Below the pieces are notes generated by a model. It saw only the letters and a list, made by a program, of their open reading frames with translations. It did no database searches and was not told the origin of the DNA. A stretch of DNA of 64,000 bases from Methanolobus tindarius DSM 2278 (GTDB lineage: Archaea > Halobacteriota > Methanosarcinia > Methanosarcinales > Methanosarcinaceae), in contig NZ_AZAJ01000001.1 of the NCBI RefSeq assembly GCF_000504205.1, positions 1,276,879 through 1,340,878 on the forward strand, given 5' to 3'. A program made the position numbers and the translations under genes. Below are positions 1-64,000 of this stretch, piece by piece (position 1 is the first letter of the stretch; every line of letters starts with the position of its first letter).

Positions 1-510
1 GGAAAAACAGACTGTATAACGGTATCTCGAGATATATGTACAGTGGATGCTGGAATGTACTGTGAACCAACTCCGGAACCTGCTGGTGTAGGTAACTATG
101 TATGGAATGACCTGAACCTCAATGGTTTACAGGAAAGTGGCGAGATTGGTATGGAAGGAGTTACCGTTAAACTCTATACCTGTGAAGGGGAGCTGGTAAA
201 TACAACAGAGACCGACAAAGACGGATATTATGAATTTGATGACCTTGAAGCCGGAAGCTATTATATTCAGTTTGTAAGCCCTTCTGGATATGTATTCACC
301 ACGGCAAACCAGGGCGATGAAGATGAAGACAGTGATGCCGAAACCGGTGGTGTTACAAGTTGCTTCACACTCAATGCCGGAGATTATTACAATGTTGTTG
401 ATGCAGGTCTGCATAGTACTGAGCAGGAAATCCCTGAATTCCCAACAGTAGCAATCCCAATGCTTGCAATCGTTGGACTTGCATTTGTCTTCGGACGCAG
501 GAAAGAGTAA
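1..510 (+). CDS. SdrD B-like surface protein with PEF-CTERM anchor, 5' end outside window
   Basis: The reading frame is open from base 1, so this is the C-terminal part of a longer secreted protein; a GTG at 43 is only an internal codon. The visible part ends one SdrD-type B repeat (TVDAGMYC) and contains a complete second one, from VGNYVWNDLNLNG to YYNVVDAG, with the acidic DEDEDSDAETGG stretch typical of these Ca-binding Ig-like modules. The tail has the PEF-CTERM signal: IPEFPTVA, a hydrophobic helix, then the basic end GRRKE. By family knowledge such tails are processed by an archaeosortase, leaving the protein lipid-linked on the cell surface. A T-rich stretch after the stop may terminate transcription. 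Confidence 0.85.
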   Translation, partial: GKTDCITVSRDICTVDAGMYCEPTPEPAGVGNYVWNDLNLNGLQESGEIGMEGVTVKLYTCEGELVNTTETDKDGYYEFDDLEAGSYYIQFVSPSGYVFTTANQGDEDEDSDAETGGVTSCFTLNAGDYYNVVDAGLHSTEQEIPEFPTVAIPMLAIVGLAFVFGRRKE

Positions 511-566
511 TTATTACTCATTCCTTTCTTTTTTAATTTTTGTTATTGAATAACCTGCATAGCAGA

Positions 567-575
567 ATATTTATA
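567..575 (+). promoter_or_regulatory. TATA box of the small membrane protein gene
   Basis: An ATATTTATA element is centred about 27 bp before the ATG at 599. Archaeal transcription starts about 25-27 bp after the TATA centre, so the mRNA would begin at or next to the start codon. No Shine-Dalgarno sequence is present, which fits a leaderless message. Confidence 0.55.
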
Positions 576-598
576 CATTTGATCATTGACTTTAGACC

Positions 599-889
599 AT
601 GCAGGAAAAAAGATATCCAAAAGGTCATTTTGTAGCAGCCGGTATGCTCATAGGTCTGCCACTTGGTATCCCCATTGGAATGGTGTTGGGAATCTTCGCC
701 ATTGGACCGGCAATAGGAATTGTTCTGGGTCTTGGAGTGGGGTGGTATCTGGAAAAGAAATATAATCCGGAACCATTGCCACTGGCACCAGAAGATGAAG
801 ACCAGAGAAATAAGATACTTCTGGTTTTAAGCTGTGTTTTCCTGCTGGGAATTGCTGCTTTTATTGCTTTGTTGCTCATGACTAATTGA
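599..889 (+). CDS. small two-helix membrane protein, glycine-zipper rich
   Basis: The 96-residue product has a Gly-rich hydrophobic region at about residues 12-50, which could form one long or two short helices with GxxxG-type spacing. A charged loop follows (EKKYNPEPLPLAPEDEDQR), then a C-terminal helix at about 73-94. I do not recognise the family and assign no function. The ATG lies at the predicted transcription start of the TATA box at 567-575, so translation is probably leaderless. The gene lies between a surface protein and a convergent cytochrome gene and seems monocistronic. Confidence 0.7.
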   Translation: MQEKRYPKGHFVAAGMLIGLPLGIPIGMVLGIFAIGPAIGIVLGLGVGWYLEKKYNPEPLPLAPEDEDQRNKILLVLSCVFLLGIAAFIALLLMTN

Positions 890-996
890 AAGAAAGACAT
901 AAGCAATATTTCTGAAAACAATTATTTTATTCAGACGAATCAAAAATAAAAAGAGATGGTGTGGCAAATCACACCAAAAGTAAATTTGTTTATTCC

Positions 997-2535
997 TTAT
1001 TTGCACTTTAGTATCAGCACTGCGGCAATTAGACCGAACACACCTACAAAGAACTCAAATCCAGGACTTGATTCTGAGCTTTCGGTTCCTGATTCCGTGG
1101 TTTCAGTATCCATAGATTCTATCTCTTCGATCTCCTCTTCTGACATGAACCTCTCACCCACGATCATTGGGTCTCCCTCATAACCAAGAGCTGCAAAGTC
1201 CATGACACCATCATCCAGATGGCACTCTTTACACTGAAGAGCGTCTTCTTTAGGAGCTACTTCGTGGTTTATACTTTCATATAATGAAGTCTCCACAAAT
1301 TCGTACTGACCACTGTATGGCACATCCACATATTCCATTCCTGCTCTGGCTGCTTTATCCCAGTCATAGCTGGCCCAGTAGGAGTTCTCTCCTCCAAACA
1401 GGTCTGGAATTATAAGATAATTGTACTGTGCATCACTAATCTGTTTTGCAATGTGGATCTTGAACGGATATATCTTGGAATCACGGTCATACCGATCTCC
1501 AAGTGGAAGTGTCAGAACTGTGACACCATCGGGATCGACCTCATCTCCAAGGTAGTACTTGTCAAAACTGCCATTGAACCACAAATAGGTCGGTGTGACA
1601 TTCATTCCCCATACGAATGAGCCTTTCTTCTTGTCATAAGTAGCTTTACCATATTCATCCGTTGGAATAGGATCTATATCCTGACCTGCCTGTGACCAGT
1701 CCCAGTACATTTTTGTCGGTACTTCACGGGCAAATTCCGGTATATGGCATGTCTGACATGCTATGGAATCAGAATGACCATCAAGCCTGTCTTTGAAAAC
1801 ACCCTGATGAGGTGTGTCTCCGTGACAATCAGTACATTCTACCCTGCATTCAGATCCTGGTACACCTGCAAATCTTCCTGCTATATTATGTGCCGTTGTC
1901 TTGTGGCAATTCTGGCAATCAAAGTCCATACCACCCATGTGGACATCAAGTTCTCTTGAAGGATCAAGCAATGCAGATGACATGTCACCATGCTTTACAT
2001 TATCTCCACCGCCACCAAAGAAGTGACAGCTACCTCCACAGGTATCACGTGACGGACTACCAACACTCTGAGCTACAGCTACAAGATCAACAGAAGGATC
2101 AACTGCTCCTGCACCAGTTGGTATTTTTACATAGGTGCCTGTGGTCTCGTGACATACTACACAGTCTATGTTCGATTCATTTGTGAAGTCAAAAGTATCA
2201 TCTTCCCATCCATATCCGGTGTGACAGGAAGTACAACGTGGTTCATTTGAAGCGATGGCAACACAGAAATTGTTGATTACTGTGCGCTTACCAAGCCCTC
2301 CATATGCTTCGTCTCCACAGCATTCTGAACATGTTGTCCAGAGCCAGTGAGTTGAGTTGAGCATGTCTGCAGCCTGTTGCGAGTGACATGAAATACAATC
2401 CGCAGTCACATCCGGTCCGTTTTCATAGGGCCCCGTAAGGAATGAGTGATTCAGATACGAAGCAGAAGACGAAAAGGACAGGACTATAACACAAGCCAGC
2501 AAACAATAAAACCCAATAAGGATATTGTGTTTAAT
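997..2535 (-). CDS. membrane-anchored octahaem c-type cytochrome (tetrathionate reductase-like family)
   Basis: Eight covalent haem motifs are visible: CISCH, CTSCH, CVVCH, the spaced CGGSCH, CQNCH, CTDCH, CQTCH and, far downstream, CKECH. This matches proteins annotated as tetrathionate reductase-family octahaem cytochromes, and resembles the multihaem cytochromes used for extracellular electron transfer in Methanosarcina relatives. A C-terminal helix (FFVGVFGLIAAVLIL) after a Ser/Thr/Glu-rich linker anchors it with the haem domain outside. The first standard start (TTG at 2502) falls inside the signal peptide. The frame is open to a TAA at 2541, and an ATT at 2535 follows a GGGGGT element by 5 nt and gives a full signal peptide beginning KHNILIGF, so I set the start there. 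Substrate unknown. Confidence 0.85.
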   Translation of the reverse strand: MKHNILIGFYCLLACVIVLSFSSSASYLNHSFLTGPYENGPDVTADCISCHSQQAADMLNSTHWLWTTCSECCGDEAYGGLGKRTVINNFCVAIASNEPRCTSCHTGYGWEDDTFDFTNESNIDCVVCHETTGTYVKIPTGAGAVDPSVDLVAVAQSVGSPSRDTCGGSCHFFGGGGDNVKHGDMSSALLDPSRELDVHMGGMDFDCQNCHKTTAHNIAGRFAGVPGSECRVECTDCHGDTPHQGVFKDRLDGHSDSIACQTCHIPEFAREVPTKMYWDWSQAGQDIDPIPTDEYGKATYDKKKGSFVWGMNVTPTYLWFNGSFDKYYLGDEVDPDGVTVLTLPLGDRYDRDSKIYPFKIHIAKQISDAQYNYLIIPDLFGGENSYWASYDWDKAARAGMEYVDVPYSGQYEFVETSLYESINHEVAPKEDALQCKECHLDDGVMDFAALGYEGDPMIVGERFMSEEEIEEIESMDTETTESGTESSESSPGFEFFVGVFGLIAAVLILKCK

Positions 2536-2573
2536 GGTTTACCCCCTTTTACTTAATATATAAGCCAACCTTC

Positions 2574-2586
2574 TTAGTATATAAAG
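2574..2586 (-). promoter_or_regulatory. TATA box of the octahaem cytochrome gene
   Basis: Read on the minus strand, CTTTATATACTAAG is centred near 2581. It predicts transcription start near 2555, leaving a leader of about 20 nt that contains the G-rich ribosome-binding site at 2541-2549 and ends at the proposed ATT start at 2535. Confidence 0.5.
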
Positions 2587-2728
2587 GTGAAAAGTATCAA
2601 TATATAAATACAGGGAAATACTGCAAATTGCCAGCAGTTACACACTGTTAACACAGTATCATTTAGATATTAAATTAAAAGAAAAGAGGTAACAAAAAGA
2701 AATACAGGTGAAAAGTAAAAAGAAATAA

Positions 2729-3619
2729 TCAGAATGCAAAAGTTTGCCGGTTCAGGTAGTATTTTGCACCTCTGCATAAATTCCTTGCTTTCTTTTGGGA
2801 CTGTGAACCTTTGTTTTTGGTTTTTACAGCTTCTGGCTTTTTTGTACTATTATTTTGATTCCCGTTTTTCTTGTTACGGATATCAAACTTCACCTTTTTA
2901 ATAGCCAGATCAACAGCAAGACCCCTGAGCATCCACCGAAGAGCTTGTGCCTGATAATATTTGTTTTTATCACGTTTTCCCGGGAAGGTTTCAATTACCA
3001 TATTAGTAGCTCTCTTTCCTGCCATTTCCCTGAGCTCAAACAGATCTTTGTCTGAAAGGACATCTTTAGACGAGACGTGAAGACGTTTATACATAGCAGT
3101 TGTCGGAAAAGGAGTGGCATTCATTACAGCAATCTTTTTTCTCAGTTTGCCAATAGCAGGAGAGTTCCTTACATCAATCAGGAATTCACGGTCGTTCGGA
3201 TATTCAATCCTGACTTTATGTTTGGTCTTTGAAAGCCTGTCAGCCTGCTTGTTCTGCATCCTTGGAACCCAGCGGAAATGAATGTCTAGCTCATATTCCC
3301 TGATGATGTTGGTAATATCACGATGGATGTGCCATATCTCATCATCCATTATCGGATAGATTCCACGCATCTGGTAAATCACGGTTTGACTGTCCCCCAT
3401 TACCGTCAATGGACCCTGACCGTCAGCTTTGACATATTCAAGCATGCCTTTTTTAAGAGCAAGATATTCTGCAAAAAGAGCGTTGTTGCTGGTTTGTTTC
3501 TCAAGGCGGTCGTTTCCGAGTATTGAGAATGAGTTGTTTTGCAAGGTCACAACCCAACCTAACCCCATGCATCCTCCCGGATTAGGTGTGCATGAGCCGT
3601 CGAAGGTTATTGCATCCAT
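2729..3619 (-). CDS. rnhA: ribonuclease HI-like protein with basic C-terminal extension
   Basis: The N-terminal 140 residues form an RNase H domain that hydrolyses RNA in RNA-DNA hybrids. The four acidic residues are in place: D7 in FDGSCTPNPGG, E51 in FAEYLAL, D76 in MGDSQTV and D127 in NKQADRLS. The protein is 296 residues, about twice the length of a minimal RNase HI. The extra C-terminal half is basic and ends in a Lys/Asn/Gln-rich tail that may bind nucleic acid; I do not recognise a domain there. The ATG at 3619 begins directly with the first strand of the fold. It stands alone between two surface-protein genes. Confidence 0.85.
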   Translation of the reverse strand: MDAITFDGSCTPNPGGCMGLGWVVTLQNNSFSILGNDRLEKQTSNNALFAEYLALKKGMLEYVKADGQGPLTVMGDSQTVIYQMRGIYPIMDDEIWHIHRDITNIIREYELDIHFRWVPRMQNKQADRLSKTKHKVRIEYPNDREFLIDVRNSPAIGKLRKKIAVMNATPFPTTAMYKRLHVSSKDVLSDKDLFELREMAGKRATNMVIETFPGKRDKNKYYQAQALRWMLRGLAVDLAIKKVKFDIRNKKNGNQNNSTKKPEAVKTKNKGSQSQKKARNLCRGAKYYLNRQTFAF

Positions 3620-3801
3620 GTTTATCGTACTTTAGAATGTATCTTCAATCGTACACAGGAATTTACCCTTGCAACATTATATTGGCTTAAAAATATATAA
3701 CTGTGCCCCAGGTAAAGTATTGTGAAGTATATAGATAATTGACGCAAAAAAGGTTTTATTGATAAATTGTAATGAAAAATGCTTTCGAAAAACCAGAGTC
3801 A

Positions 3802-3839
3802 CTTAAAATAAAAAATAGATCCCTTTATTAGCGGGATCT
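3802..3839 (-). terminator. hairpin plus T-tract terminator of the large surface protein gene
   Basis: A perfect 7-bp inverted repeat (AGATCCC / GGGATCT, 3817-3823 and 3833-3839, 9-nt loop) lies about 20 nt beyond the stop of the gene ending at 3859. On the minus strand it is followed by a T-rich run at 3802-3816. Confidence 0.6.
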
Positions 3840-3858
3840 GTAATTTCAGTCAAACACA

Positions 3859-6507
3859 TTACTGTTCTTCATCTTTCTTTTTTTTCCAGATGAATAGCAA
3901 CAACATGAATGCCACCAGAATTATTCCTGAAAAGACCATTGTCAAAGTATTTCCATCATCATCTTTGATAGTATCTCCTGACGAAGATGAAGTGACCTGA
4001 TATGTATCTATATCCTCTGTATTTTCACTGTTTTCAACAAATGAACTTTCAGCATTTACAGGTTCTTCAGGAGACTCTTCTTCTGTTTCTTCAGAACTCG
4101 CCTGCTCCAGTAATTGCTTCCTCAGATAGTACGGCAATCCATCATCATTATTTGATGTTGTCGAACTGGAGGAACTATAGTCTGCTAGAACTGCAAATGG
4201 CGAGAAACCAGAAACATTGTAAACAACGAAATAAGAGTAAGTGCCATCATCTGATAGTTTTGTAGGAGTATATGTTTCCCACACACCTGTCTTCAGATGT
4301 TTCAAAGCAACTGAATTTATGACAAGACTGCCACCATTGAGTTTGTCCAATACCCTGAATTCAATGTTCCTGCTATAACTATCATTGTTCACAAGCGTCT
4401 CGTTGCTGAAACCTATGTCAATATACTGGTACACATCATCATGTGTGAATCCGGCACCCGATACATTTATACTGGTTTTGTTCACAACCTCTACTTTAAG
4501 CAGGATTCCAGAAGGATTTTCTGTGGTATTGAATTCCACAAAAGTGATACTGCAATTCAATCCATTCTCATCCAGATCATCATCATAGGTTGTGTTTATC
4601 CTTACATAGGACTCATTTCCATAACTAGTTGTGTTCACAGACCCGTTTACTATAAAGGATATATCTTCTCCTTCATCAGTTGCAGATGACTCCGTAACAG
4701 TCCAGTCCCACGAATATGTGTCGTTTCTTCTGAGACTTGCATTGTTTACTACAACCGATATATTGTAGGAATCCATGAAGAAATCAGAGTCATTTATGTA
4801 TTGACTGGCGTTAATCAGGCAATAAGAGCTATTACTGGTATTAACAATTGAAAAACCAGAACCACTTATCGGACTTCCATCTACAAGCCATTCAAAAGAT
4901 GATAATAACGTGCTCTCAATTGTAAAATTGAGTTCTTCATCATACGTAGTCAATTGTTCCTGGTTCGCTGGAGTATATGTGAATTCCGGAGCATCCAGAA
5001 TACCAAATGTCACGTTGACCTCAGAGGAGTTTAACAACGTATCGTTGGCATATACCTTGAATTTGGCTTCTGTGACATTATCAGATGGCATTGTGAATGA
5101 CATACTGCTGGTGTTCACCATGCTTCCAATCTGTGTCCATGTACCATTGTAGAACCAGACATCATAGTAAATCTCATCACTCTCAGGATCTGTAGCATTT
5201 CCCCAGTTTACAGTTATTGTGTCGCCTCTTGCAACTGAATATCCATCCAATGGATTGGTGATATTGCCAGGTACGCCTGGTGCATCATTTACAGGTGTAA
5301 TGTTAATTACTGCCGTATTTGAATCAACATCATAATTACTTTCTTTGAGAGTGATGCTATAGTTCTTTAATACCTCTGGATTATCATCTTCATTGCTGTA
5401 TTCTATATTTTCAATTATAGATTCGACCATGGTGTTGTTTACAGCCATTGTATTACTAATCTCAAGAACAATTCCGTCTATGCAGAGATAAGAACCTATA
5501 GCTTGTCCACCACTGGCATCATAATTACCATTAAGGAAGGCAAACCGTACATTTGATCCTGCAACATTTGATGAAACATTTGCACTGGTTGTAATCCAGC
5601 CACCCGTATCTGAGCCTACATCGTGGAACAATTTCTGATATTCTTCATCATCGTCCCATACTCCGTCGTTGTTATCATCCCTGAATATAAAACCATACAC
5701 ATCGTACCAGTCTCCGGAGTCTGCTGCATACCAGTTTAGGGTTATACTATCGTTTTCAGCAGCCGTAAAGCCAGTACTTATGACCAGTGGACCATGAGCA
5801 GTTCCATAGCCACCATCCACATGTCCATCTATATCAAGTCTGAGCGCATAGCTTCCTTCATATATCGTGGACGACTGAACTGATGCTGTTTGAGGAACGT
5901 CATTAGCTCGATGATCATCATATAATGGGTCTGCATCTACATTCCCATCTGGAACATCGTCATCATCTGCTGGACTCTCAACCCATTCCTGAGCTGTTAC
6001 ACCAGTATATGAATCATTAATAATCCAGTTTGAAAGGTCCCCGGTCTCAAAGTTCGAATTTGATAATGGTGCAACAGCATTAAAATCAATTCTTAAGATT
6101 CCGTTTGAACCATCATATGTATTGTCAATGGTACCTATACGATTACCATCCCAATAGAGAGCATTTCCACTTACATTCAGCGAACTATTGCTCACAACCC
6201 TTAAAGCATCGTAACTACTAGAATTATCAGTTATATTTACTATTAGATAACCATCGGTGAAGTTATCTGTTGTTGAAGATACGGTTACTTCAGTGTCAAG
6301 CTTTTTCCACCCTTCCTGTTCTACATAGGAAACGTTGGTTAAAGTAGAGCCCACCCACGGAGTGGTAGACACTAAAAGACAAGAACATAGTATGATTCCT
6401 ATAAATACTATACATAATGCCAATGATCTGATAGATAAATAATCAGTTACCAGTGACATTTTACTCGATGATTTTTTGTGGTTAATAATGGATAATATAC
6501 CATACAT
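3859..6507 (-). CDS. large secreted surface protein with PGF-pre-PGF domain and C-terminal anchor
   Basis: The product is about 880 residues. It has an N-terminal hydrophobic segment (LALCIVFIGIILCSCLLV), a carbohydrate-binding-like region (NFETGDLSNW), cadherin/fibronectin-like modules (VNITPVNDAP, then NPLDGYSVARGD), a PGF-pre-PGF region ending VSGFSPFAVLAD, a Ser/Glu-rich linker and a final helix followed by KKKKDEEQ. Asn-X-Ser/Thr sites are very frequent, as expected for a glycosylated envelope protein. Unlike many proteins with the pre-PGF domain, the tail shows no PGF tripeptide, so it may simply be membrane-anchored. The ATG at 6507 is chosen because AGAGGGA precedes it; a GTG 36 nt upstream has no such support. 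Confidence 0.8.
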   Translation of the reverse strand: MYGILSIINHKKSSSKMSLVTDYLSIRSLALCIVFIGIILCSCLLVSTTPWVGSTLTNVSYVEQEGWKKLDTEVTVSSTTDNFTDGYLIVNITDNSSSYDALRVVSNSSLNVSGNALYWDGNRIGTIDNTYDGSNGILRIDFNAVAPLSNSNFETGDLSNWIINDSYTGVTAQEWVESPADDDDVPDGNVDADPLYDDHRANDVPQTASVQSSTIYEGSYALRLDIDGHVDGGYGTAHGPLVISTGFTAAENDSITLNWYAADSGDWYDVYGFIFRDDNNDGVWDDDEEYQKLFHDVGSDTGGWITTSANVSSNVAGSNVRFAFLNGNYDASGGQAIGSYLCIDGIVLEISNTMAVNNTMVESIIENIEYSNEDDNPEVLKNYSITLKESNYDVDSNTAVINITPVNDAPGVPGNITNPLDGYSVARGDTITVNWGNATDPESDEIYYDVWFYNGTWTQIGSMVNTSSMSFTMPSDNVTEAKFKVYANDTLLNSSEVNVTFGILDAPEFTYTPANQEQLTTYDEELNFTIESTLLSSFEWLVDGSPISGSGFSIVNTSNSSYCLINASQYINDSDFFMDSYNISVVVNNASLRRNDTYSWDWTVTESSATDEGEDISFIVNGSVNTTSYGNESYVRINTTYDDDLDENGLNCSITFVEFNTTENPSGILLKVEVVNKTSINVSGAGFTHDDVYQYIDIGFSNETLVNNDSYSRNIEFRVLDKLNGGSLVINSVALKHLKTGVWETYTPTKLSDDGTYSYFVVYNVSGFSPFAVLADYSSSSSTTSNNDDGLPYYLRKQLLEQASSEETEEESPEEPVNAESSFVENSENTEDIDTYQVTSSSSGDTIKDDDGNTLTMVFSGIILVAFMLLLFIWKKKKDEEQ

Positions 6508-6750
6508 AGCAATCCCTCTTAAGTATAAATGATATCCAGCCACTTATTCCAGAATATGAAGTTTTACACTACACATATCGTAGAATAATCGACACCTATT
6601 CTATTATAACTCTAATAATATTTAAAGATGAATATAACCATGCTGGTTCTTACTGCATTTGAATATAAATGATGGATAAGAAGAAATTCCAATCCGATGA
6701 AACAAGATTTTAAAAATGTATCCAGGATTAATAAGTCAGCTTTGCTCTAA

Positions 6751-7554
6751 CTACCAAAATACCAAAAAAGTTATTTCCCGAATTTTATCAATAAAATCCC
6801 GCACAACATCAAGGTCTAATTGACTATCAGACTTTGAACACTCATCTTTGAGAGTCATATAAATCCTGATAGTTCGGAGGAACTGACTATCAACATCATT
6901 CACAGAACTTGAGTCATGAAGCATCTGAGCTACTTCAATAATTGATTCATCCGGACTGGTTTCCAGCCTATTCACTGCACAATATGTTTTGACATATCCC
7001 TCTAGGACATAAGAAGCGATATCATAAGCAGAACTTGCAAGTCCCTGTTCACATAGACTCTCAGCTTTTTCAAGATCTAATACTAAATTGTCTATAGTAT
7101 GTGTTTTTTGTTGGAAATATCGGTTTGAAGCAACCATTGGCTTTATCGAATGAAGAAGACTTACCTGAGAATCAAAACAGGCAATGAATTCCTTTCTCAG
7201 ATGATTTCGTTCGTTGGACTTCCTGATGGTGTCTTCCAGATTTATGAGACTTACTATCCTGTCATATAATCCTGTGAAAGATTCGTATTTATCATTCCTT
7301 ATATGGCCTGCATATTTCCGGATAAGCTGCTTGCTGTCTTCGTACCATAAGTTGTATTTTTCAAGGAGGGTGCTTTGAAGAAGCTTGTTTTTGGAGTTTA
7401 TCACGCAAATCCGGTATTCGACGTTTTGCATGCCTGTTGAACCGTCGTCAATACGTTTCATCCTTCTCTGGTTTGTACCGTCCAGAAGATCCATATACAT
7501 TTTTTCGAGCTTTTCAGCTTCTTCAATGCATGTTTGAATATCCGGACTTTCCAT
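6751..7554 (-). CDS. unknown mainly helical cytoplasmic protein
   Basis: About 267 residues, highly charged and probably all-helical, with no membrane segment or signal peptide. A central part (LEKAESLCEQGLASSAYD) recalls HEPN/DUF4145-type helices, but no catalytic RxxxxH motif is evident, so this is only a faint resemblance. The ATG at 7554 is preferred over an upstream TTG (7587), because a TTTATATA box at 7576-7584 lies inside the longer frame and predicts transcription starting at the ATG. The message would then be leaderless. The neighbouring gene at 7684 is divergent. Confidence 0.6.
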   Translation of the reverse strand: MESPDIQTCIEEAEKLEKMYMDLLDGTNQRRMKRIDDGSTGMQNVEYRICVINSKNKLLQSTLLEKYNLWYEDSKQLIRKYAGHIRNDKYESFTGLYDRIVSLINLEDTIRKSNERNHLRKEFIACFDSQVSLLHSIKPMVASNRYFQQKTHTIDNLVLDLEKAESLCEQGLASSAYDIASYVLEGYVKTYCAVNRLETSPDESIIEVAQMLHDSSSVNDVDSQFLRTIRIYMTLKDECSKSDSQLDLDVVRDFIDKIREITFLVFW

Positions 7555-7683
7555 AATAAGAGAATGGAAAAAATCGTATATAAACAAACGTAAAGAAAGA
7601 TTACTGTGTAGCTTTGTTAGCGCGCATCAAATGCACAAAACATAAATAGACACAAACAAATCTTATTATTGGAGGTTTATAAT

Positions 7684-7944
7684 ATGCCAGATTTCGTATC
7701 GATAGATATGAAAAAACATAGCTATGAGAAAACCGAGAGGCACATAGCTTTGATTCAGGATGACATGGATCATTGTTGTACTCCATGTCGCTATGAATGT
7801 ATTTCTTCGGCTATGCAGCAGCTTTACGACAACCACCCTCCTGCCCGGATTCAGACTCTTCTCTTGCAGTTTAAGGAGAAGTGCGAAAACCGTCCCAATG
7901 AAACTTTTGTCAGCAAGCTCAAAGAGCTTCTTTTTATGAACTAA
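7684..7944 (+). CDS. small Cys-rich protein of unknown function
   Basis: The 86-residue soluble protein starts at an ATG preceded by GGAGGT at 7672-7677, so the longer frame from 7669 is not used. It contains a compact Cys/His cluster, HCCTPCRYEC (about residues 33-42), with a later Cys, which could bind a metal ion or an Fe-S centre. The rest is amphipathic helix. I do not recognise the family. It is followed by a good terminator hairpin and appears monocistronic. Confidence 0.7.
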   Translation: MPDFVSIDMKKHSYEKTERHIALIQDDMDHCCTPCRYECISSAMQQLYDNHPPARIQTLLLQFKEKCENRPNETFVSKLKELLFMN

Positions 7945-7998
7945 GATATAGATATTTGAATGCTTTAGAAATGATTCCGGTAGAAGACTAATGTGGAT

Positions 7999-8030
7999 GC
8001 TGCAGGTAGTTTAACTTTTAGACTTGCAGC
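7999..8030 (+). terminator. terminator hairpin between convergent genes
   Basis: A 9-bp stem with one G-U pair (7999-8007 with 8022-8030) closes a 14-nt loop 55 nt after the small Cys-rich gene. T-rich sequence follows on the plus strand. Confidence 0.5.
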
Positions 8031-8083
8031 GTTACTTTGTTTGCTGTTTTTTGTTCGGTGTTTATTGCGATTTTGTGTAATAC

Positions 8084-8947
8084 TTATTCCAGTTTTTTCG
8101 AGCAGAATCCAATGAGTATTGGAACAAATATTCCGAAAAAGTAGCCAGTATAATGACCTACTGAATTTACGTAGGCTCCGTTATGCATGACTTCCTGTGG
8201 CACCAGATCAGGAAGTATGAACAGGAAATTTATGGCAGCTAGAAATACCATTAGAAGATAGGTTTTCTGGAGATGAGGAATTCTTTCCAGCCATTTCCTG
8301 ATATCAAAGCGTGTCTGAATAACTTCGATTATGACATCTTTTTGCATGAAAACGAGTATCAGGGCGAATGTTATTATGAGTGAGTACTGAAATGTTTGAG
8401 CGGAGATATTCGTAAGAACTAATATGAGATTCATTACGATTATCAGGAACAGGAATGTGAGATTCATGTGCTTGCAACAGAATTTATGCAGGAATTTGTA
8501 GATGGCGTATGTCAGGTAGCCAAACATGGAGCTGACGAGTCCTGAAAATCCCTGATACGTTGTCTGAAGGCCTATCATTTCAATGGATACTGCCGATATT
8601 ATCCAGGGTAAAAGCAGGAACATGAACATGGAATAAAAGCGGAAACTGCTCTTGTTGGTCTCAAAATTAAATATCAGAAAACATGCAGCTAGATAAGAGA
8701 TTAGATTTCCTGTAAAGTGTGACAGGTTGCTGTGCGTATAGTTTGAAAGGAAGAACGAGTAAACCGTTATCTCAGAAGGATTCAATATGAAATACGCTTC
8801 TTTTATCCCAACCGGAAGTTCAAATATGACTAAAAGCAGCCCCGGCACCACCATAAAGAAAAACACCCAGTCCCATATTTTCCAGTTTGCAGCAAACAAA
8901 TGTGTGGAAATTAAAGGCTCAACACGGGATTTCAGTGACTCGAACAT
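8084..8947 (-). CDS. rhomboid-family intramembrane serine protease
   Basis: The 287-residue polytopic membrane protein carries the rhomboid catalytic elements. There is a His/Asn pair in HFTGN (H77, N81), the nucleophile Ser135 in GFSG, and His265 in VGHYTGYFFG near the C-terminus. These residues form the Ser-His dyad that cleaves transmembrane substrates within the bilayer. Six or seven hydrophobic helices are evident. No zinc-finger extension is present. Neighbours give no hint of substrate. The ATG at 8947 is the natural start, since the frame begins with a short amphipathic segment before the first helix. Confidence 0.8.
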   Translation of the reverse strand: MFESLKSRVEPLISTHLFAANWKIWDWVFFFMVVPGLLLVIFELPVGIKEAYFILNPSEITVYSFFLSNYTHSNLSHFTGNLISYLAACFLIFNFETNKSSFRFYSMFMFLLLPWIISAVSIEMIGLQTTYQGFSGLVSSMFGYLTYAIYKFLHKFCCKHMNLTFLFLIIVMNLILVLTNISAQTFQYSLIITFALILVFMQKDVIIEVIQTRFDIRKWLERIPHLQKTYLLMVFLAAINFLFILPDLVPQEVMHNGAYVNSVGHYTGYFFGIFVPILIGFCSKKLE

Positions 8948-9326
8948 TGTAAATTATATTATGAGTTAAAAGTAGATAGGTTTTTGGGAGCGGGGAAATA
9001 AGTCGATCACTGATTAATAGTGATGTAATTACTAATTTTAACAAAATTAGTAATTAATAGTTTTCAAAGCCAATACGGAATCATTTTAGAATACTGACTA
9101 TTGTACCAAGGCAAAGGCAAGAGATAAAAGCGCCGCTTTTGGGGACGCATAGGCACATTTTCAATATGATACTTATTATAGTTGGATTAATTAGGAGAGT
9201 AATATCCAATAATTGAATAAGCAGTTATCATATTAATTGAACCTATCGTTATAATGCATACTGTTTGAATAATGTAAAGCAGCTTGAGGAATAAATTTAA
9301 AGATACATAAGTATATAAAATATATC
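8948..9326. other. 379-bp intergenic region with palindromes
   Basis: No convincing ORF is present. The region is AT-rich apart from a short GC-richer patch around 9110-9150, which includes the small inverted repeat AAAAGCGCCGCTTTT. A strong palindrome is listed separately. TATA-like sequence just before 9327 probably serves the downstream gene. Confidence 0.5.
9026..9056. repeat. perfect 14-bp inverted repeat with 3-nt centre
   Basis: The arms at 9026-9039 and 9043-9056 are perfectly complementary (TAATTACTAATTTT and its reverse complement) around AAC. It could be an operator, a cruciform-forming site or a hairpin in a transcript. The T-rich arm is not followed by a clear T-tract, so a terminator role is not obvious. 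Confidence 0.6.
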
Positions 9327-9812
9327 ATGGATGAAATTAATAGAAAATGCTGCATTTATGAAGCAATAAAAAATATGTTTGATTTCCACTGGGACAATAC
9401 ACGAGACATAGAAAGAAAAGCAACAAGCCTAATTGGTTTTGTTGGTATTATTTTTACAATAGGAACAGTAATCTTTTCAAACGTAGAACAAATCAGTCAT
9501 TTTGGAATAATTTCCCTTGGCCTTGGATTTTTCCTTCTATTTGTAACAATAGTTGCCAGTGCTACAGTGCTTAAAGTAAGACTATGGCATTCAGGATATG
9601 ATATAAAGGAGTTTATGGTCAAATCTAATCAATCCATGATAACGGAGGAGATTTTAGATTATTTGATAAAAGAATATATTGAAAGTTGTAATGAAAATAA
9701 TAAAATGAATTACCATATATCTAAATACTTGAAAATATCGTATTACACATTTATTTTCGGTATGCTTTCCTTTGGAATATACATTACATTACAACTATTT
9801 TCAAATTGGTAA
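9327..9812 (+). CDS. small membrane protein of unknown function
   Basis: The 161-residue protein has an amphipathic N-terminus, two adjacent transmembrane helices at about residues 34-52 and 58-80, a cytoplasmic-looking charged segment, and a third helix near the C-terminus. The entry into helix 1 (DIERKATSLIGFVGIIFTI) resembles the two-TM modules found in some nucleotide-signalled defence effectors (SLATT/Pycsar-TM type). That is a motif impression only, and no cyclase gene lies nearby. The gene is AT-richer than its neighbours and sits beside a tRNA gene, which hints at acquired DNA. Confidence 0.65.
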   Translation: MDEINRKCCIYEAIKNMFDFHWDNTRDIERKATSLIGFVGIIFTIGTVIFSNVEQISHFGIISLGLGFFLLFVTIVASATVLKVRLWHSGYDIKEFMVKSNQSMITEEILDYLIKEYIESCNENNKMNYHISKYLKISYYTFIFGMLSFGIYITLQLFSNW

Positions 9813-9972
9813 ACATCAATAGTCCTAATATCTTTAATTTATTCCATTTTATTCCTTTCAACACCGTCGCAGTTTCAATATCCTTCCTTACAAGCTCCAT
9901 TAAAGCCATAGCAATATCAGAGCATTTCTTCTCAACATCGTTAGCATCCTGACAGTAAGTATCATACCACAC
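9784..9972 (-). CDS. possible short ORF or gene remnant downstream of tRNA-Arg
   Basis: A 62-codon frame starts at GTG (9972), about 70 bp downstream of tRNA-Arg on the same strand, and overlaps the 3' end of the convergent membrane-protein gene. The middle (SDIAMALMELVRKDIETATV) has ordinary protein-like composition and helical character. No ribosome-binding site is clear and I recognise no family. It may be a decayed gene or chance. Confidence 0.2.
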   Translation of the reverse strand: MWYDTYCQDANDVEKKCSDIAMALMELVRKDIETATVLKGIKWNKLKILGLLMFTNLKIVVM

Positions 9973-10039
9973 TTATAGCAGAGAATAAAGAGACGAAGCT
10001 AGTAAAAACTCAAACCTTCACAGAACAATAAGAAAAAAG

Positions 10040-10111
10040 CGTCCCGACCGAGACTTGAACTCGGGTCTAAGGCTCCGCAGGCCTCAAGGATATCCGCTAC
10101 CCTACCGGGAC
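10040..10111 (-). tRNA. tRNA-Arg (anticodon GCG)
   Basis: The transcript folds as a cloverleaf: acceptor GTCCCGG/TCGGGAC with discriminator G, anticodon stem GAGGC/GCCTT around loop CTGCGGA, and T arm CCGAG-TTCAAGT-CTCGG. The anticodon GCG reads CGC/CGU. The 3' CCA is not encoded. A T-run directly after the 3' end on the minus strand probably terminates transcription. Confidence 0.93.
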
Positions 10112-10142
10112 ATTGGGGTTCATGCACTAATGTCTTTCTGGC

Positions 10143-10150
10143 ATATAAAG
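10143..10150 (-). promoter_or_regulatory. TATA box of tRNA-Arg
   Basis: TTTATATG on the minus strand is centred about 26 bp before a predicted start near 10121, leaving a 10-nt leader to the mature tRNA 5' end at 10111. Confidence 0.55.
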
Positions 10151-10237
10151 ATTATTGATAATAGGAAGGACATGTAAGCTTAAAAATGTACGTGTGCAAT
10201 CAATAAAAGTTAAATGCTGCAAGAATGATTACTAATC

Positions 10238-11422
10238 ATGTCGATGACAATAGGACTTGCAGGAAAGCCAAATGCAGGCAAATCCACATTCTTCAAGGCT
10301 GCAACACTTGCAGACGTCGAAATTGCAAATTATCCATTCACAACTATCCATGCTAACAAAGGAGTCACATACGTAAAAGCAGAATGCCCATGCGTCAGCC
10401 GTGACAAACGCTGTGGCAACTGCAGTGACGGCATACGTTACGTGCCAATTGAACTTATAGACGTAGCCGGACTTGTTCCTGACGCACACCAGGGACGTGG
10501 ACTTGGTAACACCTTCCTTGACGATCTCCGTCAGGCACAGGCCATCATTCACGTAATAGACGCCTCCGGTGCAACAGATATTGAAGGCAATCCGGGAGAT
10601 GTTGGAGACCACGACCCGCTCGGAGATATCGATTTTCTCAACCACGAGCTCACAATGTGGATCCACAGCATCATCATGAGGAACTGGACAAAACTGTCAC
10701 GCAAGATACAGGCAGAAGGACTTAACATCGAGCATATACTTGCCGAACAGCTCATGGGAGCAGGAGTTAACGAGCAGCACATCAGTGAAGCGCTTAACCA
10801 ATGCAAACTGGACAGGAACCACCTCACCAAGTGGTCCGAAGAAGACATAGTTCATTTCTGTGACGTCATCCGTTCCCTGAGCAAACCAATGATAATCGCT
10901 GCAAACAAAATGGACGTAGCACCACCTGAGAATATCACAAATCTACAGGCACTTGAGCAGATAGTAGTGCCGACAAGCGCAGCCGCAGAGCTTGCACTTC
11001 GTTCCGCATCCAAAGGCCAGGCAATCAAATACGAGCCAGGGGACAAAGACTTTACCATCGTCTCAGAAGAACTTAGCCCTGCGCAGAAAAAAGGACTTGA
11101 GAACGTACGCATGCTCATACAGAAAACAGAAGGTACAGGCGTGCAGAGGTGCATAAACAGCGCAGTATTCGACCTTCTTGACCTTATCATCGTCTATCCC
11201 GTAGAGGATGAAGGCAAGTGGACCGACAAGAACGGGCGCATGCTGCCTGATGCATTCCTCATGAAAAAAGGGTCAAATGCACATGACCTTGCATACAGGG
11301 TTCACTCAGATATCGGAGACCGTTTCCTCTACGCAGTTGATGCAAAAACAAAGATGCGTCTTGGTGAAAAACACGAACTCAATGATGGCGATGTTGTCAA
11401 GATAGTCTCCACTGCAAAATAA
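10238..11422 (+). CDS. Obg/YchF-type GTPase with C-terminal TGS domain
   Basis: This is a 394-residue archaeal member of the Obg/YchF family, translation-associated P-loop GTPases. The G1 loop GKPNAGKST lies near residue 8 and the G3 region has DVAGLVPDAHQGRGLGN. The G4 motif is a canonical NKMD, unlike bacterial YchF, where this motif is altered and ATP is preferred, so GTP is the likelier nucleotide. A Cys-containing insertion (CPCVSRDKRCGNC) follows the switch region and might bind zinc. The C-terminal 80 residues resemble a TGS RNA-binding domain. The gene is divergent from tRNA-Arg and ends 53 bp before the next gene. Confidence 0.88.
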   Translation: MSMTIGLAGKPNAGKSTFFKAATLADVEIANYPFTTIHANKGVTYVKAECPCVSRDKRCGNCSDGIRYVPIELIDVAGLVPDAHQGRGLGNTFLDDLRQAQAIIHVIDASGATDIEGNPGDVGDHDPLGDIDFLNHELTMWIHSIIMRNWTKLSRKIQAEGLNIEHILAEQLMGAGVNEQHISEALNQCKLDRNHLTKWSEEDIVHFCDVIRSLSKPMIIAANKMDVAPPENITNLQALEQIVVPTSAAAELALRSASKGQAIKYEPGDKDFTIVSEELSPAQKKGLENVRMLIQKTEGTGVQRCINSAVFDLLDLIIVYPVEDEGKWTDKNGRMLPDAFLMKKGSNAHDLAYRVHSDIGDRFLYAVDAKTKMRLGEKHELNDGDVVKIVSTAK

Positions 11423-11475
11423 GTCCAAACCACATTTGAAATAATATTAAGAACAATACAGGCTTCAGACCCACA

Positions 11476-12135
11476 ATGAGCTTTGTAACATCTCTCTACG
11501 AAAAACACCTGATGCAGCAGATCAGCAAGTATCCCATACCGGAACACGTGTCTCTGGTAATCTCCGAGACTGATCTGCTCTATGCTGATGGTTTCAGGAA
11601 ACTCAAGGATTATGTCACCTGGTGCAGACAGACAGGCATCAAAATGACAAGCATCTACATTGAAGTTCTTGACACTGAAGAGACACTCAAGTCCCAGATA
11701 ATAGAGAAACTCACATCAAAGCTCACTGAATATCTCACAAAAGCACCCGGAACTATCGGATACCAGATATTCGGAGAGAACGGAGAACTTCAATCCGAAA
11801 GAAAAGGAAAAGACTTTCAAATCTACATATCAGTTGGATTTGGAGGTCGCAAAGAAGTTACAAAAGCTGTAAGGGATATACTCGAAAAAGTAAAGGAAGG
11901 AAAGATTAAAGCATCCGAGATAAGTGAAAAGGACATTGAATCCCGACTTACAGTCAAACACGAACCTGACCTTTTCATTCGCTCAGGTGGAAAACACCTT
12001 TCTGATTTTCTTATCTGGCAATCCATTTATTCTGAATATTATTTTACCGATGTGGACTGGCGCAGCATCAGGAAACTTGATATCATCAGAATAATCAGGG
12101 ATTTCCAGAAGCGTCAGAGACGTTTTGGAAAATAG
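11476..12135 (+). CDS. cis-prenyltransferase-like protein lacking the catalytic DGN motif (probable NgBR-like subunit)
   Basis: The 219 residues match the undecaprenyl diphosphate synthase fold, with ISVGFGGRKEVTKAV, DLFIRSGGKHLSDF, a YFTDVDW block and the C-terminal RRFG (RxG) motif. The N-terminal DGNxRWA catalytic segment is replaced by ISETDLLYADG, so the Asp and Arg that bind the allylic diphosphate are missing. In eukaryotes, and as reported for Methanosarcina mazei, cis-prenyltransferase is a heterodimer in which the NgBR-type partner lacks catalytic residues but supplies the RxG tail. This gene fits that partner role in glycosyl-carrier lipid synthesis. The catalytic subunit is not in the window. 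The gene ends with TAG, followed two codons later by an in-frame TAA. Confidence 0.8.
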   Translation: MSFVTSLYEKHLMQQISKYPIPEHVSLVISETDLLYADGFRKLKDYVTWCRQTGIKMTSIYIEVLDTEETLKSQIIEKLTSKLTEYLTKAPGTIGYQIFGENGELQSERKGKDFQIYISVGFGGRKEVTKAVRDILEKVKEGKIKASEISEKDIESRLTVKHEPDLFIRSGGKHLSDFLIWQSIYSEYYFTDVDWRSIRKLDIIRIIRDFQKRQRRFGK

Positions 12136-12161
12136 ATTTAAAAAAACAAAAAACAAACTAA

Positions 12162-12605
12162 TCAGATATCTCTGCACATTACAATGGCATTATCATCAAC
12201 ATAGTAGCCGTCTATCCTGCCCTCAACCTTAAAACCGTTCTCAGAGTAAAACAACTGGGCATCGATGTTTTTCTCCCTGACCTCAAGTGTCATCCTTTCA
12301 AAACCATAGAGCTTTGCAAGGTCAATGCACCAATTAAGCAGTTTGGAGGCAATTCCCTGTCTTCGGCAGTCCTTATGGACGGCTATACTCTGAAGATGTG
12401 ACCGGGTTCTGTCCTCTGAAGTTCCAATTATTACATAACCAAGTATCTGCTCCTTTTCATATACCAGAAAACCAGGATTGCTAAGATGTGCCTTGAAAAG
12501 AAAATCGGGCCACGGAACCTCAAAAGAACAATCCTCTATCTCAACAATACGCGGAATATCGGATAACTCTGCCCTTCTAATGACAACATCTTTCACTGTA
12601 TGCAC
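12162..12605 (-). CDS. rimI: RimI-type GNAT N-acetyltransferase
   Basis: The 147-residue GNAT enzyme has the acetyl-CoA loop RRQGIASKLL preceded by the strand LQSIAVHKDC. It also has EVREKNIDAQLFYSENGF, characteristic of RimI, which acetylates protein N-termini. In archaea this enzyme is the general N-terminal acetyltransferase Ard1/NatA equivalent. The start is a GTG at 12605. The gene is convergent with the cis-prenyltransferase-like gene and divergent from the zinc-ribbon gene, with only about 70 bp for both promoters. Confidence 0.85.
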   Translation of the reverse strand: MHTVKDVVIRRAELSDIPRIVEIEDCSFEVPWPDFLFKAHLSNPGFLVYEKEQILGYVIIGTSEDRTRSHLQSIAVHKDCRRQGIASKLLNWCIDLAKLYGFERMTLEVREKNIDAQLFYSENGFKVEGRIDGYYVDDNAIVMCRDI

Positions 12606-12677
12606 ACCTGGATGTAAGGATTAGTTTTCCTTTCTGTGAGCGCTACTATTTATAGAATACATACTAAAAAGTTGCCG

Positions 12678-13184
12678 ATGACTTACGGAGTAATCATCTG
12701 CACTAAATGCAGGGAGCATGTACAGATAATAGAAGTTGGCAGCAGCAAGACAACACGCTGCCAGAGATGCAATGCCAGTCTGAACACCAGAAAACTGCGT
12801 GTTTTTTTCACATCAGATGAACTTGAAGAGACTATCTCAGTCAGAACACAGATACAGGCACAGCTATCCGGAACCGGGACTCTGGGAAAATCCCTGGATG
12901 CTTTAGCAGAAGAATATTTCCGCAAACACCAGACATTTGGAAATGAAATTGATGAAAAAGCTGCCTGCCTTATAGATAACAGGAAAATACCAAAAAAGAA
13001 AAAAGCAGATGAACTGATAATCGGCATACTTGTGGAAAATAACAATCAGATGAATCAGAATGATCTGAAAGAGAAAGCCCTGAAAATGGATGTTAGTGAA
13101 GAGCAGTTTAATGATATTATCAAAAAACTGCTGATGGCAGGGGAACTTTATTCACCATCAAAAGATATTATAAGAATAGTATGA
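12678..13184 (+). CDS. zinc-ribbon protein with C-terminal winged-helix-like region (DUF5817-like)
   Basis: Residues 4-33 hold a zinc ribbon with CTKC and CQRC knuckles. A central helical part follows, and the last 60 residues (from ADELIIGILVE to DIIRIV) look like a small winged helix. Archaeal proteins of this build are annotated as DUF5817 and are suspected nucleic-acid-binding or transcription-related proteins; the function is not established. The start is set at ATG 12678, because a TATTTATA box at 12647-12654 lies 27 bp before it and inside the longer GTG-started frame. This predicts a leaderless mRNA. Confidence 0.7.
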   Translation: MTYGVIICTKCREHVQIIEVGSSKTTRCQRCNASLNTRKLRVFFTSDELEETISVRTQIQAQLSGTGTLGKSLDALAEEYFRKHQTFGNEIDEKAACLIDNRKIPKKKKADELIIGILVENNNQMNQNDLKEKALKMDVSEEQFNDIIKKLLMAGELYSPSKDIIRIV

Positions 13185-13377
13185 CCTGTTTTTGAAATTC
13201 AAAATTAACCATTTTAATTATCATTTTGAAAAACCAAAATAATTATGATTATAATTTATTCAAATATATTCCGGGAGATAATACAAAAAATATATCTAAA
13301 AAGATGTATAATATAGAATGTCTCAACGATTACCAAATACTGAAATTTCTTTAAAAATTACTTCATAAGGTATTATT

Positions 13378-14658
13378 ATGTCCGATACAACCCTTGATAT
13401 TGTAGAACTGCTTCTGACAGCGCAAATATACAATAAGTATTCACAGATGGATGCCAGTGATCTGCCCAAGGAGATACGCAAGTTTTACTGGAGCAGAGAC
13501 CATAGAACAGTTCCAAAACCCATCAGGGTAACAGTCAAAGATATCGAAAAGATATTCGGTGAAGATAGCATTGACAGCAAATTGAAATCACTTCCTTTTG
13601 TCAGCATTGATGACAAGGAATTCTCCGCAAGGATTACAGCACTTGACATCGGTGCTGAATGGTTCCAGAAAAAGGATGAAGAAAGGGAGAGAATTTCACA
13701 CAACCCTGCAATCGCATTCTACTACGAGGAAAAGAAGACTGAAGGAGCAGATTACGATACCGCCAAATCAAAGGTCAGACCAAAAGAGGTCGACAGGGAA
13801 TGGATTGAATCCCTGATAGCCGAGATAGAGAAGGAAGAAGGCGGCTCCGACATGCTCAAGCTGGCACAAATAAGTGCGCCAGAAGATATCCAACAGACAA
13901 TGAGGGATTTTGTTCTCACCCACGAGCAGGAAGAGGAAACTAAGAAAATCGTTAAGGCTATCCAGTATCGTGATTACCTGAAACATATCGGGCTCTATGA
14001 TGTGGGAAAGATACTAATGGTCGGCCCACCGGGAACTGGAAAGACATCACTTGCCAAGGCAATGTCTGAACACCTTGCGATTCCTTTTGTTGAAGTAAGG
14101 CTCTCAATGATAACCGATCAGTACCTTGGAGAAACGGCAAAGAACATCGACAGAGTATTCAATCTGGCAAAGAGATTGAGTCCATGTATTCTATTTATTG
14201 ATGAATTTGACTTCGTTGCAAAGACACGTTCTTCCGATGAGCATGCAGCACTCAAAAGAGCTGTAAACACACTTCTCAAGGCCATTGATAACATCAGCCT
14301 TACAACAGACGGAGTACTTCTCCTTGCAGCAACCAACCACCCGAAGATGCTTGACTCTGCAGCATGGAGACGTTTTGATGAAATTATGAAGTTCCCGCTG
14401 CCTGATGTGGACATGCGCAAGAGAATCCTTGACATTGTCACAAAGGAAATCAAAGGTGACTTTGATACCGCTGAAATTGCAGCACTCACACACGGATACA
14501 GCGGTTCAGATCTGAGAATGGTTATCCGTGAAGGAGTTCTCAGTGCACTTGTGACCGAGAGGATGGAACTCACACAAAAGGACATGCTCAATGCAGTTGC
14601 TGCATTTGATGAGAGAGCGGTCATCAAAACAAACGAATACGAAGAATATAATTCATGA
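13378..14658 (+). CDS. AAA+ ATPase with unknown N-terminal region
   Basis: The 426-residue protein has an N-terminal region of about 190 residues unlike known substrate domains. An AAA+ module follows, with Walker A GPPGTGKT (about 216-223), Walker B CILFIDEFDF, sensor-1 AATNHPKM and a sensor-2 region GYSGSDLRMVIREG. The sequence is closest to the 26S/FtsH-type clade, but there is no protease domain or membrane anchor, so a protein-remodelling role is the general inference. The stop overlaps the start of the next gene by 4 nt (ATGA), showing translational coupling with the metallo-beta-lactamase protein. The upstream 190 bp is AT-rich. Confidence 0.85.
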   Translation: MSDTTLDIVELLLTAQIYNKYSQMDASDLPKEIRKFYWSRDHRTVPKPIRVTVKDIEKIFGEDSIDSKLKSLPFVSIDDKEFSARITALDIGAEWFQKKDEERERISHNPAIAFYYEEKKTEGADYDTAKSKVRPKEVDREWIESLIAEIEKEEGGSDMLKLAQISAPEDIQQTMRDFVLTHEQEEETKKIVKAIQYRDYLKHIGLYDVGKILMVGPPGTGKTSLAKAMSEHLAIPFVEVRLSMITDQYLGETAKNIDRVFNLAKRLSPCILFIDEFDFVAKTRSSDEHAALKRAVNTLLKAIDNISLTTDGVLLLAATNHPKMLDSAAWRRFDEIMKFPLPDVDMRKRILDIVTKEIKGDFDTAEIAALTHGYSGSDLRMVIREGVLSALVTERMELTQKDMLNAVAAFDERAVIKTNEYEEYNS

Positions 14659-15404
14659 AAATAACACTTCTGGGAACCGGTGATGCTACCGGGACCCCGG
14701 TTATTGGCTGCAATTGTCCTACATGTCAGGATGCACTGAAAGGTGGCAAAAGCCAGAGAACCAGGTTTGCAGTCCTTGTGGAATCTTCTGAGGGAACCGT
14801 ACTTATTGACAGCGGACCTGATCTCAGGTACCAGTTACTCAAAGCAGGAACAAGACACATAGACGGAGTAATCTGGACACACGGCCACTACGACCATTTT
14901 GCAGGTTTTGCCGAGTTTCACAGGGTGCAGTATAATGTCGATGTCTACGGACTGCCTGAAACACTGGAATACATTTTAGGTTATCTTCAATTCCTTCATC
15001 CAAAAAAGCATGAGAAGGAAATGTACGAACCTTTCAATCTGATAGGACTTGAATTCACACTTTTTGAAGTGATACATCCCCCGGTAAAGAAATCCATTGG
15101 AGTGATGATCCGGCAAGGAGACACGAAGGTTGTCATTACAGGGGACACACAGAGAGAGATCCCTCAAAGAAGTATCGATCTTATTATGGAACCTGATCTT
15201 CTTATTGCAGATGCAATTGTGCCTCCGACGGTCGAAGTCAAAAAGCACATGAACACAGTAGAAGCTTTTGACCTTGCAAACGAGATCAAAGCAAAGGATG
15301 TAGTATTCACTCACCTGAGCCACTTTTTTGCACCACACGAAGAATCTGTCAAGGAGTATCCACTCGGATATGATGGGATGGTCTTTGACTTTGCTGAAAA
15401 ATAA
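14655..15404 (+). CDS. PhnP-like metallo-beta-lactamase-fold phosphodiesterase
   Basis: The 249-residue MBL-fold hydrolase has the metal motif THGHYDH (residues 75-81), a later GDT aspartate and a final FTHLSH histidine. The N-terminal LLGTGDATGTP and the Cys pair in GCNCPTC are typical of the PhnP branch, which hydrolyses cyclic phosphodiesters or 2',3'-cyclic nucleotides. The substrate here is not known. The ATG overlaps the stop of the AAA ATPase gene by 4 nt, so the two proteins are probably made together and may act in one process. Confidence 0.87.
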   Translation: MKITLLGTGDATGTPVIGCNCPTCQDALKGGKSQRTRFAVLVESSEGTVLIDSGPDLRYQLLKAGTRHIDGVIWTHGHYDHFAGFAEFHRVQYNVDVYGLPETLEYILGYLQFLHPKKHEKEMYEPFNLIGLEFTLFEVIHPPVKKSIGVMIRQGDTKVVITGDTQREIPQRSIDLIMEPDLLIADAIVPPTVEVKKHMNTVEAFDLANEIKAKDVVFTHLSHFFAPHEESVKEYPLGYDGMVFDFAEK

Positions 15405-15454
15405 CCATTAAGGTTTTGAAAAAAACTGAAGTGAGAATAAAACTTCAGGTTTCC

Positions 15455-16366
15455 TCAATTCTTATCATTACCTTTCTTTTTTGGATTTGACAACTGGCTT
15501 TCAAATTCGTTGCGTATTTTTTCCAGCTTTTTCCTTTCATTCCTGAATCTCAAAAATACTGACAAAGCAACAAGCCCCAGTACTCCGGCAGCTATTGTCA
15601 GATCCCTTGGAGCATCTTCGGTATAGTATTTTACACTAATGAGTTCTGGAATCGGCTCAATGGATTCATCCCCTGATGAATAACTCCCCAGCATACTCAG
15701 GAAGCCGGTTGTTGTAACTTCATTTGTCCAGACCAGATTTTCCCTTCCATCTGAATCATAGTAAACCTGATTTGGTTCAGGTTTTACTTTTCCAATCAGG
15801 GAATTGCCGGTTGTGTAACCTTCGGGAAGAACATAACGGACAACTGACGGAGGTGTTGTTACATAGATAAAATCCTGGCCAAGCGCTGTAGTCATTGTGT
15901 AAGCTACAAATCCGGTAACCGGTTCTTCAAAATTAATGAACACATATTTCTGCCCCCGGATTACATCGTCTGATATTGTATAATTAATATCAGCAGCTGA
16001 ACTCATGGAAGCGAAATACTCAAAGTTTTCCGGTGTAGCATTGGTATTATTGGAAACGTCCCCAAGTACAACTATATTACTTACGGTTTCACTGTTCTGG
16101 TTACTGAGGTCTTCCAGTGGAATTATCTGTATGACAGATTCATTTTCAAGTATTGAAACAACCTTTGCAGAGCCGTTCTTTGAAAGATAAAATGAATGAG
16201 TTGGAATAAAAGTGCCGTTATCATAACTGTTGTTGAGGAAAACTTCAAACTCATAAGCAGATATTTCCGCAGTAGTATCATCTACAGGCACAAGGTCATC
16301 CACACAGCCTGATGTGAAAAGCATGATACTTAAAAGGAACAATGCCAGGAAAAAATATTTTTTCAT
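15455..16366 (-). CDS. membrane-anchored lipoprotein (DUF5803-like)
   Basis: The 303-residue exported protein has a lipobox-like signal (LFTSGCVDD), suggesting lipid attachment at Cys21. An extracytoplasmic beta-rich domain with many Asn-X-Ser/Thr sites follows. A C-terminal helix (LTIAAGVLGLVALSVFL) ends in a basic coiled cytoplasmic tail (RNERKKLEKIRNEFE). The arrangement resembles archaeal DUF5803 proteins, whose function is unknown. It lies next to an ABC exporter on the same strand but is separated by 140 bp containing its own promoter-like AT-rich sequence. Confidence 0.7.
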   Translation of the reverse strand: MKKYFFLALFLLSIMLFTSGCVDDLVPVDDTTAEISAYEFEVFLNNSYDNGTFIPTHSFYLSKNGSAKVVSILENESVIQIIPLEDLSNQNSETVSNIVVLGDVSNNTNATPENFEYFASMSSAADINYTISDDVIRGQKYVFINFEEPVTGFVAYTMTTALGQDFIYVTTPPSVVRYVLPEGYTTGNSLIGKVKPEPNQVYYDSDGRENLVWTNEVTTTGFLSMLGSYSSGDESIEPIPELISVKYYTEDAPRDLTIAAGVLGLVALSVFLRFRNERKKLEKIRNEFESQLSNPKKKGNDKN

Positions 16367-16507
16367 TGCTACACCAATTGATGATTTATTTTATGAAACT
16401 ATCGCTACATATATTGATAGCTTTATCTTTTATATGCTGTTGCATGGAGCTTTCATTAACTTTGTCCAATTAACGATTCAATCTGAAAATTTAACCTGGT
16501 GATACAA

Positions 16508-17299
16508 TCAGACTATCAGTCTTCTTCTCATGAGATTTATTGAAAGTACCAGCAGAGCCATACCCACAAACAAAACCCATGCAACATCAAATATCAGGGA
16601 TGAACTCAGCATTCCATATGAAAGAGTCCTTATGACATTCACAATATGAGTTAGCGGAAGGAAGGCTGTTGCAAAATACTGAAGCGGAACGGGAAGTGCA
16701 CTGAGCGGGAAGAAGGTTCCACTGAAAAGGAACATCGGTGTGATGAATAACAGCACCGGATAGTTTATAGACATGATATTTGGCGTAATGGCTGTAAAAC
16801 ACATACCTATTGCTGCAAAAAGTAAACCTCCGAAAAACGCAAAGGGAATTATCAGCAAAGAGTACTTCAGGTCTATTAAACCAAACGCAGCAATCACAGG
16901 AATCATTACTGTGGCATTTATCATGCTTCTGGTAGCTCCCCAGAGCAGCTCCCCTGCAATCACATCCTCTATTGTAAGCGGGGTTGCAATTATGGCATCG
17001 AATGTTTTCTGATAGTACATCCTGACGTAAGAACTGTAACTGCACTCGAAAAATGAGGCGTACATTACTGAAACTGCAATAAGTGCAGGGGCAATGAATT
17101 GTGCATAAGGAACTCCGTCAATGCTCTCCACGAATTTCCCGAGTCCAAAACCAAGAGCAAACAGATACAATATAGGTTCAAGGAACGGAGGCAGGAAGTT
17201 CAGTTTGATGTCCTTCATGAAAACGTCCTTGTTCCTCTGCCAGACCTTAAGTGACCTTGAACTCACAGAGGGAATCCTGAAATAATCTACCGGGTTCAT
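16508..17299 (-). CDS. ABC-2 type transporter permease
   Basis: The 263-residue membrane protein has six predicted helices and the ABC-2 signature region around FDAIIATPLTIEDVIAGE. It matches DrrB/NodJ-type permeases that export drugs, lipids or polysaccharide precursors. The ATG overlaps the stop of the upstream ATPase gene by 4 nt, so the two form one exporter. The substrate cannot be told from sequence. Confidence 0.88.
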   Translation of the reverse strand: MNPVDYFRIPSVSSRSLKVWQRNKDVFMKDIKLNFLPPFLEPILYLFALGFGLGKFVESIDGVPYAQFIAPALIAVSVMYASFFECSYSSYVRMYYQKTFDAIIATPLTIEDVIAGELLWGATRSMINATVMIPVIAAFGLIDLKYSLLIIPFAFFGGLLFAAIGMCFTAITPNIMSINYPVLLFITPMFLFSGTFFPLSALPVPLQYFATAFLPLTHIVNVIRTLSYGMLSSSLIFDVAWVLFVGMALLVLSINLMRRRLIV

Positions 17300-18204
17300 T
17301 CTCTCAGACTCCTGCCAGTGAGTTTGAGGAATACATCTTCAAGTGTTGCCGGCCTTGCACTTATTTTTGAGAGAGAACATTCCATGACCAGATACTCCGA
17401 AATCTCCCTTGCATTATCTGCATAGATGTGAACAATATCACCAATTACCTCATATTTTGCTTCCTTTTGTTGCAAACATTCCAGTATTTCAGGATTGTTC
17501 TCAGCTTCGATAATATCTGAACCTATAAACTCCTCAATAACTCCAGTCGGACTGCCTTCCACCAGTATTTTTCCATTATCCATTACCACAAGCCTGTCAC
17601 AGAGTTTTTCGACCTCATCAAGATAATGTGATGTAAGAACGATGGTTACTCCCTGTTTTTTAAGACTTCTAAGTTTTTCCCATATCAAATGACGTGCCTG
17701 TGGGTCAAGACCAACTGTAGGTTCATCAAGAATCAGGACATCCGGACGGTTTATCAGCGCTCTTGCAAGTACAAGCCTACGTTTCATTCCGCCTGACAGG
17801 CTTTCTGTCATTACATCACGTTTTTCCTGAAGATGGACAAAATCAAGAAGTTCCTCAACTCGCTTTTCAGCTTCATCTTTTGGAATATCAAAATATCTGG
17901 AATAGACAAGCAAATTCTCATAGACTGTGAAATCCTCGTCGAGATTGTTTTCCTGAGGAACAACTCCCATTACTGATTTAATTTCACGCTGCTGGCTGGA
18001 AACATCCATGTTCAGAACTTCAAGTGTGCCTCCGGTTACTGGTGATACACACTGTATCATTCGCATTGTGGTTGTTTTCCCTGCTCCGTTGGGCCCGAGG
18101 AATCCAAACATTTCGCCTTCTTCAATGCTAAAACTAATGCCGTCAACAGCTACAAAGTCCTTGAAAGACTTCTTCAGTTCCCTGGCTTCAATTATCGGAG
18201 CTAT
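17296..18204 (-). CDS. ABC-2 transporter ATP-binding protein
   Basis: This is the nucleotide-binding subunit of the exporter, of the DrrA/NodI type. It has Walker A GPNGAGKTT, Q-loop VVPQENN, signature LSGGMKRRL, Walker B VLILDEPTVGLDP and the H-loop TSHY. The first ATG (18111) lies just before Walker A and would remove a conserved N-terminal strand. The frame upstream encodes APIIEARELKKSFKDFVAVD and is open back to a TAG at 18205-18207. No ATG, GTG or TTG occurs there. The codon after the TAG is ATA (18204), placed 4 nt after GGTGGT on the minus strand, so I set the start there; a GTG-GTT-TAG read-through reading is the alternative. Confidence 0.85.
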   Translation of the reverse strand: MAPIIEARELKKSFKDFVAVDGISFSIEEGEMFGFLGPNGAGKTTTMRMIQCVSPVTGGTLEVLNMDVSSQQREIKSVMGVVPQENNLDEDFTVYENLLVYSRYFDIPKDEAEKRVEELLDFVHLQEKRDVMTESLSGGMKRRLVLARALINRPDVLILDEPTVGLDPQARHLIWEKLRSLKKQGVTIVLTSHYLDEVEKLCDRLVVMDNGKILVEGSPTGVIEEFIGSDIIEAENNPEILECLQQKEAKYEVIGDIVHIYADNAREISEYLVMECSLSKISARPATLEDVFLKLTGRSLRE

Positions 18205-18359
18205 CTAAACCACCTTTATGGAAGTTGGCGAGGTTCTGTATTAATAATTTCGACTGGAGAAGTTAAGGATTGTTTGGGTTTTGTAGGTTGTGTGCAAACA
18301 GTATTTAACGATAAAAGACATAATACATGTAGAATAACAAAAGAAATCGGAGGATTACA

Positions 18360-18767
18360 ATGACCGAACTGAAAAACCTGATAGCAACAGCAAAAGAAAA
18401 GGGTTCTTTTCCAACTCTCATGAAAGCAGCAGAGAAACTCAAGCTCGTCAGCAAATACAGCAATGAAGGTCCTTTCACCATCTTTGCACCAGTTGAATCA
18501 GCTTTTGAACCAATCCCCGATGATGTCATTGACGAATCTTTTGATGACCACGGTTACCTTCTGGGAATTATCAACTACCACATCGTTGAAGGAAAATACA
18601 CCACAAAAGACCTTGAAGGGCTTACTGAGCTTGAAACAATCAGTGGAAACAAGCTGAAGATTACAAATAATAACGGAATTAAAGTAGATGTTGCAAATAT
18701 CATAGAAGCTGATATTGAATGCAGCAATGGAATTATTCATGCAATTGATGAGATTCTGATTCCGTAA
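18360..18767 (+). CDS. cytoplasmic fasciclin (FAS1) domain protein
   Basis: The 135 residues form a single FAS1 domain, recognised by FTIFAPVESAFEPIP (H1 region), YHIVEGKYT and the final IIHAIDEILIP (H2 region). FAS1 domains are usually secreted adhesion modules, but no signal peptide or anchor is present, so this one appears cytoplasmic. The ATG follows GGAGG at good spacing. The gene is monocistronic and ends before a shared terminator palindrome. Confidence 0.88.
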   Translation: MTELKNLIATAKEKGSFPTLMKAAEKLKLVSKYSNEGPFTIFAPVESAFEPIPDDVIDESFDDHGYLLGIINYHIVEGKYTTKDLEGLTELETISGNKLKITNNNGIKVDVANIIEADIECSNGIIHAIDEILIP

Positions 18768-18853
18768 TCCCAGAGAACGATAATTCAAAAATAGTAATTT
18801 CTGCTGTAAATATTGGTAAAATTTAGATGGAATCTTTTATTTAAAAAATAGAA

Positions 18854-18876
18854 AATGAAGGTTTTAAACCTTCATT
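18854..18876. terminator. bidirectional terminator palindrome
   Basis: An 11-bp inverted repeat (18854-18864 with 18866-18876, core GAAGGTTTTAAACCTTC) lies between the convergent fasciclin and giant surface-protein genes. T-rich sequence follows on the plus strand and the minus strand is also T-rich beyond it. Confidence 0.55.
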
Positions 18877-18882
18877 CTTTCA

Positions 18883-21800
18883 TTAATTCCTGTTCTTCTG
18901 GCGTATTAATGCTGCTACCATTGAGACACCCATTATTCCAAGGAGAATTCCAAATCCTGGAGTTCCTTTATCCTCTTCTGTATCAGGCATTTCATCTGCA
19001 GCCTCGCTTTCCATCTCTCCGGAATCCGCATCTGACCCTGTTGAATCTCCTGAAGAAACAAATTCAGCTTCAGAATCAGAGCGGGTGCTTATTGCAAATG
19101 TGGAGAAACCTGGTGTCTTAGCAACATAATACACATACTCTCCGTCATCACTTGAAACAGAGGTCTCAAGCTGATCCCATGCACTTCCGGTGTAATGTGA
19201 AAGTACAACATCATCTGTTGAGATTCCATTCTCCTCAAGCCATGATTTCTCTACCTTGAAAGTAATGCTGGCTCCGGCAATGTTTTCCGAATCAAGTTCG
19301 CTTACTTCGATGTTAAGATAGCTATGGACATTACCCGGTGCAGAACCTGGAATATTGTCCGGCTTGGAATCAAGTTTCTGGACTGAAACAGATATCTTTT
19401 CAATATCGACTTCAGATTCAACTTCCACACCTGTAACTTCAGTCCTTGTAAGTTGTACAGAAACAACCTTAACAGGATCAGAAAGAACCTTTCCGGAAGA
19501 GTCCTGAGTTACAATCTTTGCTCCTTCGTAAGTGTTCCTTGATGCGAGGAAAGCCTCACGTGTTGTTGAGGACATACCATCAGAGCTACTACTGGAACTT
19601 GAGCTGGAACTTGGAGCAGTTGGACCAGTGTATGAAAGACTTGTATTGGTTACTGCATTGCTTGCATTATCTGTTGCAACCACTGTAACAGTATTTGCAC
19701 CATATCCTGCAGAGATTGTTCCGTTCCATATGTTGCTGCCCTGATCCGTAAGTGCAGTTCCTGCTGCTGTGACGCTCTTTATACCGCTTCCGGCATCAGA
19801 TACGTTCACACTGACATTAATGCTCTCACCATAAGAACCCGGACTTTCTGTGCTCAGTGTCAGGTTATAGATAACAGGATCAGTATTGTCAATGATAACC
19901 TCAAAGGTTGCTGATGAACTGCTGTTGACATTACCTGCCTCATCACTTGCTGTGACATTAAGCAGATATGTTCCTTCAGCTCCGGCAATCTCAAGATTGC
20001 TGTACTTCCAGTAATCTGTTGATGAAACCTGAGTCAGTGTCACATTATCAGATGTACTTATACTGCTTACATTATCAATGGACATCACACTTGAAACACC
20101 TGAAAGTGCATCAGAGATTGTTGCATTGAGTGTAATAGTAGAACCATTGTTAACTGCTGTGTAACCAGTTGCATACTCAGTCTGGGCATCAAGAACAAGC
20201 GGTTCGGTATTATCCACCTTGATACTGAGATTCACTGAATTGTCAAAATTGCTTACGTTGTCATAAGCTACAACTGTAAGGTTAATTGTTCCTTCTGAAG
20301 AAGAATCAACTATCAGTGAGTTATTGATCCAGTAATTGCTTCCTGCATACTCCAGGATTGCGAAGGTAGAAGCATTGACACCATTCAAAGTGACTGTAGC
20401 ATTCTTAACTCCGGTTCCTGAATCAACAATTGTAGTGTTCAGGTCAAGAGTGTCACCATCCTTGAACCACTGGGAACCTGTTGGTGAAATTGCTGTTACA
20501 GCAGGATCAGTACCATCTACTTCAACAGAAATGGAAGCTGAAGTGTTCCACAGACTCATGTTATCAGCTGCTTTCACTGGCAGGCTTAATGTTCCTGATG
20601 AAGAAGTATTGACAAGCACTGTCAGTGTAAAGTCATCCCCACCTGCTGAAGTCATTGTTACCCAGTCAAGAGAACTGTTGATATTGGAAGCATTAACCAT
20701 TACTGTAGATGCATTCAAACCTGAGTAGGCATCCGTAACAGTTGCATTGAGAGTTACAATTCCTCCATTCCTGACTCCGGTCATGCCAGCCAGATAAACA
20801 GCTTCAACATTAGTGAATACAGGAGCTGAATTATCAACTTTCAATGTCAGGTTGACACTGTTATTGACATTGCTAATGTTGTCGTAAGAACTGACTGTAA
20901 GATTAATAGTTCCTTCATTTGATGTCAAAACCGTAAGTGAGGAATTTGTCCAGTAGTTCCCTGCAGAGTTTGCCAGAACAGCAGTACTTGCAGCTGATAC
21001 ATCTGAAGTATCTACTGTCACACTGCTCATACCTGCAGATCCGACATCGGTGCTGGATACGTTAAGATCAATGCTTGAACTGTTTGTAACCCACTGTGAA
21101 CCATCAGGTGTAATTCCTGTTACAAGAGGTTCTGAATTATCCAGAACTACAGAGATTGACTGACTGGTGTTCATATTTGTTGAGTTGTCAGCAACACTGA
21201 CAGGAACAACTGCAGTACCTGTGCTTGAATTGTCGACAATCACGGATAATGTGAAGTTATCGGCGCCTGCAGAGCTCATTGTTTCCCAGGTAAGTGAACT
21301 GTTAAGGTTGGAAACGTTGATCATTACAGCAGAAGCATTCAGGCCTGAAGTTGCGTCGGTTGCAGTGAAGTTAAGTAGTACTGTTCCACCGCTTTTTACA
21401 ACATTGAGTCCGGAAGGATATGCAGCCAATTCATTGCTTACTGTCGGAATTGTGTTATCCACATTGATGGTCATATTCACAGAATTATTGACATTTGTTG
21501 CATTGTCATAGGTTACCACTGAAAGATTTATGGTGCCCTCTGAAGAAGAATCAACTATTAGTGAATTGTTGACCCAGTAATTGCTTCCTGCATGTTCAAG
21601 AATTGCTGTTGTGATTGTTGAATTTACATTATTCAAAGCAACTGTTGCGTTCTTAACTCCTGTTCCTGTATCTATTATAGTTACATTCAGATCAAGAACA
21701 TCTCCATCCTTAAACCACATGGAACTAACTGGTGAAACCGGAGTGACAGTTGGTTCTGCAACATCAATCTCAACAGAAATTGAAGCTGAAGTGTTCCACA

Positions 21801-24141
21801 TGCTTAGATTATCAGCTGCCCTTACCGGTAAAACAACCGTTCCGGATGATGAAGTATTGACGATAACATCCAACGTATAATTATCTCCGTTTGCAGGATT
21901 CATTGTTACCCAGTCAAGAGAACTGTTAATACCGGAAGCATTAACCATTACAGTAGATGCATTCACACCAGAATAAGCATCTGTTACTGTAACATTAAGA
22001 GTTACAATTCCACCATTGTTGATGGCATTCATTCCACCCGGATAGACAGATTCATTGGTTGTAAAGACAGGTGCAGAATTATCCACCTTAATTGTCAGGT
22101 TGACACTATTATTCAGATTGCTCAGGTTGTCATAAGCACTTACTGTAAGGTTAATAATTCCTTCATTTGATGTCAAAACCGTAAGTGAGGAATTTGTCCA
22201 GTAATCACCTGCTAAGTTTGCCAGGTTGGCAGTTCCGGTTGCATTTGCAGATGAAACATCAACCATCAGATTCTGCACTCCTGCATCACCGATATCTGTA
22301 CTTGAGACATTGATATCAATGGTTGAACCGTTTGTTAGCCACTGGGAACCGTCTGGTGTTATACCTGTTACTGCCGGACCGGAATTATCCAGAACAACAG
22401 AGATTGACTGGCTTGTGTTCGTATTTGTTGCGTTGTCAGCAACACTGATAGGAACAACTGCAGTACCGGTACTTGAATTGTCAACTATTACAGATAATGT
22501 AAAGTTGTTGCCACCTGCAGAACTCATTGTTTCCCAGGTAAGGGAGTTGTTAAGGTTGGAAACATTGATCATTACAGCAGAAGTATTCAAACCTGAAGTT
22601 GCATCGGTTGCTGTGAAGTTCAATAGTACAGTTCCACTACTGTTCACAGCATTAAATCCTGAAGTATATGCAACAGATTCATTACTTACTACCGGATTTG
22701 TGTTATCCACCTTTAGTGTAAGGTTGACACTGTTGTTGACATTGCTTGCATTGTCAGATGCCCCTATCTGCAAGTCTATGCTTCCTTCTGCAGATGAGAA
22801 TACCAGAAGTGAATTATTGATCCAGTAATCTGTTCCACCAACATTGCTAAGGGTTGCTGTTGTGCTTGAATTGACTGATGAGACATCGACTGTTACACTG
22901 CTTATATTACTTGCATTGGAATTTCCAGGATCGGAAGCACTCACATTCAAGTATAGAACCGAACCGTTGTTCACCCATGAATCTGTTGAAACAGGTGATA
23001 TTGCAATAACATTTGGTTCGATGTTGTCCACCCATACGGTGAAATTCACAGTACTGTTTACATTGCTAACGTTATCTGTTGCGGTTATTGGAACATATAC
23101 AGCTCCCTGGGAACTTGATGCCACTATTATAGTGTTATTGATCCAATATGTACCGTCATATGTCATTGAAACAGGCCCAAGAGAATTATTTATTGCTCCT
23201 CCTCCTACTGATACGGACATGACGCCTGAACCTGAGCCATCATCAACCGTCGCATTCAGACTAATTGTAGTTCCGTTGCTTACCCAGGTTGCTGTGTCTC
23301 CATAGGTGTTTAGTGTGATAGTTGGTTCTGTGTTATCGACCCATACGGTAAAATTCACACTATTGTTCACAAGAGAAGCATTGTCATAAGAAGTTACAGG
23401 CAAATTATATTCACCATCAACTGCATTCACCATGAATGAATTATTAGTCCAGTAATCTGAGAATGTGTTGTAAAGATCAATTATACCAGCACTTGCATTA
23501 ATGGATGTGATATCCACTGTAGCATTCTGTACTCCTGACACATCATCTGTAATACTTGCATTGAACATCAAGGTTGTTCCGTTCTTTGTCCACGTAGTAG
23601 AAGATTGAGTATAATTTACCGGAACAACAGAAGGTTCACCATCTACTGTCAGGTAGATTGGTACATTTGTAGTTGTTACACTTGTATTAACATTAAATGT
23701 GTAAGTAACATTGTCTAAATTTACACCAAAAAGTACGTCGCTGTCAGAGAAATTAATAGAAAATTCTGTACCCTGGGGAACAATAATACTGGATCCATTA
23801 GAAATAGTTACTACATTTGAATTAATTGTTATATTACTGGCAGAAACATTCTCAAAACCTGTGAGAGTGACACTTCCATTACTAAGAAGTATATCACCAG
23901 GACATGTAATGTTTAATGAAGTGATATCACCTGCATCTTCCGTTGCCGTGAAATTCAAATATGTGGGAACATTGTGCTCCGTTGTGTTATCACCATAAAT
24001 TGTCACCACCCCGTTTCCAGCAGGCGTTATGGCAGCGCTTGCAGAGATGACTGTAAGTAAGACAAGTATGAGAACAAGTCCTAATTGTAAAATTAATTTT
24101 TTTCGTTTCGTTTCTTCCTTTATCAAATCTATCCTCTCCAT
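18883..24141 (-). CDS. giant repeat-containing surface protein with PGF-CTERM anchor
   Basis: The 1752-residue secreted protein has an N-terminal signal (LILQLGLVLILVLLTVISASA) and then more than ten Ig/cadherin-like repeats of about 100 residues. Repeats typically carry YWTNSSL or YWINNSL in the middle and end with motifs such as VNLTIKVDN. It continues with a Ser-rich linker, a PGF-pre-PGF region (AKTPGFSTFAIS), an acidic stalk, and the PGF-CTERM tail TPGFGILLGIMG plus helix plus basic end. The tail is the signal for an ArtA-type archaeosortase, which would leave the protein lipid-linked to the cell surface. N-glycosylation sequons are extremely dense. It probably acts in the S-layer, adhesion or aggregation. 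Its repeats include a large internal duplication, listed separately. Confidence 0.88.
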   Translation of the reverse strand: MERIDLIKEETKRKKLILQLGLVLILVLLTVISASAAITPAGNGVVTIYGDNTTEHNVPTYLNFTATEDAGDITSLNITCPGDILLSNGSVTLTGFENVSASNITINSNVVTISNGSSIIVPQGTEFSINFSDSDVLFGVNLDNVTYTFNVNTSVTTTNVPIYLTVDGEPSVVPVNYTQSSTTWTKNGTTLMFNASITDDVSGVQNATVDITSINASAGIIDLYNTFSDYWTNNSFMVNAVDGEYNLPVTSYDNASLVNNSVNFTVWVDNTEPTITLNTYGDTATWVSNGTTISLNATVDDGSGSGVMSVSVGGGAINNSLGPVSMTYDGTYWINNTIIVASSSQGAVYVPITATDNVSNVNSTVNFTVWVDNIEPNVIAISPVSTDSWVNNGSVLYLNVSASDPGNSNASNISSVTVDVSSVNSSTTATLSNVGGTDYWINNSLLVFSSAEGSIDLQIGASDNASNVNNSVNLTLKVDNTNPVVSNESVAYTSGFNAVNSSGTVLLNFTATDATSGLNTSAVMINVSNLNNSLTWETMSSAGGNNFTLSVIVDNSSTGTAVVPISVADNATNTNTSQSISVVLDNSGPAVTGITPDGSQWLTNGSTIDINVSSTDIGDAGVQNLMVDVSSANATGTANLANLAGDYWTNSSLTVLTSNEGIINLTVSAYDNLSNLNNSVNLTIKVDNSAPVFTTNESVYPGGMNAINNGGIVTLNVTVTDAYSGVNASTVMVNASGINSSLDWVTMNPANGDNYTLDVIVNTSSSGTVVLPVRAADNLSMWNTSASISVEIDVAEPTVTPVSPVSSMWFKDGDVLDLNVTIIDTGTGVKNATVALNNVNSTITTAILEHAGSNYWVNNSLIVDSSSEGTINLSVVTYDNATNVNNSVNMTINVDNTIPTVSNELAAYPSGLNVVKSGGTVLLNFTATDATSGLNASAVMINVSNLNSSLTWETMSSAGADNFTLSVIVDNSSTGTAVVPVSVADNSTNMNTSQSISVVLDNSEPLVTGITPDGSQWVTNSSSIDLNVSSTDVGSAGMSSVTVDTSDVSAASTAVLANSAGNYWTNSSLTVLTSNEGTINLTVSSYDNISNVNNSVNLTLKVDNSAPVFTNVEAVYLAGMTGVRNGGIVTLNATVTDAYSGLNASTVMVNASNINSSLDWVTMTSAGGDDFTLTVLVNTSSSGTLSLPVKAADNMSLWNTSASISVEVDGTDPAVTAISPTGSQWFKDGDTLDLNTTIVDSGTGVKNATVTLNGVNASTFAILEYAGSNYWINNSLIVDSSSEGTINLTVVAYDNVSNFDNSVNLSIKVDNTEPLVLDAQTEYATGYTAVNNGSTITLNATISDALSGVSSVMSIDNVSSISTSDNVTLTQVSSTDYWKYSNLEIAGAEGTYLLNVTASDEAGNVNSSSSATFEVIIDNTDPVIYNLTLSTESPGSYGESINVSVNVSDAGSGIKSVTAAGTALTDQGSNIWNGTISAGYGANTVTVVATDNASNAVTNTSLSYTGPTAPSSSSSSSSSSDGMSSTTREAFLASRNTYEGAKIVTQDSSGKVLSDPVKVVSVQLTRTEVTGVEVESEVDIEKISVSVQKLDSKPDNIPGSAPGNVHSYLNIEVSELDSENIAGASITFKVEKSWLEENGISTDDVVLSHYTGSAWDQLETSVSSDDGEYVYYVAKTPGFSTFAISTRSDSEAEFVSSGDSTGSDADSGEMESEAADEMPDTEEDKGTPGFGILLGIMGVSMVAALIRQKNRN
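20205..22697 (-). repeat. tandem duplication of a four-repeat block inside the giant surface protein
   Basis: Four different repeat units (A-B-C-D) recur in the same order. Matching positions are offset by 1248 bp (for example 21266 and 22514) or 1245 bp (20331 and 21576), that is 415-416 codons. The two blocks span roughly 20205-21450 and 21451-22697. Each A unit begins near GTVLLNFTATDATSGLN, and each C unit has TVTDAYSG followed by SSLDWVTM. The adjacent single repeats outside the block are more diverged, so the four-unit block was duplicated later than the original repeats. Confidence 0.8.
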
Positions 24142-24364
24142 AGATTTATTTTTTTATAAGTGGCAATAAAATGTACCTGCAACAAATATCAGAGAGCAGC
24201 ACATAAAGCTCGTTTCAAAGTACTTGCAGAGACTAGCACAAAATATTTCATAAATAGTATAATGCCTATATTATATGTATGTTGGCTATTGTTGAACAAA
24301 TAAGTGAAAAGTAACAGAATAATAACACCACACTTAATACCACATAAATTAAACTGGAAAATGG

Positions 24365-24439
24365 TGGGATCGCGGAGATTTGAACTCCAGTCGCTAGACC
24401 CCCAGCCTAACAGGATGGACCAGGCTACCCTACGATCCC
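24365..24439 (-). tRNA. tRNA-Pro (anticodon GGG)
   Basis: The cloverleaf has acceptor GGGATCG/CGATCCC with discriminator A, anticodon stem TTAGG/TCTAG around loop CTGGGGG, and T arm TGGAG-TTCAAAT-CTCCG. GGG reads CCC and CCU. CCA is not encoded. TATA-like AT-rich sequence lies at about 24455-24476. Confidence 0.92.
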
Positions 24440-24516
24440 GCAGGATTGTAATTACATATACATTACAGTATTTTAGTGTTTCCGAGAACGAAAGCTTTGA
24501 ATATTCAAAAAAAGAT

Positions 24517-25251
24517 TTATTGAGACTTCAGCCAGATATCATAAGCCTCAACAACTTCCTCACCTTCAACAAAGACAAGGTCGTTGTCCTTACCATACTG
24601 CTTTGCGTCTCCTTTTTCAAGAGCTCTTCCGGTTTCATCGTCCAGCATTTCACAGACGACCATCGCAGGAGTTATTCCGGCAATTTTTGCAAGGGCAATG
24701 GAGAGTTCTGTCTGGCCCATGCGTTCATGGACAAGTCCCTTTGCGGCACGCAGGGTTGCAACGTGACCAGGAGTTCTGAATTCGCTGCCGAAATGAATTT
24801 CTTCACCATTGAGTGTCTTTTCAACGATTTCACCAAGTTTGTTGATTGTCAGTGCCCTGTCATTGTCAGGAATTCCGGTTCGGGTATCCCGGTGATTAAC
24901 CCAGATGGAAAACGATGAACGTGAATCGTATTTTAAGTCTCCACCTTTTTCCACAATCTTGTGAAGTGCTGTGCTGCACTGGTTGGCTTCTCTTACAATA
25001 TCTGCCATGAATGGAAGACCAAGTTCTTCTGATGCTTCGGAGTCAAGAGCAACACAGATGAGTCCGCCTGCATCTTTTCGCATCCACCTGACATATTCAG
25101 GTGTAACGGCATTTGCAGCAATGGTAAAGTCGGTTTCAGCCTCACGGCCTTCAAGATCGAAAAGAAGGATCATCTCACCTCTCTGGAGAGCCTTGATTGC
25201 TTTCTGTATATTCGTACTGTAATTTTCAATTGAATCAGTATTTGAAACCAT
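24517..25251 (-). CDS. ribB: 3,4-dihydroxy-2-butanone 4-phosphate synthase
   Basis: RibB converts ribulose 5-phosphate to dihydroxybutanone phosphate and formate for riboflavin synthesis. Diagnostic stretches are LLFDLEGREAETDF (acidic metal site), ANQCSTALHKIVEKGG, and the loop TPGHVATLRAAKGLVHERMGQTE with the substrate-binding Arg, Gly and His. The ATG at 25251 follows GGAG and gives the normal N-terminus; a longer frame begins at 25293. The gene lies downstream of the riboflavin kinase/regulator on the same strand with a 67-bp gap, so the two are probably one transcript controlled by the palindromes at 26007-26038. Confidence 0.93.
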   Translation of the reverse strand: MVSNTDSIENYSTNIQKAIKALQRGEMILLFDLEGREAETDFTIAANAVTPEYVRWMRKDAGGLICVALDSEASEELGLPFMADIVREANQCSTALHKIVEKGGDLKYDSRSSFSIWVNHRDTRTGIPDNDRALTINKLGEIVEKTLNGEEIHFGSEFRTPGHVATLRAAKGLVHERMGQTELSIALAKIAGITPAMVVCEMLDDETGRALEKGDAKQYGKDNDLVFVEGEEVVEAYDIWLKSQ

Positions 25252-25318
25252 GATTATCACTTCTCCATTTCTTCCTTGCAATTCTCTTTTCAATAAGCCT
25301 CTTCCTGACTTTTTGACA

Positions 25319-25990
25319 TCACTTACATTTTTGCGGGTTTTTAACCACTATTTTTACTTCGTCACCATCATTCAACTTTAGAGCTTCACGAAGCTTTAAT
25401 GGTGCGATTATCTCAAGGAGATCCGCCGGATAGTGTGTCCTGTCCGGTATGATGATGGCACTTTTGATTCCCTCTATCTCAATAGGATAGCATTTTCCAC
25501 CACCAAAGCTGCGTTCCCCATCATTGAAACCCTGGATTATTAGTGGTTCCATGAAGTCCATATTGTCACGTATCTGAGCACTCTCATCATTGAGACGCAC
25601 ATTTAGTGTTCCCGGGAATGGCTTGAAATCCAGTTTGTCCCTGAACTGGGACATGTAACCGTCTTTTGCAATGTAGTACTGGCCTTCTCCAAGACCCGTT
25701 ATGACCTCGCCGTAGAGTTGAAGGTCAGCATAGTCCTTACAGAATATCTGCTGATAGTCTGCATACTCGTTTTTGAGAAGGAGGACACCTGTTTCTGTGA
25801 GGTGAACCAACTGACCACCTGCTACGAGTTGTCTTGAGATGTAACCATCGTCCTCAAGCTGCTTGAGGACCCTTGCAGCTGTCTTGGAACTGGCGGATAT
25901 GTGGTGCATAAACTCTGTTGAAGATATCTTCAGAGGCTTACCAATTGCACCGAGTAGTGCCAGTTTCTTAAGGGACTTTGTTGTATACAT
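25319..25990 (-). CDS. ribK: CTP-dependent riboflavin kinase with N-terminal winged helix (RbkR-type regulator)
   Basis: Residues 1-80 form a winged helix-turn-helix (ISASSKTAARVLKQLEDDGYI). From about residue 90 the archaeal riboflavin kinase barrel follows: GLGEGQYYI, FKPFPGTLNVRLN, GGGKCYPIEI and LREALKLNDGDEVKI. The enzyme makes FMN from riboflavin using CTP. Archaeal proteins with this fusion (RbkR) are described as transcription regulators of riboflavin genes that sense FMN. Two tandem palindromes lie directly upstream of this gene, and ribB follows, so autoregulation is likely. Confidence 0.92.
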   Translation of the reverse strand: MYTTKSLKKLALLGAIGKPLKISSTEFMHHISASSKTAARVLKQLEDDGYISRQLVAGGQLVHLTETGVLLLKNEYADYQQIFCKDYADLQLYGEVITGLGEGQYYIAKDGYMSQFRDKLDFKPFPGTLNVRLNDESAQIRDNMDFMEPLIIQGFNDGERSFGGGKCYPIEIEGIKSAIIIPDRTHYPADLLEIIAPLKLREALKLNDGDEVKIVVKNPQKCK

Positions 25991-26006
25991 TGGCTCATCA
26001 CGTCAA

Positions 26007-26038
26007 TCTCATATTTGAGTAGAATCTCATTTATGAGA
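26007..26038 (-). promoter_or_regulatory. tandem operator-like palindromes before ribK-ribB
   Basis: Two 14-bp elements, TCTCATATTTGAGT (26007-26020) and the perfect palindrome TCTCATTTATGAGA (26025-26038), start 18 bp apart and lie 17-48 bp before the ribK ATG. They overlap the likely transcription start, where a bound repressor would block initiation. The N-terminal winged helix of the ribK product is the obvious candidate; this is inferred. Confidence 0.5.
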
Positions 26039-26199
26039 GAAGAGCACATAAAGGTTTTGATACTGGAATCATGATGACAGCTTTTGTTTTGTTCAGCAAA
26101 TGCAAAATTAGAGTCAAGTATTATAACATGTTGCAAAATAAAATAAATTATAATCAAAAATTTTAAAATAGATGCACGCCATCTGGTTGACGTGGTTTA

Positions 26200-26745
26200 A
26201 TGTATAGCTATTGTCCTGAATGTGAAGACAAAAATGAAAATTCTGCAACTGAGTGCAAAAACTGCGACCATGAACTAAGAATAGATTCTTCACTGGAACC
26301 TGATTTATCATTGTATGCAGGTTTTGGGAGAAGGGCTGTGGCTTTTATTATAGACGAGGTTTTATTGACACTTATTGGTTTCATGATTATTGCTTTTATT
26401 GCACCTATTGTATGTGACATAACTCCTCCTTATTATGAATTATATAAGGACTTGTTTAACTGGATCGACGTATTGTTTTATGCAATTGATATTGTTCTTA
26501 CTTTGTTCTATTTTGCGATGATGGAAAGTTCAGCCGGCCAAGCCACTTTTGGAAAAGATGTAATGGGCATTATAGTGACGGACCTGGAAGGAAATAGGAT
26601 ATCTTTTACAAAAGCCTTCATGAGACATATTAGTAAATTAATTACAACGGCCTTTTTTGGAATTGGATACCTGACAATCATCTTCTCCAAAAAGAGACAG
26701 GGACTCTATGATATGATAGTTGGAACGGTGGTTGTGTACAGATGA
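26200..26745 (+). CDS. RDD-family membrane protein with N-terminal zinc ribbon
   Basis: Residues 5-23 form a short zinc ribbon (CPEC and CKNC). The RDD domain follows, starting GFGRRAVAFIIDEV with its Arg and Asp residues, then three or four membrane helices and the internal motif GQATFGKDVMGI. RDD proteins are small membrane proteins, some linked to ion transport, and the exact role of this one is unknown. The product is 181 residues. It is convergent with the nucleotidyltransferase gene, only 35 bp away. Confidence 0.8.
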   Translation: MYSYCPECEDKNENSATECKNCDHELRIDSSLEPDLSLYAGFGRRAVAFIIDEVLLTLIGFMIIAFIAPIVCDITPPYYELYKDLFNWIDVLFYAIDIVLTLFYFAMMESSAGQATFGKDVMGIIVTDLEGNRISFTKAFMRHISKLITTAFFGIGYLTIIFSKKRQGLYDMIVGTVVVYR

Positions 26746-26780
26746 AGGATGAACTGAAAAATACATTGAGTTCTAACACC

Positions 26781-27089
26781 TCAAACAGCTTCAACTTCAT
26801 TCAGTATGCACTTCCCGATATTCGGCTTTAGTGCATTTTTCATTACAAGATCGACCTTAATTCCAAGGCAATCTGAAAGATAGTTCTCAAGATGAACAAA
26901 CCTGAAAATTGTTGGGGTTTTGCTAAACTCCACCAGCACATCAAGGTCACTTTGCGGAGTGTGCTCTCCACGTACATAGGAACCGAAAAGTCCTATGTAA
27001 CTTACATTATAGTTTTCCTCAAGCTCCGGCAGCATTTCATGGAGCTTTTTCCTGTAAGTTTCAATATCCTTTTTGGCTGGCATTTTCAT
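26781..27089 (-). CDS. minimal nucleotidyltransferase (MNT), no HEPN partner
   Basis: The 102-residue protein has the nucleotidyltransferase motif IGLFGSYVRGEHTPQSDLD, with the metal-binding acidic residues, and a later VDLVM aspartate. Such MNT proteins usually pair with a HEPN toxin in MntA/HepT modules, where the MNT protein AMPylates and silences the HEPN RNase. Here both flanks are occupied by unrelated genes and no HEPN frame is present, so it is an orphan that may act on a distant toxin or be a relic. Confidence 0.8.
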   Translation of the reverse strand: MKMPAKKDIETYRKKLHEMLPELEENYNVSYIGLFGSYVRGEHTPQSDLDVLVEFSKTPTIFRFVHLENYLSDCLGIKVDLVMKNALKPNIGKCILNEVEAV

Positions 27090-27187
27090 CTCGAAAAGTG
27101 TTTTTCAGTTATATGTTATTTTTAAGATGTATAAGTTCTCTGTTAATTTCAATACAGTTTTATTTATTGAAACTGTTTATTAATTAA

Positions 27188-28567
27188 ATGGAACCAAAAA
27201 GGATTAAAGATAATTTTGAAGGACCTTCATGGTCAAATAGAATCTTTTTCTATTTCTGCCTCTTTAGTTCCATTCTTATCATTTTAATGATTATATTATG
27301 CTTTTTTGCTGTGCTAAATATTGATTTAGCTCTGTTTGGCACTTCACAATACACTGCTGAAGAACTACACAATATAGGATTTTACGACAACGAACGCTAT
27401 CTCCTCAGCGCCCTCGTCCAGAGTTTAGCAGCCACCATCGCTTTAGTTATCACACTCAGCCTTGTAGCCGTACAGCTCGCAGCCCAATCCTATTCCGCAA
27501 GGGTCATTGATGTCTACAAACGGAACCCCGATATGTGGATTCTTCTCTGCATCTACATAATTACAATATTCTACGGACTCGGATTAACTAAAATCATTGG
27601 ACTTGATATTTTAGGAAACTACATGGAGGGCGCCATTTTGGTGGCTTACTTCATGGGGTTCTTTGCTTTTGTTTGTCTAGTACCGTATATGTTGAAGACT
27701 CTGGATTTGCTGAAGCCTTCTACTGTGATTACATTGCTGACGAAGGAGATTACAAAAGAGAAAGTTCTAGAACATATTCAAAATGATGACGATATCGATG
27801 AAACTGATCCAGTTCAGCCAATAATAGATATTATAAATGGTGCTCTTGAGAGAAATGACTATGAAACAGTACGTAATGGCTTGAAGGGAATATCAGGGTC
27901 TTTAATCAACATATCTGATAAAAATAATTTAAACGGTGATGATGGAACAAAAATTGTGGACCATGTAGCATCACATATAGGTAGATTTGGGATGCACGCA
28001 ATCGATAGACAAAACGAAAATGCAACATTTTCCACCATAATAAGTTTAGAACAGGTTGGAAAGGAAGCAGCAGAAAAGAATCCAAGTGCTTCAAGAAGAA
28101 GCGTAGACATGCTTGGATTTATAGGAACTAAAGCAACGGAAAAAAGATTTGAAGTTGCATCTGAAAGAGCTGCAAAAGCACTTGGAAATGTTGAAACTAG
28201 AATGATAGTTAAAAACGAAGAATCATGGGCGGTATCTTTTTTAAGAGAAATGGGAGTTGAAGCAGCAAAACAAAATATTGATAATGTTTCATGGGAAACT
28301 GTGATTTCTCTTAAAAAAATAGGTCTTGAAGCAATACAACAAAATGCAAAAGGGATGGTAAACACTATACTAGATGCTATTTTTGACATTGGAAAGGAAG
28401 CAATTGAAAATCAGTTATTTATCACACCACCCACATCAAAAACAGCACTCGAGAGTTTAGCAGAAAAAGCAAATAAACAAGAGCTTTATGACATCGAGAA
28501 ATATGCCTTGAACAAAGCGAATAATCTAGAAAATGAATTACTAGATATAAATAAAGGGTATTGTTAA
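27188..28567 (+). CDS. DUF2254-like membrane protein with helical-repeat C-terminus
   Basis: The 459-residue protein has an N-terminal membrane region with helices near residues 20-42, 75-95, 117-135 and 145-165. It includes the DUF2254-like stretch SLVAVQLAAQSYSARVI. A long soluble helical domain follows, with repeated units of about 40 residues containing GKEAAEKNP, GVEAAKQNID or GLEAIQQNAKG, in the manner of HEAT-type repeats. No enzyme motif is seen. The last third is more AT-rich than the first. Function unknown. Confidence 0.7.
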   Translation: MEPKRIKDNFEGPSWSNRIFFYFCLFSSILIILMIILCFFAVLNIDLALFGTSQYTAEELHNIGFYDNERYLLSALVQSLAATIALVITLSLVAVQLAAQSYSARVIDVYKRNPDMWILLCIYIITIFYGLGLTKIIGLDILGNYMEGAILVAYFMGFFAFVCLVPYMLKTLDLLKPSTVITLLTKEITKEKVLEHIQNDDDIDETDPVQPIIDIINGALERNDYETVRNGLKGISGSLINISDKNNLNGDDGTKIVDHVASHIGRFGMHAIDRQNENATFSTIISLEQVGKEAAEKNPSASRRSVDMLGFIGTKATEKRFEVASERAAKALGNVETRMIVKNEESWAVSFLREMGVEAAKQNIDNVSWETVISLKKIGLEAIQQNAKGMVNTILDAIFDIGKEAIENQLFITPPTSKTALESLAEKANKQELYDIEKYALNKANNLENELLDINKGYC

Positions 28568-28799
28568 TTAAACGGAATTGAACCCTTGTTACTTATTATC
28601 ATAAAAAGAAGAACAGAGTGCTTCAGTATTTCAAAACCATTTTTATAGCACTTGATATTTTCACTATCAACAAACACCTGCCCTGCCAAACCCATTTGTC
28701 TTCATAAAAAACTCAAGCTTTTTTTTTAGTCAGTTCTAATTTATTCCACGCTTTTTCAGATTTCTAATCAACACTACATCAAAATCAGCACCATTAAAC

Positions 28800-28855
28800 T
28801 ATTTAGTTTAGTAAACCAAATAATAATGCATTTATTTGGTCTACCAGACCAAATA
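28800..28855 (+). promoter_or_regulatory. paired 23-bp operator palindromes upstream of the DUF4143 ATPase
   Basis: Two palindromes share the same design: 10-bp arms around a 3-nt centre. The one at 28833-28855 is perfect (arm TATTTGGTCT); the one at 28800-28822 has one arm mismatch (TATTTAGTTT with AAACCAAATA). Their starts are 33 bp apart, about three helical turns, so two dimers would bind the same face. The second directly abuts the TATA box, over the BRE position, where a bound factor would compete with TFB/TBP. Confidence 0.6.
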
Positions 28856-28857
28856 GA

Positions 28858-28863
28858 TATAAA
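28858..28863 (+). promoter_or_regulatory. TATA box of the DUF4143 ATPase gene
   Basis: TATAAA is centred 26 bp before the ATG at 28886. No Shine-Dalgarno sequence lies between, so the mRNA is predicted to be leaderless. Confidence 0.55.
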
Positions 28864-28885
28864 CAAAGAACCCCCAGTATAAAAC

Positions 28886-30142
28886 ATGGACAAAGAGAAA
28901 CTAAAAATCCTGCTGAAAGAGCAGAACGACCACATCAAAGAAGTTGAAGGTCTGGTTAAAAGGGAACTACTGGATGAAATAAAGGGCAGGGATTCAGATC
29001 TTATCACAATAGTTGCAGGGCTTCGCAGAGTTGGGAAATCAACTCTCATGAACGAGATAAGGAAAGATCATCTTAATGAAAGCTATTTTGTGAACTTTGA
29101 TGACGAGAGGCTCTTTGATTTTACAATAGAGGACTTTCAGACCATGCAGGAACTGCTCATCGAGCTGTATGGTGAAAGGAACGTCTACTTTTTTGATGAG
29201 ATACAGAACATACAAGGATGGGAGAGGTTTGTCAGAAGGCTTCATGACAATGGAAAAAAGGTGTATGTCACCGGTTCAAATGCAAGCATGTTGAGCCGGG
29301 AGATGGGGACACACCTAACAGGCAGACATCTCAGTTATTCATTGTATCCGTATTCTTTCAGGGAATTCCTCCGTTTTAAAAAATACGAGCTGCCAATCCC
29401 TGAAGTGCTTACTACTGTGGAGAAAAGCACACTTAAACGACACTTCAATGAGTATATCGAAGCCGGAGGAATACCGGAATTCGTGAAGAACCGGGATGAG
29501 CTCTATGTCAAAACAGTTTATGAGAACATAATCTACAGGGACATAATAGCACGATACAACCTAAAAGACGAAAAGGCACTCAAAACAACAGTCTACTTTG
29601 CAGCATCCAATATCGCAAAGGAGATAAGTTACAATAATGTCAGAAAACTGACAGGACTTTCCAGTGCAACTACAATCAAAGAATATTTTGAGTACCTTGA
29701 GAACAGTTACCTCGCATATCTTTTACCTAGATTTTCCACATCCCTCAAAACGCAGGTTTATTCCAACAAAAAAGTGTACTTCATAGACACAGCCATCGCT
29801 AAAATACTGGGTTTCAGAACATCAGAGGACTATGGAAGAATACTTGAGAACATGGTGTTCATGGAACTGAAAAGAAGGAACCTTGAAATCTATTACCACA
29901 GGGAAAATAAAGAATGTGATTTTGTCATCCGGAACGGTTACAATATAGCAGAAGCAATCCAGGTTACACAGAGCCTTGAAAATCCAGATACAAGAAAAAG
30001 GGAGATTGAAGGGTTATTTGAAGCGCTGGAAACTTACAACCTTAGTGAAGGTCTAATTCTAACGGATGACACGGAAGATAAAATTGAAATTGATGAGAAG
30101 AAAATTACTGTAAAGCCTATCTGGAAATGGATGCTTGAATGA
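28886..30142 (+). CDS. AAA ATPase with DUF4143 C-terminal domain
   Basis: The 418-residue ATPase has Walker A GLRRVGKSTL (about residues 47-56), Walker B VYFFDEIQNI, and the arginine-containing HLTGRHLSYSLYPYSFREF. A C-terminal DUF4143 winged-helix/nuclease-like region (ENMVFMELKRRN, ECDFVIRNG) follows. This family is common and often multicopy in methanogens; its cellular role is unsettled, with proposals including defence-like or toxin-like functions. The C-terminal ECDFV-containing stretch resembles a PD-(D/E)XK core. It sits alone behind the tandem palindromes, so expression is probably tightly controlled. Confidence 0.87.
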   Translation: MDKEKLKILLKEQNDHIKEVEGLVKRELLDEIKGRDSDLITIVAGLRRVGKSTLMNEIRKDHLNESYFVNFDDERLFDFTIEDFQTMQELLIELYGERNVYFFDEIQNIQGWERFVRRLHDNGKKVYVTGSNASMLSREMGTHLTGRHLSYSLYPYSFREFLRFKKYELPIPEVLTTVEKSTLKRHFNEYIEAGGIPEFVKNRDELYVKTVYENIIYRDIIARYNLKDEKALKTTVYFAASNIAKEISYNNVRKLTGLSSATTIKEYFEYLENSYLAYLLPRFSTSLKTQVYSNKKVYFIDTAIAKILGFRTSEDYGRILENMVFMELKRRNLEIYYHRENKECDFVIRNGYNIAEAIQVTQSLENPDTRKREIEGLFEALETYNLSEGLILTDDTEDKIEIDEKKITVKPIWKWMLE

Positions 30143-30165
30143 AACTGTTTCCAAAAAACTTTTCT

Positions 30166-30861
30166 TCATTCCCCATCATCCACAAACATTTGCGCCACAA
30201 GACCCAGATGATCCTCGTGGAAAGGGTCAAGCTCCTTTCTTTCCAGCACCTCAAACTCAATGTCAAAGCCGCTTTCAAGTTTGCGGACTTCTTCCTTGAA
30301 TATCTTTTTCGGGCTGGCTACTGTGTCGATGCTCCTTGACTTGATGGAAAGCATCAGGTGGCCGTGTTCTTCTAAGAAGTATTTTGAATTGATGGCTGCG
30401 ATCTCAGCCTGGTTGGGCTGGGCAACATCCTGAAAAATGACATCCACTTTTTCCACTATGTGAGCATAGGATTGGGGTTTGTTGGCATCTGCAAGAATTG
30501 GAATAATGTTCGGACGCTGGTCACATAGCTGAATAAGGTCACGCATGGTTCGTGGGGAGAATTCTACTGCGTAGACAAGTCCGTCTGTTAGTATGTCGGA
30601 AACGTGACTTACTGTTGTCCCTGAAGCTGCACCGAGATAGAGAACTGTAGAATCAGCTTCAATAGGAATATCGAAATTCTTGAGCAACATGGCTCCGAGC
30701 TTGCTCCTGCTTGGGTCCCACTGACGGAATTCTGTGTCGTCTTCTGTGATGAGGCGCTCACCGTAGACACTCATGCCTGGAATCATATTCTTTGTTGCAA
30801 GCATCTTCCTGTCATCGATATCCAGTTCATAGATTCCGCTGGATAATTCTCTTACCGGCAT
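30166..30861 (-). CDS. flpA: fibrillarin-like rRNA/tRNA 2'-O-methyltransferase
   Basis: The catalytic subunit of the archaeal C/D box sRNP transfers methyl from SAM to ribose 2'-OH at guide-selected sites. The SAM fold is clear: YLGAASGTTVSHVSDIL, VYAVEFSPRTMRDL and DVIFQDVAQPNQAEI, with the later AINSKYFLEEHGHLMLSIKSRS. At 231 residues it has the normal archaeal length. Its ATG overlaps the nop5 stop (TGATG) and its ribosome-binding site AGGAGGT lies in the nop5 3' end, so the two are coupled and form one complex with L7Ae. Confidence 0.95.
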   Translation of the reverse strand: MPVRELSSGIYELDIDDRKMLATKNMIPGMSVYGERLITEDDTEFRQWDPSRSKLGAMLLKNFDIPIEADSTVLYLGAASGTTVSHVSDILTDGLVYAVEFSPRTMRDLIQLCDQRPNIIPILADANKPQSYAHIVEKVDVIFQDVAQPNQAEIAAINSKYFLEEHGHLMLSIKSRSIDTVASPKKIFKEEVRKLESGFDIEFEVLERKELDPFHEDHLGLVAQMFVDDGE

Positions 30862-31934
30862 CAGTTATTACCTCCTGACTTTTTGTTCTTCTTTCGCCCT
30901 CTGCTCCTGCGTTTACCACCTTTAACTTGTGGTTTTGCTTCCGGCTTCCTCTCAGGAGGATTCGGGTTAGTCTGCCTTATGTGCTCCAGTTTCTTATCAA
31001 GAGCTTCCTTGATAGTTGAGTCAAGCTCACCTGAATAAAAGTCAGTCCTTGCAGCAAGGCTTATTTTAGCTGCAAGTGCCCTTGCAAGTTTTCCTCTCTG
31101 CCACCAGGGCGCATTCTTAATAACAGGATTGTTAAAGATAATTCCGTGTTTTGGAGAAGGTGCCCGGGAACGAAGATGCTTGAAAAGCGCCCTGTTCGCA
31201 CCAATCACCTGAACCGTGCTGGATGGGAAAGCTGCCAGTTTCTCAAGGCTTCCTGCCATACTCATTAAGCGGGCACCAAGTGAAGCACCTGCAATCTCGC
31301 AAAGGTTCGGTGCCACTGAACCCATGCTCGTATTAATATAATTCTCAATATACCTGCGTGTATCATACAGGCTGCAGATGTTATTTGCAAAAGTCCTCAG
31401 AAGCTCCTCATCTGCAAACAGGAGTTCAGCACCCATTGATTGTGATGCCTTCTCTGACATTTCATGGTCCTCAGGAACATTTATCCTTGAACCGTAAGTG
31501 GAAACAAAGTTTGCAAGCTCCTCACCTGTCATTTCAAGTTCCGGGAAATACCTTCCGTACCACTCAAACAGGCGCTCGCTCAACTCATTTACATTCTTAT
31601 CTATATCATCCAGCGCTTCAACTGCCTGGATAATTCTTGAATCATCAGTGTCAGTTTGAGAAATCTGGCTCTTTGCGGCCCTTATACAAACCTCACGAAG
31701 AAGAATATCATAATCCTCATCAAGTTCAACAAAGCCACATTCCAGTGCAGCATCTCTTAAATCTGCCCTCTGTAACGGGACAGACTGTGGATTGTCCTTT
31801 GAACTTTCCTGCAACTGTACAACAATTTCTGCCAGCTTTTCAGGGTCCTTATCAAAAAGGTCGCAGTCCTCAATCTCACCATCTGCATCAAGTTTGAGTT
31901 TGCCGAACCATACATTGAATTCCGTAGCTACCAG
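30861..31934 (-). CDS. nop5: Nop5 (Nop56/58) core protein of C/D box sRNPs, CUG start proposed
   Basis: Nop5 scaffolds the methylation-guide complex, binding fibrillarin through its N-terminus and L7Ae-bound RNA through the Nop domain. The Nop domain is visible around IAGASLGARLMSMAGSLEKLAAFPSS and QVIGANRALFKHLR, and the tail is Lys/Arg-rich (GGKRRSRGRKKNKKS). The first normal initiation codon (TTG, 31814) would delete 40 residues. The upstream frame encodes EFNVWFGKLKLDADGEIED, a proper Nop5 N-terminus. Its only plausible start is CTG at 31934, 6 nt after AGGAGGG and just after the stop of the preceding gene. Confidence 0.92.
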   Translation of the reverse strand: MVATEFNVWFGKLKLDADGEIEDCDLFDKDPEKLAEIVVQLQESSKDNPQSVPLQRADLRDAALECGFVELDEDYDILLREVCIRAAKSQISQTDTDDSRIIQAVEALDDIDKNVNELSERLFEWYGRYFPELEMTGEELANFVSTYGSRINVPEDHEMSEKASQSMGAELLFADEELLRTFANNICSLYDTRRYIENYINTSMGSVAPNLCEIAGASLGARLMSMAGSLEKLAAFPSSTVQVIGANRALFKHLRSRAPSPKHGIIFNNPVIKNAPWWQRGKLARALAAKISLAARTDFYSGELDSTIKEALDKKLEHIRQTNPNPPERKPEAKPQVKGGKRRSRGRKKNKKSGGNN

Positions 31935-31935
31935 T

Positions 31936-32895
31936 TCAAACCCTCCTTATCTCTGCGCCACTGTTGTTCGCTCTGGTTACCAGAACCTTGCCACCTATTG
32001 TCCTGTCAAGAAGTTCCTGCACATCTTCCTGCAGGTATGCAGCATCTTCAGGATTTTCAACAATCCCATAAACAGCAGGTCCGAATGAGCTCATACCTGC
32101 ACCGTAGGCACCATTGTCCTGCATAAGTGTCATAACCTCTTTCACAACCTGATGCTGTAAAGCTACTTCGCGTTGTTTAAAACCAAGACCCTGTATATGG
32201 TTTATGCAATAACCAAATGCTTCAATATCCTGCTCCATTATTGCAGGCATCATTTTCATAAGAATAATGTGGGAGAGTTCCTGAACCTCACTAAGAGGAA
32301 TCGGACACTCTTTCTGGAAGATATTAACCTCTTTGGCAGCGTACGCTCCTGTGGTATCAGGAAGTGCAAGCACTATGCTCCAGTCAGGAAAATCATGTCT
32401 GAAAAGCACTGGAGCCGGGTCTGCCCTGCTTGCAGAAGATGGAGAAAATGAACCTTTGTCACTGAACCTGTGCCCACCATCAACTATGAAACCGCCCATT
32501 TCAAATGATGCGACACCAATGCCGGAAGTCCCACCGCGTCCTACAGCAATTGCAAGTTCCCTTACGCTTTTGCCGAGACCATATATCTCATTTACAGCTG
32601 CAGCAGCGGAAAGTGCTGCCTGGGTGCCGGAGCCAAAACCAACGTGTGCCAGCATATCCTCCTCTATTTTAAGGCTGATACCCTCGCCTTCAGGAATTAC
32701 CTGTTTTACGGCACCTATAATCCTTTCAGCAAGAAAAGAATCACCCACCACTTCAATAGTATCTGATTTCTCCGCAGATATAATAACATGTGGAGATTCT
32801 ATCGAAATTCCTGCACCTCCATCCACTCTTCCAAGTTGCGCATTAAGATCAATAAGAGTCAGATGAAGTCTTGATGGGGACTTAATAGTAATCAT
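31936..32895 (-). CDS. mptG: beta-ribofuranosylaminobenzene 5'-phosphate synthase
   Basis: This GHMP-kinase-fold enzyme condenses 4-hydroxybenzoate (or 4-aminobenzoate) with PRPP in the first committed step of methanopterin synthesis. The N-terminal SPSRLHLTLIDLN, the glycine-rich HVGFGSGTQAALS and GRGGTSGIGVASFEMGGFIVDGGH are diagnostic. The ATG at 32895 begins the conserved MITIKSPSRLH. A TTTAATAG element at 32920-32927 is centred about 28 bp upstream, so the message may be leaderless. The gene is followed immediately by nop5 and flpA, giving an unusual cofactor-synthesis/RNA-modification operon. Confidence 0.92.
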   Translation of the reverse strand: MITIKSPSRLHLTLIDLNAQLGRVDGGAGISIESPHVIISAEKSDTIEVVGDSFLAERIIGAVKQVIPEGEGISLKIEEDMLAHVGFGSGTQAALSAAAAVNEIYGLGKSVRELAIAVGRGGTSGIGVASFEMGGFIVDGGHRFSDKGSFSPSSASRADPAPVLFRHDFPDWSIVLALPDTTGAYAAKEVNIFQKECPIPLSEVQELSHIILMKMMPAIMEQDIEAFGYCINHIQGLGFKQREVALQHQVVKEVMTLMQDNGAYGAGMSSFGPAVYGIVENPEDAAYLQEDVQELLDRTIGGKVLVTRANNSGAEIRRV

Positions 32896-32922
32896 GTCAT
32901 GGATTATCAGTGACACATACTA

Positions 32923-33630
32923 TTAAAGATTAACACTTGATTTTCTGTAATATTTTTTAATAAAAAAGCTCCATGAAAACCTCAGCACACTCATATTAAG
33001 TATAAACTTCAAAATTACAGGAATAAAGCGATATAATCTAATACGGAGTTTCCCCGACATATCAAATTCAATCCTGCTGTCCACAAAGTCCGGTACAAGA
33101 TTTATTTTCAGGTTCTCAAAATGACATTCAAGATAAGATACCAATGCATGAGAGTAACCACATGCAACGCCAGTATATGAAGGATCAGGGAATCCATAAA
33201 ATGCATTTACTCTGGCATCAGGAATTTTTATAGCAAATATTATTCCCTTGAGAAGCCTGAAAACCGGGACTCTCAGTTGTCTGGAAGTCTGTATCATCTC
33301 GGAATAGGTCATATCCAATGACCTTTTCTTTTTTCCTTTCACTTTTTTCTCGCGATCAGATTTCTGAAAATGATCTTTTATCTTTTCTGTGACATACTTT
33401 TCCGCATCCTTGAATTCTTCCGGAAAATCATCATCTGAATGCTCATCATTAATTTTATCATCCTGCTCGGGACTTACCTGTCTGGAAAATAATAACCAGT
33501 GAACAATAACAGTATGTTCAACTGAAACGCCTGAACCTTTCACATCAAAAACAACATCTATTGCGGCAAGCAGAACTAAGAGAATTAAAAATGCAATAAG
33601 AAGCAGTATCAACGCTAAAATTGATAGCAT
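32923..33630 (-). CDS. DUF2953 membrane protein (YtfI-like)
   Basis: The 235-residue protein has one N-terminal helix (ILALILLLIAFLILLVLL) and a beta-rich region (VVFDVKGSGVSVEHT). An acidic then basic linker and the DUF2953 core (FYGFPDPSYTGVACGYSHAL, RIEFDMSGKLRIRLYRFIPVI) follow. In Firmicutes DUF2953 proteins (YtfI) are encoded next to GerW/YtfJ; the same adjacency occurs here with the GerW-like gene 40 bp upstream on the same strand. That supports a functional pair, but its job in a non-sporulating archaeon is unknown. Confidence 0.82.
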   Translation of the reverse strand: MLSILALILLLIAFLILLVLLAAIDVVFDVKGSGVSVEHTVIVHWLLFSRQVSPEQDDKINDEHSDDDFPEEFKDAEKYVTEKIKDHFQKSDREKKVKGKKKRSLDMTYSEMIQTSRQLRVPVFRLLKGIIFAIKIPDARVNAFYGFPDPSYTGVACGYSHALVSYLECHFENLKINLVPDFVDSRIEFDMSGKLRIRLYRFIPVILKFILNMSVLRFSWSFFIKKYYRKSSVNL

Positions 33631-33669
33631 ATCTGCTCCTGTGTATGCCTATCAGCAAAAAAGAAAGAA

Positions 33670-34080
33670 TCAGTCATCGGAAGGCTCTACTGAACCCTCA
33701 CAAGGTTCGCCGCCTTCACAACTTTCATCTTTCTTTGACTTCTTCATTGACTTAACTTTCTCAATAAGCCCCGGAACGGATTCAAGTATCTTTCCAAAAT
33801 CTGTCTGTCCAGACAGGGTCATGAGTTTTGTGCCTTCCGCAGAAATTACGATGAATGCAACAGGCTCAATCTTCGCACCGGCACCTCCGCCGCCGCCAAA
33901 GCCTTCTTCCTCACCCATTTTCTTGCCTTCGCCACCGCCGGTTCCAAATCCAAATGAAACTTTGGTGACAGGAATAATGGTTGTCTCACCTACGACCATA
34001 GCTTCCCCAACTACAGTCTTTGTACTCACAAGTCTTTCAAGTTCGCCGGATACTTCTTTCATCAGATCTTCTAATGCCAT
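33670..34080 (-). CDS. GerW/YtfJ-family protein
   Basis: The 136-residue soluble protein shows the GerW pattern: VVGEAMVVGETTIIPVTKVSFGFG in segments, a Gly-rich loop (GGGGGAGAKIEPVAF) and the strand FIVISAEGTKLMTL. In Bacillus, GerW is needed for spore germination, but the family is broad and also found in non-spore-formers. It is the first gene of a minus-strand run that continues with the DUF2953 gene. The Cys-containing acidic tail (ESCEGGEPCEG) is variable. Confidence 0.88.
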   Translation of the reverse strand: MALEDLMKEVSGELERLVSTKTVVGEAMVVGETTIIPVTKVSFGFGTGGGEGKKMGEEEGFGGGGGAGAKIEPVAFIVISAEGTKLMTLSGQTDFGKILESVPGLIEKVKSMKKSKKDESCEGGEPCEGSVEPSDD

Positions 34081-34227
34081 ATTTTAACCCCTTTAAGAAT
34101 AATGGAATCTTATTGCTAATATTATTTCCTACTGGAAAAAGTGTCTTTAAAATATATAGAAGTAGTCCCCATAAAATATGGAGAAACTATATACTGGAAA
34201 TCCAGCAATTTTCAAAAAATGCAACGT

Positions 34228-36411
34228 TTATTTTTCAGAATTATCCTGGAAGAAATTCATCAGTGAATACTTGACTTTTTCGGGGTCAACATCAATGAAT
34301 TCATCTCTTTCATCATCAGGGAACATCTCAAACACAGAGAATTTCCCAAACTTCTTCGGTGCTTCGGTTGTGAACCTGCCGTCAAGAAGAATTCTTACAC
34401 CATAATCAACCGGAGAGCGCACAACTCTTCCCATTGCCTGACGAATCTTACGGATTGTTGGTACCTGAACTGCAAACTCCCAGCCAGCACCATAACCAAA
34501 AGTATGATCATAGGCAGATTCTACCGCGTTCATCCTGTCATTCAGTGCCGGATAACCTACACCAACTATAATTACAGTTCTTCCCCTGCCATCACGGTAA
34601 TCGATCCCCTCACTGAGGGTTCCCCAGATATAAGATACAAGAACCGCTTTTCCACCAGATTCTCCCATCCTGAAGAAATCTTCCCTGATTTCCTGGGATG
34701 ACACACCCACCTCATCAAGAAAAACAGAAACATTCAGACGTTTCTCCAGCTTATTGTAGTACCTTCTGGCTTCGAATGAACTCTGGAAGAAGATGATCAC
34801 ATTACCTTCTGTCTGCTCGATAGAATCAAAGAGAACTTCCTCAAGTGCCTGTAGGGTCTGCGGATCATCTCTTGTCTTTGCAAACAAAGGTGGCACTGAA
34901 ACTGATAATGTGAGCCTTTTTTCTTCTGGGAACGATGTTCCGTAGGACAATTCACATGTAGGCCTTGCAATTCCAAGAGTGGATTTTACCATATCAAACG
35001 GACGTAATGTTGCTGACATCAGAACCGCTGAGAAGACCGAATCAAACAATGGTTCGGTTACATTCTTAGGGATACAGGTAAAAAGTTCGATACGGCCGTA
35101 GATCTCATCATTAAGATCACGCCTGACATTCAAAACCGGATAATAGTTCAGGTTATTTGATAGTACAAGATATGACGAAAGGAAATCTGCCGCGTATCTT
35201 ATGTGAGAGCGTTTCAGGACGCCTGTAAGTCCTTTTTTGTACTGTTCACGGTAGTTCTCATCAAGCATAGCTCCAAAAGCACTTGCTTCTGAAAGGGTTG
35301 CCTGAATTGCAGCTTCGTCGCCAAAACCTGCTTCCAGTGCTTGCTTCAGGAATTTGCCTCTAACCATATCATTTCGTTCATAAGGGTCACTGATGCGCAT
35401 GTCATACCAGTGTCTTCCAACACGCTCACGTTCTCCGAATTTGAAACGGTTGTTGTAGATATCCTGCATAACACTGGTCAGCATCTTTAGCAGATTGTGA
35501 ATTCCACCATCCGGCATAATATCGAGATTTGCCTCGATTTCTGAGATTGCTTTTTCCAGTGTGTGCTCTGTAATTGTAATGGATGAATGAGATCTTGCTG
35601 CAGATTCGATGTTGTGTGCTTCGTCAAAGATAACAATAACATCCTGTGGCTCTTTCTCAAGCCAGTTCAGAACGGTCATGAAAATATCGGAATTGAGCAC
35701 ATGATGGAAGTTACATATCAGAAGATCTGCATGTTTCAGTTCACGTTTGAGGAGTTCATAGCCACACATGCCCTTCTGGAAAGCATAATCATTGACCTCT
35801 TCAGGTGTGCGTACATCTGAGAATAACCATTGCCTGAAAGCTTCACCATCATAACGCAGAACCTCATAAAGTTCATTGCAGGAGCGCTTACGAAGCTCTT
35901 TTGATTTTTCCTCTGCAACATCAAGTTCTTTAGAAAGAGCATCACGTAGTGCTATGAGGGCAGGATCCTTTGATTTTTTATAATTCTCATACGCAGACTT
36001 CATTTCCTGTTTCTTAAGAGCAAGTTCCCTTTCGGTTTCCAGGAGTTCAAATGTGTTTTCACGTTTGAGCCTGCATTCCTCGTAATCAGTCTCATTGGGA
36101 CACATTGTGGATTTGCCTTTTAAAACTGCAACTTTCACATCGTTTGTCTGTTTTATTTCACTTGCTTCGTTTATGAACTGAACCATTTGCTGATGAACGT
36201 TTGTTGCAATTATTACCGTCTTCTGAAGTTGTTTCCCTACATTAAGTGCAGGTGCAAGTGCACTGAGTGTCTTGCCTGTACCACATGCTCCTTCAAAAAG
36301 TATGATCTCCTTATTAATGAGAGAAGCATGGATCTTATCCATTGCGTCCTGCTGGTTCGGGTAGCAGGTTTCCTTTGGGAAATATTTCATGTATCCGGTT
36401 TTGCCGCTCAT
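34228..36411 (-). CDS. XPD/DinG-family superfamily 2 DNA helicase
   Basis: The 727-residue ATP-dependent 5'-3' helicase has Walker A EGACGTGKTLSA, the DEAH box VIFDEAHNIESAA, motif III MSATLRPFD, motif V GTLSEGIDYRD and motif VI RQAMGRVVRSP. Cysteines in CPNETDYEEC, SCNEL and GMCGYEL match the four ligands of the XPD-type 4Fe-4S cluster. XPD-type enzymes unwind DNA in repair, and archaeal versions have no TFIIH. The protein stands between the GerW cluster and a pilin gene and appears monocistronic. Confidence 0.9.
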   Translation of the reverse strand: MSGKTGYMKYFPKETCYPNQQDAMDKIHASLINKEIILFEGACGTGKTLSALAPALNVGKQLQKTVIIATNVHQQMVQFINEASEIKQTNDVKVAVLKGKSTMCPNETDYEECRLKRENTFELLETERELALKKQEMKSAYENYKKSKDPALIALRDALSKELDVAEEKSKELRKRSCNELYEVLRYDGEAFRQWLFSDVRTPEEVNDYAFQKGMCGYELLKRELKHADLLICNFHHVLNSDIFMTVLNWLEKEPQDVIVIFDEAHNIESAARSHSSITITEHTLEKAISEIEANLDIMPDGGIHNLLKMLTSVMQDIYNNRFKFGERERVGRHWYDMRISDPYERNDMVRGKFLKQALEAGFGDEAAIQATLSEASAFGAMLDENYREQYKKGLTGVLKRSHIRYAADFLSSYLVLSNNLNYYPVLNVRRDLNDEIYGRIELFTCIPKNVTEPLFDSVFSAVLMSATLRPFDMVKSTLGIARPTCELSYGTSFPEEKRLTLSVSVPPLFAKTRDDPQTLQALEEVLFDSIEQTEGNVIIFFQSSFEARRYYNKLEKRLNVSVFLDEVGVSSQEIREDFFRMGESGGKAVLVSYIWGTLSEGIDYRDGRGRTVIIVGVGYPALNDRMNAVESAYDHTFGYGAGWEFAVQVPTIRKIRQAMGRVVRSPVDYGVRILLDGRFTTEAPKKFGKFSVFEMFPDDERDEFIDVDPEKVKYSLMNFFQDNSEK

Positions 36412-36460
36412 CGCAGTACCTATGAGCTCACATTACTTAAACGGTTTTGATAAGGAATTA

Positions 36461-37102
36461 TCATTCTGCCAGAGTTACCTGACATTCTGATTCGGCAATT
36501 AAACGTTGAGTCTGAATATCAAATATTTTGATGGTTATCATAGTATTCTCTTTCAAACCATAATTATTGGAAGTATTTGTAACCCCATTTATAGTAACAT
36601 AAACAGTCGAGACGCTGGAAATTCCGTCCTGTCCATTGAGAATCAATTCTTCACCTGTTGACCACAAGCCATCCGAAAGGACCTGATTATTTGAAGAGTA
36701 ATCAAAATCCTTGCCATCAAAATATAGATCATCATAACTGATAAAAATAGCACCAGTATGTAGAGTGCCATGTGGAACAACACCTTCATAGGCGCTTCCC
36801 ATTCCATTGATTACAATCTTTGTAGAGTCAAGTGATAGTGGTTCTCCTCCCATATGTCTAACATAAATGAAATTCTCTTCATATTTCACATAATGTGGAT
36901 ATTTTGGAAGCCCACCTTCGATGTAAATTACATCAATATCTGCAACAGGAGTTGGCTTCATTGATGACAGCATTTCATCACTGTAAACCGCAGAGACTGT
37001 AATACCTGCGAGTACTATTGTTAAAAGTAGCATCAACACAACACCCAGGATAGGTGACATAGCACACTTATTGTCCAATAACACTAAATTTTTTCTATCC
37101 AC
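36461..37102 (-). CDS. archaeal type IV pilin-like protein
   Basis: The 213-residue protein has a short charged leader (DRKNLVLLDNKCA) followed by the pilin N-terminal helix MSPILGVVLMLLLTIVLAGI, characteristic of the archaeal pilin N domain (PF07790/DUF1628). Cleavage by a class III signal peptidase would occur close to the Ala-Met-Ser junction. The rest is a beta-rich extracellular domain. No assembly ATPase or membrane platform gene lies nearby, so it would be assembled by a remote pilus system. Confidence 0.82.
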   Translation of the reverse strand: MDRKNLVLLDNKCAMSPILGVVLMLLLTIVLAGITVSAVYSDEMLSSMKPTPVADIDVIYIEGGLPKYPHYVKYEENFIYVRHMGGEPLSLDSTKIVINGMGSAYEGVVPHGTLHTGAIFISYDDLYFDGKDFDYSSNNQVLSDGLWSTGEELILNGQDGISSVSTVYVTINGVTNTSNNYGLKENTMITIKIFDIQTQRLIAESECQVTLAE

Positions 37103-37383
37103 ATGTGGAAATTTAGTAACAACTATATAAATTAATCTTAATTAATCTAATATATTCAGTGTCAGTATACAAGAATCCGAATAATTAAATATATAGGAAA
37201 ATTAGCATTCCAGGCTCATAAATAGAACATCAATAGAATAGCAGTATCCTCGTTTTCATATTAATAACGATAACTTTTTATCTCACTTCTGTTATGATAG
37301 AGTGTAGAGTTCAACTAATATGCACTCATATAATATACAAATGTGAGAGTATATTGTTATACAACTAAAGGAGCGTAAAACAA

Positions 37384-37560
37384 ATGGTAGCAATTATTAC
37401 TGTCGATGAATGCGTAGGATGCGGAACATGTATAGACGAGTGCCCAGCAGAGGCAATCACACTTAACGGTGACAACATTGCAATCGTAGATGCAGGCGAG
37501 TGCCTTGACTGCGGTGCATGTGTTGACGTCTGCCCAACAGACGCAATCGCAATGGAATAA
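37384..37560 (+). CDS. 2[4Fe-4S] ferredoxin
   Basis: A 58-codon gene encodes a clostridial-type ferredoxin. The first cluster motif is C10-C13-C16 with C20 ([13 protein letters not shown]) and the second is C40-C43-C46 with C50 ([13 protein letters not shown]). It carries electrons in the cytoplasm, in methanogens for enzymes such as CO dehydrogenase, formylmethanofuran dehydrogenase or Rnf. The ATG is preceded by AAAGGAG. T-rich sequence after the stop may terminate it. A 281-bp AT-rich region upstream carries the promoter. Confidence 0.95.
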
Positions 37561-37707
37561 GATCAAAGATCTATTCCACACTTTTTCTTTTCTATTCTTT
37601 TTTGCTCTGACTTTATTCTGCTTTCAGGCACTTATTTGATTAATACTGTGTTAGTTATATATAATTAAATAACTTAATTAGTATTATAATCTGACAGATG
37701 TGATAAT

Positions 37708-38448
37708 ATGTTAAAAAGCAGTACATTCAGAATAGTCATTATGGCATTACTTTTACTCAGTTGTACTGCCACTACCGCATATGCTTCAATGTTTGAACTG
37801 GAAATTGTACCGATATCCAAGATCAATGAGGATCCCACTGTTTATGACAGTACAATGGCTTATCGCAAGATAAGCGTCATAGGAAATCTTACTGAACTCA
37901 GTAAACAGTCTGCAACCATTGATGACAACACATCCAAGCCACTTAAGATTGATGTTACAAAAGTCGAACTTTTTGAAGGTTTCAATGTCAGTGAAGAAAT
38001 AATGGTAACTGGAGAATACATTTATGACCCGCTGGGAGACAGCGTGCTAACTCCTACTTACGTCCTCCATTATCCCACACAAAACCTGGGTCTTGTCAAT
38101 ATAAGTGATGTTGTCACAGATACTGCTGCATTCAATGGAAAATACATGATCGTTGCAGGAAACCTCACAAGTGTAGAAATGAGTATGGGAAGATATACTC
38201 TGCTTGCAGAGGATGAAGAAGGAAATCGTCTGAAAGTGTTTTTCTATGGTTCAACTGAACTTCAGGTTGGTGACAGGGCCAAAATAACAGGACTTTACAA
38301 TGGAAGAATACTTCACAGTGAGAGTATGGGACTGGATAAATCACCTTTGTCAATTTCAACACTGGTTCCGGGATTTTCATCCTTTATGGGTGCAATTGCC
38401 ATATTGTCCATAGCGTTACTTTTAAAATCAAAGCAACGTAACGACTAG
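37708..38448 (+). CDS. exported OB-fold-like protein with PGF-type C-terminal anchor
   Basis: The 246-residue protein has a signal peptide (IVIMALLLLSCTATTAYA) and two beta-rich OB-like units (YRKISVIGNLTEL and GKYMIVAGNLTSVEM, each followed by a DDN/EDEEGN turn). The C-terminal anchor is VPGFSSFMGAIAILSIALLLKS plus a basic end, which resembles a PGF-CTERM signal. Function unknown; OB-like nucleic-acid or metal binding outside the cell cannot be assigned. The stop is TAG, with an in-frame TAA four codons later. UMP kinase begins only 8 bp downstream. Confidence 0.72.
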   Translation: MLKSSTFRIVIMALLLLSCTATTAYASMFELEIVPISKINEDPTVYDSTMAYRKISVIGNLTELSKQSATIDDNTSKPLKIDVTKVELFEGFNVSEEIMVTGEYIYDPLGDSVLTPTYVLHYPTQNLGLVNISDVVTDTAAFNGKYMIVAGNLTSVEMSMGRYTLLAEDEEGNRLKVFFYGSTELQVGDRAKITGLYNGRILHSESMGLDKSPLSISTLVPGFSSFMGAIAILSIALLLKSKQRND

Positions 38449-38456
38449 AGATCATT

Positions 38457-39158
38457 ATGTTAATCATATTATCAGTCGGTGGATCAATACTGGCTAAAGA
38501 ACTCAGCCCTGACAGTTTTAAGGGATATGCTGAAGCTCTTAAAGAGCTTGCCAAAGAGCATGAAATAGTAATCGTTACCGGAGGAGGTGCTTCTGCAAGA
38601 GATTACATCAACGTTGCACGAAGTACCGGTGCCAATGAAGTCGAATGTGACTATATAGGAATAGACATAACCCGCCTGAATGCAAAACTTCTCATCTCTG
38701 CACTTGGCGACGCTGCCTATCCTGAGCCACCAAAGGACTACAAGGAAGCACAGGAAAAACTTTCATCCGGCAAGATTCTTGTAATGGGCGGCGTTATCCC
38801 GGGACAGACTACTGATGCAGTGGCAGCAATCCTTACAGAATATCTTGGCGCAAACCTTCTTGTAATAGCAACAGCAGTTGATGGAGTATATTCCGCAGAC
38901 CCACGAAAGGATCCTGATGCTGTAAAGTATGCGACAATGACAGCTAAAGAGCTTGTAAACACAGTGATGACCACTGAGATGAAAGCTGGCTCTAAATCGC
39001 CTGTAGACCCTCTTGCTGCAAAGATAATCGAACGCTGCAACATCGAGACAATTGTAATGGATGGCAGCAATCCGCAGGATGTGCTGAAGGTTATTCGCGA
39101 TGAAAGTGGAAAGACTGATAAAAAAGCTGTCTATCTAGGCACGAGGATCATTAACTGA
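38457..39158 (+). CDS. pyrH: UMP kinase (archaeal type)
   Basis: This amino-acid-kinase-fold enzyme phosphorylates UMP to UDP. Recognisable parts are LSVGGSILAKE, VTGGGASARDYI, MGGVIPGQTTDAVA and ATAVDGVYSADPRKDPDA. The 233-residue length and short N-terminus are those of archaeal PyrH. It starts 8 bp after the exported OB-like gene and may be co-transcribed with it, although the two have no obvious shared role. Confidence 0.93.
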   Translation: MLIILSVGGSILAKELSPDSFKGYAEALKELAKEHEIVIVTGGGASARDYINVARSTGANEVECDYIGIDITRLNAKLLISALGDAAYPEPPKDYKEAQEKLSSGKILVMGGVIPGQTTDAVAAILTEYLGANLLVIATAVDGVYSADPRKDPDAVKYATMTAKELVNTVMTTEMKAGSKSPVDPLAAKIIERCNIETIVMDGSNPQDVLKVIRDESGKTDKKAVYLGTRIIN

Positions 39159-39199
39159 TCCTTCTGTTTTAATTTGGATTTAAAAGTAGTTTAGTGGCT

Positions 39200-39499
39200 T
39201 TAATTGTAAGCCACGAGATATTCAATGGTTTCTTCCTTACAGGAAGTAACTTCTTTCAATTTATCAGTGGATTGCTTAAGAGTCTCAATGGTTTTCTCAA
39301 ACTTTGCCATCTGCTCTTTTGCCTTGCGGACCTTTTCATTCTCTACTTCCAGTTTTTCCATGAGTGCTTTACGCTGTTCCTCAGGAATGTCTGCATTGTT
39401 TATCTGCTGCTGGTAATTTAAAGAGAGTTTTACGTACTTACGAAACATCTCATTCATGACATCAAGGTCATTTTCCAGTTCTTTAATTGTTTTTGCCAT
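39200..39499 (-). CDS. small coiled-coil protein
   Basis: The 99-residue, highly charged protein is predicted to be almost entirely helical. Two long heptad-containing stretches flank DIPEEQRKAL: the first from IKELENDLDVMNEMFRKY, the second from MEKLEVENEKVRKAKEQ. It could be a prefoldin-like or structural helical hairpin, but the prefoldin beta elements are not visible. Function unknown. It is monocistronic with an AT-rich upstream promoter region around 39595-39615. Confidence 0.7.
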   Translation of the reverse strand: MAKTIKELENDLDVMNEMFRKYVKLSLNYQQQINNADIPEEQRKALMEKLEVENEKVRKAKEQMAKFEKTIETLKQSTDKLKEVTSCKEETIEYLVAYN

Positions 39500-39737
39500 A
39501 CGAGTTCACACTCCTTTAAGCTAACTTTGACTAAAGGTCCGTTTTTTGATTAACTCTACAGGCCCGATATGCCACAAGTTTACATCTAGAGGGTGCAGTT
39601 ACTAATATATAAGAATATCTATTTTATACTATCTAATCATCATTATGAGGATGATATATATTCGAAGTTAAAAACAACATACAGCAACATTAAAAAAGAC
39701 AAATATGAAAATAAATTGAACAAAAAAGAAGAAGAAA

Positions 39738-40256
39738 TTACATTTCAGATAACTGGAAAGTTGTAACACCCGGATGTGCAGCCACCTTTGCCATGATCTC
39801 TTCCTTACATGAATCCGGAATACTATCAAAAGCCGTATCCCTCTCAAGGAAGTCTACAATAGGAACATTATCCGGAATCTCAACAACATCATAACCGTTT
39901 ATCCTGAACATTGCTTCAAGAACATCGATCTTTTCATCTCTTTGTCCTTCGCCTACAAGCTCAATTGCCATGTTCTTGCTAAGTTTGTTATATTCCTCAC
40001 AGTCCTGAAATACAGCAAGTCCTGCATCCATTGTGTCGGCTGCTGCAAAAATGTGCAGGAGACATGCGTTTCCCTCTTCAAACATGTCTCCAATTGCTTT
40101 CATGCCTTCGAGAAATCCCTTCTCAATAATCTCGTTTATGCTGTAACCCAAAGCAAGGGCTTCATTTGCTGCGTTTTCTGCGCCTTTCTCATCAAAATCC
40201 AGTATGGATCTTTTTGCTTCATCTATAATTTGTGTAATAGTTTTTTCCTGAGACAA
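39738..40256 (-). CDS. methyltransferase corrinoid-protein paralogue lacking the cobalamin motif
   Basis: Residues 1-80 closely match the helical cap of MtmC/MtbC/MttC-type corrinoid proteins (AANEALALGYSINEIIEKG, GMKAIGDMFEEG, LLHIFAAADTMDAGLAV). In those proteins the next domain begins with a GDIHDIGKN-type segment, whose His ligates cobalt. Here the equivalent is VGEGQRDEKIDVLEA, with no DxHxxG motif. The Rossmann part is short, and the 172-residue total compares with about 215 in the family. The protein therefore probably cannot carry a corrinoid in the usual way. No methyltransferase partner lies nearby. A sensory or regulatory role, or decay, are both possible. Confidence 0.75.
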   Translation of the reverse strand: MSQEKTITQIIDEAKRSILDFDEKGAENAANEALALGYSINEIIEKGFLEGMKAIGDMFEEGNACLLHIFAAADTMDAGLAVFQDCEEYNKLSKNMAIELVGEGQRDEKIDVLEAMFRINGYDVVEIPDNVPIVDFLERDTAFDSIPDSCKEEIMAKVAAHPGVTTFQLSEM

Positions 40257-40535
40257 ATTATCATCCCTTTGATTGGATTAGCACATCATAAATTGCTTAT
40301 TTTAGTGCAATTTAGTCACACTTGTGACAATTTTATCATCATATATAAAATCATCGAGTAATTAGCAGTAATCTATCACGAATTTACATAAAAAAATAAA
40401 AATATCACAAATAATTATAAAATACTGTTTTTCAACAAATAAAATATATCAGAAAGAATAATATTTTCAATCAAAGGTAGCTATTTGACAAAAAAAGGAA
40501 AGATAATGCATCCATAAAGGATGCAAATAAACGAT

Positions 40536-41663
40536 TTATTTTCCAAGAACAATTCTTGCAATATCCTCACCAACATCTGATGTGCCTGCTGAACCACCCA
40601 TATCGTATGTCTGGACCTTTGCTTCACTTATGTTGGTCTCAATTGCAGAAACAATAGTATCTGCAGCTTCCTTTTCACCCATCTGTTCGATGAGCATAGC
40701 TCCTGCCCAGATTGTTGCTATTGGGTTTACCTTGTTCTGTCCCTTGTACTTTGGTGCTGAACCGTGAATTGGCTCAAACATGCTTGTACCTTCAGGGTTG
40801 ATGTTTCCTCCGGGAGCAAGTCCGAGACCGCCCTGAACCATTGCACCAAGGTCAGTGATAATGTCACCGAACATGTTTGGTGTTACAACAACATCGAACC
40901 ATTCAGGGTTCTTGACAAACCACATGGTCATTGCATCAACATAGTTGAAATCTGTAGTTACATCAGGATGCTTTTCAGCAACTGCATTGAACTCCTCTCT
41001 CCAGAATCCGTATATATCTGAAAGGACGTTTGCCTTGTCAACTGATGATACGTGTTTCTTGCTCTTCTCAGCAAGGTCGAATGCATAGCTGATTACTCTC
41101 TGTGTTCCTTCCTTTGAGATCATACCAACCTGGTAACCGATCTCTTCGCTGTCAGTCTCAATGTCAAGACCGAACTTTGCGTTGTAAAGTGTTCTGTGAA
41201 CCTCAAGCAAGTCCTTGCTAGTGCCTGACTTTGCACGTCCACCGATTCCTATATAGAAGTCTTCGGTGTTTTCCCTGACAACTGTAAAGTCAATGTCTGC
41301 AGGAGTCTTGTCCTTTATAGGACACCATACACCATCAAGAAGCTTGATTGGACGGAGATTGATGTACTGGTCGAAGTAGAACCTTGCAGCAAGAAGGATA
41401 CCTTTTTCAAGCACTCCAGGTGCGATTCTGTCATCTCCGATTGAACCAAGGTAGATTCCTTTGTAACCTGAAAGTTCTTTCAGGGAATCTTCAGAAATAA
41501 GTTCTCCTGTTTCAAGATAGTGATCTGCTCCGTGTGGGAACTCTACCCAGTCAACATCAAAACCGAATTTCTCACCTGCAGCATCGATGACCTTACGTCC
41601 TTCTGCTATGATCTCAGGTCCGATACCGTCTCCTGGTATTACAGGTATTTTATACTGCGTCAT
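40536..41663 (-). CDS. leuB: 3-isopropylmalate dehydrogenase family protein
   Basis: The 375-residue beta-decarboxylating dehydrogenase oxidises 3-isopropylmalate (leucine) or homoisocitrate (coenzyme B/aksF). The family motifs are [29 protein letters not shown], the [13 protein letters not shown] region and the [25 protein letters not shown] block that binds NAD. Sequence alone does not settle LeuB versus AksF. It follows the small dehydratase subunit gene by 56 bp on the same strand, which favours a leucine-type pair. A RBS-like AGGGATT precedes the ATG. Confidence 0.88.
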
Positions 41664-41719
41664 AATAATCCCTAACCATTATTGCATTAAAAATTGTATT
41701 GATAGATAAAGTAGCCAGA

Positions 41720-42199
41720 TCAGATGATCTGCCTTGTGTATTCAATAAGTCCGCCAGCATCCATTATACCCCTGACAAATTCAGGCAGAGGTGTTGCCTG
41801 GTACTGTTCACCTTTTGTCACGTTCTTGATTACCCCTGATGCGAAGTCAACATCAAGCTGGTCACCATCCTCTATCTTGTCAGTGTCAGGACACTCAAGG
41901 AGTGCTACACCGATGTTTATAGAGTTCCTGAAAAAGATACGTGCAAAGGACTTTGCGATTACACAGTTAATCTTTGTTCCTTTAAGTGCGATTGGTGCGT
42001 GTTCTCTTGATGAACCACATCCGAAATTATTACCGGCAACAATAATGTCACCTTCTTTTACCTCTTTTGGGAATTCAGGCCTCACACCTTCAAAAGCATG
42101 TGCTGCAAGCTCCTCAGGGGTATTCATAATAAGATACCTTCCTGGAATTACAGCATCAGTATCAACATCGTCTCCGAATTTCCAGACTCTTCCGCTCAT
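41720..42199 (-). CDS. leuD: 3-isopropylmalate dehydratase small subunit
   Basis: The 159-residue small subunit of an aconitase-like enzyme has FGDDVDTDAVIPGRYL, NNFGCGSSREHAPIAL and FARIFFRNSINIG. The substrate-discriminating loop after GRYL reads YLIM, closer to the YLVx form described for isopropylmalate isomerase than to the YLRT form of methanogen homoaconitase, so LeuD is favoured over HacB/AksE. The large subunit is not in the window. The gene is divergent from an Lrp-type regulator across a 185-bp AT-rich spacer. Confidence 0.88.
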   Translation of the reverse strand: MSGRVWKFGDDVDTDAVIPGRYLIMNTPEELAAHAFEGVRPEFPKEVKEGDIIVAGNNFGCGSSREHAPIALKGTKINCVIAKSFARIFFRNSINIGVALLECPDTDKIEDGDQLDVDFASGVIKNVTKGEQYQATPLPEFVRGIMDAGGLIEYTRQII

Positions 42200-42384
42200 A
42201 TTTACACCTAATTAGTATTAATTGATAATTATCATTAATGAACTTGAAACTATACCATAGATAGCATCATACTAAATAATACTACTGGAAAAATCAATGC
42301 TTTTGAAAAAGTATATAGAGTAACTATTTACCACAAAAAAGAGAAAGAGAAATCATTAATAATAGCAAACCTAAGTAAAAGGCA

Positions 42385-42828
42385 ATGGTCAGCAAAAAGG
42401 ATGAACTCATACTATCCATACTGCAACAGGGAGCCAGAACACCAATATCTGAAATCGCAAAAGAAGTGGGTCTTAGCGAAAATGGTGTCAGGTACCGGCT
42501 CGAAAAACTGGAAGATGAAGGATACATCAAAAACTATACCGTATTATTAAATCCCAGAAAATTCGGAAAAGGGACTTTTGCCATCTTTAATCTGGAAATG
42601 GAACCAAAGAAGACAAAGGAAAGTATTAAAAAACTAATGGATATTGAAGAGTTTATCAAAATATACCAGACAACCGGACAATATTCCATCAAAGCCTTTG
42701 GCCTTTTTAACGATGAGGAGGAACTGACTAATTTTATAAACAACCGCCTTCTCTATGAAATTCCGGTACAGAATTACAGTGTAGAGATAATTACAAAAAA
42801 TATTAAGGACAGCATATATCACATCTGA
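42385..42828 (+). CDS. Lrp/AsnC-family transcription regulator
   Basis: The 147-residue regulator has an N-terminal helix-turn-helix (ISEIAKEVGLSENGVRYRLEKLEDEGYI) and a C-terminal RAM-like beta-alpha domain for ligand binding or oligomerisation. Lrp proteins control amino-acid metabolism genes. This gene is divergent from leuD-leuB, so the shared 185-bp spacer is the natural place for a binding site. The 3' end overlaps the convergent beta-lysine acetyltransferase gene by 10 bp. Confidence 0.87.
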   Translation: MVSKKDELILSILQQGARTPISEIAKEVGLSENGVRYRLEKLEDEGYIKNYTVLLNPRKFGKGTFAIFNLEMEPKKTKESIKKLMDIEEFIKIYQTTGQYSIKAFGLFNDEEELTNFINNRLLYEIPVQNYSVEIITKNIKDSIYHI

Positions 42829-43664
42829 ATAAGTTTCTTGTACCAGATGTTCATACTCTCAATTGAACCGGAAATATTGGTATTGTTCACAAGAGTTCCT
42901 GCGTATGAGTATGAACTGCGTGAGAAAACAATATTCATTCCATAAGATCTTGCTCTTGCTATTGTATACGCGGTTATAATTCCCATTTCACGCATCTTTG
43001 CATCCATCTTTTTCAATAGATAATAAGAATAACCCCTGCCACGGTATTCAGGTAATGTTGCAAAATCAGTCATCTCAACATTACTGTTTTCAATATCCAT
43101 TTCACATGAAGCCAGGGCAACAATTTTTTCATCTTTCCTTATTCCAAAATATACAAGGTTCTCCTGCATTGTCTTTAGAAGATATTCAGGGTCATGTATA
43201 GGAAACGGATAACTTGGGAAGACCCTGTCATATATTCTTGCCATTTCCCGGACATCCTCTTCAGTGCAAACAAAACAATCTTCTTCACCTGAAAGTTTCA
43301 CCTCTTTTGGAGTATTATGCTTGGAAAGAGCGGTACTGATAACTGATTCAACCACGTCAGGACTTTGCTCATTCTCACGTTCATCAGAAAGGAACTTGGC
43401 CATGAAGCTTGCACCTTCATCACCATTATACATACCAGGCACATAAGCTTCCTCAACATGGCCTGTTTCCTGAAAATAATCTTTTGCAGAAGAAGGAATT
43501 TTGGAGAAGATCTTTGAATAACCATTCTCCTCTGCCATTTCTTCTACCCTGGAGGGTATTTTGGAATAATCCTCTGGTGAAAGCTTCATCAAATATACAC
43601 GGTCATTGAAAGGACCGTGCTGGATTATTGAATTGTTGATTTTAAGAACCTGGTCACTCGACAT
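42819..43664 (-). CDS. ablB: beta-lysine N6-acetyltransferase
   Basis: AblB acetylates beta-lysine to N-epsilon-acetyl-beta-lysine, a compatible solute made by methanogens at high salinity. The protein has a family-specific N-terminal region ([20 protein letters not shown]) and a C-terminal GNAT domain ([26 protein letters not shown]). The ATG at 43664 starts within the end of ablA, an 11-bp overlap that indicates translational coupling. Its 3' end overlaps the convergent Lrp gene. Confidence 0.92.
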
Positions 43665-44967
43665 TCCTTCTCTCCATACGTTCAGTGTCTTCAGGTACAA
43701 GGCTCAATGCATCATCAAAGTCAGAAAGCAGTTTGGCAATTCCCACAGATCTGAATTCCTGGGCTTCGTCCAGTTTGAGCTGCAAAGCACAATCATCACA
43801 TTTTCTGTCGCAATAAACTGCCTCATATGAATCCGGTTCTTTATAAGAGGTAATGACTCCCTCATAATTCCTGAGGATTACTTTGTTGGTTGACCAGGAA
43901 ATCAGGTAATTTGGCATTACCGGAATTTTACCTCCTCCTCCCGGAGCATCAATTACATAGGAAGGAATGGCAAAGCCACTTGTATGGCCAATGAGATTTT
44001 CCATTATTTCGATACCTTTACCCACAGATGTCCTGAAGTGAGTCAGGCCTTCTGACAGGTCACACTGATACAGGTAATATGGACGGACACGATTTTCCAC
44101 AAGCTTATGGAAGAGTTTTTTCAGTATCCTGTAACAATCGTTTACTCCTGCAAGCAGAACAGTCTGATTACCTAATGGAACACCTGCGTCTGCAAGCTTT
44201 CTGAGTGCCTGCTTAGAAGAAGCTGTAACTTCACGTGGATGATTGAAATGGGTATTTAGCCATACTGGGTGATGTTTCTTCAGGACTTCCACAAGATTAT
44301 CAGTTACACGGTAAGGTAAAACCACCGGCATTCTGCTGCCTATTCTTATGACCTCAACATGAGGAATTGCACGTAATTCTGTAAGAATCCAGTCCAGATA
44401 CTCATCAGAAAGCATCAAAGGATCCCCACCTGATAAAAGAACGTCTCTTACCTGAGGATTATTTGCTATGTACTCTATTCCCTGAAGAACTTCGTCTTTT
44501 TCCGGAATGGAATCTATATCGCCTACTTTTCTTTTTCTTGTACAGTGCCTGCAATACATGGAACATACATTGCTTATATGAAAAAGAACCCTGTCAGGAT
44601 ACCTGTGTGTTATTCCAGGCACAGGACTGTCGTGGTCTTCACTCAAAGGATCTGCCATTTCATCGCAGGCGACAATAAGTTCCTGCGGTGAAGGGAATGA
44701 TTGCATGAAAATTGGGTCATTTCTGAAATCTTCTGCTTCTATGAGAGAAAGATAGTATGGTGTAATGGATAGTGGAAATTTTTCAAGTGTTTTTAGTAAA
44801 GCCTCCCTTTCTTCAGCCTCAAACTTGATATCAAGAAGTGTTTCAAATGTATCAATATCATTTACTGAATGTCTTAACTGCCACTTCCAGTCATTCCATT
44901 TTGCAAGAGGTTCTTCAGAGTCAATTCTATCTACTATATTTTGCTGCCTGCGTTTGTAAGATTGCAT
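43654..44967 (-). CDS. ablA: lysine 2,3-aminomutase
   Basis: This radical-SAM, PLP-dependent enzyme converts L-alpha-lysine to L-beta-lysine, the first step to the osmolyte made with ablB. The cluster motif CSMYCRHC (C135, C139, C142) and the downstream [19 protein letters not shown] are diagnostic. So is the conserved region around [13 protein letters not shown], near the PLP site. The ATG at 44967 gives the normal N-terminus; the longer frame from 45051 encodes an atypical Cys-rich leader. A TATA-like TTATATAAT near 45130-45140 would give a long 5' leader of about 140 nt, which could carry salt-dependent control. Confidence 0.93.
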
Positions 44968-45197
44968 CAAATCACTTAATAATGTATGAATCTGCAGAAG
45001 AGAGTTGAAAACAGAACACACTGAACCGGATTTTTGGTTTGTGTTACACAAATAAATCCCAAAAATATTCAGCGCCGATCTTCTGCATGCGTATCAATTC
45101 TGATATGGAAACAAATAATCTTTTTAGATATTATATAATTTATTTGAGATATCAGATGAATATACCTTTTCTTTTTGCAGAATCCGCAGAACATACT

Positions 45198-46454
45198 TCA
45201 CAAAAGAATGGAAGGGTCGTCCCCACCATGCCAGCTAAGACGGGGACGCATACGAATTATATGTGTAGCCTCAGTATTATCATCTACCACAAATGCGATT
45301 CCTTTCTCAGAGCCCATTTTCATTATTGAATCTCCGAAATTGTCTTTCATATAAGTGGGCCTGACAGATTCAAGGACATTAATATCGTCCTGAGATGTGA
45401 GCCGGTGGCATATTACAAGATCGGATTGTGAAAGTACATCTGGATGAATGGATGCCGGACGCTGTGTCGCAAGTACAAGTGAAAGACCAGGTTGCCTTCC
45501 CTGTTTTAGCCATTCGTTAAGTAATACATCCGATGCAAGCGTTTCACCATGTACCGGTAAAAACTGCTGGGCTTCATCGATGAACATCCAGACCATAGGG
45601 ATTCCTTTTACAACAGATTTGTCGCCCATCATTTTTCTTTCGTAGGAACGTCTGGCTTCCAGTCTCAAATGGTAAATGGTTCGGGCAATTGCACTCACAA
45701 GTGCAGACCTTAATGCCTCACTTCTGATCGTACTCACATCAATTACTGATGTAGAACCACCTTTTACAAGTTCTGCGATTCCCTCGCCTTTTTCCGAGAA
45801 AATGCCCCATGATTCTGCTGTCCTGAAATGATTTTCTACAGCACTTTTTGCAACAGAATCCGCGCGTTTATCTGTGCTAACTGAAGTAATGATATCTTCA
45901 AATGAAAAATCCTCTTTGTATTGCAACTCATCTATCAAGCGCACTATAAGAACCCCCGATGGAGATACCGTATCTATTCCAAAGAGCCTGCACCACTCAT
46001 ATCCATCCATATCAGATATCGATAGGGAAATTGGCTTTACACGTATATGCCTTTCTTCATATGAAGCAAGACTTCCTGCAGGTACAAAAACATCGACATC
46101 AAATGCTGTCGGTTTAAGCTTCCAGTTAAGGATTTGCTCTTTCTGGACATCATTGGTCTTTCCAAGAGTCCAGAAAATACCCATTGTATCAATGACGACT
46201 GATGAAACATTACTCTTAATTTCATCCGGGAGCATCATCATACCTTCCATGAGGACCGCCATTGTGTAGGATTTACCATAGCCTCTTTTACCTGCAATAA
46301 AAACTGCATGCGGTTTGTTTACATCCAGAGATACATGTGAGCCGGAAGAACGATCACGTGCAAGATACCTTCCCATGTAAAGAAGAACATCTTCACCTTT
46401 TCCACCAAGAATATATTGTTGCTTTGAAACACCTGCATTTAATGAATCTGACAT
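45198..46454 (-). CDS. HerA-like/DUF87 ATPase
   Basis: The 418-residue FtsK-HerA-superfamily ATPase has Walker A AGKRGYGKSYT, Walker B VWMFIDEAQQFLP and the arginine-containing ATQRPASIHPDVLSQSD. A short N-terminal barrel-like HAS region precedes the ATPase core. HerA proteins are hexameric DNA pumps; classical HerA partners with NurA nuclease and Mre11-Rad50, but none of these genes is nearby. It is divergent from the candidate small RNA. Confidence 0.85.
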   Translation of the reverse strand: MSDSLNAGVSKQQYILGGKGEDVLLYMGRYLARDRSSGSHVSLDVNKPHAVFIAGKRGYGKSYTMAVLMEGMMMLPDEIKSNVSSVVIDTMGIFWTLGKTNDVQKEQILNWKLKPTAFDVDVFVPAGSLASYEERHIRVKPISLSISDMDGYEWCRLFGIDTVSPSGVLIVRLIDELQYKEDFSFEDIITSVSTDKRADSVAKSAVENHFRTAESWGIFSEKGEGIAELVKGGSTSVIDVSTIRSEALRSALVSAIARTIYHLRLEARRSYERKMMGDKSVVKGIPMVWMFIDEAQQFLPVHGETLASDVLLNEWLKQGRQPGLSLVLATQRPASIHPDVLSQSDLVICHRLTSQDDINVLESVRPTYMKDNFGDSIMKMGSEKGIAFVVDDNTEATHIIRMRPRLSWHGGDDPSILL

Positions 46455-46593
46455 ACAGGATTTGAGAACATAGTTACAATATATAGTATTTTTGATTTTG
46501 TCTGAAAATATGAAATTTATATTTTTAAAAGATTGAAATGAATGACAGGAGACATTTAAAATTAAAATAGTGTCAGTATTTTAATTAATAAAG

Positions 46594-46601
46594 TATTTAT
46601 A
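46594..46601 (+). promoter_or_regulatory. TATA box of the candidate small RNA
   Basis: TATTTATA is centred near 46597, predicting transcription start at about 46621-46624. That is exactly where the 5' strand of the terminal RNA helix begins. Confidence 0.55.
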
Positions 46602-46620
46602 GGGACATCAATATGTAGGT

Positions 46621-46748
46621 GAAAGAGGAATCTCCGTCATCACATCATTCCCCTCTGATGCATTGATTCTTTTAATGTATCATACCCCAAACTTCACCCA
46701 AACCATCATTATGCGAGGTTCCTCATTTCTTTTCACAAATTCTTTTTT
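46621..46748 (+). ncRNA. candidate structured small RNA
   Basis: The 5' ten nucleotides GAAAGAGGAA (46621-46630) can pair with TTCCTCATTTC (46719-46729) with a single bulged A, closing the molecule. Inside, a 9-bp helix with one G-U pair joins 46656-46664 to 46674-46682. The unpaired parts are C-rich (TCATTCCCCTC, TACCCCAAACTTCACCCAAA), so they could bind purine-rich ribosome-binding sites. T-rich sequence ending in a six-T run at 46743-46748 could terminate it. There is no ORF. I do not recognise an Rfam family. Promoter position, helix boundary and terminator agree, but expression is inferred. Confidence 0.5.
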
Positions 46749-46878
46749 ATGTATGAGTATATTCTTTCCATTTAAAATTCCCATAGGCTACGCAAGGAAT
46801 ATGGACATATAGTAACTGCACCTGAAACTGAAATCAATGCTATGGCATAGCTACATCGCAGAATTAGAAATAGAATGC

Positions 46879-46903
46879 TTCTGTGATTCCGGGAACCACA
46901 GAA
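46879..46903. terminator. strong hairpin downstream of purP
   Basis: A 10-bp stem with one G-U pair (46879-46888 with 46894-46903) around a 5-nt loop lies about 34 nt after the purP stop. T-rich sequence follows on both strands, more strongly on the plus strand (ACTTTTATTTTTGG), so it may end transcripts from either side. Confidence 0.5.
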
Positions 46904-46936
46904 TATTAAGACTTTTATTTTTGGAGAATGAAATGT

Positions 46937-48004
46937 TTATGATAAAATCTTGTCAAGTTGTCCCATGGAACTTGCAAGTTTTATTTCCTGAGCGATTCTC
47001 TTACCGGTTGAAAGATTTGGTTCAACAAGATCAGAATAAGGAGATCCTGCAAGGTAAATGTTTGTACCTGCAACTATACGTGCTGATATTTCAAAGACCT
47101 TGATCTCAAGTTTGTCCGTGACAACTGTCTCCAGGCAGAAAGGACCGATCATACCGCCAAACAGTTCAAGTGACTGCTCAACAACCCTTTCTCCCAGATT
47201 GAATATCTTTGGGAGAAGTGATTCCCTGGCAACAAGCGGAACATTTCCGGTAACAACATAAGTAGGAATAATTTCAGCCTCTTCAAGCTCTTTTGGAGAA
47301 CCAAGCCTGAAAATCTCGTCTGCATTGGACTCGACCCTGCGGTCCATGCTGAGCATCTCAAGGATACCTGTACTGAGTTTGTAGCCTTCTTCCCTCAGTG
47401 GTGAATAGAAGAAATGAAGATAATACCTTGTTCCTACAATGAATTCCTGTATCGTGAATTTCTCATTGGGATCGATATGTTCCTGGAATTCTTCATAGTT
47501 CTTGGCGATAAAGAAACCACGGCCGCCTTTTGCACCATGATATTTTACCATTACTGGGCCATCTATTTCCTGTGGTTTTACTACCCTTGGCATTTCAATT
47601 CCTGCGCCTTCAAGCCACTCACGTTCCATTTCCCTGTCGGACTCCCACTCGAGAACTTCCCTGTTACCAAAAGTTGGGATTGCAAGTTCAGCAAAAGCCT
47701 CTCCTCCCATATATTCCACAAATGAACCATGTGGGATAACAATAGCATTCTTTGCGCGTAGCTCAGCAAGAATATCCGGGATTTCCTTGTAGCTTCCAAC
47801 TACAATGAATTCATCCGGTTTTGCAAGAGGGAAAGCATCGTAGAATCTTGGAGGCTCTTTTACACAGATACCTATGGTCCTGAAACCTTCCTGTCTTGCA
47901 CCATAGAATATTTGAAGACTGGAATGAGAACAAACAGTGGCAATGCTCAGATTGTCCTGGTCATAATTCTCAACGATTTCCATTATTTCTTCTTTAGTAA
48001 TCAT
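46937..48004 (-). CDS. purP: formate-dependent FAICAR synthetase
   Basis: PurP is an ATP-grasp ligase that uses formate and ATP to formylate AICAR in archaeal purine synthesis, replacing the folate-dependent PurH step. The N-terminal YDQDNLSIATVCSHSSLQIF, the substrate loop VIPHGSFVEYMGG, the ATP-grasp core VKYHGAKGGRGFFIAKNY and the metal-binding FEISARIVAGTNIY are characteristic. Length (355) is normal. The ATG at 48004 is followed by MITKEEIMEIVENYD. Monocistronic. Confidence 0.92.
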   Translation of the reverse strand: MITKEEIMEIVENYDQDNLSIATVCSHSSLQIFYGARQEGFRTIGICVKEPPRFYDAFPLAKPDEFIVVGSYKEIPDILAELRAKNAIVIPHGSFVEYMGGEAFAELAIPTFGNREVLEWESDREMEREWLEGAGIEMPRVVKPQEIDGPVMVKYHGAKGGRGFFIAKNYEEFQEHIDPNEKFTIQEFIVGTRYYLHFFYSPLREEGYKLSTGILEMLSMDRRVESNADEIFRLGSPKELEEAEIIPTYVVTGNVPLVARESLLPKIFNLGERVVEQSLELFGGMIGPFCLETVVTDKLEIKVFEISARIVAGTNIYLAGSPYSDLVEPNLSTGKRIAQEIKLASSMGQLDKILS

Positions 48005-48144
48005 AGTGTAATAGCCCCTAGAATTTACCTCATATTGTTCTTGCTATTCTTTAACTTTTCGAGTTACATTTTAAATTGTTATAAGTTCAAGTGAAATTGA
48101 ACTTAAAGGAAATAATATAAATCAACGTTCATATACTGAAACTT

Positions 48145-49095
48145 ATGGGAGAGAACGAAGAAAGTACGGGCTCAGAAAAAGTGCTTATTCTTCCTCTTAG
48201 TGAGGATTCAAAAAAAATAACCCAGTTGCTTTCAAATGAAAAAGCAATGAAGATGCTGGAGATACTTGCAGATAAACCAATGTCTGCCAGTGATGTTGCT
48301 GAAATGCTTGACATACCGCTTACAACAGTAAAGTATAATCTTGACGGACTAATTGAAGCAGACCTCATCAAAGTCAAGGAAACAAAATGGAGCCGCAAAG
48401 GCAGAGAAGTCAAAATATACGAACCTGTCCAGAAACTGATAGTTGTTGCCCCTGGAAGCATGAAAAAGGACAGAACTTCAATACTTAACATGCTTAAAAA
48501 ATATCTTGGCCTTGTTGCCGGAGCTGTGTTTGCTGCAACAGGGCTTGAAGCTCTTAGCAGATACTCAATGTTTTCCTATGCACCGCAAATGGCACAGGAT
48601 TCTGCCAGTACCAGGAGTTTTCCTGTTAATTCAGGAAACGAATCCATGGCAGCAATGACAAAAGAAGCACCTGCATATGAAACAGATAATTTTGCAGGAT
48701 TTCAATATGATATGGATGAAAACGCATCTGATACTGTGCTCTGTGAACAAACCGTCACAGAGGAAATGCCTGCTGAGATTCCAACCGAGTCTGCAGAAAT
48801 GACTCCAATAACATCGGACGGGGTACAGCCTGAAATGCTTGCTTCATCAACACCTAACGGAACTGATGCGGGTGCTGATGTGATGAGGGAAAGCGTGATG
48901 ACAACAAACCAGACACCTGTTGAACCGCTTTCAAACACAGTAACAGATAACGTAACTGCAGCAGGAGGAGCTGTTACAGACTCATTTATTCACGGACTGT
49001 TGTCTCATGTAAGCGTATGGTTCTTCTTTGGCTGTATTTTTGTAATTACCCTTCTATTTGTAAGAGAAATGTATTATAGAAAAAAGAACATATGA
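48145..49095 (+). CDS. membrane-anchored ArsR-like helix-turn-helix regulator
   Basis: The 316-residue protein starts with a winged helix (MSASDVAEMLDIPLTTVKYNLDGLIEADLI, about residues 45-75), followed by WSRKGREVKIYEP. A hydrophobic segment (YLGLVAGAVFAATG) comes next, then a long acidic low-complexity region rich in Thr/Glu/Pro, and a second hydrophobic segment at the C-terminus (VWFFFGCIFVITLLFV). The two hydrophobic segments would place the acidic region outside the cell and the DNA-binding domain inside. It may therefore sense an envelope signal. The gene is followed by truA 16 bp later. Confidence 0.75.
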   Translation: MGENEESTGSEKVLILPLSEDSKKITQLLSNEKAMKMLEILADKPMSASDVAEMLDIPLTTVKYNLDGLIEADLIKVKETKWSRKGREVKIYEPVQKLIVVAPGSMKKDRTSILNMLKKYLGLVAGAVFAATGLEALSRYSMFSYAPQMAQDSASTRSFPVNSGNESMAAMTKEAPAYETDNFAGFQYDMDENASDTVLCEQTVTEEMPAEIPTESAEMTPITSDGVQPEMLASSTPNGTDAGADVMRESVMTTNQTPVEPLSNTVTDNVTAAGGAVTDSFIHGLLSHVSVWFFFGCIFVITLLFVREMYYRKKNI

Positions 49096-49111
49096 AGCCA
49101 GAGTGAATTGT

Positions 49112-49921
49112 ATGAGAGTTGCTCTGAAAATAGCATATGTAGGCACTGGCTACCATGGATCACAGGTCCAGCCGGATGTAGCTACAATAGAAGGCGAGCT
49201 GTTCAATGCACTCACGCAGCTTGAGATTATCGAAGATCCTAAAACTGCACGTTTTTCAAGTTCCGGAAGAACAGATGCAGGAGTACATGCAAGGGAACAA
49301 GTCGTTGCTTTTGATACTGATAAGCCAAACCTTGCAATCCCAAGGGTTATTAATTCAAAATTACCGAATTCAATCTGGGCATGGGCACATGCTGAAGTTC
49401 CTGACGATTTTGACCCCAGAAGATGGGCAATCAGCCGTAAATACAGGTATATAATGAGCGGAGAGCAGTATGATATTGCAAAAATAAGGGCTGCTTCAAA
49501 ACTGCTTGTAGGGGAACATGATTTTGCTAATTTCTGCACCAAGGAAGGAGACAAAAGCACCATCCGCAATGTAGAAAAAATAGATGTTCGTGTTAGTGGA
49601 ACCTTAACCAAGATAGACATCCAGGCAAACAGTTTCCTCTGGAACATGGTGAGGAAAATAGTCACAGCACTTACAATGGTTGGAAGCGAAGTCAGGGACG
49701 AAGAATGGCTTATGCAAATGCTTGAGCCGGAGTCATACGAAGAAGGATTGGAATCATCAGCGGCTTACGGCCTGACACTTATGGAAGTGGAATATCCTGA
49801 ACCTATAGACTGGTGTGAGGATGCTTATGCCATAAGGAGAGCCACCGATAATGTACATGACTATCTGGTGCGACACAGGGTTATGGCTGAAGTGATGGAC
49901 CACCTGGTTCCAAACGAATAA
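49112..49921 (+). CDS. truA: tRNA pseudouridine synthase A
   Basis: TruA isomerises uridines 38-40 of the anticodon arm to pseudouridine. The catalytic Asp is in SSGRTDAGVHAREQV and the fold continues with YRYIMSGEQYD, HDFANFCTKEGD and FLWNMVRKIV. The start is taken at ATG 49112, giving the typical RVALKIAYVGTGYHGSQVQP; the upstream GTG at 49103 adds three residues without support. It lies 16 bp after the membrane regulator gene on the same strand and is followed by a metallopeptidase gene. Confidence 0.92.
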   Translation: MRVALKIAYVGTGYHGSQVQPDVATIEGELFNALTQLEIIEDPKTARFSSSGRTDAGVHAREQVVAFDTDKPNLAIPRVINSKLPNSIWAWAHAEVPDDFDPRRWAISRKYRYIMSGEQYDIAKIRAASKLLVGEHDFANFCTKEGDKSTIRNVEKIDVRVSGTLTKIDIQANSFLWNMVRKIVTALTMVGSEVRDEEWLMQMLEPESYEEGLESSAAYGLTLMEVEYPEPIDWCEDAYAIRRATDNVHDYLVRHRVMAEVMDHLVPNE

Positions 49922-49944
49922 TCATTTTTTACTATTTTAAGAGA

Positions 49945-50520
49945 ATGCGTTGTACTGCAAGTATCCGGGATGTGGTCGTAGACTATGAACTGATCCGAAG
50001 GGATGTGAAAAATCCAAGGCTGGAGTTTCACGAAGGAGAGCTATATCTCATCGTTCCGAAATCGTTTAGGGAACATGAGAAAATAATCCGCAGGCACCAG
50101 AGATGGATATACAACCGTTATTCTAAAATGCAGAAGATTCAGGAATTAGAGCAGGATATTGAACTTGTAACAAACAGGTCAGTTGAAGAACTGAAAAGTC
50201 TTGTTTATAAATGTGTGGTGATTATTGAGGAAGAACTTGGAGTAAAACCTGAAAAAATAAGGTTCAGGAAAATGAAAACAAAATGGGGAAGCTGCAGTTC
50301 TAAGAAAAATCTCAATTTCAACACATTTATGCGATACCTGCCCGATGAGATGGTGAAGTATATTGTACATCATGAGATGGTCCATCTTATTGAACTGAAT
50401 CATAGTCCCAGGTTCTGGAACTATGTGAAAAAGCGTTATCCTGATTATAAGGAATCAGAGACAAAGCTTTCAGCCTACTGGTCCCTGATACAGCAAAAGT
50501 GTCAAAATAATCAGTCATGA
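49945..50520 (+). CDS. YgjP/SprT-like zinc metallopeptidase
   Basis: The 191-residue protein carries the zinc motif HHEMVHLIELNHSPRFW, with the HExxH pair and a downstream His. Before it lies TKWGSCSSKKNLNFNTFMRYLP, the family signature of the DUF45/YgjP (M48-like) group. These are soluble zinc peptidases often found with restriction-related or housekeeping genes; the substrate is unknown. It follows truA by 23 bp and is convergent with the tRNA methyltransferase gene, 6 bp away. Confidence 0.87.
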   Translation: MRCTASIRDVVVDYELIRRDVKNPRLEFHEGELYLIVPKSFREHEKIIRRHQRWIYNRYSKMQKIQELEQDIELVTNRSVEELKSLVYKCVVIIEEELGVKPEKIRFRKMKTKWGSCSSKKNLNFNTFMRYLPDEMVKYIVHHEMVHLIELNHSPRFWNYVKKRYPDYKESETKLSAYWSLIQQKCQNNQS

Positions 50521-50526
50521 ATCAAG

Positions 50527-51558
50527 CTAATCTTTGCGAAGAACCGTAAATGTCCTTGTGAGACTTTTGTGTACTTTTTGTGTGAACACATCTACAACCG
50601 TAAATCCAGCCTTTTCTGCAAACCCGACAACCTTCATCTCGGAAACTACAACTGCAAGCTTTCCGGTTTTAAGTACACGATGCATTTCTGCAAATGAATC
50701 CGTATACAGGTGATGAAGAGATTCTGCCCTTATAGCCGCAGACCTGCCATAAGGTGGATCCGTCACAATTGCATCCACTGATGAAGCTTTAAGTGAAACA
50801 CGACATGCATCACCCACAAGCAATGTGTAATCAGCATCATATTCATCAAGGTTCATCTTTGCACCGTGGGATATCATGCGGCGGACTTCAATACCGATAA
50901 CATGGGCACCTATGAGGCCTGCTTCAACAAGGATACCTGCCGTACCACTGAACGGATCGAAAAGTACCTCATCTGATCGTATTTGGGATATGTTCACAAG
51001 GGCTCTTGCAACTCTTGGCATAAGCACACCAGGGTAGAAAAATGGTTTTTTATGTGGCGCGCGGTGTTCATAGTCTCCCCTGTCAACTGTTGCTACAATT
51101 GAACCCAGGACTGCCTTGTTGGTCATGATTAAACGGAAAGTAACATCAGGTTCATTCAGGTTAGCCCTGAAACCTTTGCGATATATGCTGCCACCCAGTC
51201 TTCCTTCTATGAACTCCCTTTTGACATCACCGTGATGTTTTGCCCTCTTTGCACGGACAACATAGGTTTGCCCTTCTGACAGGTGCCCGGACAGATCAGA
51301 ATTGTCGCACATATCTATTATCTGATCGGTTTCAACATCGCATATACCTACTACTTTCAGTATGTGATGGGACATTGCAAGCCTGCCTGCAATGAAGCGA
51401 AGTTTTGTGTCAATATCCTCACCTTCGATATCAACTACGAGGCACTGGTCATAGGATGCATGTTCCCTGAATGTCAGCCCTTCCATTGAAAGACAGGCGA
51501 AGACCTCTTTTACTGGCAGGACAGCGTGCTCACCGGATAACTCAAAAGCATACAGCAT
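50527..51558 (-). CDS. trmG10: tRNA (guanine10-N2)-dimethyltransferase
   Basis: The 343-residue enzyme methylates G10 of tRNA. The N-terminal half has the ferredoxin-like/THUMP architecture. The C-terminal Rossmann methyltransferase carries VLFDPFSGTAGILVEAG (SAM binding) and the catalytic IVTDPPYGRSAAI motif used for exocyclic amine methylation. The order LMTNKAVLGSIV-RGDYEHRAPHKKPFFYPGVL is typical of the archaeal Trm-G10 enzymes. The ATG is followed by LYAFELSGEHAVLP. Minus strand, convergent with the metallopeptidase. Confidence 0.9.
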   Translation of the reverse strand: MLYAFELSGEHAVLPVKEVFACLSMEGLTFREHASYDQCLVVDIEGEDIDTKLRFIAGRLAMSHHILKVVGICDVETDQIIDMCDNSDLSGHLSEGQTYVVRAKRAKHHGDVKREFIEGRLGGSIYRKGFRANLNEPDVTFRLIMTNKAVLGSIVATVDRGDYEHRAPHKKPFFYPGVLMPRVARALVNISQIRSDEVLFDPFSGTAGILVEAGLIGAHVIGIEVRRMISHGAKMNLDEYDADYTLLVGDACRVSLKASSVDAIVTDPPYGRSAAIRAESLHHLYTDSFAEMHRVLKTGKLAVVVSEMKVVGFAEKAGFTVVDVFTQKVHKSLTRTFTVLRKD

Positions 51559-51649
51559 AATACCTGCAATAGAGAATAGAAGTAGTATTTAAAGCGTTTC
51601 AATGGAGAATTGAAAAAGAAAAACTAATTGAAAAGATTTAAAGAAAATA

Positions 51650-51937
51650 TCAGAACATCAGTTCTAATGCTTCTTTTCCTGTCATACCTACTTTTATGCC
51701 AAGATTGATGGCTTTCTGGGTTGCCCCTACAACAGGTGCTGCAAGCACATCATCAAAGCTGTTCACACCTTTGACCTTCACAGCAACATCACCAAGAACT
51801 GATGCTGTTTCCATGTCAAGATAGCCACACATCACAAACCCCCTGTCTGCACGGATTACGAGTAATGATGCATTCTGCATAGCAAAACTCAAACCCATTG
51901 CAGTTCCGTTTTGAAGTTCGATATTTTCTATCAGCAT
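51650..51937 (-). CDS. DUF1805 protein
   Basis: The 95-residue YunC-like protein has LLVIRADRGFVMCGYLDMETASVLGDVAV, typical of DUF1805, a small alpha/beta fold of unknown function found in Bacillus and archaea. The conserved Cys in MCGYL may be functional. It is encoded between the tRNA methyltransferase and a secreted protein gene on the same strand, with spacers of about 90 and 30 bp. Confidence 0.85.
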   Translation of the reverse strand: MLIENIELQNGTAMGLSFAMQNASLLVIRADRGFVMCGYLDMETASVLGDVAVKVKGVNSFDDVLAAPVVGATQKAINLGIKVGMTGKEALELMF

Positions 51938-51969
51938 AATATCACCTTAATCCTTTCAACTTTCCAGTA

Positions 51970-52764
51970 TTAATCAGGATTGTTAGAGCCATCCAGATTT
52001 AATTTATTGAGCATTTCATCTGTATTGCCAGAAAACAGCCTGTCAAGAAAAGTTTCTAAACGTGTCTTCGTTGCAGATTCAGAAGAATCCTTAGTAGTAT
52101 TTGCAGTTGTGTTTGCCGCATTATTTCCTTCAACTACTGGTTCTTCCTCTTCAACAGAATACTCAATTACCACTTCACCTGTAAAACCAAATTTTCCTTC
52201 AATAACAGTCCCTTTTGATGTTTCTTTCACTGACTCATTGTCAATTCCGTCAACCGATTTGAGCTCCATGCCTTCAGGCAAACTGATTGTAACATCTGTT
52301 TCAGGTTCTCCCTGGAACCACATCACAGAACCAGATTCATCAAGTGGGACCTTAAAATCATAAAATACTTTATATTCATTGACAATATCGCGTTCCTCGC
52401 CTGTAATCCCCAGGAGTTCAGAGGACATGTCTGTTTCAACACCAAGTAAAATAACATTCTTAGATGTATTGTCAATTTTCACGTCCATATTGTCCTCTAT
52501 TGACTGCCTGAAGGATTTGCTCATTGAGACATCAGTTTTTAATAATTCCCAGGCAGCTACAAAGCCATCGTCATTCCCAAATTCCATATCAACATATTTT
52601 TTGAAAATGATAGACCTGTCACCGGAATAAGTTTCCGTGTAAGACCATGTCATGCTGTCTTTTTTTACAGTTATACTGTTATCCCAGTCATAAGCTGCAC
52701 TTGCAGGAATGACTAGGACTGAAAAAAGAATAAAGATTAAAGATAAGAAACTCACGATTCTCAA
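51970..52764 (-). CDS. secreted protein (DUF4897-like)
   Basis: The 264-residue protein has a signal peptide (IVSFLSLIFILFSVLVIPASA) and a beta-rich exported domain beginning AYDWDNSITVKKD. It has a Thr/Ser/Asn-rich linker and no C-terminal membrane helix. The general pattern resembles archaeal DUF4897 proteins, but I am not certain of the family. The start codon is TTG at 52764, the first initiation codon before the signal peptide. It ends 32 bp before the DUF1805 gene. Confidence 0.65.
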   Translation of the reverse strand: MRIVSFLSLIFILFSVLVIPASAAYDWDNSITVKKDSMTWSYTETYSGDRSIIFKKYVDMEFGNDDGFVAAWELLKTDVSMSKSFRQSIEDNMDVKIDNTSKNVILLGVETDMSSELLGITGEERDIVNEYKVFYDFKVPLDESGSVMWFQGEPETDVTISLPEGMELKSVDGIDNESVKETSKGTVIEGKFGFTGEVVIEYSVEEEEPVVEGNNAANTTANTTKDSSESATKTRLETFLDRLFSGNTDEMLNKLNLDGSNNPD

Positions 52765-52784
52765 TCAAATCTCATCCTGATAGG

Positions 52785-53681
52785 TTATTTAGTTGTAACC
52801 TGACATCCGTCTTCTGTTACTATGACAGTGTGTTCTTTCTGCGAGACCATTCCACCTGCAACTTCTTTAAGTACAGGATATGAATGAACAATCCCTGCTT
52901 TTTCAAGCTGCATGAGAGCAAAGTCAAGTTGAGGAGTCTTTAACCACCTTTTTGCAAACGGAAGAGTCCTGTGAGGAGCAAGTTCCTTAAGGAGAGCTCT
53001 TGCAGCTGGTAAGCGCACAGGTTTTTTGTTCACCACCTGAAAAATCTCTGTCAACGTTCCGTCCACTACCTTTCCTGCACCATCTGTTGCAAAAGGTTCA
53101 ATAGCTATTATGTCACCTGTTTTGAGTACAACCCCACTGCTCACTCTTTTGTTAGGTACACTTGGAGGAGCATGAGGAATATATTGTGAAAGTCCGTGTC
53201 CTGTTAGGTTTCCAACAGGTTTCAGATCATGTGCAAGAATTGCATCTTCTATAGCTGCTGCAATTTCTGCTGTGCTCACACCATTCTTTACAGTATCAAT
53301 TGCTGCATCAAGCGCATCACTGGAAGCGTTTACCAGATCAGTGTACTTTCCTGAAAGGTCAATTGTGATTGCAGAGTCTGCAATGTAGCCGTCAACATGG
53401 ACACCAAGGTCAAGTTTGATGACATCTTCACCAAAGACGGTTTCATCACCTGCAAGTGGTGTGGCGTGTGCCGCCTCATCATTACGGGATATATTACATG
53501 GGAATGCCGAACCATCAGCACCTAGTTCCACTGCGCGGTTTTCCACAAACTCAGCGATTTCCAGCAGGCTGACACCTACCTTTATCCTGTCTTTTGCCTC
53601 ACTCCTTACCTGTGAGAGTATCTTTCCTGCTTTGAGATATTTGTCAATTATCTCTTCGATCTCCTTAACTTTGTCAGCCAT
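52785..53681 (-). CDS. map: methionine aminopeptidase, type II
   Basis: The 298-residue M24 metallopeptidase removes the initiator Met. The metal ligands are in place: D in LDLGVHVDGY and again in IADSAITIDLS, H in LTGHGLSQY, and E in IAIEPFATDG and the final VIVTEDG context. HATPLAGDE provides the active-site His. The helical insertion (about residues 195-250) and the archaeal length mark type II. The gene lies downstream of an M24 prolidase-like gene on the same strand. Confidence 0.92.
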   Translation of the reverse strand: MADKVKEIEEIIDKYLKAGKILSQVRSEAKDRIKVGVSLLEIAEFVENRAVELGADGSAFPCNISRNDEAAHATPLAGDETVFGEDVIKLDLGVHVDGYIADSAITIDLSGKYTDLVNASSDALDAAIDTVKNGVSTAEIAAAIEDAILAHDLKPVGNLTGHGLSQYIPHAPPSVPNKRVSSGVVLKTGDIIAIEPFATDGAGKVVDGTLTEIFQVVNKKPVRLPAARALLKELAPHRTLPFAKRWLKTPQLDFALMQLEKAGIVHSYPVLKEVAGGMVSQKEHTVIVTEDGCQVTTK

Positions 53682-53712
53682 GTAAAATCTCCTTATAGCA
53701 CTTTAGTTGGCA

Positions 53713-54888
53713 CTAATATACAAATTTCTTTTCCATTTCAGTCAGGTTCTCATGCCCGTCTGCTGTTACAAGAATCAGGTCTTCAAGACGGATGCCACCT
53801 ACATCCGGATAGTATAATCCCGGCTCAATGGTGATGATATTTCCTTCCTCCAGTTCCACATCACTGTTGCCAACAAAGGGAAGTTCATGAATCTCAAGAC
53901 CTACACCATGCCCTGTTGAATGAATAAAACCAACGGGGGAGCCGTCTCTTACTGTATCATATCCTTTTTCCTTAAAAACATCACAAACCTTGTTGTGTAT
54001 GTCGCTGCATTTGACACCCGGTTTTACCATTTCAATACCAGCTTTCTGGGCTTCAAGAACTGCATCGTACATATCTTTTAGTTTGTCGGAAGGAGTTCCA
54101 TGAAGAACTGTGCGGGTCATGTCAGCGTAGTATTTTTCTCTTTTACTGCGAGGGAAGATATCTATGACCACAGGTTCATCTGCCTTTATCGGGCCTTCGC
54201 CCTCCCAGTGAGGATTTGCTGAACCTTTTCCTCCTGCAACGATGGTGCTGTCTGCCTCACATCCATGTTCAAGAAGAGTCATATCGATTTCCTTGCGGAT
54301 CATTTCTGATGTCAGGGCAAAACCACGATAATTGAGTATTCCCTCCACACTTTCAGATTTCCTTATCATTTCTGCAGCTGCCTTCATCGCAGTGTTACAG
54401 GCATCCTGTACTTTCCTGACAATTTTGATCTCAGATTCGTTCTTCTTTGCACGAAGCTGCAGGAATGGACTTTTTACCGCCTGTATGCTGAATCCTTCTT
54501 CCTTGAGAGTTTGGGCAATATGATATGGGAAATCCCTTGGGACTGCAATGTGCCTTGTACCCTCTTTTTGTAGAATCTCAGCGATGCAGTCGCAATAGGC
54601 AAGAGCAGGGTCCTGTCTTTCCTTTACCTTTGACCTGTAATCACAGCCCTGTAAAGTACGAATATCAGAGACCCTGGATTCCAGTTCAGCTCTTCCTTTT
54701 TCCATGTCGGAAATTAGTAGTATTTCACTACCATCTTTAATTTGAATGTAGGTGAACTCGTCTGAAGCTGAAAAACGGGTTGCGTAATAAATATCTGCAT
54801 TGTTCGAATTGCCTACCATCAGATATGCATCTGACTTGTGGCTTTCCAGCGTTTTGGAAATATCGATAGGAACAGTTGATGAGGTCAT
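53713..54888 (-). CDS. Xaa-Pro aminopeptidase/prolidase-like M24 peptidase
   Basis: The 391-residue peptidase has an N-terminal creatinase-type domain (residues 1-150). The M24 catalytic domain contains VVIDIFPRSKREKYYADMTRTV (two Asp), FIHSTGHGVGLEIHELP (His) and ITIEPGLYYPDVGGIRLEDL (two Glu). It probably cleaves X-Pro peptides or dipeptides in peptide turnover. It ends 32 bp before map, so the two metallopeptidases may be co-transcribed. Confidence 0.88.
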   Translation of the reverse strand: MTSSTVPIDISKTLESHKSDAYLMVGNSNNADIYYATRFSASDEFTYIQIKDGSEILLISDMEKGRAELESRVSDIRTLQGCDYRSKVKERQDPALAYCDCIAEILQKEGTRHIAVPRDFPYHIAQTLKEEGFSIQAVKSPFLQLRAKKNESEIKIVRKVQDACNTAMKAAAEMIRKSESVEGILNYRGFALTSEMIRKEIDMTLLEHGCEADSTIVAGGKGSANPHWEGEGPIKADEPVVIDIFPRSKREKYYADMTRTVLHGTPSDKLKDMYDAVLEAQKAGIEMVKPGVKCSDIHNKVCDVFKEKGYDTVRDGSPVGFIHSTGHGVGLEIHELPFVGNSDVELEEGNIITIEPGLYYPDVGGIRLEDLILVTADGHENLTEMEKKFVY

Positions 54889-55100
54889 AATATAATATCT
54901 AGTAGCTACTAGTACAAAATTGTTATCAAATGTCTAATTTGAAGATTACAGAATATATCCTGACATGAATTGTTATTTTTTGACCATAGTTCTGCATGCA
55001 TAATTTGGCATTTATTCATACATTGCCAGGAGTTCTATGAACATAGAATGTGGATATATCCACATTCCGGTTATATACAGCTCCATGAATAGCAACTATT

Positions 55101-55490
55101 ATGCACAACGCAAATCAGTACGTTTCACAGTTCACAAATGTCTCTGACTTCCTCAGGGATATTAAATATATAATACTGTTTTACGTACTGGGAGATTTCC
55201 TGACAACGGCCCATGCTCTTAACTATGGATTCGAAGAGAATGACTTCCTGGCGGCAGTTATGCAGAACTATGGCGTGGGTTCTCTCCTGATACTAAAAAT
55301 CCTGTTCATTGGAATCGTGTACTGGAATTACACAATCCTGAAAGATTCAGATTCAAAATGGACAGATCTATTATGGAGATGGTCAAGGAAAGGAATTGCA
55401 TTCGTAGGTCTGTTTCTGGTGGTAAACAACCTGATGGTCATATTCATGGAATGCAGCCTTGTGCAGATACTCCACACTGTGGCATTATGA
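55101..55490 (+). CDS. small DUF5658-like membrane protein
   Basis: The 129-residue protein has three or four helices. The stretch IILFYVLGDFLTTAHALNYGFEENDFLAAVM resembles the archaeal DUF5658 arrangement, in which the first helix carries an Asp/Thr motif and is followed by a glutamate-rich loop. Function unknown. The stop lies directly before a 37-bp tandem repeat, so the repeat would be in the 3' untranslated region of this message. Confidence 0.72.
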   Translation: MHNANQYVSQFTNVSDFLRDIKYIILFYVLGDFLTTAHALNYGFEENDFLAAVMQNYGVGSLLILKILFIGIVYWNYTILKDSDSKWTDLLWRWSRKGIAFVGLFLVVNNLMVIFMECSLVQILHTVAL

Positions 55491-55500
55491 TGGTAAAAAC

Positions 55501-55611
55501 GGAAAAACGTTCCAAAAACGACGCAAAACGGAAAAATGGAAAAACGTTCCAAAAACGGCGAAAAACAGAAAAACGGAAAAACGTCCCAAAAACGATGAAA
55601 AACGGGAAATC
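55501..55611. repeat. 37-bp tandem repeat, three units
   Basis: The unit begins GGAAAAACGTTCCAAAAACG at 55501 and 55538, and the near-copy GGAAAAACGTCCCAAAAACG starts at 55575, giving an exact 37-bp period. The remaining 17 bp of each unit vary slightly. Each unit contains the palindromic core GGAA-AAACGT-TCC and several AAAAACG words. Reading frames through it encode only Lys-rich low-complexity sequence. There are no unique spacers, so this is not a CRISPR array. Confidence 0.8.
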
Positions 55612-55657
55612 CACCATTTTTATTACATTTTCAACATCTTATCTCTTTTATCATGCA

Positions 55658-55738
55658 TTATCTTGACATGATTCCTGCCAGCAGACCTATAGATATCACC
55701 ATTAAAAGATACAATATTAAAACAAATAGTATCTTCAT
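55658..55738 (-). CDS. possible 26-residue membrane miniprotein
   Basis: The ATG at 55738 opens a 26-codon frame with one basic N-terminal residue, a hydrophobic helix (ILFVLILYLLMVISIGLLAG) and the end IMSR. It ends in TAA. No Shine-Dalgarno site is obvious, and the promoter is uncertain. It shares an ILY...AGI pattern with the ORF at 56465-56572, which is the main reason to list it. Confidence 0.3.
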   Translation of the reverse strand: MKILFVLILYLLMVISIGLLAGIMSR

Positions 55739-56464
55739 GGTAGGAAGGTTGGCTATGGAATTTATTCGTACCATAATATTCTATTAGTGCTTCATTATAA
55801 ATAATTATTGAAGTTAAGCTTCTGAAAACAATGGAAGAGCACTTTGAACTGGATACATGTATAATTAGTGCATAATAGCCGAGAAAATACCTACAGATAA
55901 CATCAAAAGAAGATAGAGAGAAATCATTAATATTAATCTTACTGCTGTGGATTTTCCGCATTTCGTAAACATAACAGTCTACAAAAAGACAGTAGTATTA
56001 TAAATACATTTCTAATTATATCAAACATAGTGTGTTTGACAAACATGTGTGAATACATGAGCTGGAAAAGAGGTGTTGACAGGACAGATGAGCCAATGAA
56101 CACTTATAATTACAGGAAGTCGTTTTTGAAGTAGCATTTGGAGAACACTAGAATAATCGACGGCTTCCATCTGACCTGTCTGACCCCTAGATATAATCTA
56201 TGATATATGAATGTTACGAACATATTTAATAGTAATATTTTGTATGCGCTTTTAATAAGTTATCATAAACCGTACTAAACAAGCCTTGGTACGAAATCAA
56301 AATTGAAATACAAGCGCACATAACTGTTCCCATATAAAAAATGTGAAGCTATATTTTTCCTGCATTTCATATTAAGATCAGGAAAGTGTTCTAACTTAGA
56401 TAAAATATGAACTTACAAAATTTCTCACTTGCCGTACAAAAAGAGTATTTTGAAAAAATGTAAG

Positions 56465-56572
56465 TTATATTCCTGTAATTCCTGCAAAGACCACTATTCC
56501 AAAAAGAAGAGCAATATACAGGATTGCAAGTATCAGTGCTTTGGCAGCAATCAAATTGCCGGAATCATTCAT
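56465..56572 (-). CDS. 35-residue leaderless membrane miniprotein
   Basis: The frame encodes a polar N-terminus (MNDSGNLIAAK) followed by a single helix of about 20 residues (ALILAILYIALLFGIVVFAG) and the end ITGI, then TAA. A TATATAA element at 56591-56597 predicts transcription starting near 56569-56571, at the ATG, so the mRNA would be leaderless. The codon use and clean hydrophobic profile look like a real single-pass membrane protein. I do not recognise a family. Confidence 0.45.
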   Translation of the reverse strand: MNDSGNLIAAKALILAILYIALLFGIVVFAGITGI

Positions 56573-56947
56573 ATGTACCACAATTTAACATTATATACAT
56601 GCTATTTATATGTAGTTAAAATTCAAAAATTATTAAAACTGTATAATAAAGGTAAGTGAATATTGGAGAAAGTAATTAATTATTAAACCAAAAAATACAG
56701 GCACTATGAGAGAAACATATGTAAGCAGGTATAACAGATGAATTTTAGTCGGCTTATGTAAACCATACACCACATAATTAAGTACCAAGAAGAACTGAAC
56801 ATATTTATTAGACCTTTTTTGAAATATATTACTATATAAATTTTATAAAGATTCATATAAATAGTTTAAACATAGAAATAAAAATGTACCATTGATATTT
56901 TTAGAAAATATCGATAGAGACTCATTTACTAAACCGAGTGTGGGAAA

Positions 56948-57490
56948 ATGCAAAATAGAAACATAATAGTAGGCGTAGCCTTGGTATTGTTACTTGCAAC
57001 ACAATCAGTTGCAGGTTGCACTTGTGAATCTCCAGAAGGATGTTATTACATCACAGTCACCGGAGAATATTACACAAGCGGATTTAACACAAATACGATT
57101 GATATTGGCTTAAAAATCAATTATGATGGTCAAAAAACAACCATTGTATATTGGGAAGATCTTGGTAGTGAACCAGCCATAGCACTTGATACTGATAAAA
57201 CTGTAGTCAATATACTATCAGAAGAAAAATGTAAACATTATGTAAAGATAGAGCCTGTGTTCACTGCAAATGGAAATGAATACTCTCCAAGATACTTAAA
57301 ATTATATTTTGACCAAGAACAAATTACAGTGTACCAAATTAAAGAAAAAGGTTTTGAAGACAACAGTATTAAAGCTACAATTAAACCAGTAATATGCAAA
57401 GAGGAAATACCCGAGTTCCCTACGATAGCATTACCTATAGCTGCAGTAATTGGATTGGCATTCATATTCCAGAACCGTAGAGAAGATTAA
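56948..57490 (+). CDS. secreted PEF-CTERM surface protein
   Basis: The 180-residue protein has a signal peptide (IVGVALVLLLATQSVAG), a beta-rich domain with Cys residues near its N-terminus (CTCESPEGC) and another Cys pair near the tail. It ends with the PEF-CTERM signal IPEFPTIALPIAAVIGL plus a basic end (QNRRED). The signal predicts archaeosortase processing and surface display, as for the protein at the start of the window, whose tail is nearly identical in pattern. The function of the core domain is unknown. Confidence 0.82.
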   Translation: MQNRNIIVGVALVLLLATQSVAGCTCESPEGCYYITVTGEYYTSGFNTNTIDIGLKINYDGQKTTIVYWEDLGSEPAIALDTDKTVVNILSEEKCKHYVKIEPVFTANGNEYSPRYLKLYFDQEQITVYQIKEKGFEDNSIKATIKPVICKEEIPEFPTIALPIAAVIGLAFIFQNRRED

Positions 57491-57600
57491 ATCTAAGGGA
57501 ACCACCCTTAGTTCTTTTTTAAAAACATAACATGTAGACAATAAGATAATAGCAGAAGAAATTATTAGGGCATAAATTTTTATTAAAAAGAGAAAATGCA

Positions 57601-57615
57601 CCCGGAAATTCCGGG
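57601..57615 (-). terminator. terminator hairpin after tRNA-Asp
   Basis: CCCGGAAATTCCGGG is a 7-bp inverted repeat with a one-base centre, 14 nt beyond the tRNA-Asp 3' end. On the minus strand it is followed by T-rich sequence. It probably ends the tRNA-Tyr/tRNA-Asp transcript. Confidence 0.5.
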
Positions 57616-57628
57616 ATTTGAGTTTTAA

Positions 57629-57701
57629 CGCCCGAACCGGGATTCGAACCCGGGTCGGAGCCTCGACAGGGCTCCATGATAGGCCTCTACACTATTCGGA
57701 C
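57629..57701 (-). tRNA. tRNA-Asp (anticodon GTC)
   Basis: Acceptor GTCCGAA/TTCGGGC with discriminator G, anticodon stem GAGCC/GGCTC around CTGTCGA, and T arm CCGGG-TTCGAAT-CCCGG. CCA is not encoded. It follows tRNA-Tyr by 85 nt on the same strand and is probably co-transcribed from the promoter at 58000. Confidence 0.94.
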
Positions 57702-57786
57702 ATTAGAGTTAATTTCGCTTGTGAGCACCCCTAAAAGGGCGTTCTTGTATATAAAGCTTTTTGTGAGTTGTTCATGATTTTGAAAG

Positions 57787-57894
57787 TCCCGCCTCCCAGA
57801 CTCGAACCGGGGACATCGCGGTGCCTGCGCGTAATGTGACCATGCACATGAATCAAACTACAGCCGCGCACTCTACCAACTGAGTTAAAGCGGG
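57787..57894 (-). tRNA. tRNA-Tyr (anticodon GTA) with a 35-nt intron
   Basis: The mature tRNA has acceptor CCCGCTT/AGGCGGG, with the C1-G72 pair typical of archaeal tRNA-Tyr, discriminator A, and T arm CCCGG-TTCGAGT-CTGGG. The anticodon stem CGCGG/CCGCG is interrupted after position 37 by an intron at 57823-57857. Exon 1 is 57858-57894 (37 nt) and exon 2 is 57787-57822 (36 nt). Removal would use the tRNA splicing endonuclease at the bulge-helix-bulge formed across the junction. Confidence 0.92.
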
Positions 57895-57999
57895 TCTTAC
57901 AAATCATGCTTCCGCACGACAGTGCCGTGCGATGCAACACTCCAATACGCATAATCATACTTAGCTCTTTCGCCGAAAAACAAGTTTGCACATGCGTAG

Positions 58000-58007
58000 T
58001 ATATAAA
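58000..58007 (-). promoter_or_regulatory. TATA box of the tRNA-Tyr/tRNA-Asp operon
   Basis: TTTATATA on the minus strand predicts transcription start near 57978. This leaves an 80-nt leader before tRNA-Tyr, unusually long for a tRNA, which contains a strong hairpin at 57913-57931. Confidence 0.6.
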
Positions 58008-58069
58008 GAAAAGCATTAAATGCGGCCAAAGTAAAAATCTAGAAAATTAAATAAAATAGGAAAGGCCTG

Positions 58070-58116
58070 AAAAACAAAAATGAAGTTGCCATGTCACTAC
58101 AGGACAGGCGCACTTC
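58070..58116 (-). terminator. terminator of the SAM synthetase gene
   Basis: A long bulged hairpin (58082-58116; outer arms GAAGT/ACTTC, then GCC/GGC and TGTC/GACA) lies 11 nt after the stop. It is followed by ATTTTTGTTTTTC on the minus strand. Confidence 0.65.
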
Positions 58117-58127
58117 AAAAGAAAGAA

Positions 58128-59324
58128 TTAGAAAGTGTCCAGTTCTCCGTTGATAACCATCTTTGTTATCCTGGTTACATCAGAGAGCCAGTCGTCCATT
58201 ATGACCTCAACTTCTGACTTAATAGAATTGAAGTTTGCACCATCAGCAGGAATTATCTGTGCACTGGCTACAAACGGCTGGTCTATTGGCTTACCTATCT
58301 GGGAAAGAAGCTTAATGTAAACATCATCTACATCAGGAACTGCCTTTACGATATCCTTTGCCATCTGGGTTGAAAGAAGATTGTATATCTTACCAATGTG
58401 GTTGATAGGATTCTTACCACTAGTTGCTTCCATACTCATTGGCCTGTTTGGTGTGATGAGTCCATTTGAGCGGTTTCCACGACCTACTGAACCATCATCC
58501 CCCATTTCTGCAGATGTACCGGTAACAGTCAGGAACACAGAATTCTTCTCGCAGTTATCTGCGGCATTGATGAATGTTGTTACTTTACGGTCTGTACGTT
58601 TGAGAGCAAGATCGGTAACATAGTCCACCATTTCTTCCTTGAGGTTAATGTAGTGGTCCATATCATCTATGTACTTACCAACCATACCGCAGCAGATGGT
58701 GAGCTGAATATCATCATTGTCTCTCAGACCCATTACCTTGATATCCGTTCCAATTCCCGGGATTTTCTTCTTGAGATCTGTGATAAGCATTCTCTCTGAA
58801 TCATAAACAATCTGCTCAAGTTCTGAGAAGGGAGCATGGCCTACACCAAAGGAAGTATCATTTGCAACAGGAACCCTGTCTCTCTGGAAAACATCTCTTA
58901 GATCAGATGAACCTGTACCAAGTTTACAGTCAAGGATTATGTCACTCTCAAGGTCAAGGTCAACTATTGTGTTTCTGAGATAATTCTTAGCTGCTTTTAT
59001 CGCAACAGCTTCAGCAGGAATCTCAACACCGTTGAATTCTTTGGTTGCCCTTCCGACAAGCAGAGTATAAATTGGCTGAATAACCTCTCCGCCTCCAAAC
59101 TGAGGGTTTGATCTTCCTGCCACGATTTGAGTTTCATCGGTGTTATGGTGGAGAACCGCACCACATTTTTCGATATATTCCTTACACAGTGCACGGCTCA
59201 TAGCTTCTGCCAGACCGTCGGAGATACTGTCAGGGTGACCTACTCCCTTCCTCTCCACAAGCTCAATCTGCTGTTTTTCCACCGGCGTTTCGATCAGGTG
59301 TTCAACTTTGATGTTTCGCATCAT
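58128..59324 (-). CDS. mat: archaeal S-adenosylmethionine synthetase
   Basis: The 398-residue protein belongs to the archaeal MAT family, which has little sequence similarity to bacterial MetK. It makes SAM from ATP and methionine. Diagnostic regions are [63 protein letters not shown] and [20 protein letters not shown]. The ATG at 59324 is followed by the usual MRNIKVE. It is a monocistronic gene with its own terminator and supplies methyl groups for the tRNA and rRNA methyltransferases nearby. Confidence 0.95.
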
Positions 59325-59575
59325 ATTAATCCTCTAGAAGTCAATTAAAAGACAAATGAAAGAAAATAAATCAAATCGATTATGTATTCTTCGCTATATC
59401 AAGAACCTAATAGATATTTAATATTTACCGTCCAAAAATATAACTGATAGTAATAAGTACACGCGTGTTAAATTAACTACATTTTAATCTAAGCTCAGCG
59501 TGAACTCTATATGCTATAAAAGTCTTTCAAAGAACGTTCAATTGATACTGATTATAATTTCACAGAAGGATCCCC

Positions 59576-60430
59576 ATGATACGTATTGCAATACCCAACA
59601 AAGGGCGCTTACATGACCCTACAGTAAACCTCCTCAAAGAGGCAGGCCTGCCTGTACTTGAAGGAGGGACAAGGAAACTTTTTGCCAAAACAACAGACCC
59701 TGAGATCACATATCTATTTGCAAGAGCCGCAGATATTCCGGAATATGTGCAGGATGGTGCCGCAGATGTAGGCATCACAGGTCTTGATCTTATTGATGAG
59801 ACAGAATCCGACGTAGAAGTGCTGCTTGATCTGAAATTCGGCGGTGCAAATCTGGTACTTGCAGTGCCTGAAGATTCAAAAATCAGCTCTGCAGCGGACC
59901 TTCAGGGAATGCGCGTTGCAACTGAATTCCCAAACATCACTGCTAAATATTTCAAAAACCTTGGTGTTGATATCGAGGTTATAAAGGTAAGCGGTGCATG
60001 TGAAATGACACCACATGTCGGAATTGCCGATGCAATTGTTGACATTTCAAGTTCCGGAACAACTCTTGTAACCAATCATCTAAAGATGATAGAGAAAGTT
60101 TTCACTTCATCAGTTTACCTCATTGCAAATAAAAAGACAAGAGCTGACGATGAAAAGATCGAACAGATCCAGACAGCTGTTGAAAGCGTGCTCAGGGCAA
60201 AGGGCAAACGGTATCTTATGATGAACGTTCCTGAAACCGAGCTTGAAACCGTTAAAAAGGTACTTCCCGGAATGGCAGGACCAACAGTGATGAAGGTTGA
60301 GTCTGATAATTCAATACTTGCAGTTCATGCCGTAGTTGATGCATCCAGTATTTTTGCAACCGTTGGAGAGCTCAAAAAAGCAGGTGCAAAAGATATTCTT
60401 GTAGTGCCAATTGAAAGAATGATGCCTTAA
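59576..60430 (+). CDS. hisG: ATP phosphoribosyltransferase (long form)
   Basis: The 284-residue HisG_L enzyme starts histidine synthesis by joining ATP and PRPP. Recognised parts are RIAIPNKGRLHDPTVNLL, DIPEYVQDGAADVGITGLDL, the PRPP loop DAIVDISSSGTTLVTN and the C-terminal ACT-like regulatory domain (PGMAGPTVMKVES, VHAVVDASSIFATVGELKKAGAKDILVVP). The long form acts as a hexamer without HisZ and is feedback-inhibited by histidine. The RBS GAAGGATCC precedes the ATG. hisA follows 10 bp later. Confidence 0.94.
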   Translation: MIRIAIPNKGRLHDPTVNLLKEAGLPVLEGGTRKLFAKTTDPEITYLFARAADIPEYVQDGAADVGITGLDLIDETESDVEVLLDLKFGGANLVLAVPEDSKISSAADLQGMRVATEFPNITAKYFKNLGVDIEVIKVSGACEMTPHVGIADAIVDISSSGTTLVTNHLKMIEKVFTSSVYLIANKKTRADDEKIEQIQTAVESVLRAKGKRYLMMNVPETELETVKKVLPGMAGPTVMKVESDNSILAVHAVVDASSIFATVGELKKAGAKDILVVPIERMMP

Positions 60431-60440
60431 ATGAGGTCAT

Positions 60441-61181
60441 ATGTCATTTGAAGTGATTCCTGCCGTTGATATGAGAAACGGCAAATGTGTGCAACTTGTA
60501 CAGGGCGTGCCCGGTAGTGAAATGGTTTCCCTCGACGATCCGGTTGCTGTGGCAAAAGACTGGGTATCCCAGGGTGCAAAGACCCTCCACCTGATCGATC
60601 TTGACGGCGCCATCGACGGAAAACGTAAGAATGCGCCGATTATCGAGAAAATAGTTAAAGAGTGTAAGCCACTTGGAATGAAAATCCAGGTCGGCGGCGG
60701 AATCCGTTCTTTTGAAAATGCTGCAGAGCTTCTGAACATCGGTGTTGACAGAGTCATATTAAGTACTGCTGCCATCAACAATCCACAACTTGTAAAAGAG
60801 CTTGCAGATGAATTTGGAAGCGAGCACATAAATGTAGCTCTGGATTCAAAGAATGGCAAAGTAGCCATTGATGGATGGAAAAAAGAGTCAGAATTCACAG
60901 CAGTTGAAATGGGAATCAAATTTGAGGAACTTGGTGCAGGAAGTATTCTGTTTACCAACATAGATTCTGAAGGACTTCTTCAGGGTGTAAACACTGCTCC
61001 TACCGAGGAACTGGCCAAATCCGTAAGTATTCCTGTAATTGCATCTGGTGGTGTAACTAAACTTGATGACCTCATTGCACTGAAGAATACCGGAGCAAAG
61101 GCAGTTGTTGTTGGAAGTGCACTATACATAGGTAAATTCACACTTCCAGAAGCGATAAATATTATCAGTGAAGATTTATAA
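60441..61181 (+). CDS. hisA: ProFAR isomerase (HisA)
   Basis: The 246-residue TIM-barrel enzyme opens the ribose ring of ProFAR. It has the N-terminal catalytic Asp in VIPAVDMRNGKCVQLVQG, the phosphate-binding QVGGGIRSFE and VIASGGVTKLDDL loops, and the second catalytic Asp in VALDSKNGKVAIDGW. The trailing VVVGSALYIGKFTLPEA is normal for HisA. GAGGT directly precedes the ATG. It lies between hisG and hisB in one operon. Confidence 0.94.
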   Translation: MSFEVIPAVDMRNGKCVQLVQGVPGSEMVSLDDPVAVAKDWVSQGAKTLHLIDLDGAIDGKRKNAPIIEKIVKECKPLGMKIQVGGGIRSFENAAELLNIGVDRVILSTAAINNPQLVKELADEFGSEHINVALDSKNGKVAIDGWKKESEFTAVEMGIKFEELGAGSILFTNIDSEGLLQGVNTAPTEELAKSVSIPVIASGGVTKLDDLIALKNTGAKAVVVGSALYIGKFTLPEAINIISEDL

Positions 61182-61220
61182 AGAAATCAACTATAGAGAA
61201 TCTAATCAACAGGTGCATCC

Positions 61221-61796
61221 ATGAGAAAAGCAGAAATTTCACGCAAAACCAGCGAAACTGACATCTCCATTGGGATTGAGCTTGATGGAAAAGGCGTTGC
61301 AAACATTAGTACAGGTGTAGGTTTTTTTGACCATATGCTGACTGCTTTTACAAAACATGGAAACTTCGACCTCACTGTAAAAGCCACTGGAGACCTCATT
61401 GTAGATGACCACCACCTGATAGAAGATACAGGTATAGTCCTTGGTCAGGTACTGGCTGAAGCACTTGGAAACAAAGCAGGTATTGCAAGATTTGGAGAGG
61501 CACGTATCCCCATGGATGAAGCACTTGCAACAGTTGCACTTGACCTTGGAGGGCGAAGCTATCTTGTAATAGATGCAGACTTTAAAGCTCCTAAAGTTGG
61601 TGAGTTCAGCACCCAGATGGTAGACCACTTCTTCGAAGCCGTTGCCCAGAATGCAAAAATAAACATGCATGCTCATGTTTATGGCGACAACGACCACCAC
61701 AAAATAGAAGCACTCTTTAAAGCATTCGCTTATGCTCTTAGAAGAGCAGTAGTTGTAGAAGGCGACGAGATTAAAAGCACTAAAGGAGTGCTTTGA
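61221..61796 (+). CDS. hisB: imidazoleglycerol-phosphate dehydratase
   Basis: The 191-residue HisB is the monofunctional archaeal type, without the phosphatase domain of enteric HisB. It removes water from imidazole glycerol phosphate and binds manganese through His-rich motifs: [47 protein letters not shown] and [15 protein letters not shown]. It follows hisA by 39 bp. The operon here contains only hisG, hisA and hisB; the other histidine genes must be elsewhere. Confidence 0.95.
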
Positions 61797-61853
61797 TCTT
61801 TACTAATATTCAGAATTATTCTATTTTCAAATATCATAATTCCAAATTCCGTA

Positions 61854-63968
61854 TTATCGGAATTTATTTCTTAATTTCTCGTAAAATTCCTGTTCTTTAC
61901 CACCGGTCTTTTTTGATAGTCTCTCTACTATCAATTCAGGAGTGCTTTTTGCGACATAATTATAGCGAGGATTTCTATCGACTACAAGATTCAATTCTGA
62001 ATCCAGACCACTAGCCTCAATTCCATCAACCCGGATATTGCGGTTGGTATTTTCCAATATCTGCTCGGAAAGATGAGATACGAATATCGACATTGTACTG
62101 TCATTTTCCATTAACACTTCAAGTATCCCTGCCATTATTTTTGCTGATGCGCCCGGTTCAGTAATCGACTCCAGTTCATCAGCCAGAACGAATTTTGCAG
62201 ATTCATCTGCCACCACTGAAAATTCAGTAAGGGTTGTTTCAAAAGCGCCTGCATCCAGCGTACCTTTTGATTTGGCGAAGTAGTACATTGACTCTGTAAG
62301 AGAGATTTCCATCATTTCTGCGGGAACCGGGAAACCCATGTGAGCAAGAATAATGCTTTGTGCAAGTAATTCCAGAAGGGAGGTCTTACCTCCCGAATTA
62401 ACACCGCTTAAAAGTACAACGCGACTATCATCGTTTTCCAGGCCAAAGGAATTTTTACCAATGGAATAATCAACCGGAATTACATCCCCATGTCTTGAAA
62501 GAAGGAAAAGATTTCTTCCGCTCTTTAACCCAACACCTGCACCATCTATGATAGCAGGCATTGTAAGACCGTAAGTTCTTGAAAAGAGGCCAATTGCAAA
62601 ACCCACGTCAAAATCAAGAACTGACTTCACCATCTCCCGGGAAAGTTCCCTGTAAGCAGATAATATACGGGAAACTTCACGTTTATGATTGAACTTTCTT
62701 TTCTGTGCCTTTTTGTCAAGGTATTGCCTTAAGTTGTTAAGACTTTCAACATCCGCCTCTATTGGATGCATTATTTCCTCAGGGAACAGAGAATCCACAA
62801 GTAAACGCTCTTTTTTCTCCAGGTGAAGTTCATTGCATATCCTTTCAACAGCATCCTTTACAACTGAACTATAATTCTTATGCAGCTTCTTACTCAGTAT
62901 CTCTTTCAACTCCATTGAGCCATTCATGACCTTTAGCATGTCCTGACCACTCAACGTCATCTGGCTATTCTCAAGAGATGAGTTCAGTTCTTCATTTACA
63001 GAACTGACAGTCTCAGCAACAACGACATTGAGACTTGAAATTGCATCGGATATCCTGTCAAGTTCAGCATCCATCCCGTGAACAATGTCACCATCCTCAT
63101 CAATAAGAGCAAGGGTCGATGATAACATTTCAATTGCATCGTCATCCATTTTCTCAAAAAAACTCACTCCTTTTGACCGTAGCAGTCTCACTAAATTCAC
63201 AGAGGACTCAAGGGAGCTGAGATTACGGGAAAACAGGAATATTTCTTTTTCCGGTATTATTTTATAATCATCGAGATCATCGAGATCAGATACAAATTCA
63301 GGTTCTATATCTTCAGGGAAATCAAAAGCCAGGAATTTATCACCTACTGCGATTACCTGTGAAAAACCTCTGGAAATATCTATTAGCTCTGATAGAGACC
63401 TTGCAAAATGGACATCAACTAAACCAGAAAATCGTTTTCTTGCAGATTCATAGTATTCCTGATCTGATGTGATTATCACACGATCGCGTATTTTTGGACA
63501 TTGGTACCTGAAATTAAGCTGGGAGACCGTTGACAGCAAATCAGCAATACTATCATCGCCTTCCAGCAGACTTGCTGTATGCATATAATATGAAACAGAT
63601 TCTCTTACCTGCATGATTTTTTCTGCTTTTGTGGAAGGATATGGGAAGAACACATGTAATTTCTCCCTGGAATAACCTGTATGAGCAAACTCACGTACAA
63701 GATCAAGCAATTTCTCGTAGACATCCATTGCCTCCCGTGTTCTCAAAAAATCAGCCATGGTTACGCCTTCCACCCTTGATGCAACATCCTGTATCAATGA
63801 TATAGCATAGCGTTGCCCTATTCCTTCAACTTCTGAAATGCTGGCAATATCCCCTGCCAGTATCGCATCAAGTGCCTGAACCTCACTACCAAAATGTTCC
63901 ACGAAACGTTTTGACATCTTATCCCCAATACCAGGAATATCCTGTAATGTCCTTACTTCTGCCATCAT
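61854..63968 (-). CDS. MutS-family ATPase with N-terminal helix-hairpin-helix
   Basis: The 704-residue protein begins with helix-hairpin-helix elements (LQDIPGIGDKMSKRF, ISEVEGIGQRYA). It has a long helical clamp-like middle region. The C-terminal MutS-type ABC ATPase has Walker A LLSGVNSGGKTSLLE, Walker B KFVLADELESITEPG and the switch His in IFVSHLSE. There is no mismatch-recognition domain I and no Smr nuclease domain, so it is an archaeal MutS2-like protein of uncertain role, perhaps recombination control or ribosome-related. GGAGGT lies 9 nt before ATG 63968. A second ATG lies three bases later. Confidence 0.88.
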   Translation of the reverse strand: MMAEVRTLQDIPGIGDKMSKRFVEHFGSEVQALDAILAGDIASISEVEGIGQRYAISLIQDVASRVEGVTMADFLRTREAMDVYEKLLDLVREFAHTGYSREKLHVFFPYPSTKAEKIMQVRESVSYYMHTASLLEGDDSIADLLSTVSQLNFRYQCPKIRDRVIITSDQEYYESARKRFSGLVDVHFARSLSELIDISRGFSQVIAVGDKFLAFDFPEDIEPEFVSDLDDLDDYKIIPEKEIFLFSRNLSSLESSVNLVRLLRSKGVSFFEKMDDDAIEMLSSTLALIDEDGDIVHGMDAELDRISDAISSLNVVVAETVSSVNEELNSSLENSQMTLSGQDMLKVMNGSMELKEILSKKLHKNYSSVVKDAVERICNELHLEKKERLLVDSLFPEEIMHPIEADVESLNNLRQYLDKKAQKRKFNHKREVSRILSAYRELSREMVKSVLDFDVGFAIGLFSRTYGLTMPAIIDGAGVGLKSGRNLFLLSRHGDVIPVDYSIGKNSFGLENDDSRVVLLSGVNSGGKTSLLELLAQSIILAHMGFPVPAEMMEISLTESMYYFAKSKGTLDAGAFETTLTEFSVVADESAKFVLADELESITEPGASAKIMAGILEVLMENDSTMSIFVSHLSEQILENTNRNIRVDGIEASGLDSELNLVVDRNPRYNYVAKSTPELIVERLSKKTGGKEQEFYEKLRNKFR

Positions 63969-64000
63969 TTAAATCATACCTCCGACCCGGATGCAAAATT

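What the first reader, a model, noticed from the sequence alone, without database searches (positions are those of the whole stretch)
39738..40256. Corrinoid-protein paralogue that lost its cobalamin-binding motif
The helical cap of methylamine/methanol corrinoid proteins is well preserved, but the DxHxxG cobalt-ligand segment is replaced and the Rossmann half is shortened. The remaining sequence is an intact frame with conserved-looking residues, not obvious decay. It could have become a sensor of methyltransferase partners or of methylation state, or bind another ligand.
Basis: partly seen in the sequence, partly recalled or inferred. Interest (0 to 1): 0.55.

Follow-up and report, generated by a model that had tools for sequence, protein, structure and literature searches.

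The report
Corrinoid-protein mimic without B12 site
A methane-producing archaeon carries an intact, conserved gene for a protein built like the B12-carrying proteins of its methyl-group metabolism but without the parts that hold B12, so it probably works by binding other proteins rather than by carrying methyl groups.

Summary
Window 39738-40256 (minus strand) encodes 172 aa: the helical cap of a methylamine-type corrinoid protein (PF02607, E 8.5e-16), followed by only the first half of the Rossmann core. Aligned with MttC-type proteins, the cobalt ligand His is Arg106, its DxH Asp is Gly104 and the HxxG Gly is Lys109, invariant in all 16 orthologues. The end of the core with the GG motif is missing.

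It is not decay. Intact orthologues sit at the same locus in 12 of 27 Methanolobus genomes and 4 of 6 genomes of a second genus, under purifying selection (mean dN/dS 0.12-0.18); the altered half is at least as constrained as the cap. One close relative keeps only a broken remnant.

Beyond the finding: Methanolobus also has three families of cap-only relatives that mostly stop five residues after an FGN tail; each of the 27 genomes has at least one. All four types group together, apart from B12-binding paralogues (support 75).

Best reading: a cobalamin-free corrinoid-protein derivative acting as a protein-interaction module, perhaps regulating methyltransferase or activator partners. That function is inferred. 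The closest precedent is class II LitR, which kept only the cap and works without B12.

The parts
39738..40256 (-). Whole gene, TTG start, 172 aa, TAA stop: cobalamin-free corrinoid-protein paralogue
   Evidence: purifying selection
40005..40238 (-). Helical cap (residues 7-84), PF02607; (F/Y)LP of canonical caps replaced by Cys65-Leu66-Leu67
39930..39950 (-). Replaced cobalt-ligand segment EGQRDEK (residues 103-109): Asp to Gly104, His to Arg106, Gly to Lys109
39747..39974 (-). Half Rossmann core (residues 95-170): b1-a1-b2-a2-b3 in the model (b3 of low confidence); lacks the rest of the core and the GG motif
40291..40312 (.). Inverted repeat AATTGC-N10-GCAATT between a TATA-like box and the start codon; exact in 9 of 12 Methanolobus orthologues (spacer 10-11), core TTGC..GCAA in 11 of 12
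39200..39499 (-). Small coiled-coil (prefoldin-like) protein, fixed downstream neighbour (named by eye); present with or without the corrinoid-like gene
40536..41663 (-). Isopropylmalate/isocitrate-type dehydrogenase, fixed upstream neighbour (named by eye)

Best explanation
The gene encodes a corrinoid protein that has lost its cofactor (a pseudo-corrinoid protein). A methylamine-type corrinoid protein (MttC/MtbC-like) came to lie at a housekeeping locus before Methanolobus and a second genus split, lost the cobalt ligand and the second half of the Rossmann core, and was then kept by selection. Shown here: ancestry, loss of the cobalamin-binding features checked, conservation, synteny and purifying selection. 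Inferred: it binds no cobalamin and works through protein contacts, most likely as a regulator or competitor that docks where true corrinoid proteins dock (the shared methylcobamide:CoM methyltransferase MtbA, the activator RamA, or the caps of true corrinoid proteins). The three cap-only families of Methanolobus would be further members of the same set.
For: PF02607 without PF02310. The place of the ligand His holds Arg (12), Asn (2), Asp (1) or Ser (1) and that of the Gly holds Lys in 16 of 16 orthologues. GG motif and (F/Y)LP present in 11 of 11 canonical proteins of the genome, absent here. Mean dN/dS 0.12, 0.13 and 0.18 in three groups; 0.08-0.12 in the core half against about 0.20 in the cap. 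Same locus in 16 genomes. Three cap-only families in the genus, at least one in 27 of 27 genomes. One clade of degenerate caps, UFBoot 75. Precedent: class II LitR keeps only the four-helix B12-binding_2 domain and works without B12 in association with a LOV protein (PMC9758184, passages). In MttB-MttC the cap and core loops make the primary contacts, and MtbA serves several corrinoid proteins (PMC9842639, passages), so a cap could still dock.
Against: No link to methyltransferase genes: neighbours are a dehydrogenase, a prefoldin-like and a UMP-kinase-like gene (named by eye). The place of MttC Arg130 carries Asp or Glu in 16 of 16, so docking on MttB in the known way is unlikely. The DxH Asp itself is kept in 4 of 16. 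The lower dN/dS of the core half in the close group comes from more synonymous change, not from less protein change: dN is 0.064 in the core half and 0.054 in the cap there, 0.112 against 0.131 and 0.091 against 0.121 in the other two groups. The gene is missing from 15 of 27 Methanolobus genomes, so it is dispensable. No binding or expression data were available.
Confidence: 0.4

Rival explanations
1. It is a protein-interaction or scaffold factor unrelated to methylotrophy: the cap fold was recruited to another process, for example with its fixed neighbours (dehydrogenase, prefoldin-like protein).
For: Same two neighbours in 16 of 16 genomes, none of the neighbours a methyl-transfer gene by eye; fast sequence change between genera (32-34% identity against 84-85% for the dehydrogenase) suits a changed role.
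Against: The neighbours stay together in 14 Methanolobus genomes without the gene, so they do not need it; gaps of about 240-280 nt on either side in the window suggest separate transcription, and in one genome (L053) the prefoldin-like gene is 1.2 kb away.
Confidence: 0.25
2. It binds another ligand in the remodelled core (metal, heme, nucleotide), like the AppA SCHIC domain, which binds heme in a B12-type fold.
For: The core half holds the invariant residues Lys109, Glu126, Asp135, Asp140, Cys150, Lys151 and Gln168. SCHIC precedent (PMC9144470, passages); the SCHIC structures 4hh3 and 4heh appear low in the structural list (Z 7.0 and 6.7), which that tool calls a middling value.
Against: No His is invariant; only one Cys (150) is among the invariant columns. 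The half core lacks the later strands that complete a Rossmann ligand pocket.
Confidence: 0.2
3. It is a decaying pseudogene.
For: Missing motif and shortened core; one close relative (G058) keeps only a remnant in two frames; absent as an intact gene in 15 of 27 genus members.
Against: Open in 16 of 16 orthologues over two genera; mean dN/dS 0.12-0.18; strictly kept residues in the altered half.
Confidence: 0.03
4. It still binds a corrinoid in another way (base-on or by the cap), for example as a chaperone or delivery protein.
For: Ancestry; fold match to MttC (Z 17.1, partly built in by the alignment used).
Against: Ligand His, the Gly, the cap motif and the GG motif are gone and a Lys stands at the Gly place.
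Confidence: 0.07

Closest known systems
MttC/MtbC, methylamine corrinoid proteins (TIGR02370; 7xcn)
   Same: Cap and first half of the core; 25-36% identity to 20 canonical relatives; best sequence and structure match
   Different: No DxHxxG, no GG motif, no (F/Y)LP, half the core missing, not next to a methyltransferase gene
Class II LitR (PmlR2, PplR of Pseudomonas)
   Same: Keeps the four-helix B12-binding_2 domain, thought to have lost B12 binding, works without B12 through another protein (PMC9758184, passages)
   Different: Those are MerR-type DNA-binding regulators; this protein has no DNA-binding domain and is from a methanogen
SCHIC domain of AppA
   Same: B12-type fold that changed its ligand and acts in a protein complex (PMC9144470, passages)
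   Different: SCHIC has a His-ligated heme; here half a core and no invariant His
Cap-only proteins of Methanolobus (three families found here)
   Same: Same cap lineage, no cobalamin site, free-standing
   Different: They end at the first core strand, mostly with an FGN tail; the protein of the finding goes on to the third strand

Membership tests
Methyltransferase cognate corrinoid proteins (TIGR02370 / MttC-MtbC-MtmC) | Helical cap PF02607 | tested here: met
   E 8.5e-16, residues 11-82
Methyltransferase cognate corrinoid proteins (TIGR02370 / MttC-MtbC-MtmC) | B12-binding core PF02310 | tested here: not met
   No match up to E 1; not among 14 genome places
Methyltransferase cognate corrinoid proteins (TIGR02370 / MttC-MtbC-MtmC) | DxHxxG cobalt-ligand motif | tested here: not met
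   EGQRDEK instead
Methyltransferase cognate corrinoid proteins (TIGR02370 / MttC-MtbC-MtmC) | GG motif in the C-terminal half of the core | tested here: not met
   Region absent
Methyltransferase cognate corrinoid proteins (TIGR02370 / MttC-MtbC-MtmC) | Family cut-off score | tested here: not met
   75.4 bits against 215.3
Methyltransferase cognate corrinoid proteins (TIGR02370 / MttC-MtbC-MtmC) | Holds a corrinoid | not testable with these tools
   Needs purified protein
Class II LitR | Four-helix B12-binding_2 domain without B12-binding domain | tested here: met
Class II LitR | N-terminal MerR-type DNA-binding domain | tested here: not met
   Cap starts at residue 7-11; no other Pfam domain above its cut-off
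SCHIC (heme-binding B12-type domain) | Conserved His heme ligand | tested here: not met
   No His among the invariant or 90% columns of A1; at most 12 of 16 in one column
SCHIC (heme-binding B12-type domain) | Fold of the SCHIC domain | tested here: inconclusive
   4hh3 Z 7.0, 4heh Z 6.7 over about 80 residues

The most novel reading that the evidence does not exclude
Methanolobus has a set of about four cobalamin-free corrinoid-protein mimics (this protein plus three cap-only families), descended from one methylamine corrinoid protein, that tune methylotrophic methyl transfer by occupying the docking sites of true corrinoid proteins on methyltransferases, MtbA or the activator RamA: a layer of post-translational control by catalytically dead carrier proteins.
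Probability: 0.22. Interest if true: 0.75.

Novelty: new variant of a known kind. Interest (0 to 1): 0.5.

Why it matters
Corrinoid proteins are treated as cofactor carriers. A conserved, selected derivative without the cofactor site, with a genus-wide set of cap-only relatives, suggests that the carrier fold itself has a second use in methylotrophic methanogens. It would give a concrete handle on how these archaea choose between many parallel methyltransferase systems. It also warns that counts of corrinoid proteins made from cap matches alone include proteins that probably cannot carry a methyl group.

Tried and rejected
Pseudogene reading: rejected for the intact copies by dN/dS and conservation. 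Overlapping antisense frame (39942-40361, plus strand) as an explanation of the low synonymous change in the cap: rejected, because that antisense frame holds stops in 15 of 16 orthologues. Frameshifted or read-through core behind the cap-only genes: rejected for this genome, because no core remnant was seen by eye in three frames of 300 nt downstream of the three genes. A regulon sharing the inverted repeat AATTGC-N8..12-GCAATT: 6 places in the genome (control pattern 0); the other five lie in or at the ends of unrelated frames, so no regulon was found. Relatives outside the two genera: the core-half profile gave 16 strong matches (E below 1e-35) in 237 genomes of the class; the next best listed were frames of 200 aa or more at 7e-8 and weaker, matching positions 2-54 or fewer of 82 (at the laxer threshold two shorter frames, of 155 and 168 aa, appear at about 1e-4). 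First structure model, orthologues only: pLDDT 58.7, poor in the core. The second, with 20 canonical rows, 74.6; its likeness to MttC is partly built in. Paper searches that showed no report of such proteins in methanogens: (open-licence papers; listings seen); the passages seen of the Methanolobus psychrophilus transcription-start paper (PMC5378194) do not name them.

Full report
What is there. The gene at 39738-40256 on the minus strand is one open frame of 172 aa with a TTG start behind AGGGATGATAA. Residues 11-82 are the helical cap of corrinoid proteins (PF02607, E 8.5e-16); the rest matches no Pfam family above its cut-off. Over residues 9-139 the best solved relative by sequence is the trimethylamine corrinoid protein MttC, and the best NCBIfam model is TIGR02370, far under its cut-off (75.4 against 215.3 bits).

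What is missing. PMC9842639 (passages and outline seen) describes MttC as cap 2-84, loop 85-95 and core 96-216, with a triad His107-Asp105-Thr158 under the cobalt. In alignment A4 Asp105 falls on Gly104 here, His107 on Arg106 and Gly110 on Lys109, without a gap in that stretch; Thr158 falls on Phe167, where the alignment is uncertain. phmmer instead sets a gap opposite the His of 7xcn; neither alignment gives a His. Over 16 orthologues the His place holds Arg in 12, Asn in 2, Asp in 1 and Ser in 1, the Gly place Lys in 16, and the Asp place keeps Asp in 4. Of 15 cap proteins found by similarity in this genome, 11 have the DxHxxG and GG motifs and 4 have neither: this one and three cap-only proteins. 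The cap also lost the (F/Y)LP stretch that all 11 canonical paralogues have (read by eye); it is CLL here. That this stretch faces the cofactor is recalled, not tested.

Conserved, and not decay. Searches of the 111 held genomes of the family and of the 237 of the class find 16 strong matches: 12 of 27 genomes of the own genus and 4 of 6 of a second genus. Five named records with the gene are Methanolobus vulcani (two strains), M. bombayensis, M. psychrotolerans and M. profundi; equal contig lengths show that they are five of the own-genus genomes. The own genus is therefore Methanolobus; the second genus is not named by any search. In all 16 the gene lies between the dehydrogenase and the prefoldin-like gene; in the 12 Methanolobus genomes all eleven neighbours tested keep their order. 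In 14 other Methanolobus genomes the two neighbours are adjacent with no match to the gene between them, and in G058, whose dehydrogenase is 98% identical, only a remnant of residues 41-85 in two frames is left. So the gene was probably present before the two genera split and was lost several times. In G066 of the second genus the neighbours are adjacent without it; G069 gave no dehydrogenase match at the threshold used and its site was not seen. In nine genomes of eight other genera neither the gene nor the prefoldin-like gene was found beside the dehydrogenase, within at most 1.5 kb and less at contig ends.

Selection. Pairwise dN/dS (Nei-Gojobori, own script) averages 0.12 (7 close genomes, 21 pairs), 0.13 (5 more distant, 10 pairs, synonymous change near saturation) and 0.18 (second genus, 6 pairs). 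As ratios of mean dN to mean dS, the core half (103-172) has 0.08, 0.08 and 0.12 and the cap (1-85) 0.20, 0.20 and 0.20. In the close group this comes from synonymous change (0.27 in the cap, 0.79 in the core half), not from fewer protein changes: dN is 0.054 in the cap and 0.064 in the core half; in the other groups it is 0.131 against 0.112 and 0.121 against 0.091. So the altered half is at least as constrained as the cap. An antisense gene does not explain the low synonymous change of the cap. The dehydrogenase has 0.03-0.04 and the prefoldin-like gene 0.10-0.17. The two genera share only 32-34% identity here, against 84-85% for the dehydrogenase next door: fast change, yet with invariant Lys109, Leu113, Glu114, Met116, Asn120, Val124, Glu126, Ile133, Asp135, Asp140, Cys150, Lys151, Pro162 and Gln168.

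Structure. With orthologues alone the model is good only in the cap (pLDDT 58.7). With 20 canonical rows added it reaches 74.6 and shows cap helices 7-19, 23-36, 40-60, 66-81, then b1 95-99, a1 108-119, b2 123-127, helices between 133 and 160, and b3 167-170. The best match is MttC in 7xcn, Z 17.1, rmsd 4.0 over 153 residues (Foldseek E 1.8e-8). The canonical rows partly build in that likeness, and residues 101-103, 162-164 and 168-172 are under pLDDT 50.

A wider set. Similarity searches over 27 Methanolobus genomes find three cap-only families. At E 1e-22, 26, 24 and 24 genomes match; these counts overlap, because the families recognise each other at 40-50% identity, and together every one of the 27 genomes has at least one. 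Of 64 places, 58 could be read as whole frames: 54 of 58 have FGN near the end, 52 of 58 stop exactly five residues after that motif or its variant, and 0 of 58 have the (F/Y)LP motif. The three genes of this genome show no core remnant behind them (by eye) and, by eye, no corrinoid-dependent methyltransferase genes within about 5 kb. In a 13-genome sample of nine genera, listed cap matches in frames under 160 aa are 12 in four Methanolobus genomes and 1 in a genome of another genus (G083); that list is cut off at weak scores. A 77-column tree of 101 caps puts this protein and the cap-only families in one clade beside methylamine-type proteins (UFBoot 75); the order inside that clade is not reliable, and the second-genus sequences sit on a long branch inside a cap-only family, against their synteny.

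How it may work. [quoted passage not shown] that Arg130 belongs to MttC is my reading, as MttC has 216 residues. Here that place is Asp or Glu in 16 of 16 and the corrinoid that ties the pair together is gone, so docking on MttB in the known way is unlikely. MtbA, which serves several corrinoid proteins, and RamA remain possible partners; that is inference. The nearest precedent is class II LitR: only the four-helix domain kept, B12 not needed, activity through association with a LOV protein (PMC9758184, passages). The SCHIC domain of AppA (PMC9144470, passages) is the precedent for a changed ligand, but no His is invariant here. I therefore rank a cofactor-free interaction module first (0.4), a role outside methylotrophy next (0.25), another ligand next (0.2).

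Regulation. Upstream of the 12 Methanolobus orthologues, TTTATAT stands about 93-96 nt before the start in 10 of 12, and between it and the start codon an inverted repeat AATTGC-N10..11-GCAATT is exact in 9 of 12, with its core TTGC..GCAA in 11 of 12. The exact pattern occurs once in the window (0.04 expected) and at 6 places in the genome (0 for the control pattern). The other five give no common context. It may be an operator or an RNA element of this gene.

Limits. No expression, binding or genetic data were available. The paper library holds open-licence papers only. Genome counts rest on one genome per species. Gene names of neighbours were given by eye, without a family search.

Noticed in passing
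G000:C1:3001844-3002200, 173196-173510, 759111-759425 (L129, L157, L187): Three cap-only corrinoid-like genes, of families conserved over Methanolobus, ending at the first core strand, mostly with an FGN tail (FGS in L129); by eye none lies beside corrinoid-dependent methyltransferase genes in this genome.
   Followed up: partly
window 40291-40312: Inverted repeat AATTGC-N10-GCAATT between a TATA-like box and the start codon of the gene, exact in 9 of 12 Methanolobus orthologues; possible operator or RNA element.
   Followed up: partly
L072:2894-3026 (G058): Broken remnant of the same gene in a close relative: homology to residues 41-85 in two frames.
   Followed up: yes
L173 (G044) and L201 (G059): Cap-only genes with an in-frame TAG and TGA respectively: recent decay, or for TAG possible pyrrolysine read-through.
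   Followed up: no
G038:C9:205883-206080: Weak match to the core-half profile (E 1.4e-4, positions 3-67) in a 168-aa frame with one TAG inside, in another genus.
   Followed up: no
window 40005-40256: In close relatives the cap half shows about a third of the synonymous change of the core half (dS 0.27 against 0.79).
   Followed up: partly
window 42819-45051: Acetyltransferase and lysine 2,3-aminomutase-like pair, probably the N-epsilon-acetyl-beta-lysine osmolyte genes ablB/ablA (named from the sequence by eye).
   Followed up: no

Follow-up and report, generated by a model that had tools for sequence, protein, structure and literature searches.

A small RNA gene lies on the forward strand of the window (the whole 64,000-nucleotide stretch of Methanolobus tindarius DSM 2278 DNA analysed here) at 46594–46735, promoter included, and would specify an RNA of 103–110 nt. 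That the locus is a genuine structured RNA gene is nearly certain; it represents a new family within a known kind of RNA. The initial annotation had proposed a novel small RNA that has a promoter of its own and a closed structure, and this is borne out by conservation among relatives, covariation, a near-fixed distance to the promoter and the lack of an Rfam match. The core of about 107 nt (46623–46729, forward strand) is supported by BLAST, by covariance models R1 and R2, and by a fold z-score of -4.8.

The gene would be transcribed from a TATA box, TATTTATA, at 46594–46601 on the forward strand, which follows an A-rich BRE-like stretch and is about 29 nt upstream of the RNA. The 5′ end is probably at 46623 ± 3, in keeping with the earlier prediction of a TATA box and a start near 46621. 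In nearly all relatives the core is preceded by a TATA-like box that begins 26–31 nt upstream, about 28 nt in distant members, and at locus L061 the motif TTATATG is at a roughly equivalent position. Two promoters have an inverted repeat between the TATA box and the start that may be an operator, CCCTAC-N6-GTAGGG at locus L051 and CAACCTA-N3-TAGGTTG at L061. An operator common to the family was rejected, as these are the only two of 29 members with a clear inverted repeat, and the NrpR operator (consensus GGWA-N6-TWCC) is absent from all 29 promoters inspected. The 3′ end is probably within 46725–46748 (forward strand), a U-rich region predicted to be the termination zone, and most members have a U-rich stretch after the closing helix. 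The T-run at 46743–46748 had been put forward as the end; the U-rich zone stands, but because a U-rich tract at 46725–46735 starts immediately 3′ of the closing helix, the RNA may end there instead.

The two ends of the RNA pair in a closing helix of 10 bp with no bulge, formed by GAGGAAUCUC (46625–46634, forward strand) and GAGGUUCCUC (46715–46724, forward strand), and both strands covary among relatives. Pairing of the ends was correctly anticipated, but its placement was slightly off, and relatives do not conserve the proposed GAAA/UUUC extension with its bulged A. Inside it is a hairpin at 46656–46682 (forward strand), exactly where it had been placed, with 46656–46666 pairing with 46672–46682 across a 5-nt loop; this is 11 bp in M. 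tindarius rather than the 9 bp first given. The forward strand folds far more stably than shuffled sequences (z -4.45 for 46618–46748 and -4.8 for 46623–46735), the reverse strand is ordinary by the same comparison (z -0.5), and the forward strands of relatives give z-scores from -1.6 to -5.7.

Covariation was measured on a covariance-model alignment (A5), which was used in place of a MAFFT alignment of all members that misplaced the 5′ ends of the g11 group. Standard pairs make up 91.8% of the A5 cells, and compensatory changes on both sides occur in 11 of the 22 pairs (27 such cells). None of 500 shuffles reaches the observed value on any of five measures, and pairing falls to 36–57% when the partners are slid by one to three columns. 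Because A5 leans towards structure, an alignment-free check was added in which the 5′ and 3′ ends of each RNA were folded as a duplex, and the closing helix re-formed with at least 10 bp in all 29 members tested, built from differing bases. Examples are AGAGGAA..CCUGCAU/AUGCAGG.UUCCUCU in the psychrophilus group, GCGAGGUA.UCCCA/UGGGAUGCCUCG in genus g14, and AGAGGAG.CCUGCAUC/GAUGCAGG.CUCCUCU in genome G047. In the main clade there is covariation in the internal hairpin too, with double changes in six of nine modelled pairs among relatives; in the psychrophilus group this hairpin is either weaker or of another form.

These features bear on two further explanations, both of which we consider very improbable. 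One is that the locus is a mobile or DNA-level inverted repeat, such as a transposon end or an operator, with the inverted repeats at its ends as the attraction; this sits poorly with a single copy per genome, mostly at an equivalent place, with a TATA box at a near-fixed distance, with the G-U pairs and strand-specific fold excess of the main clade, and with covariation of the internal hairpin. The other is a short peptide gene with the frame ATG TAT CAT, MYHTPNFTQTIIM and onwards. That frame is open in many main-clade members, but it is frameshifted at three loci (L052, L053 and L054), missing at a fourth (L055) and variable in its end, and the conserved part has almost no synonymous changes, the pairs covarying instead.

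BLAST found the RNA in 17 Methanolobus genomes. A first covariance model, built from 16 of these, added distant members in Methanolobus and other genera, and synteny added one more, G047. The second model (R2, 27 members), searched over 186 Methanosarcinales genomes, gave matches in 34, of which 33 were kept after removal of a spurious match in G080. The RNA is thus present once in each of 33 of the 186 genomes and spans four genera of Methanosarcinaceae: Methanolobus (23 of 27 genomes), g2 (two), g11 (four; presumably Methanomethylovorans, with genome G065 fitting M. hollandica) and g14 (four). Genome G044 appears to be Methanolobus psychrophilus R15. Weak matches in G080, G066 (contig C51), G104, G006, G086, G017 and G084 were discarded, being repeats or having no promoter, structure or synteny to match. 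When 30 further genomes of the family, including genus g13 (which we take to be Methanosarcina), were searched less strictly, no credible match emerged; whatever R2 matched among the Methanosarcina genomes searched was spurious, and there was no match in a plasmid collection. Within the main clade the RNA core is 0.90–0.99 identical to that of the window; the corresponding values, leaving out loci with unalignable flanks (L044 and L049), are 0.56–0.90 for the upstream intergenic DNA and 0.71–0.86 for herA.

Rfam 15 scans of both the window and the gap containing the RNA, at default and relaxed settings, gave nothing above cut-off, and the best match to the region (E 0.28) is far below its own cut-off; the absence of a match at gathering score agrees with the original failure to place the RNA in a known family. 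Two tRNA calls elsewhere in the window differ between programs. A 108-nt tRNA at 57787–57894 on the reverse strand is reported by Rfam and absent from the ARAGORN list, and its length suggests an intron-containing tRNA, whereas a 68-nt tRNA-Phe (anticodon aaa) called by ARAGORN at 18815–18882 on the forward strand does not reach the Rfam cut-off and is probably a false call.

The RNA is within a 482-bp gap (46455–46936) flanked by two genes on the reverse strand: a divergent HerA-like ATPase gene (DUF87, Pfam PF01935; 45198–46454), which is also its neighbour in most relatives, and a purP-like gene (DUF1246/DUF1297; 46937–48004). As first described, the gap has no long ORF of its own; a listed 88-aa ORF at 46837–47103 mostly overlaps purP on the opposite strand. 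Most relatives share the order herA, RNA, a convergent FAD oxidoreductase gene and purP, and there are informative departures. In g14 and g2, herA does not lie directly beside the RNA. The oxidoreductase gene is missing in M. tindarius (where purP is consequently the next neighbour), G059 and G053 and is truncated in G065, and the RNA is kept in all four; in G041, G055 and G069 herA adjoins the oxidoreductase gene and the RNA is absent. The RNA is therefore independent of that gene and, since several relatives have no RNA in the matching slot, it is dispensable. An alternative in which it regulates the convergent oxidoreductase gene in cis through overlapping 3′ ends would fit its position at or beside the 3′ end of that gene in most relatives. 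We think this improbable, given the independent losses of the gene and of the RNA, and the conserved loops fall outside the overlap.

Two other observations concern the purP side of the gap. The segment 46731–46936 resembles the remnant of a FAD-dependent oxidoreductase gene that has been lost here and that in relatives sits between the RNA and purP; aligned locally to the region of two relatives, it scores 49, compared with a shuffled maximum of 41–44, and a third relative gives no signal. Just past the stop codon of the reverse-strand purP gene, at 46878–46907, there is an inverted repeat, TTCTGTGATTCC/GGGAACCACAGAA, which recurs in relatives, where changes in one arm are matched in the other, and is possibly a purP 3′ hairpin or terminator.

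Between the closing helix and the hairpin are two C-rich, almost G-free loops, S1 (46635–46655) and S2 (TACCCCAAACTTCACCCAAAC, 46683–46703), both on the forward strand. S1 is conserved, and together with the first hairpin bases contains CATCATTCCCCTC, an exact complement of the ribosome-binding-site-plus-start sequence GAGGGGAATGATG. S2 is nearly invariant in the main Methanolobus clade and carries UUCACCC, which is near the 16S anti-Shine-Dalgarno sequence UCACCUCC. The loops differ between subclades yet stay C-rich and G-poor; across all members, C accounts for 38% of unpaired positions and G for 2%, a composition suggesting loops that stay open and can pair with G-rich RNA. From the sequence and structure comparisons we propose, with about an even chance of being right in the whole, a trans-acting antisense sRNA with C-rich anti-RBS loops. 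Its 5′ and 3′ ends would pair as the closing helix, with the central hairpin dividing the interior so that both loops remain single-stranded; the loops would then pair in trans with G-rich stretches of mRNAs, probably ribosome-binding sites, and alter the translation or stability of those mRNAs. The sequence features of S1 and S2 make pairing with ribosome-binding sites the likeliest mode. A broader version, in which the RNA is a global antisense regulator of methylotrophic Methanosarcinaceae and the two loops form a two-pronged anti-Shine-Dalgarno device on several mRNAs, we put forward as a doubtful extension.

The results of the target searches are weak or negative. Against the 57 predicted ribosome-binding sites of the window, S1 binds with a mean of -8.45 kcal/mol; shuffled loops average -7.62 ± 0.61 (p 0.08). 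S2 has no such excess (p 0.93). Upstream of ATG, S2-type sites are no commoner than in a reversed-pattern control; S1-type matches number about 151 (about 14 being the RNA gene itself) against 46 in the control. In the M. tindarius genome there are six non-self S1-type matches, only one of them at a start codon. The search for a near-complete complement of S2 found only the RNA gene itself, and the tests of S1 and S2 sites revealed no conserved mRNA target. The earlier suggestion of a trans-acting, RBS-pairing regulator is plausible from the conserved, C-rich and G-free loops, and two candidate targets failed when compared across species. The first is a glycogen-synthase-like gene (named from its sequence; the stretch given to Pfam had no match) with an S1-type site at its start, which was rejected as not specific because the site also occurs in G055, a genome that has no RNA. 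The second is phoU, with the sequence AGGTTTGGGTGAAG and variants at the pstB/phoU junction in six genomes; this site follows from the C-terminal codons of pstB, and near relatives with an identical S2 loop carry TTCGGGTGA instead. Given the loop differences, the RNA may have different targets in different subclades or bind them loosely.

The lack of a conserved mRNA target would also suit a structured RNA that binds a protein or the ribosome (a sponge, a scaffold or a ribosome-associated RNA), its C-rich loops being recognised by protein and not by mRNAs, and S2 is almost invariant over its whole length in the main clade, further than a short seed would require. We regard this as unlikely, but as a more serious contender than cis regulation: the loops diverge between subclades while staying C-rich and G-poor, as expected for pairing with G-rich RNA, and the M. 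tindarius genome has no Ro60 (TROVE, PF05731), the protein that a Y-RNA-like role would call for. Few archaeal sRNAs have a family definition backed by covariation, and this one offers a ready family model: its structure is clear, its promoter place fixed and its neighbourhood conserved, and it has been lost naturally in some genomes and varies across four genera. It is a tractable case for sRNA function in methylotrophic methanogens outside Methanosarcina.

Among known archaeal RNAs, sRNA132 of Haloferax volcanii is intergenic and is reported to target a phosphate transport operon (PMC6560208); the new RNA differs in that a phosphate-related target, phoU, was rejected. Closer comparisons are found in Methanosarcina mazei, where the intergenic sRNA41 and sRNA162 are reported to act on mRNAs, sRNA41 masking ribosome-binding sites in polycistronic mRNAs, and where sRNA154, described as highly conserved in Methanosarcina, has a loop with an anti-RBS sequence (PMC5867862); these modes of action are a precedent for the proposed mechanism. 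Like sRNA154, the new RNA is an intergenic methanogen RNA with stem-loops. Its S1 loop complements RBS-like sequence, with the weak statistics given above (p 0.08). Unlike sRNA154, it did not turn up in any Methanosarcina genome searched, and its promoters have no NrpR-type operator. The same genome distribution sets it apart from sRNA41 and sRNA162, and all three are unlikely relatives. It shares two traits of trans-acting archaeal intergenic sRNAs in general, being non-coding and having its own promoter in an intergenic region. Within its own genus, a study of M. psychrophilus R15 records 195 intergenic transcription starts for sRNAs (PMC5378194). The homologue of the new RNA in G044 is on the reverse strand (G044:C1:1876722–1876827), and the RNA may already be among those 195 transcripts.
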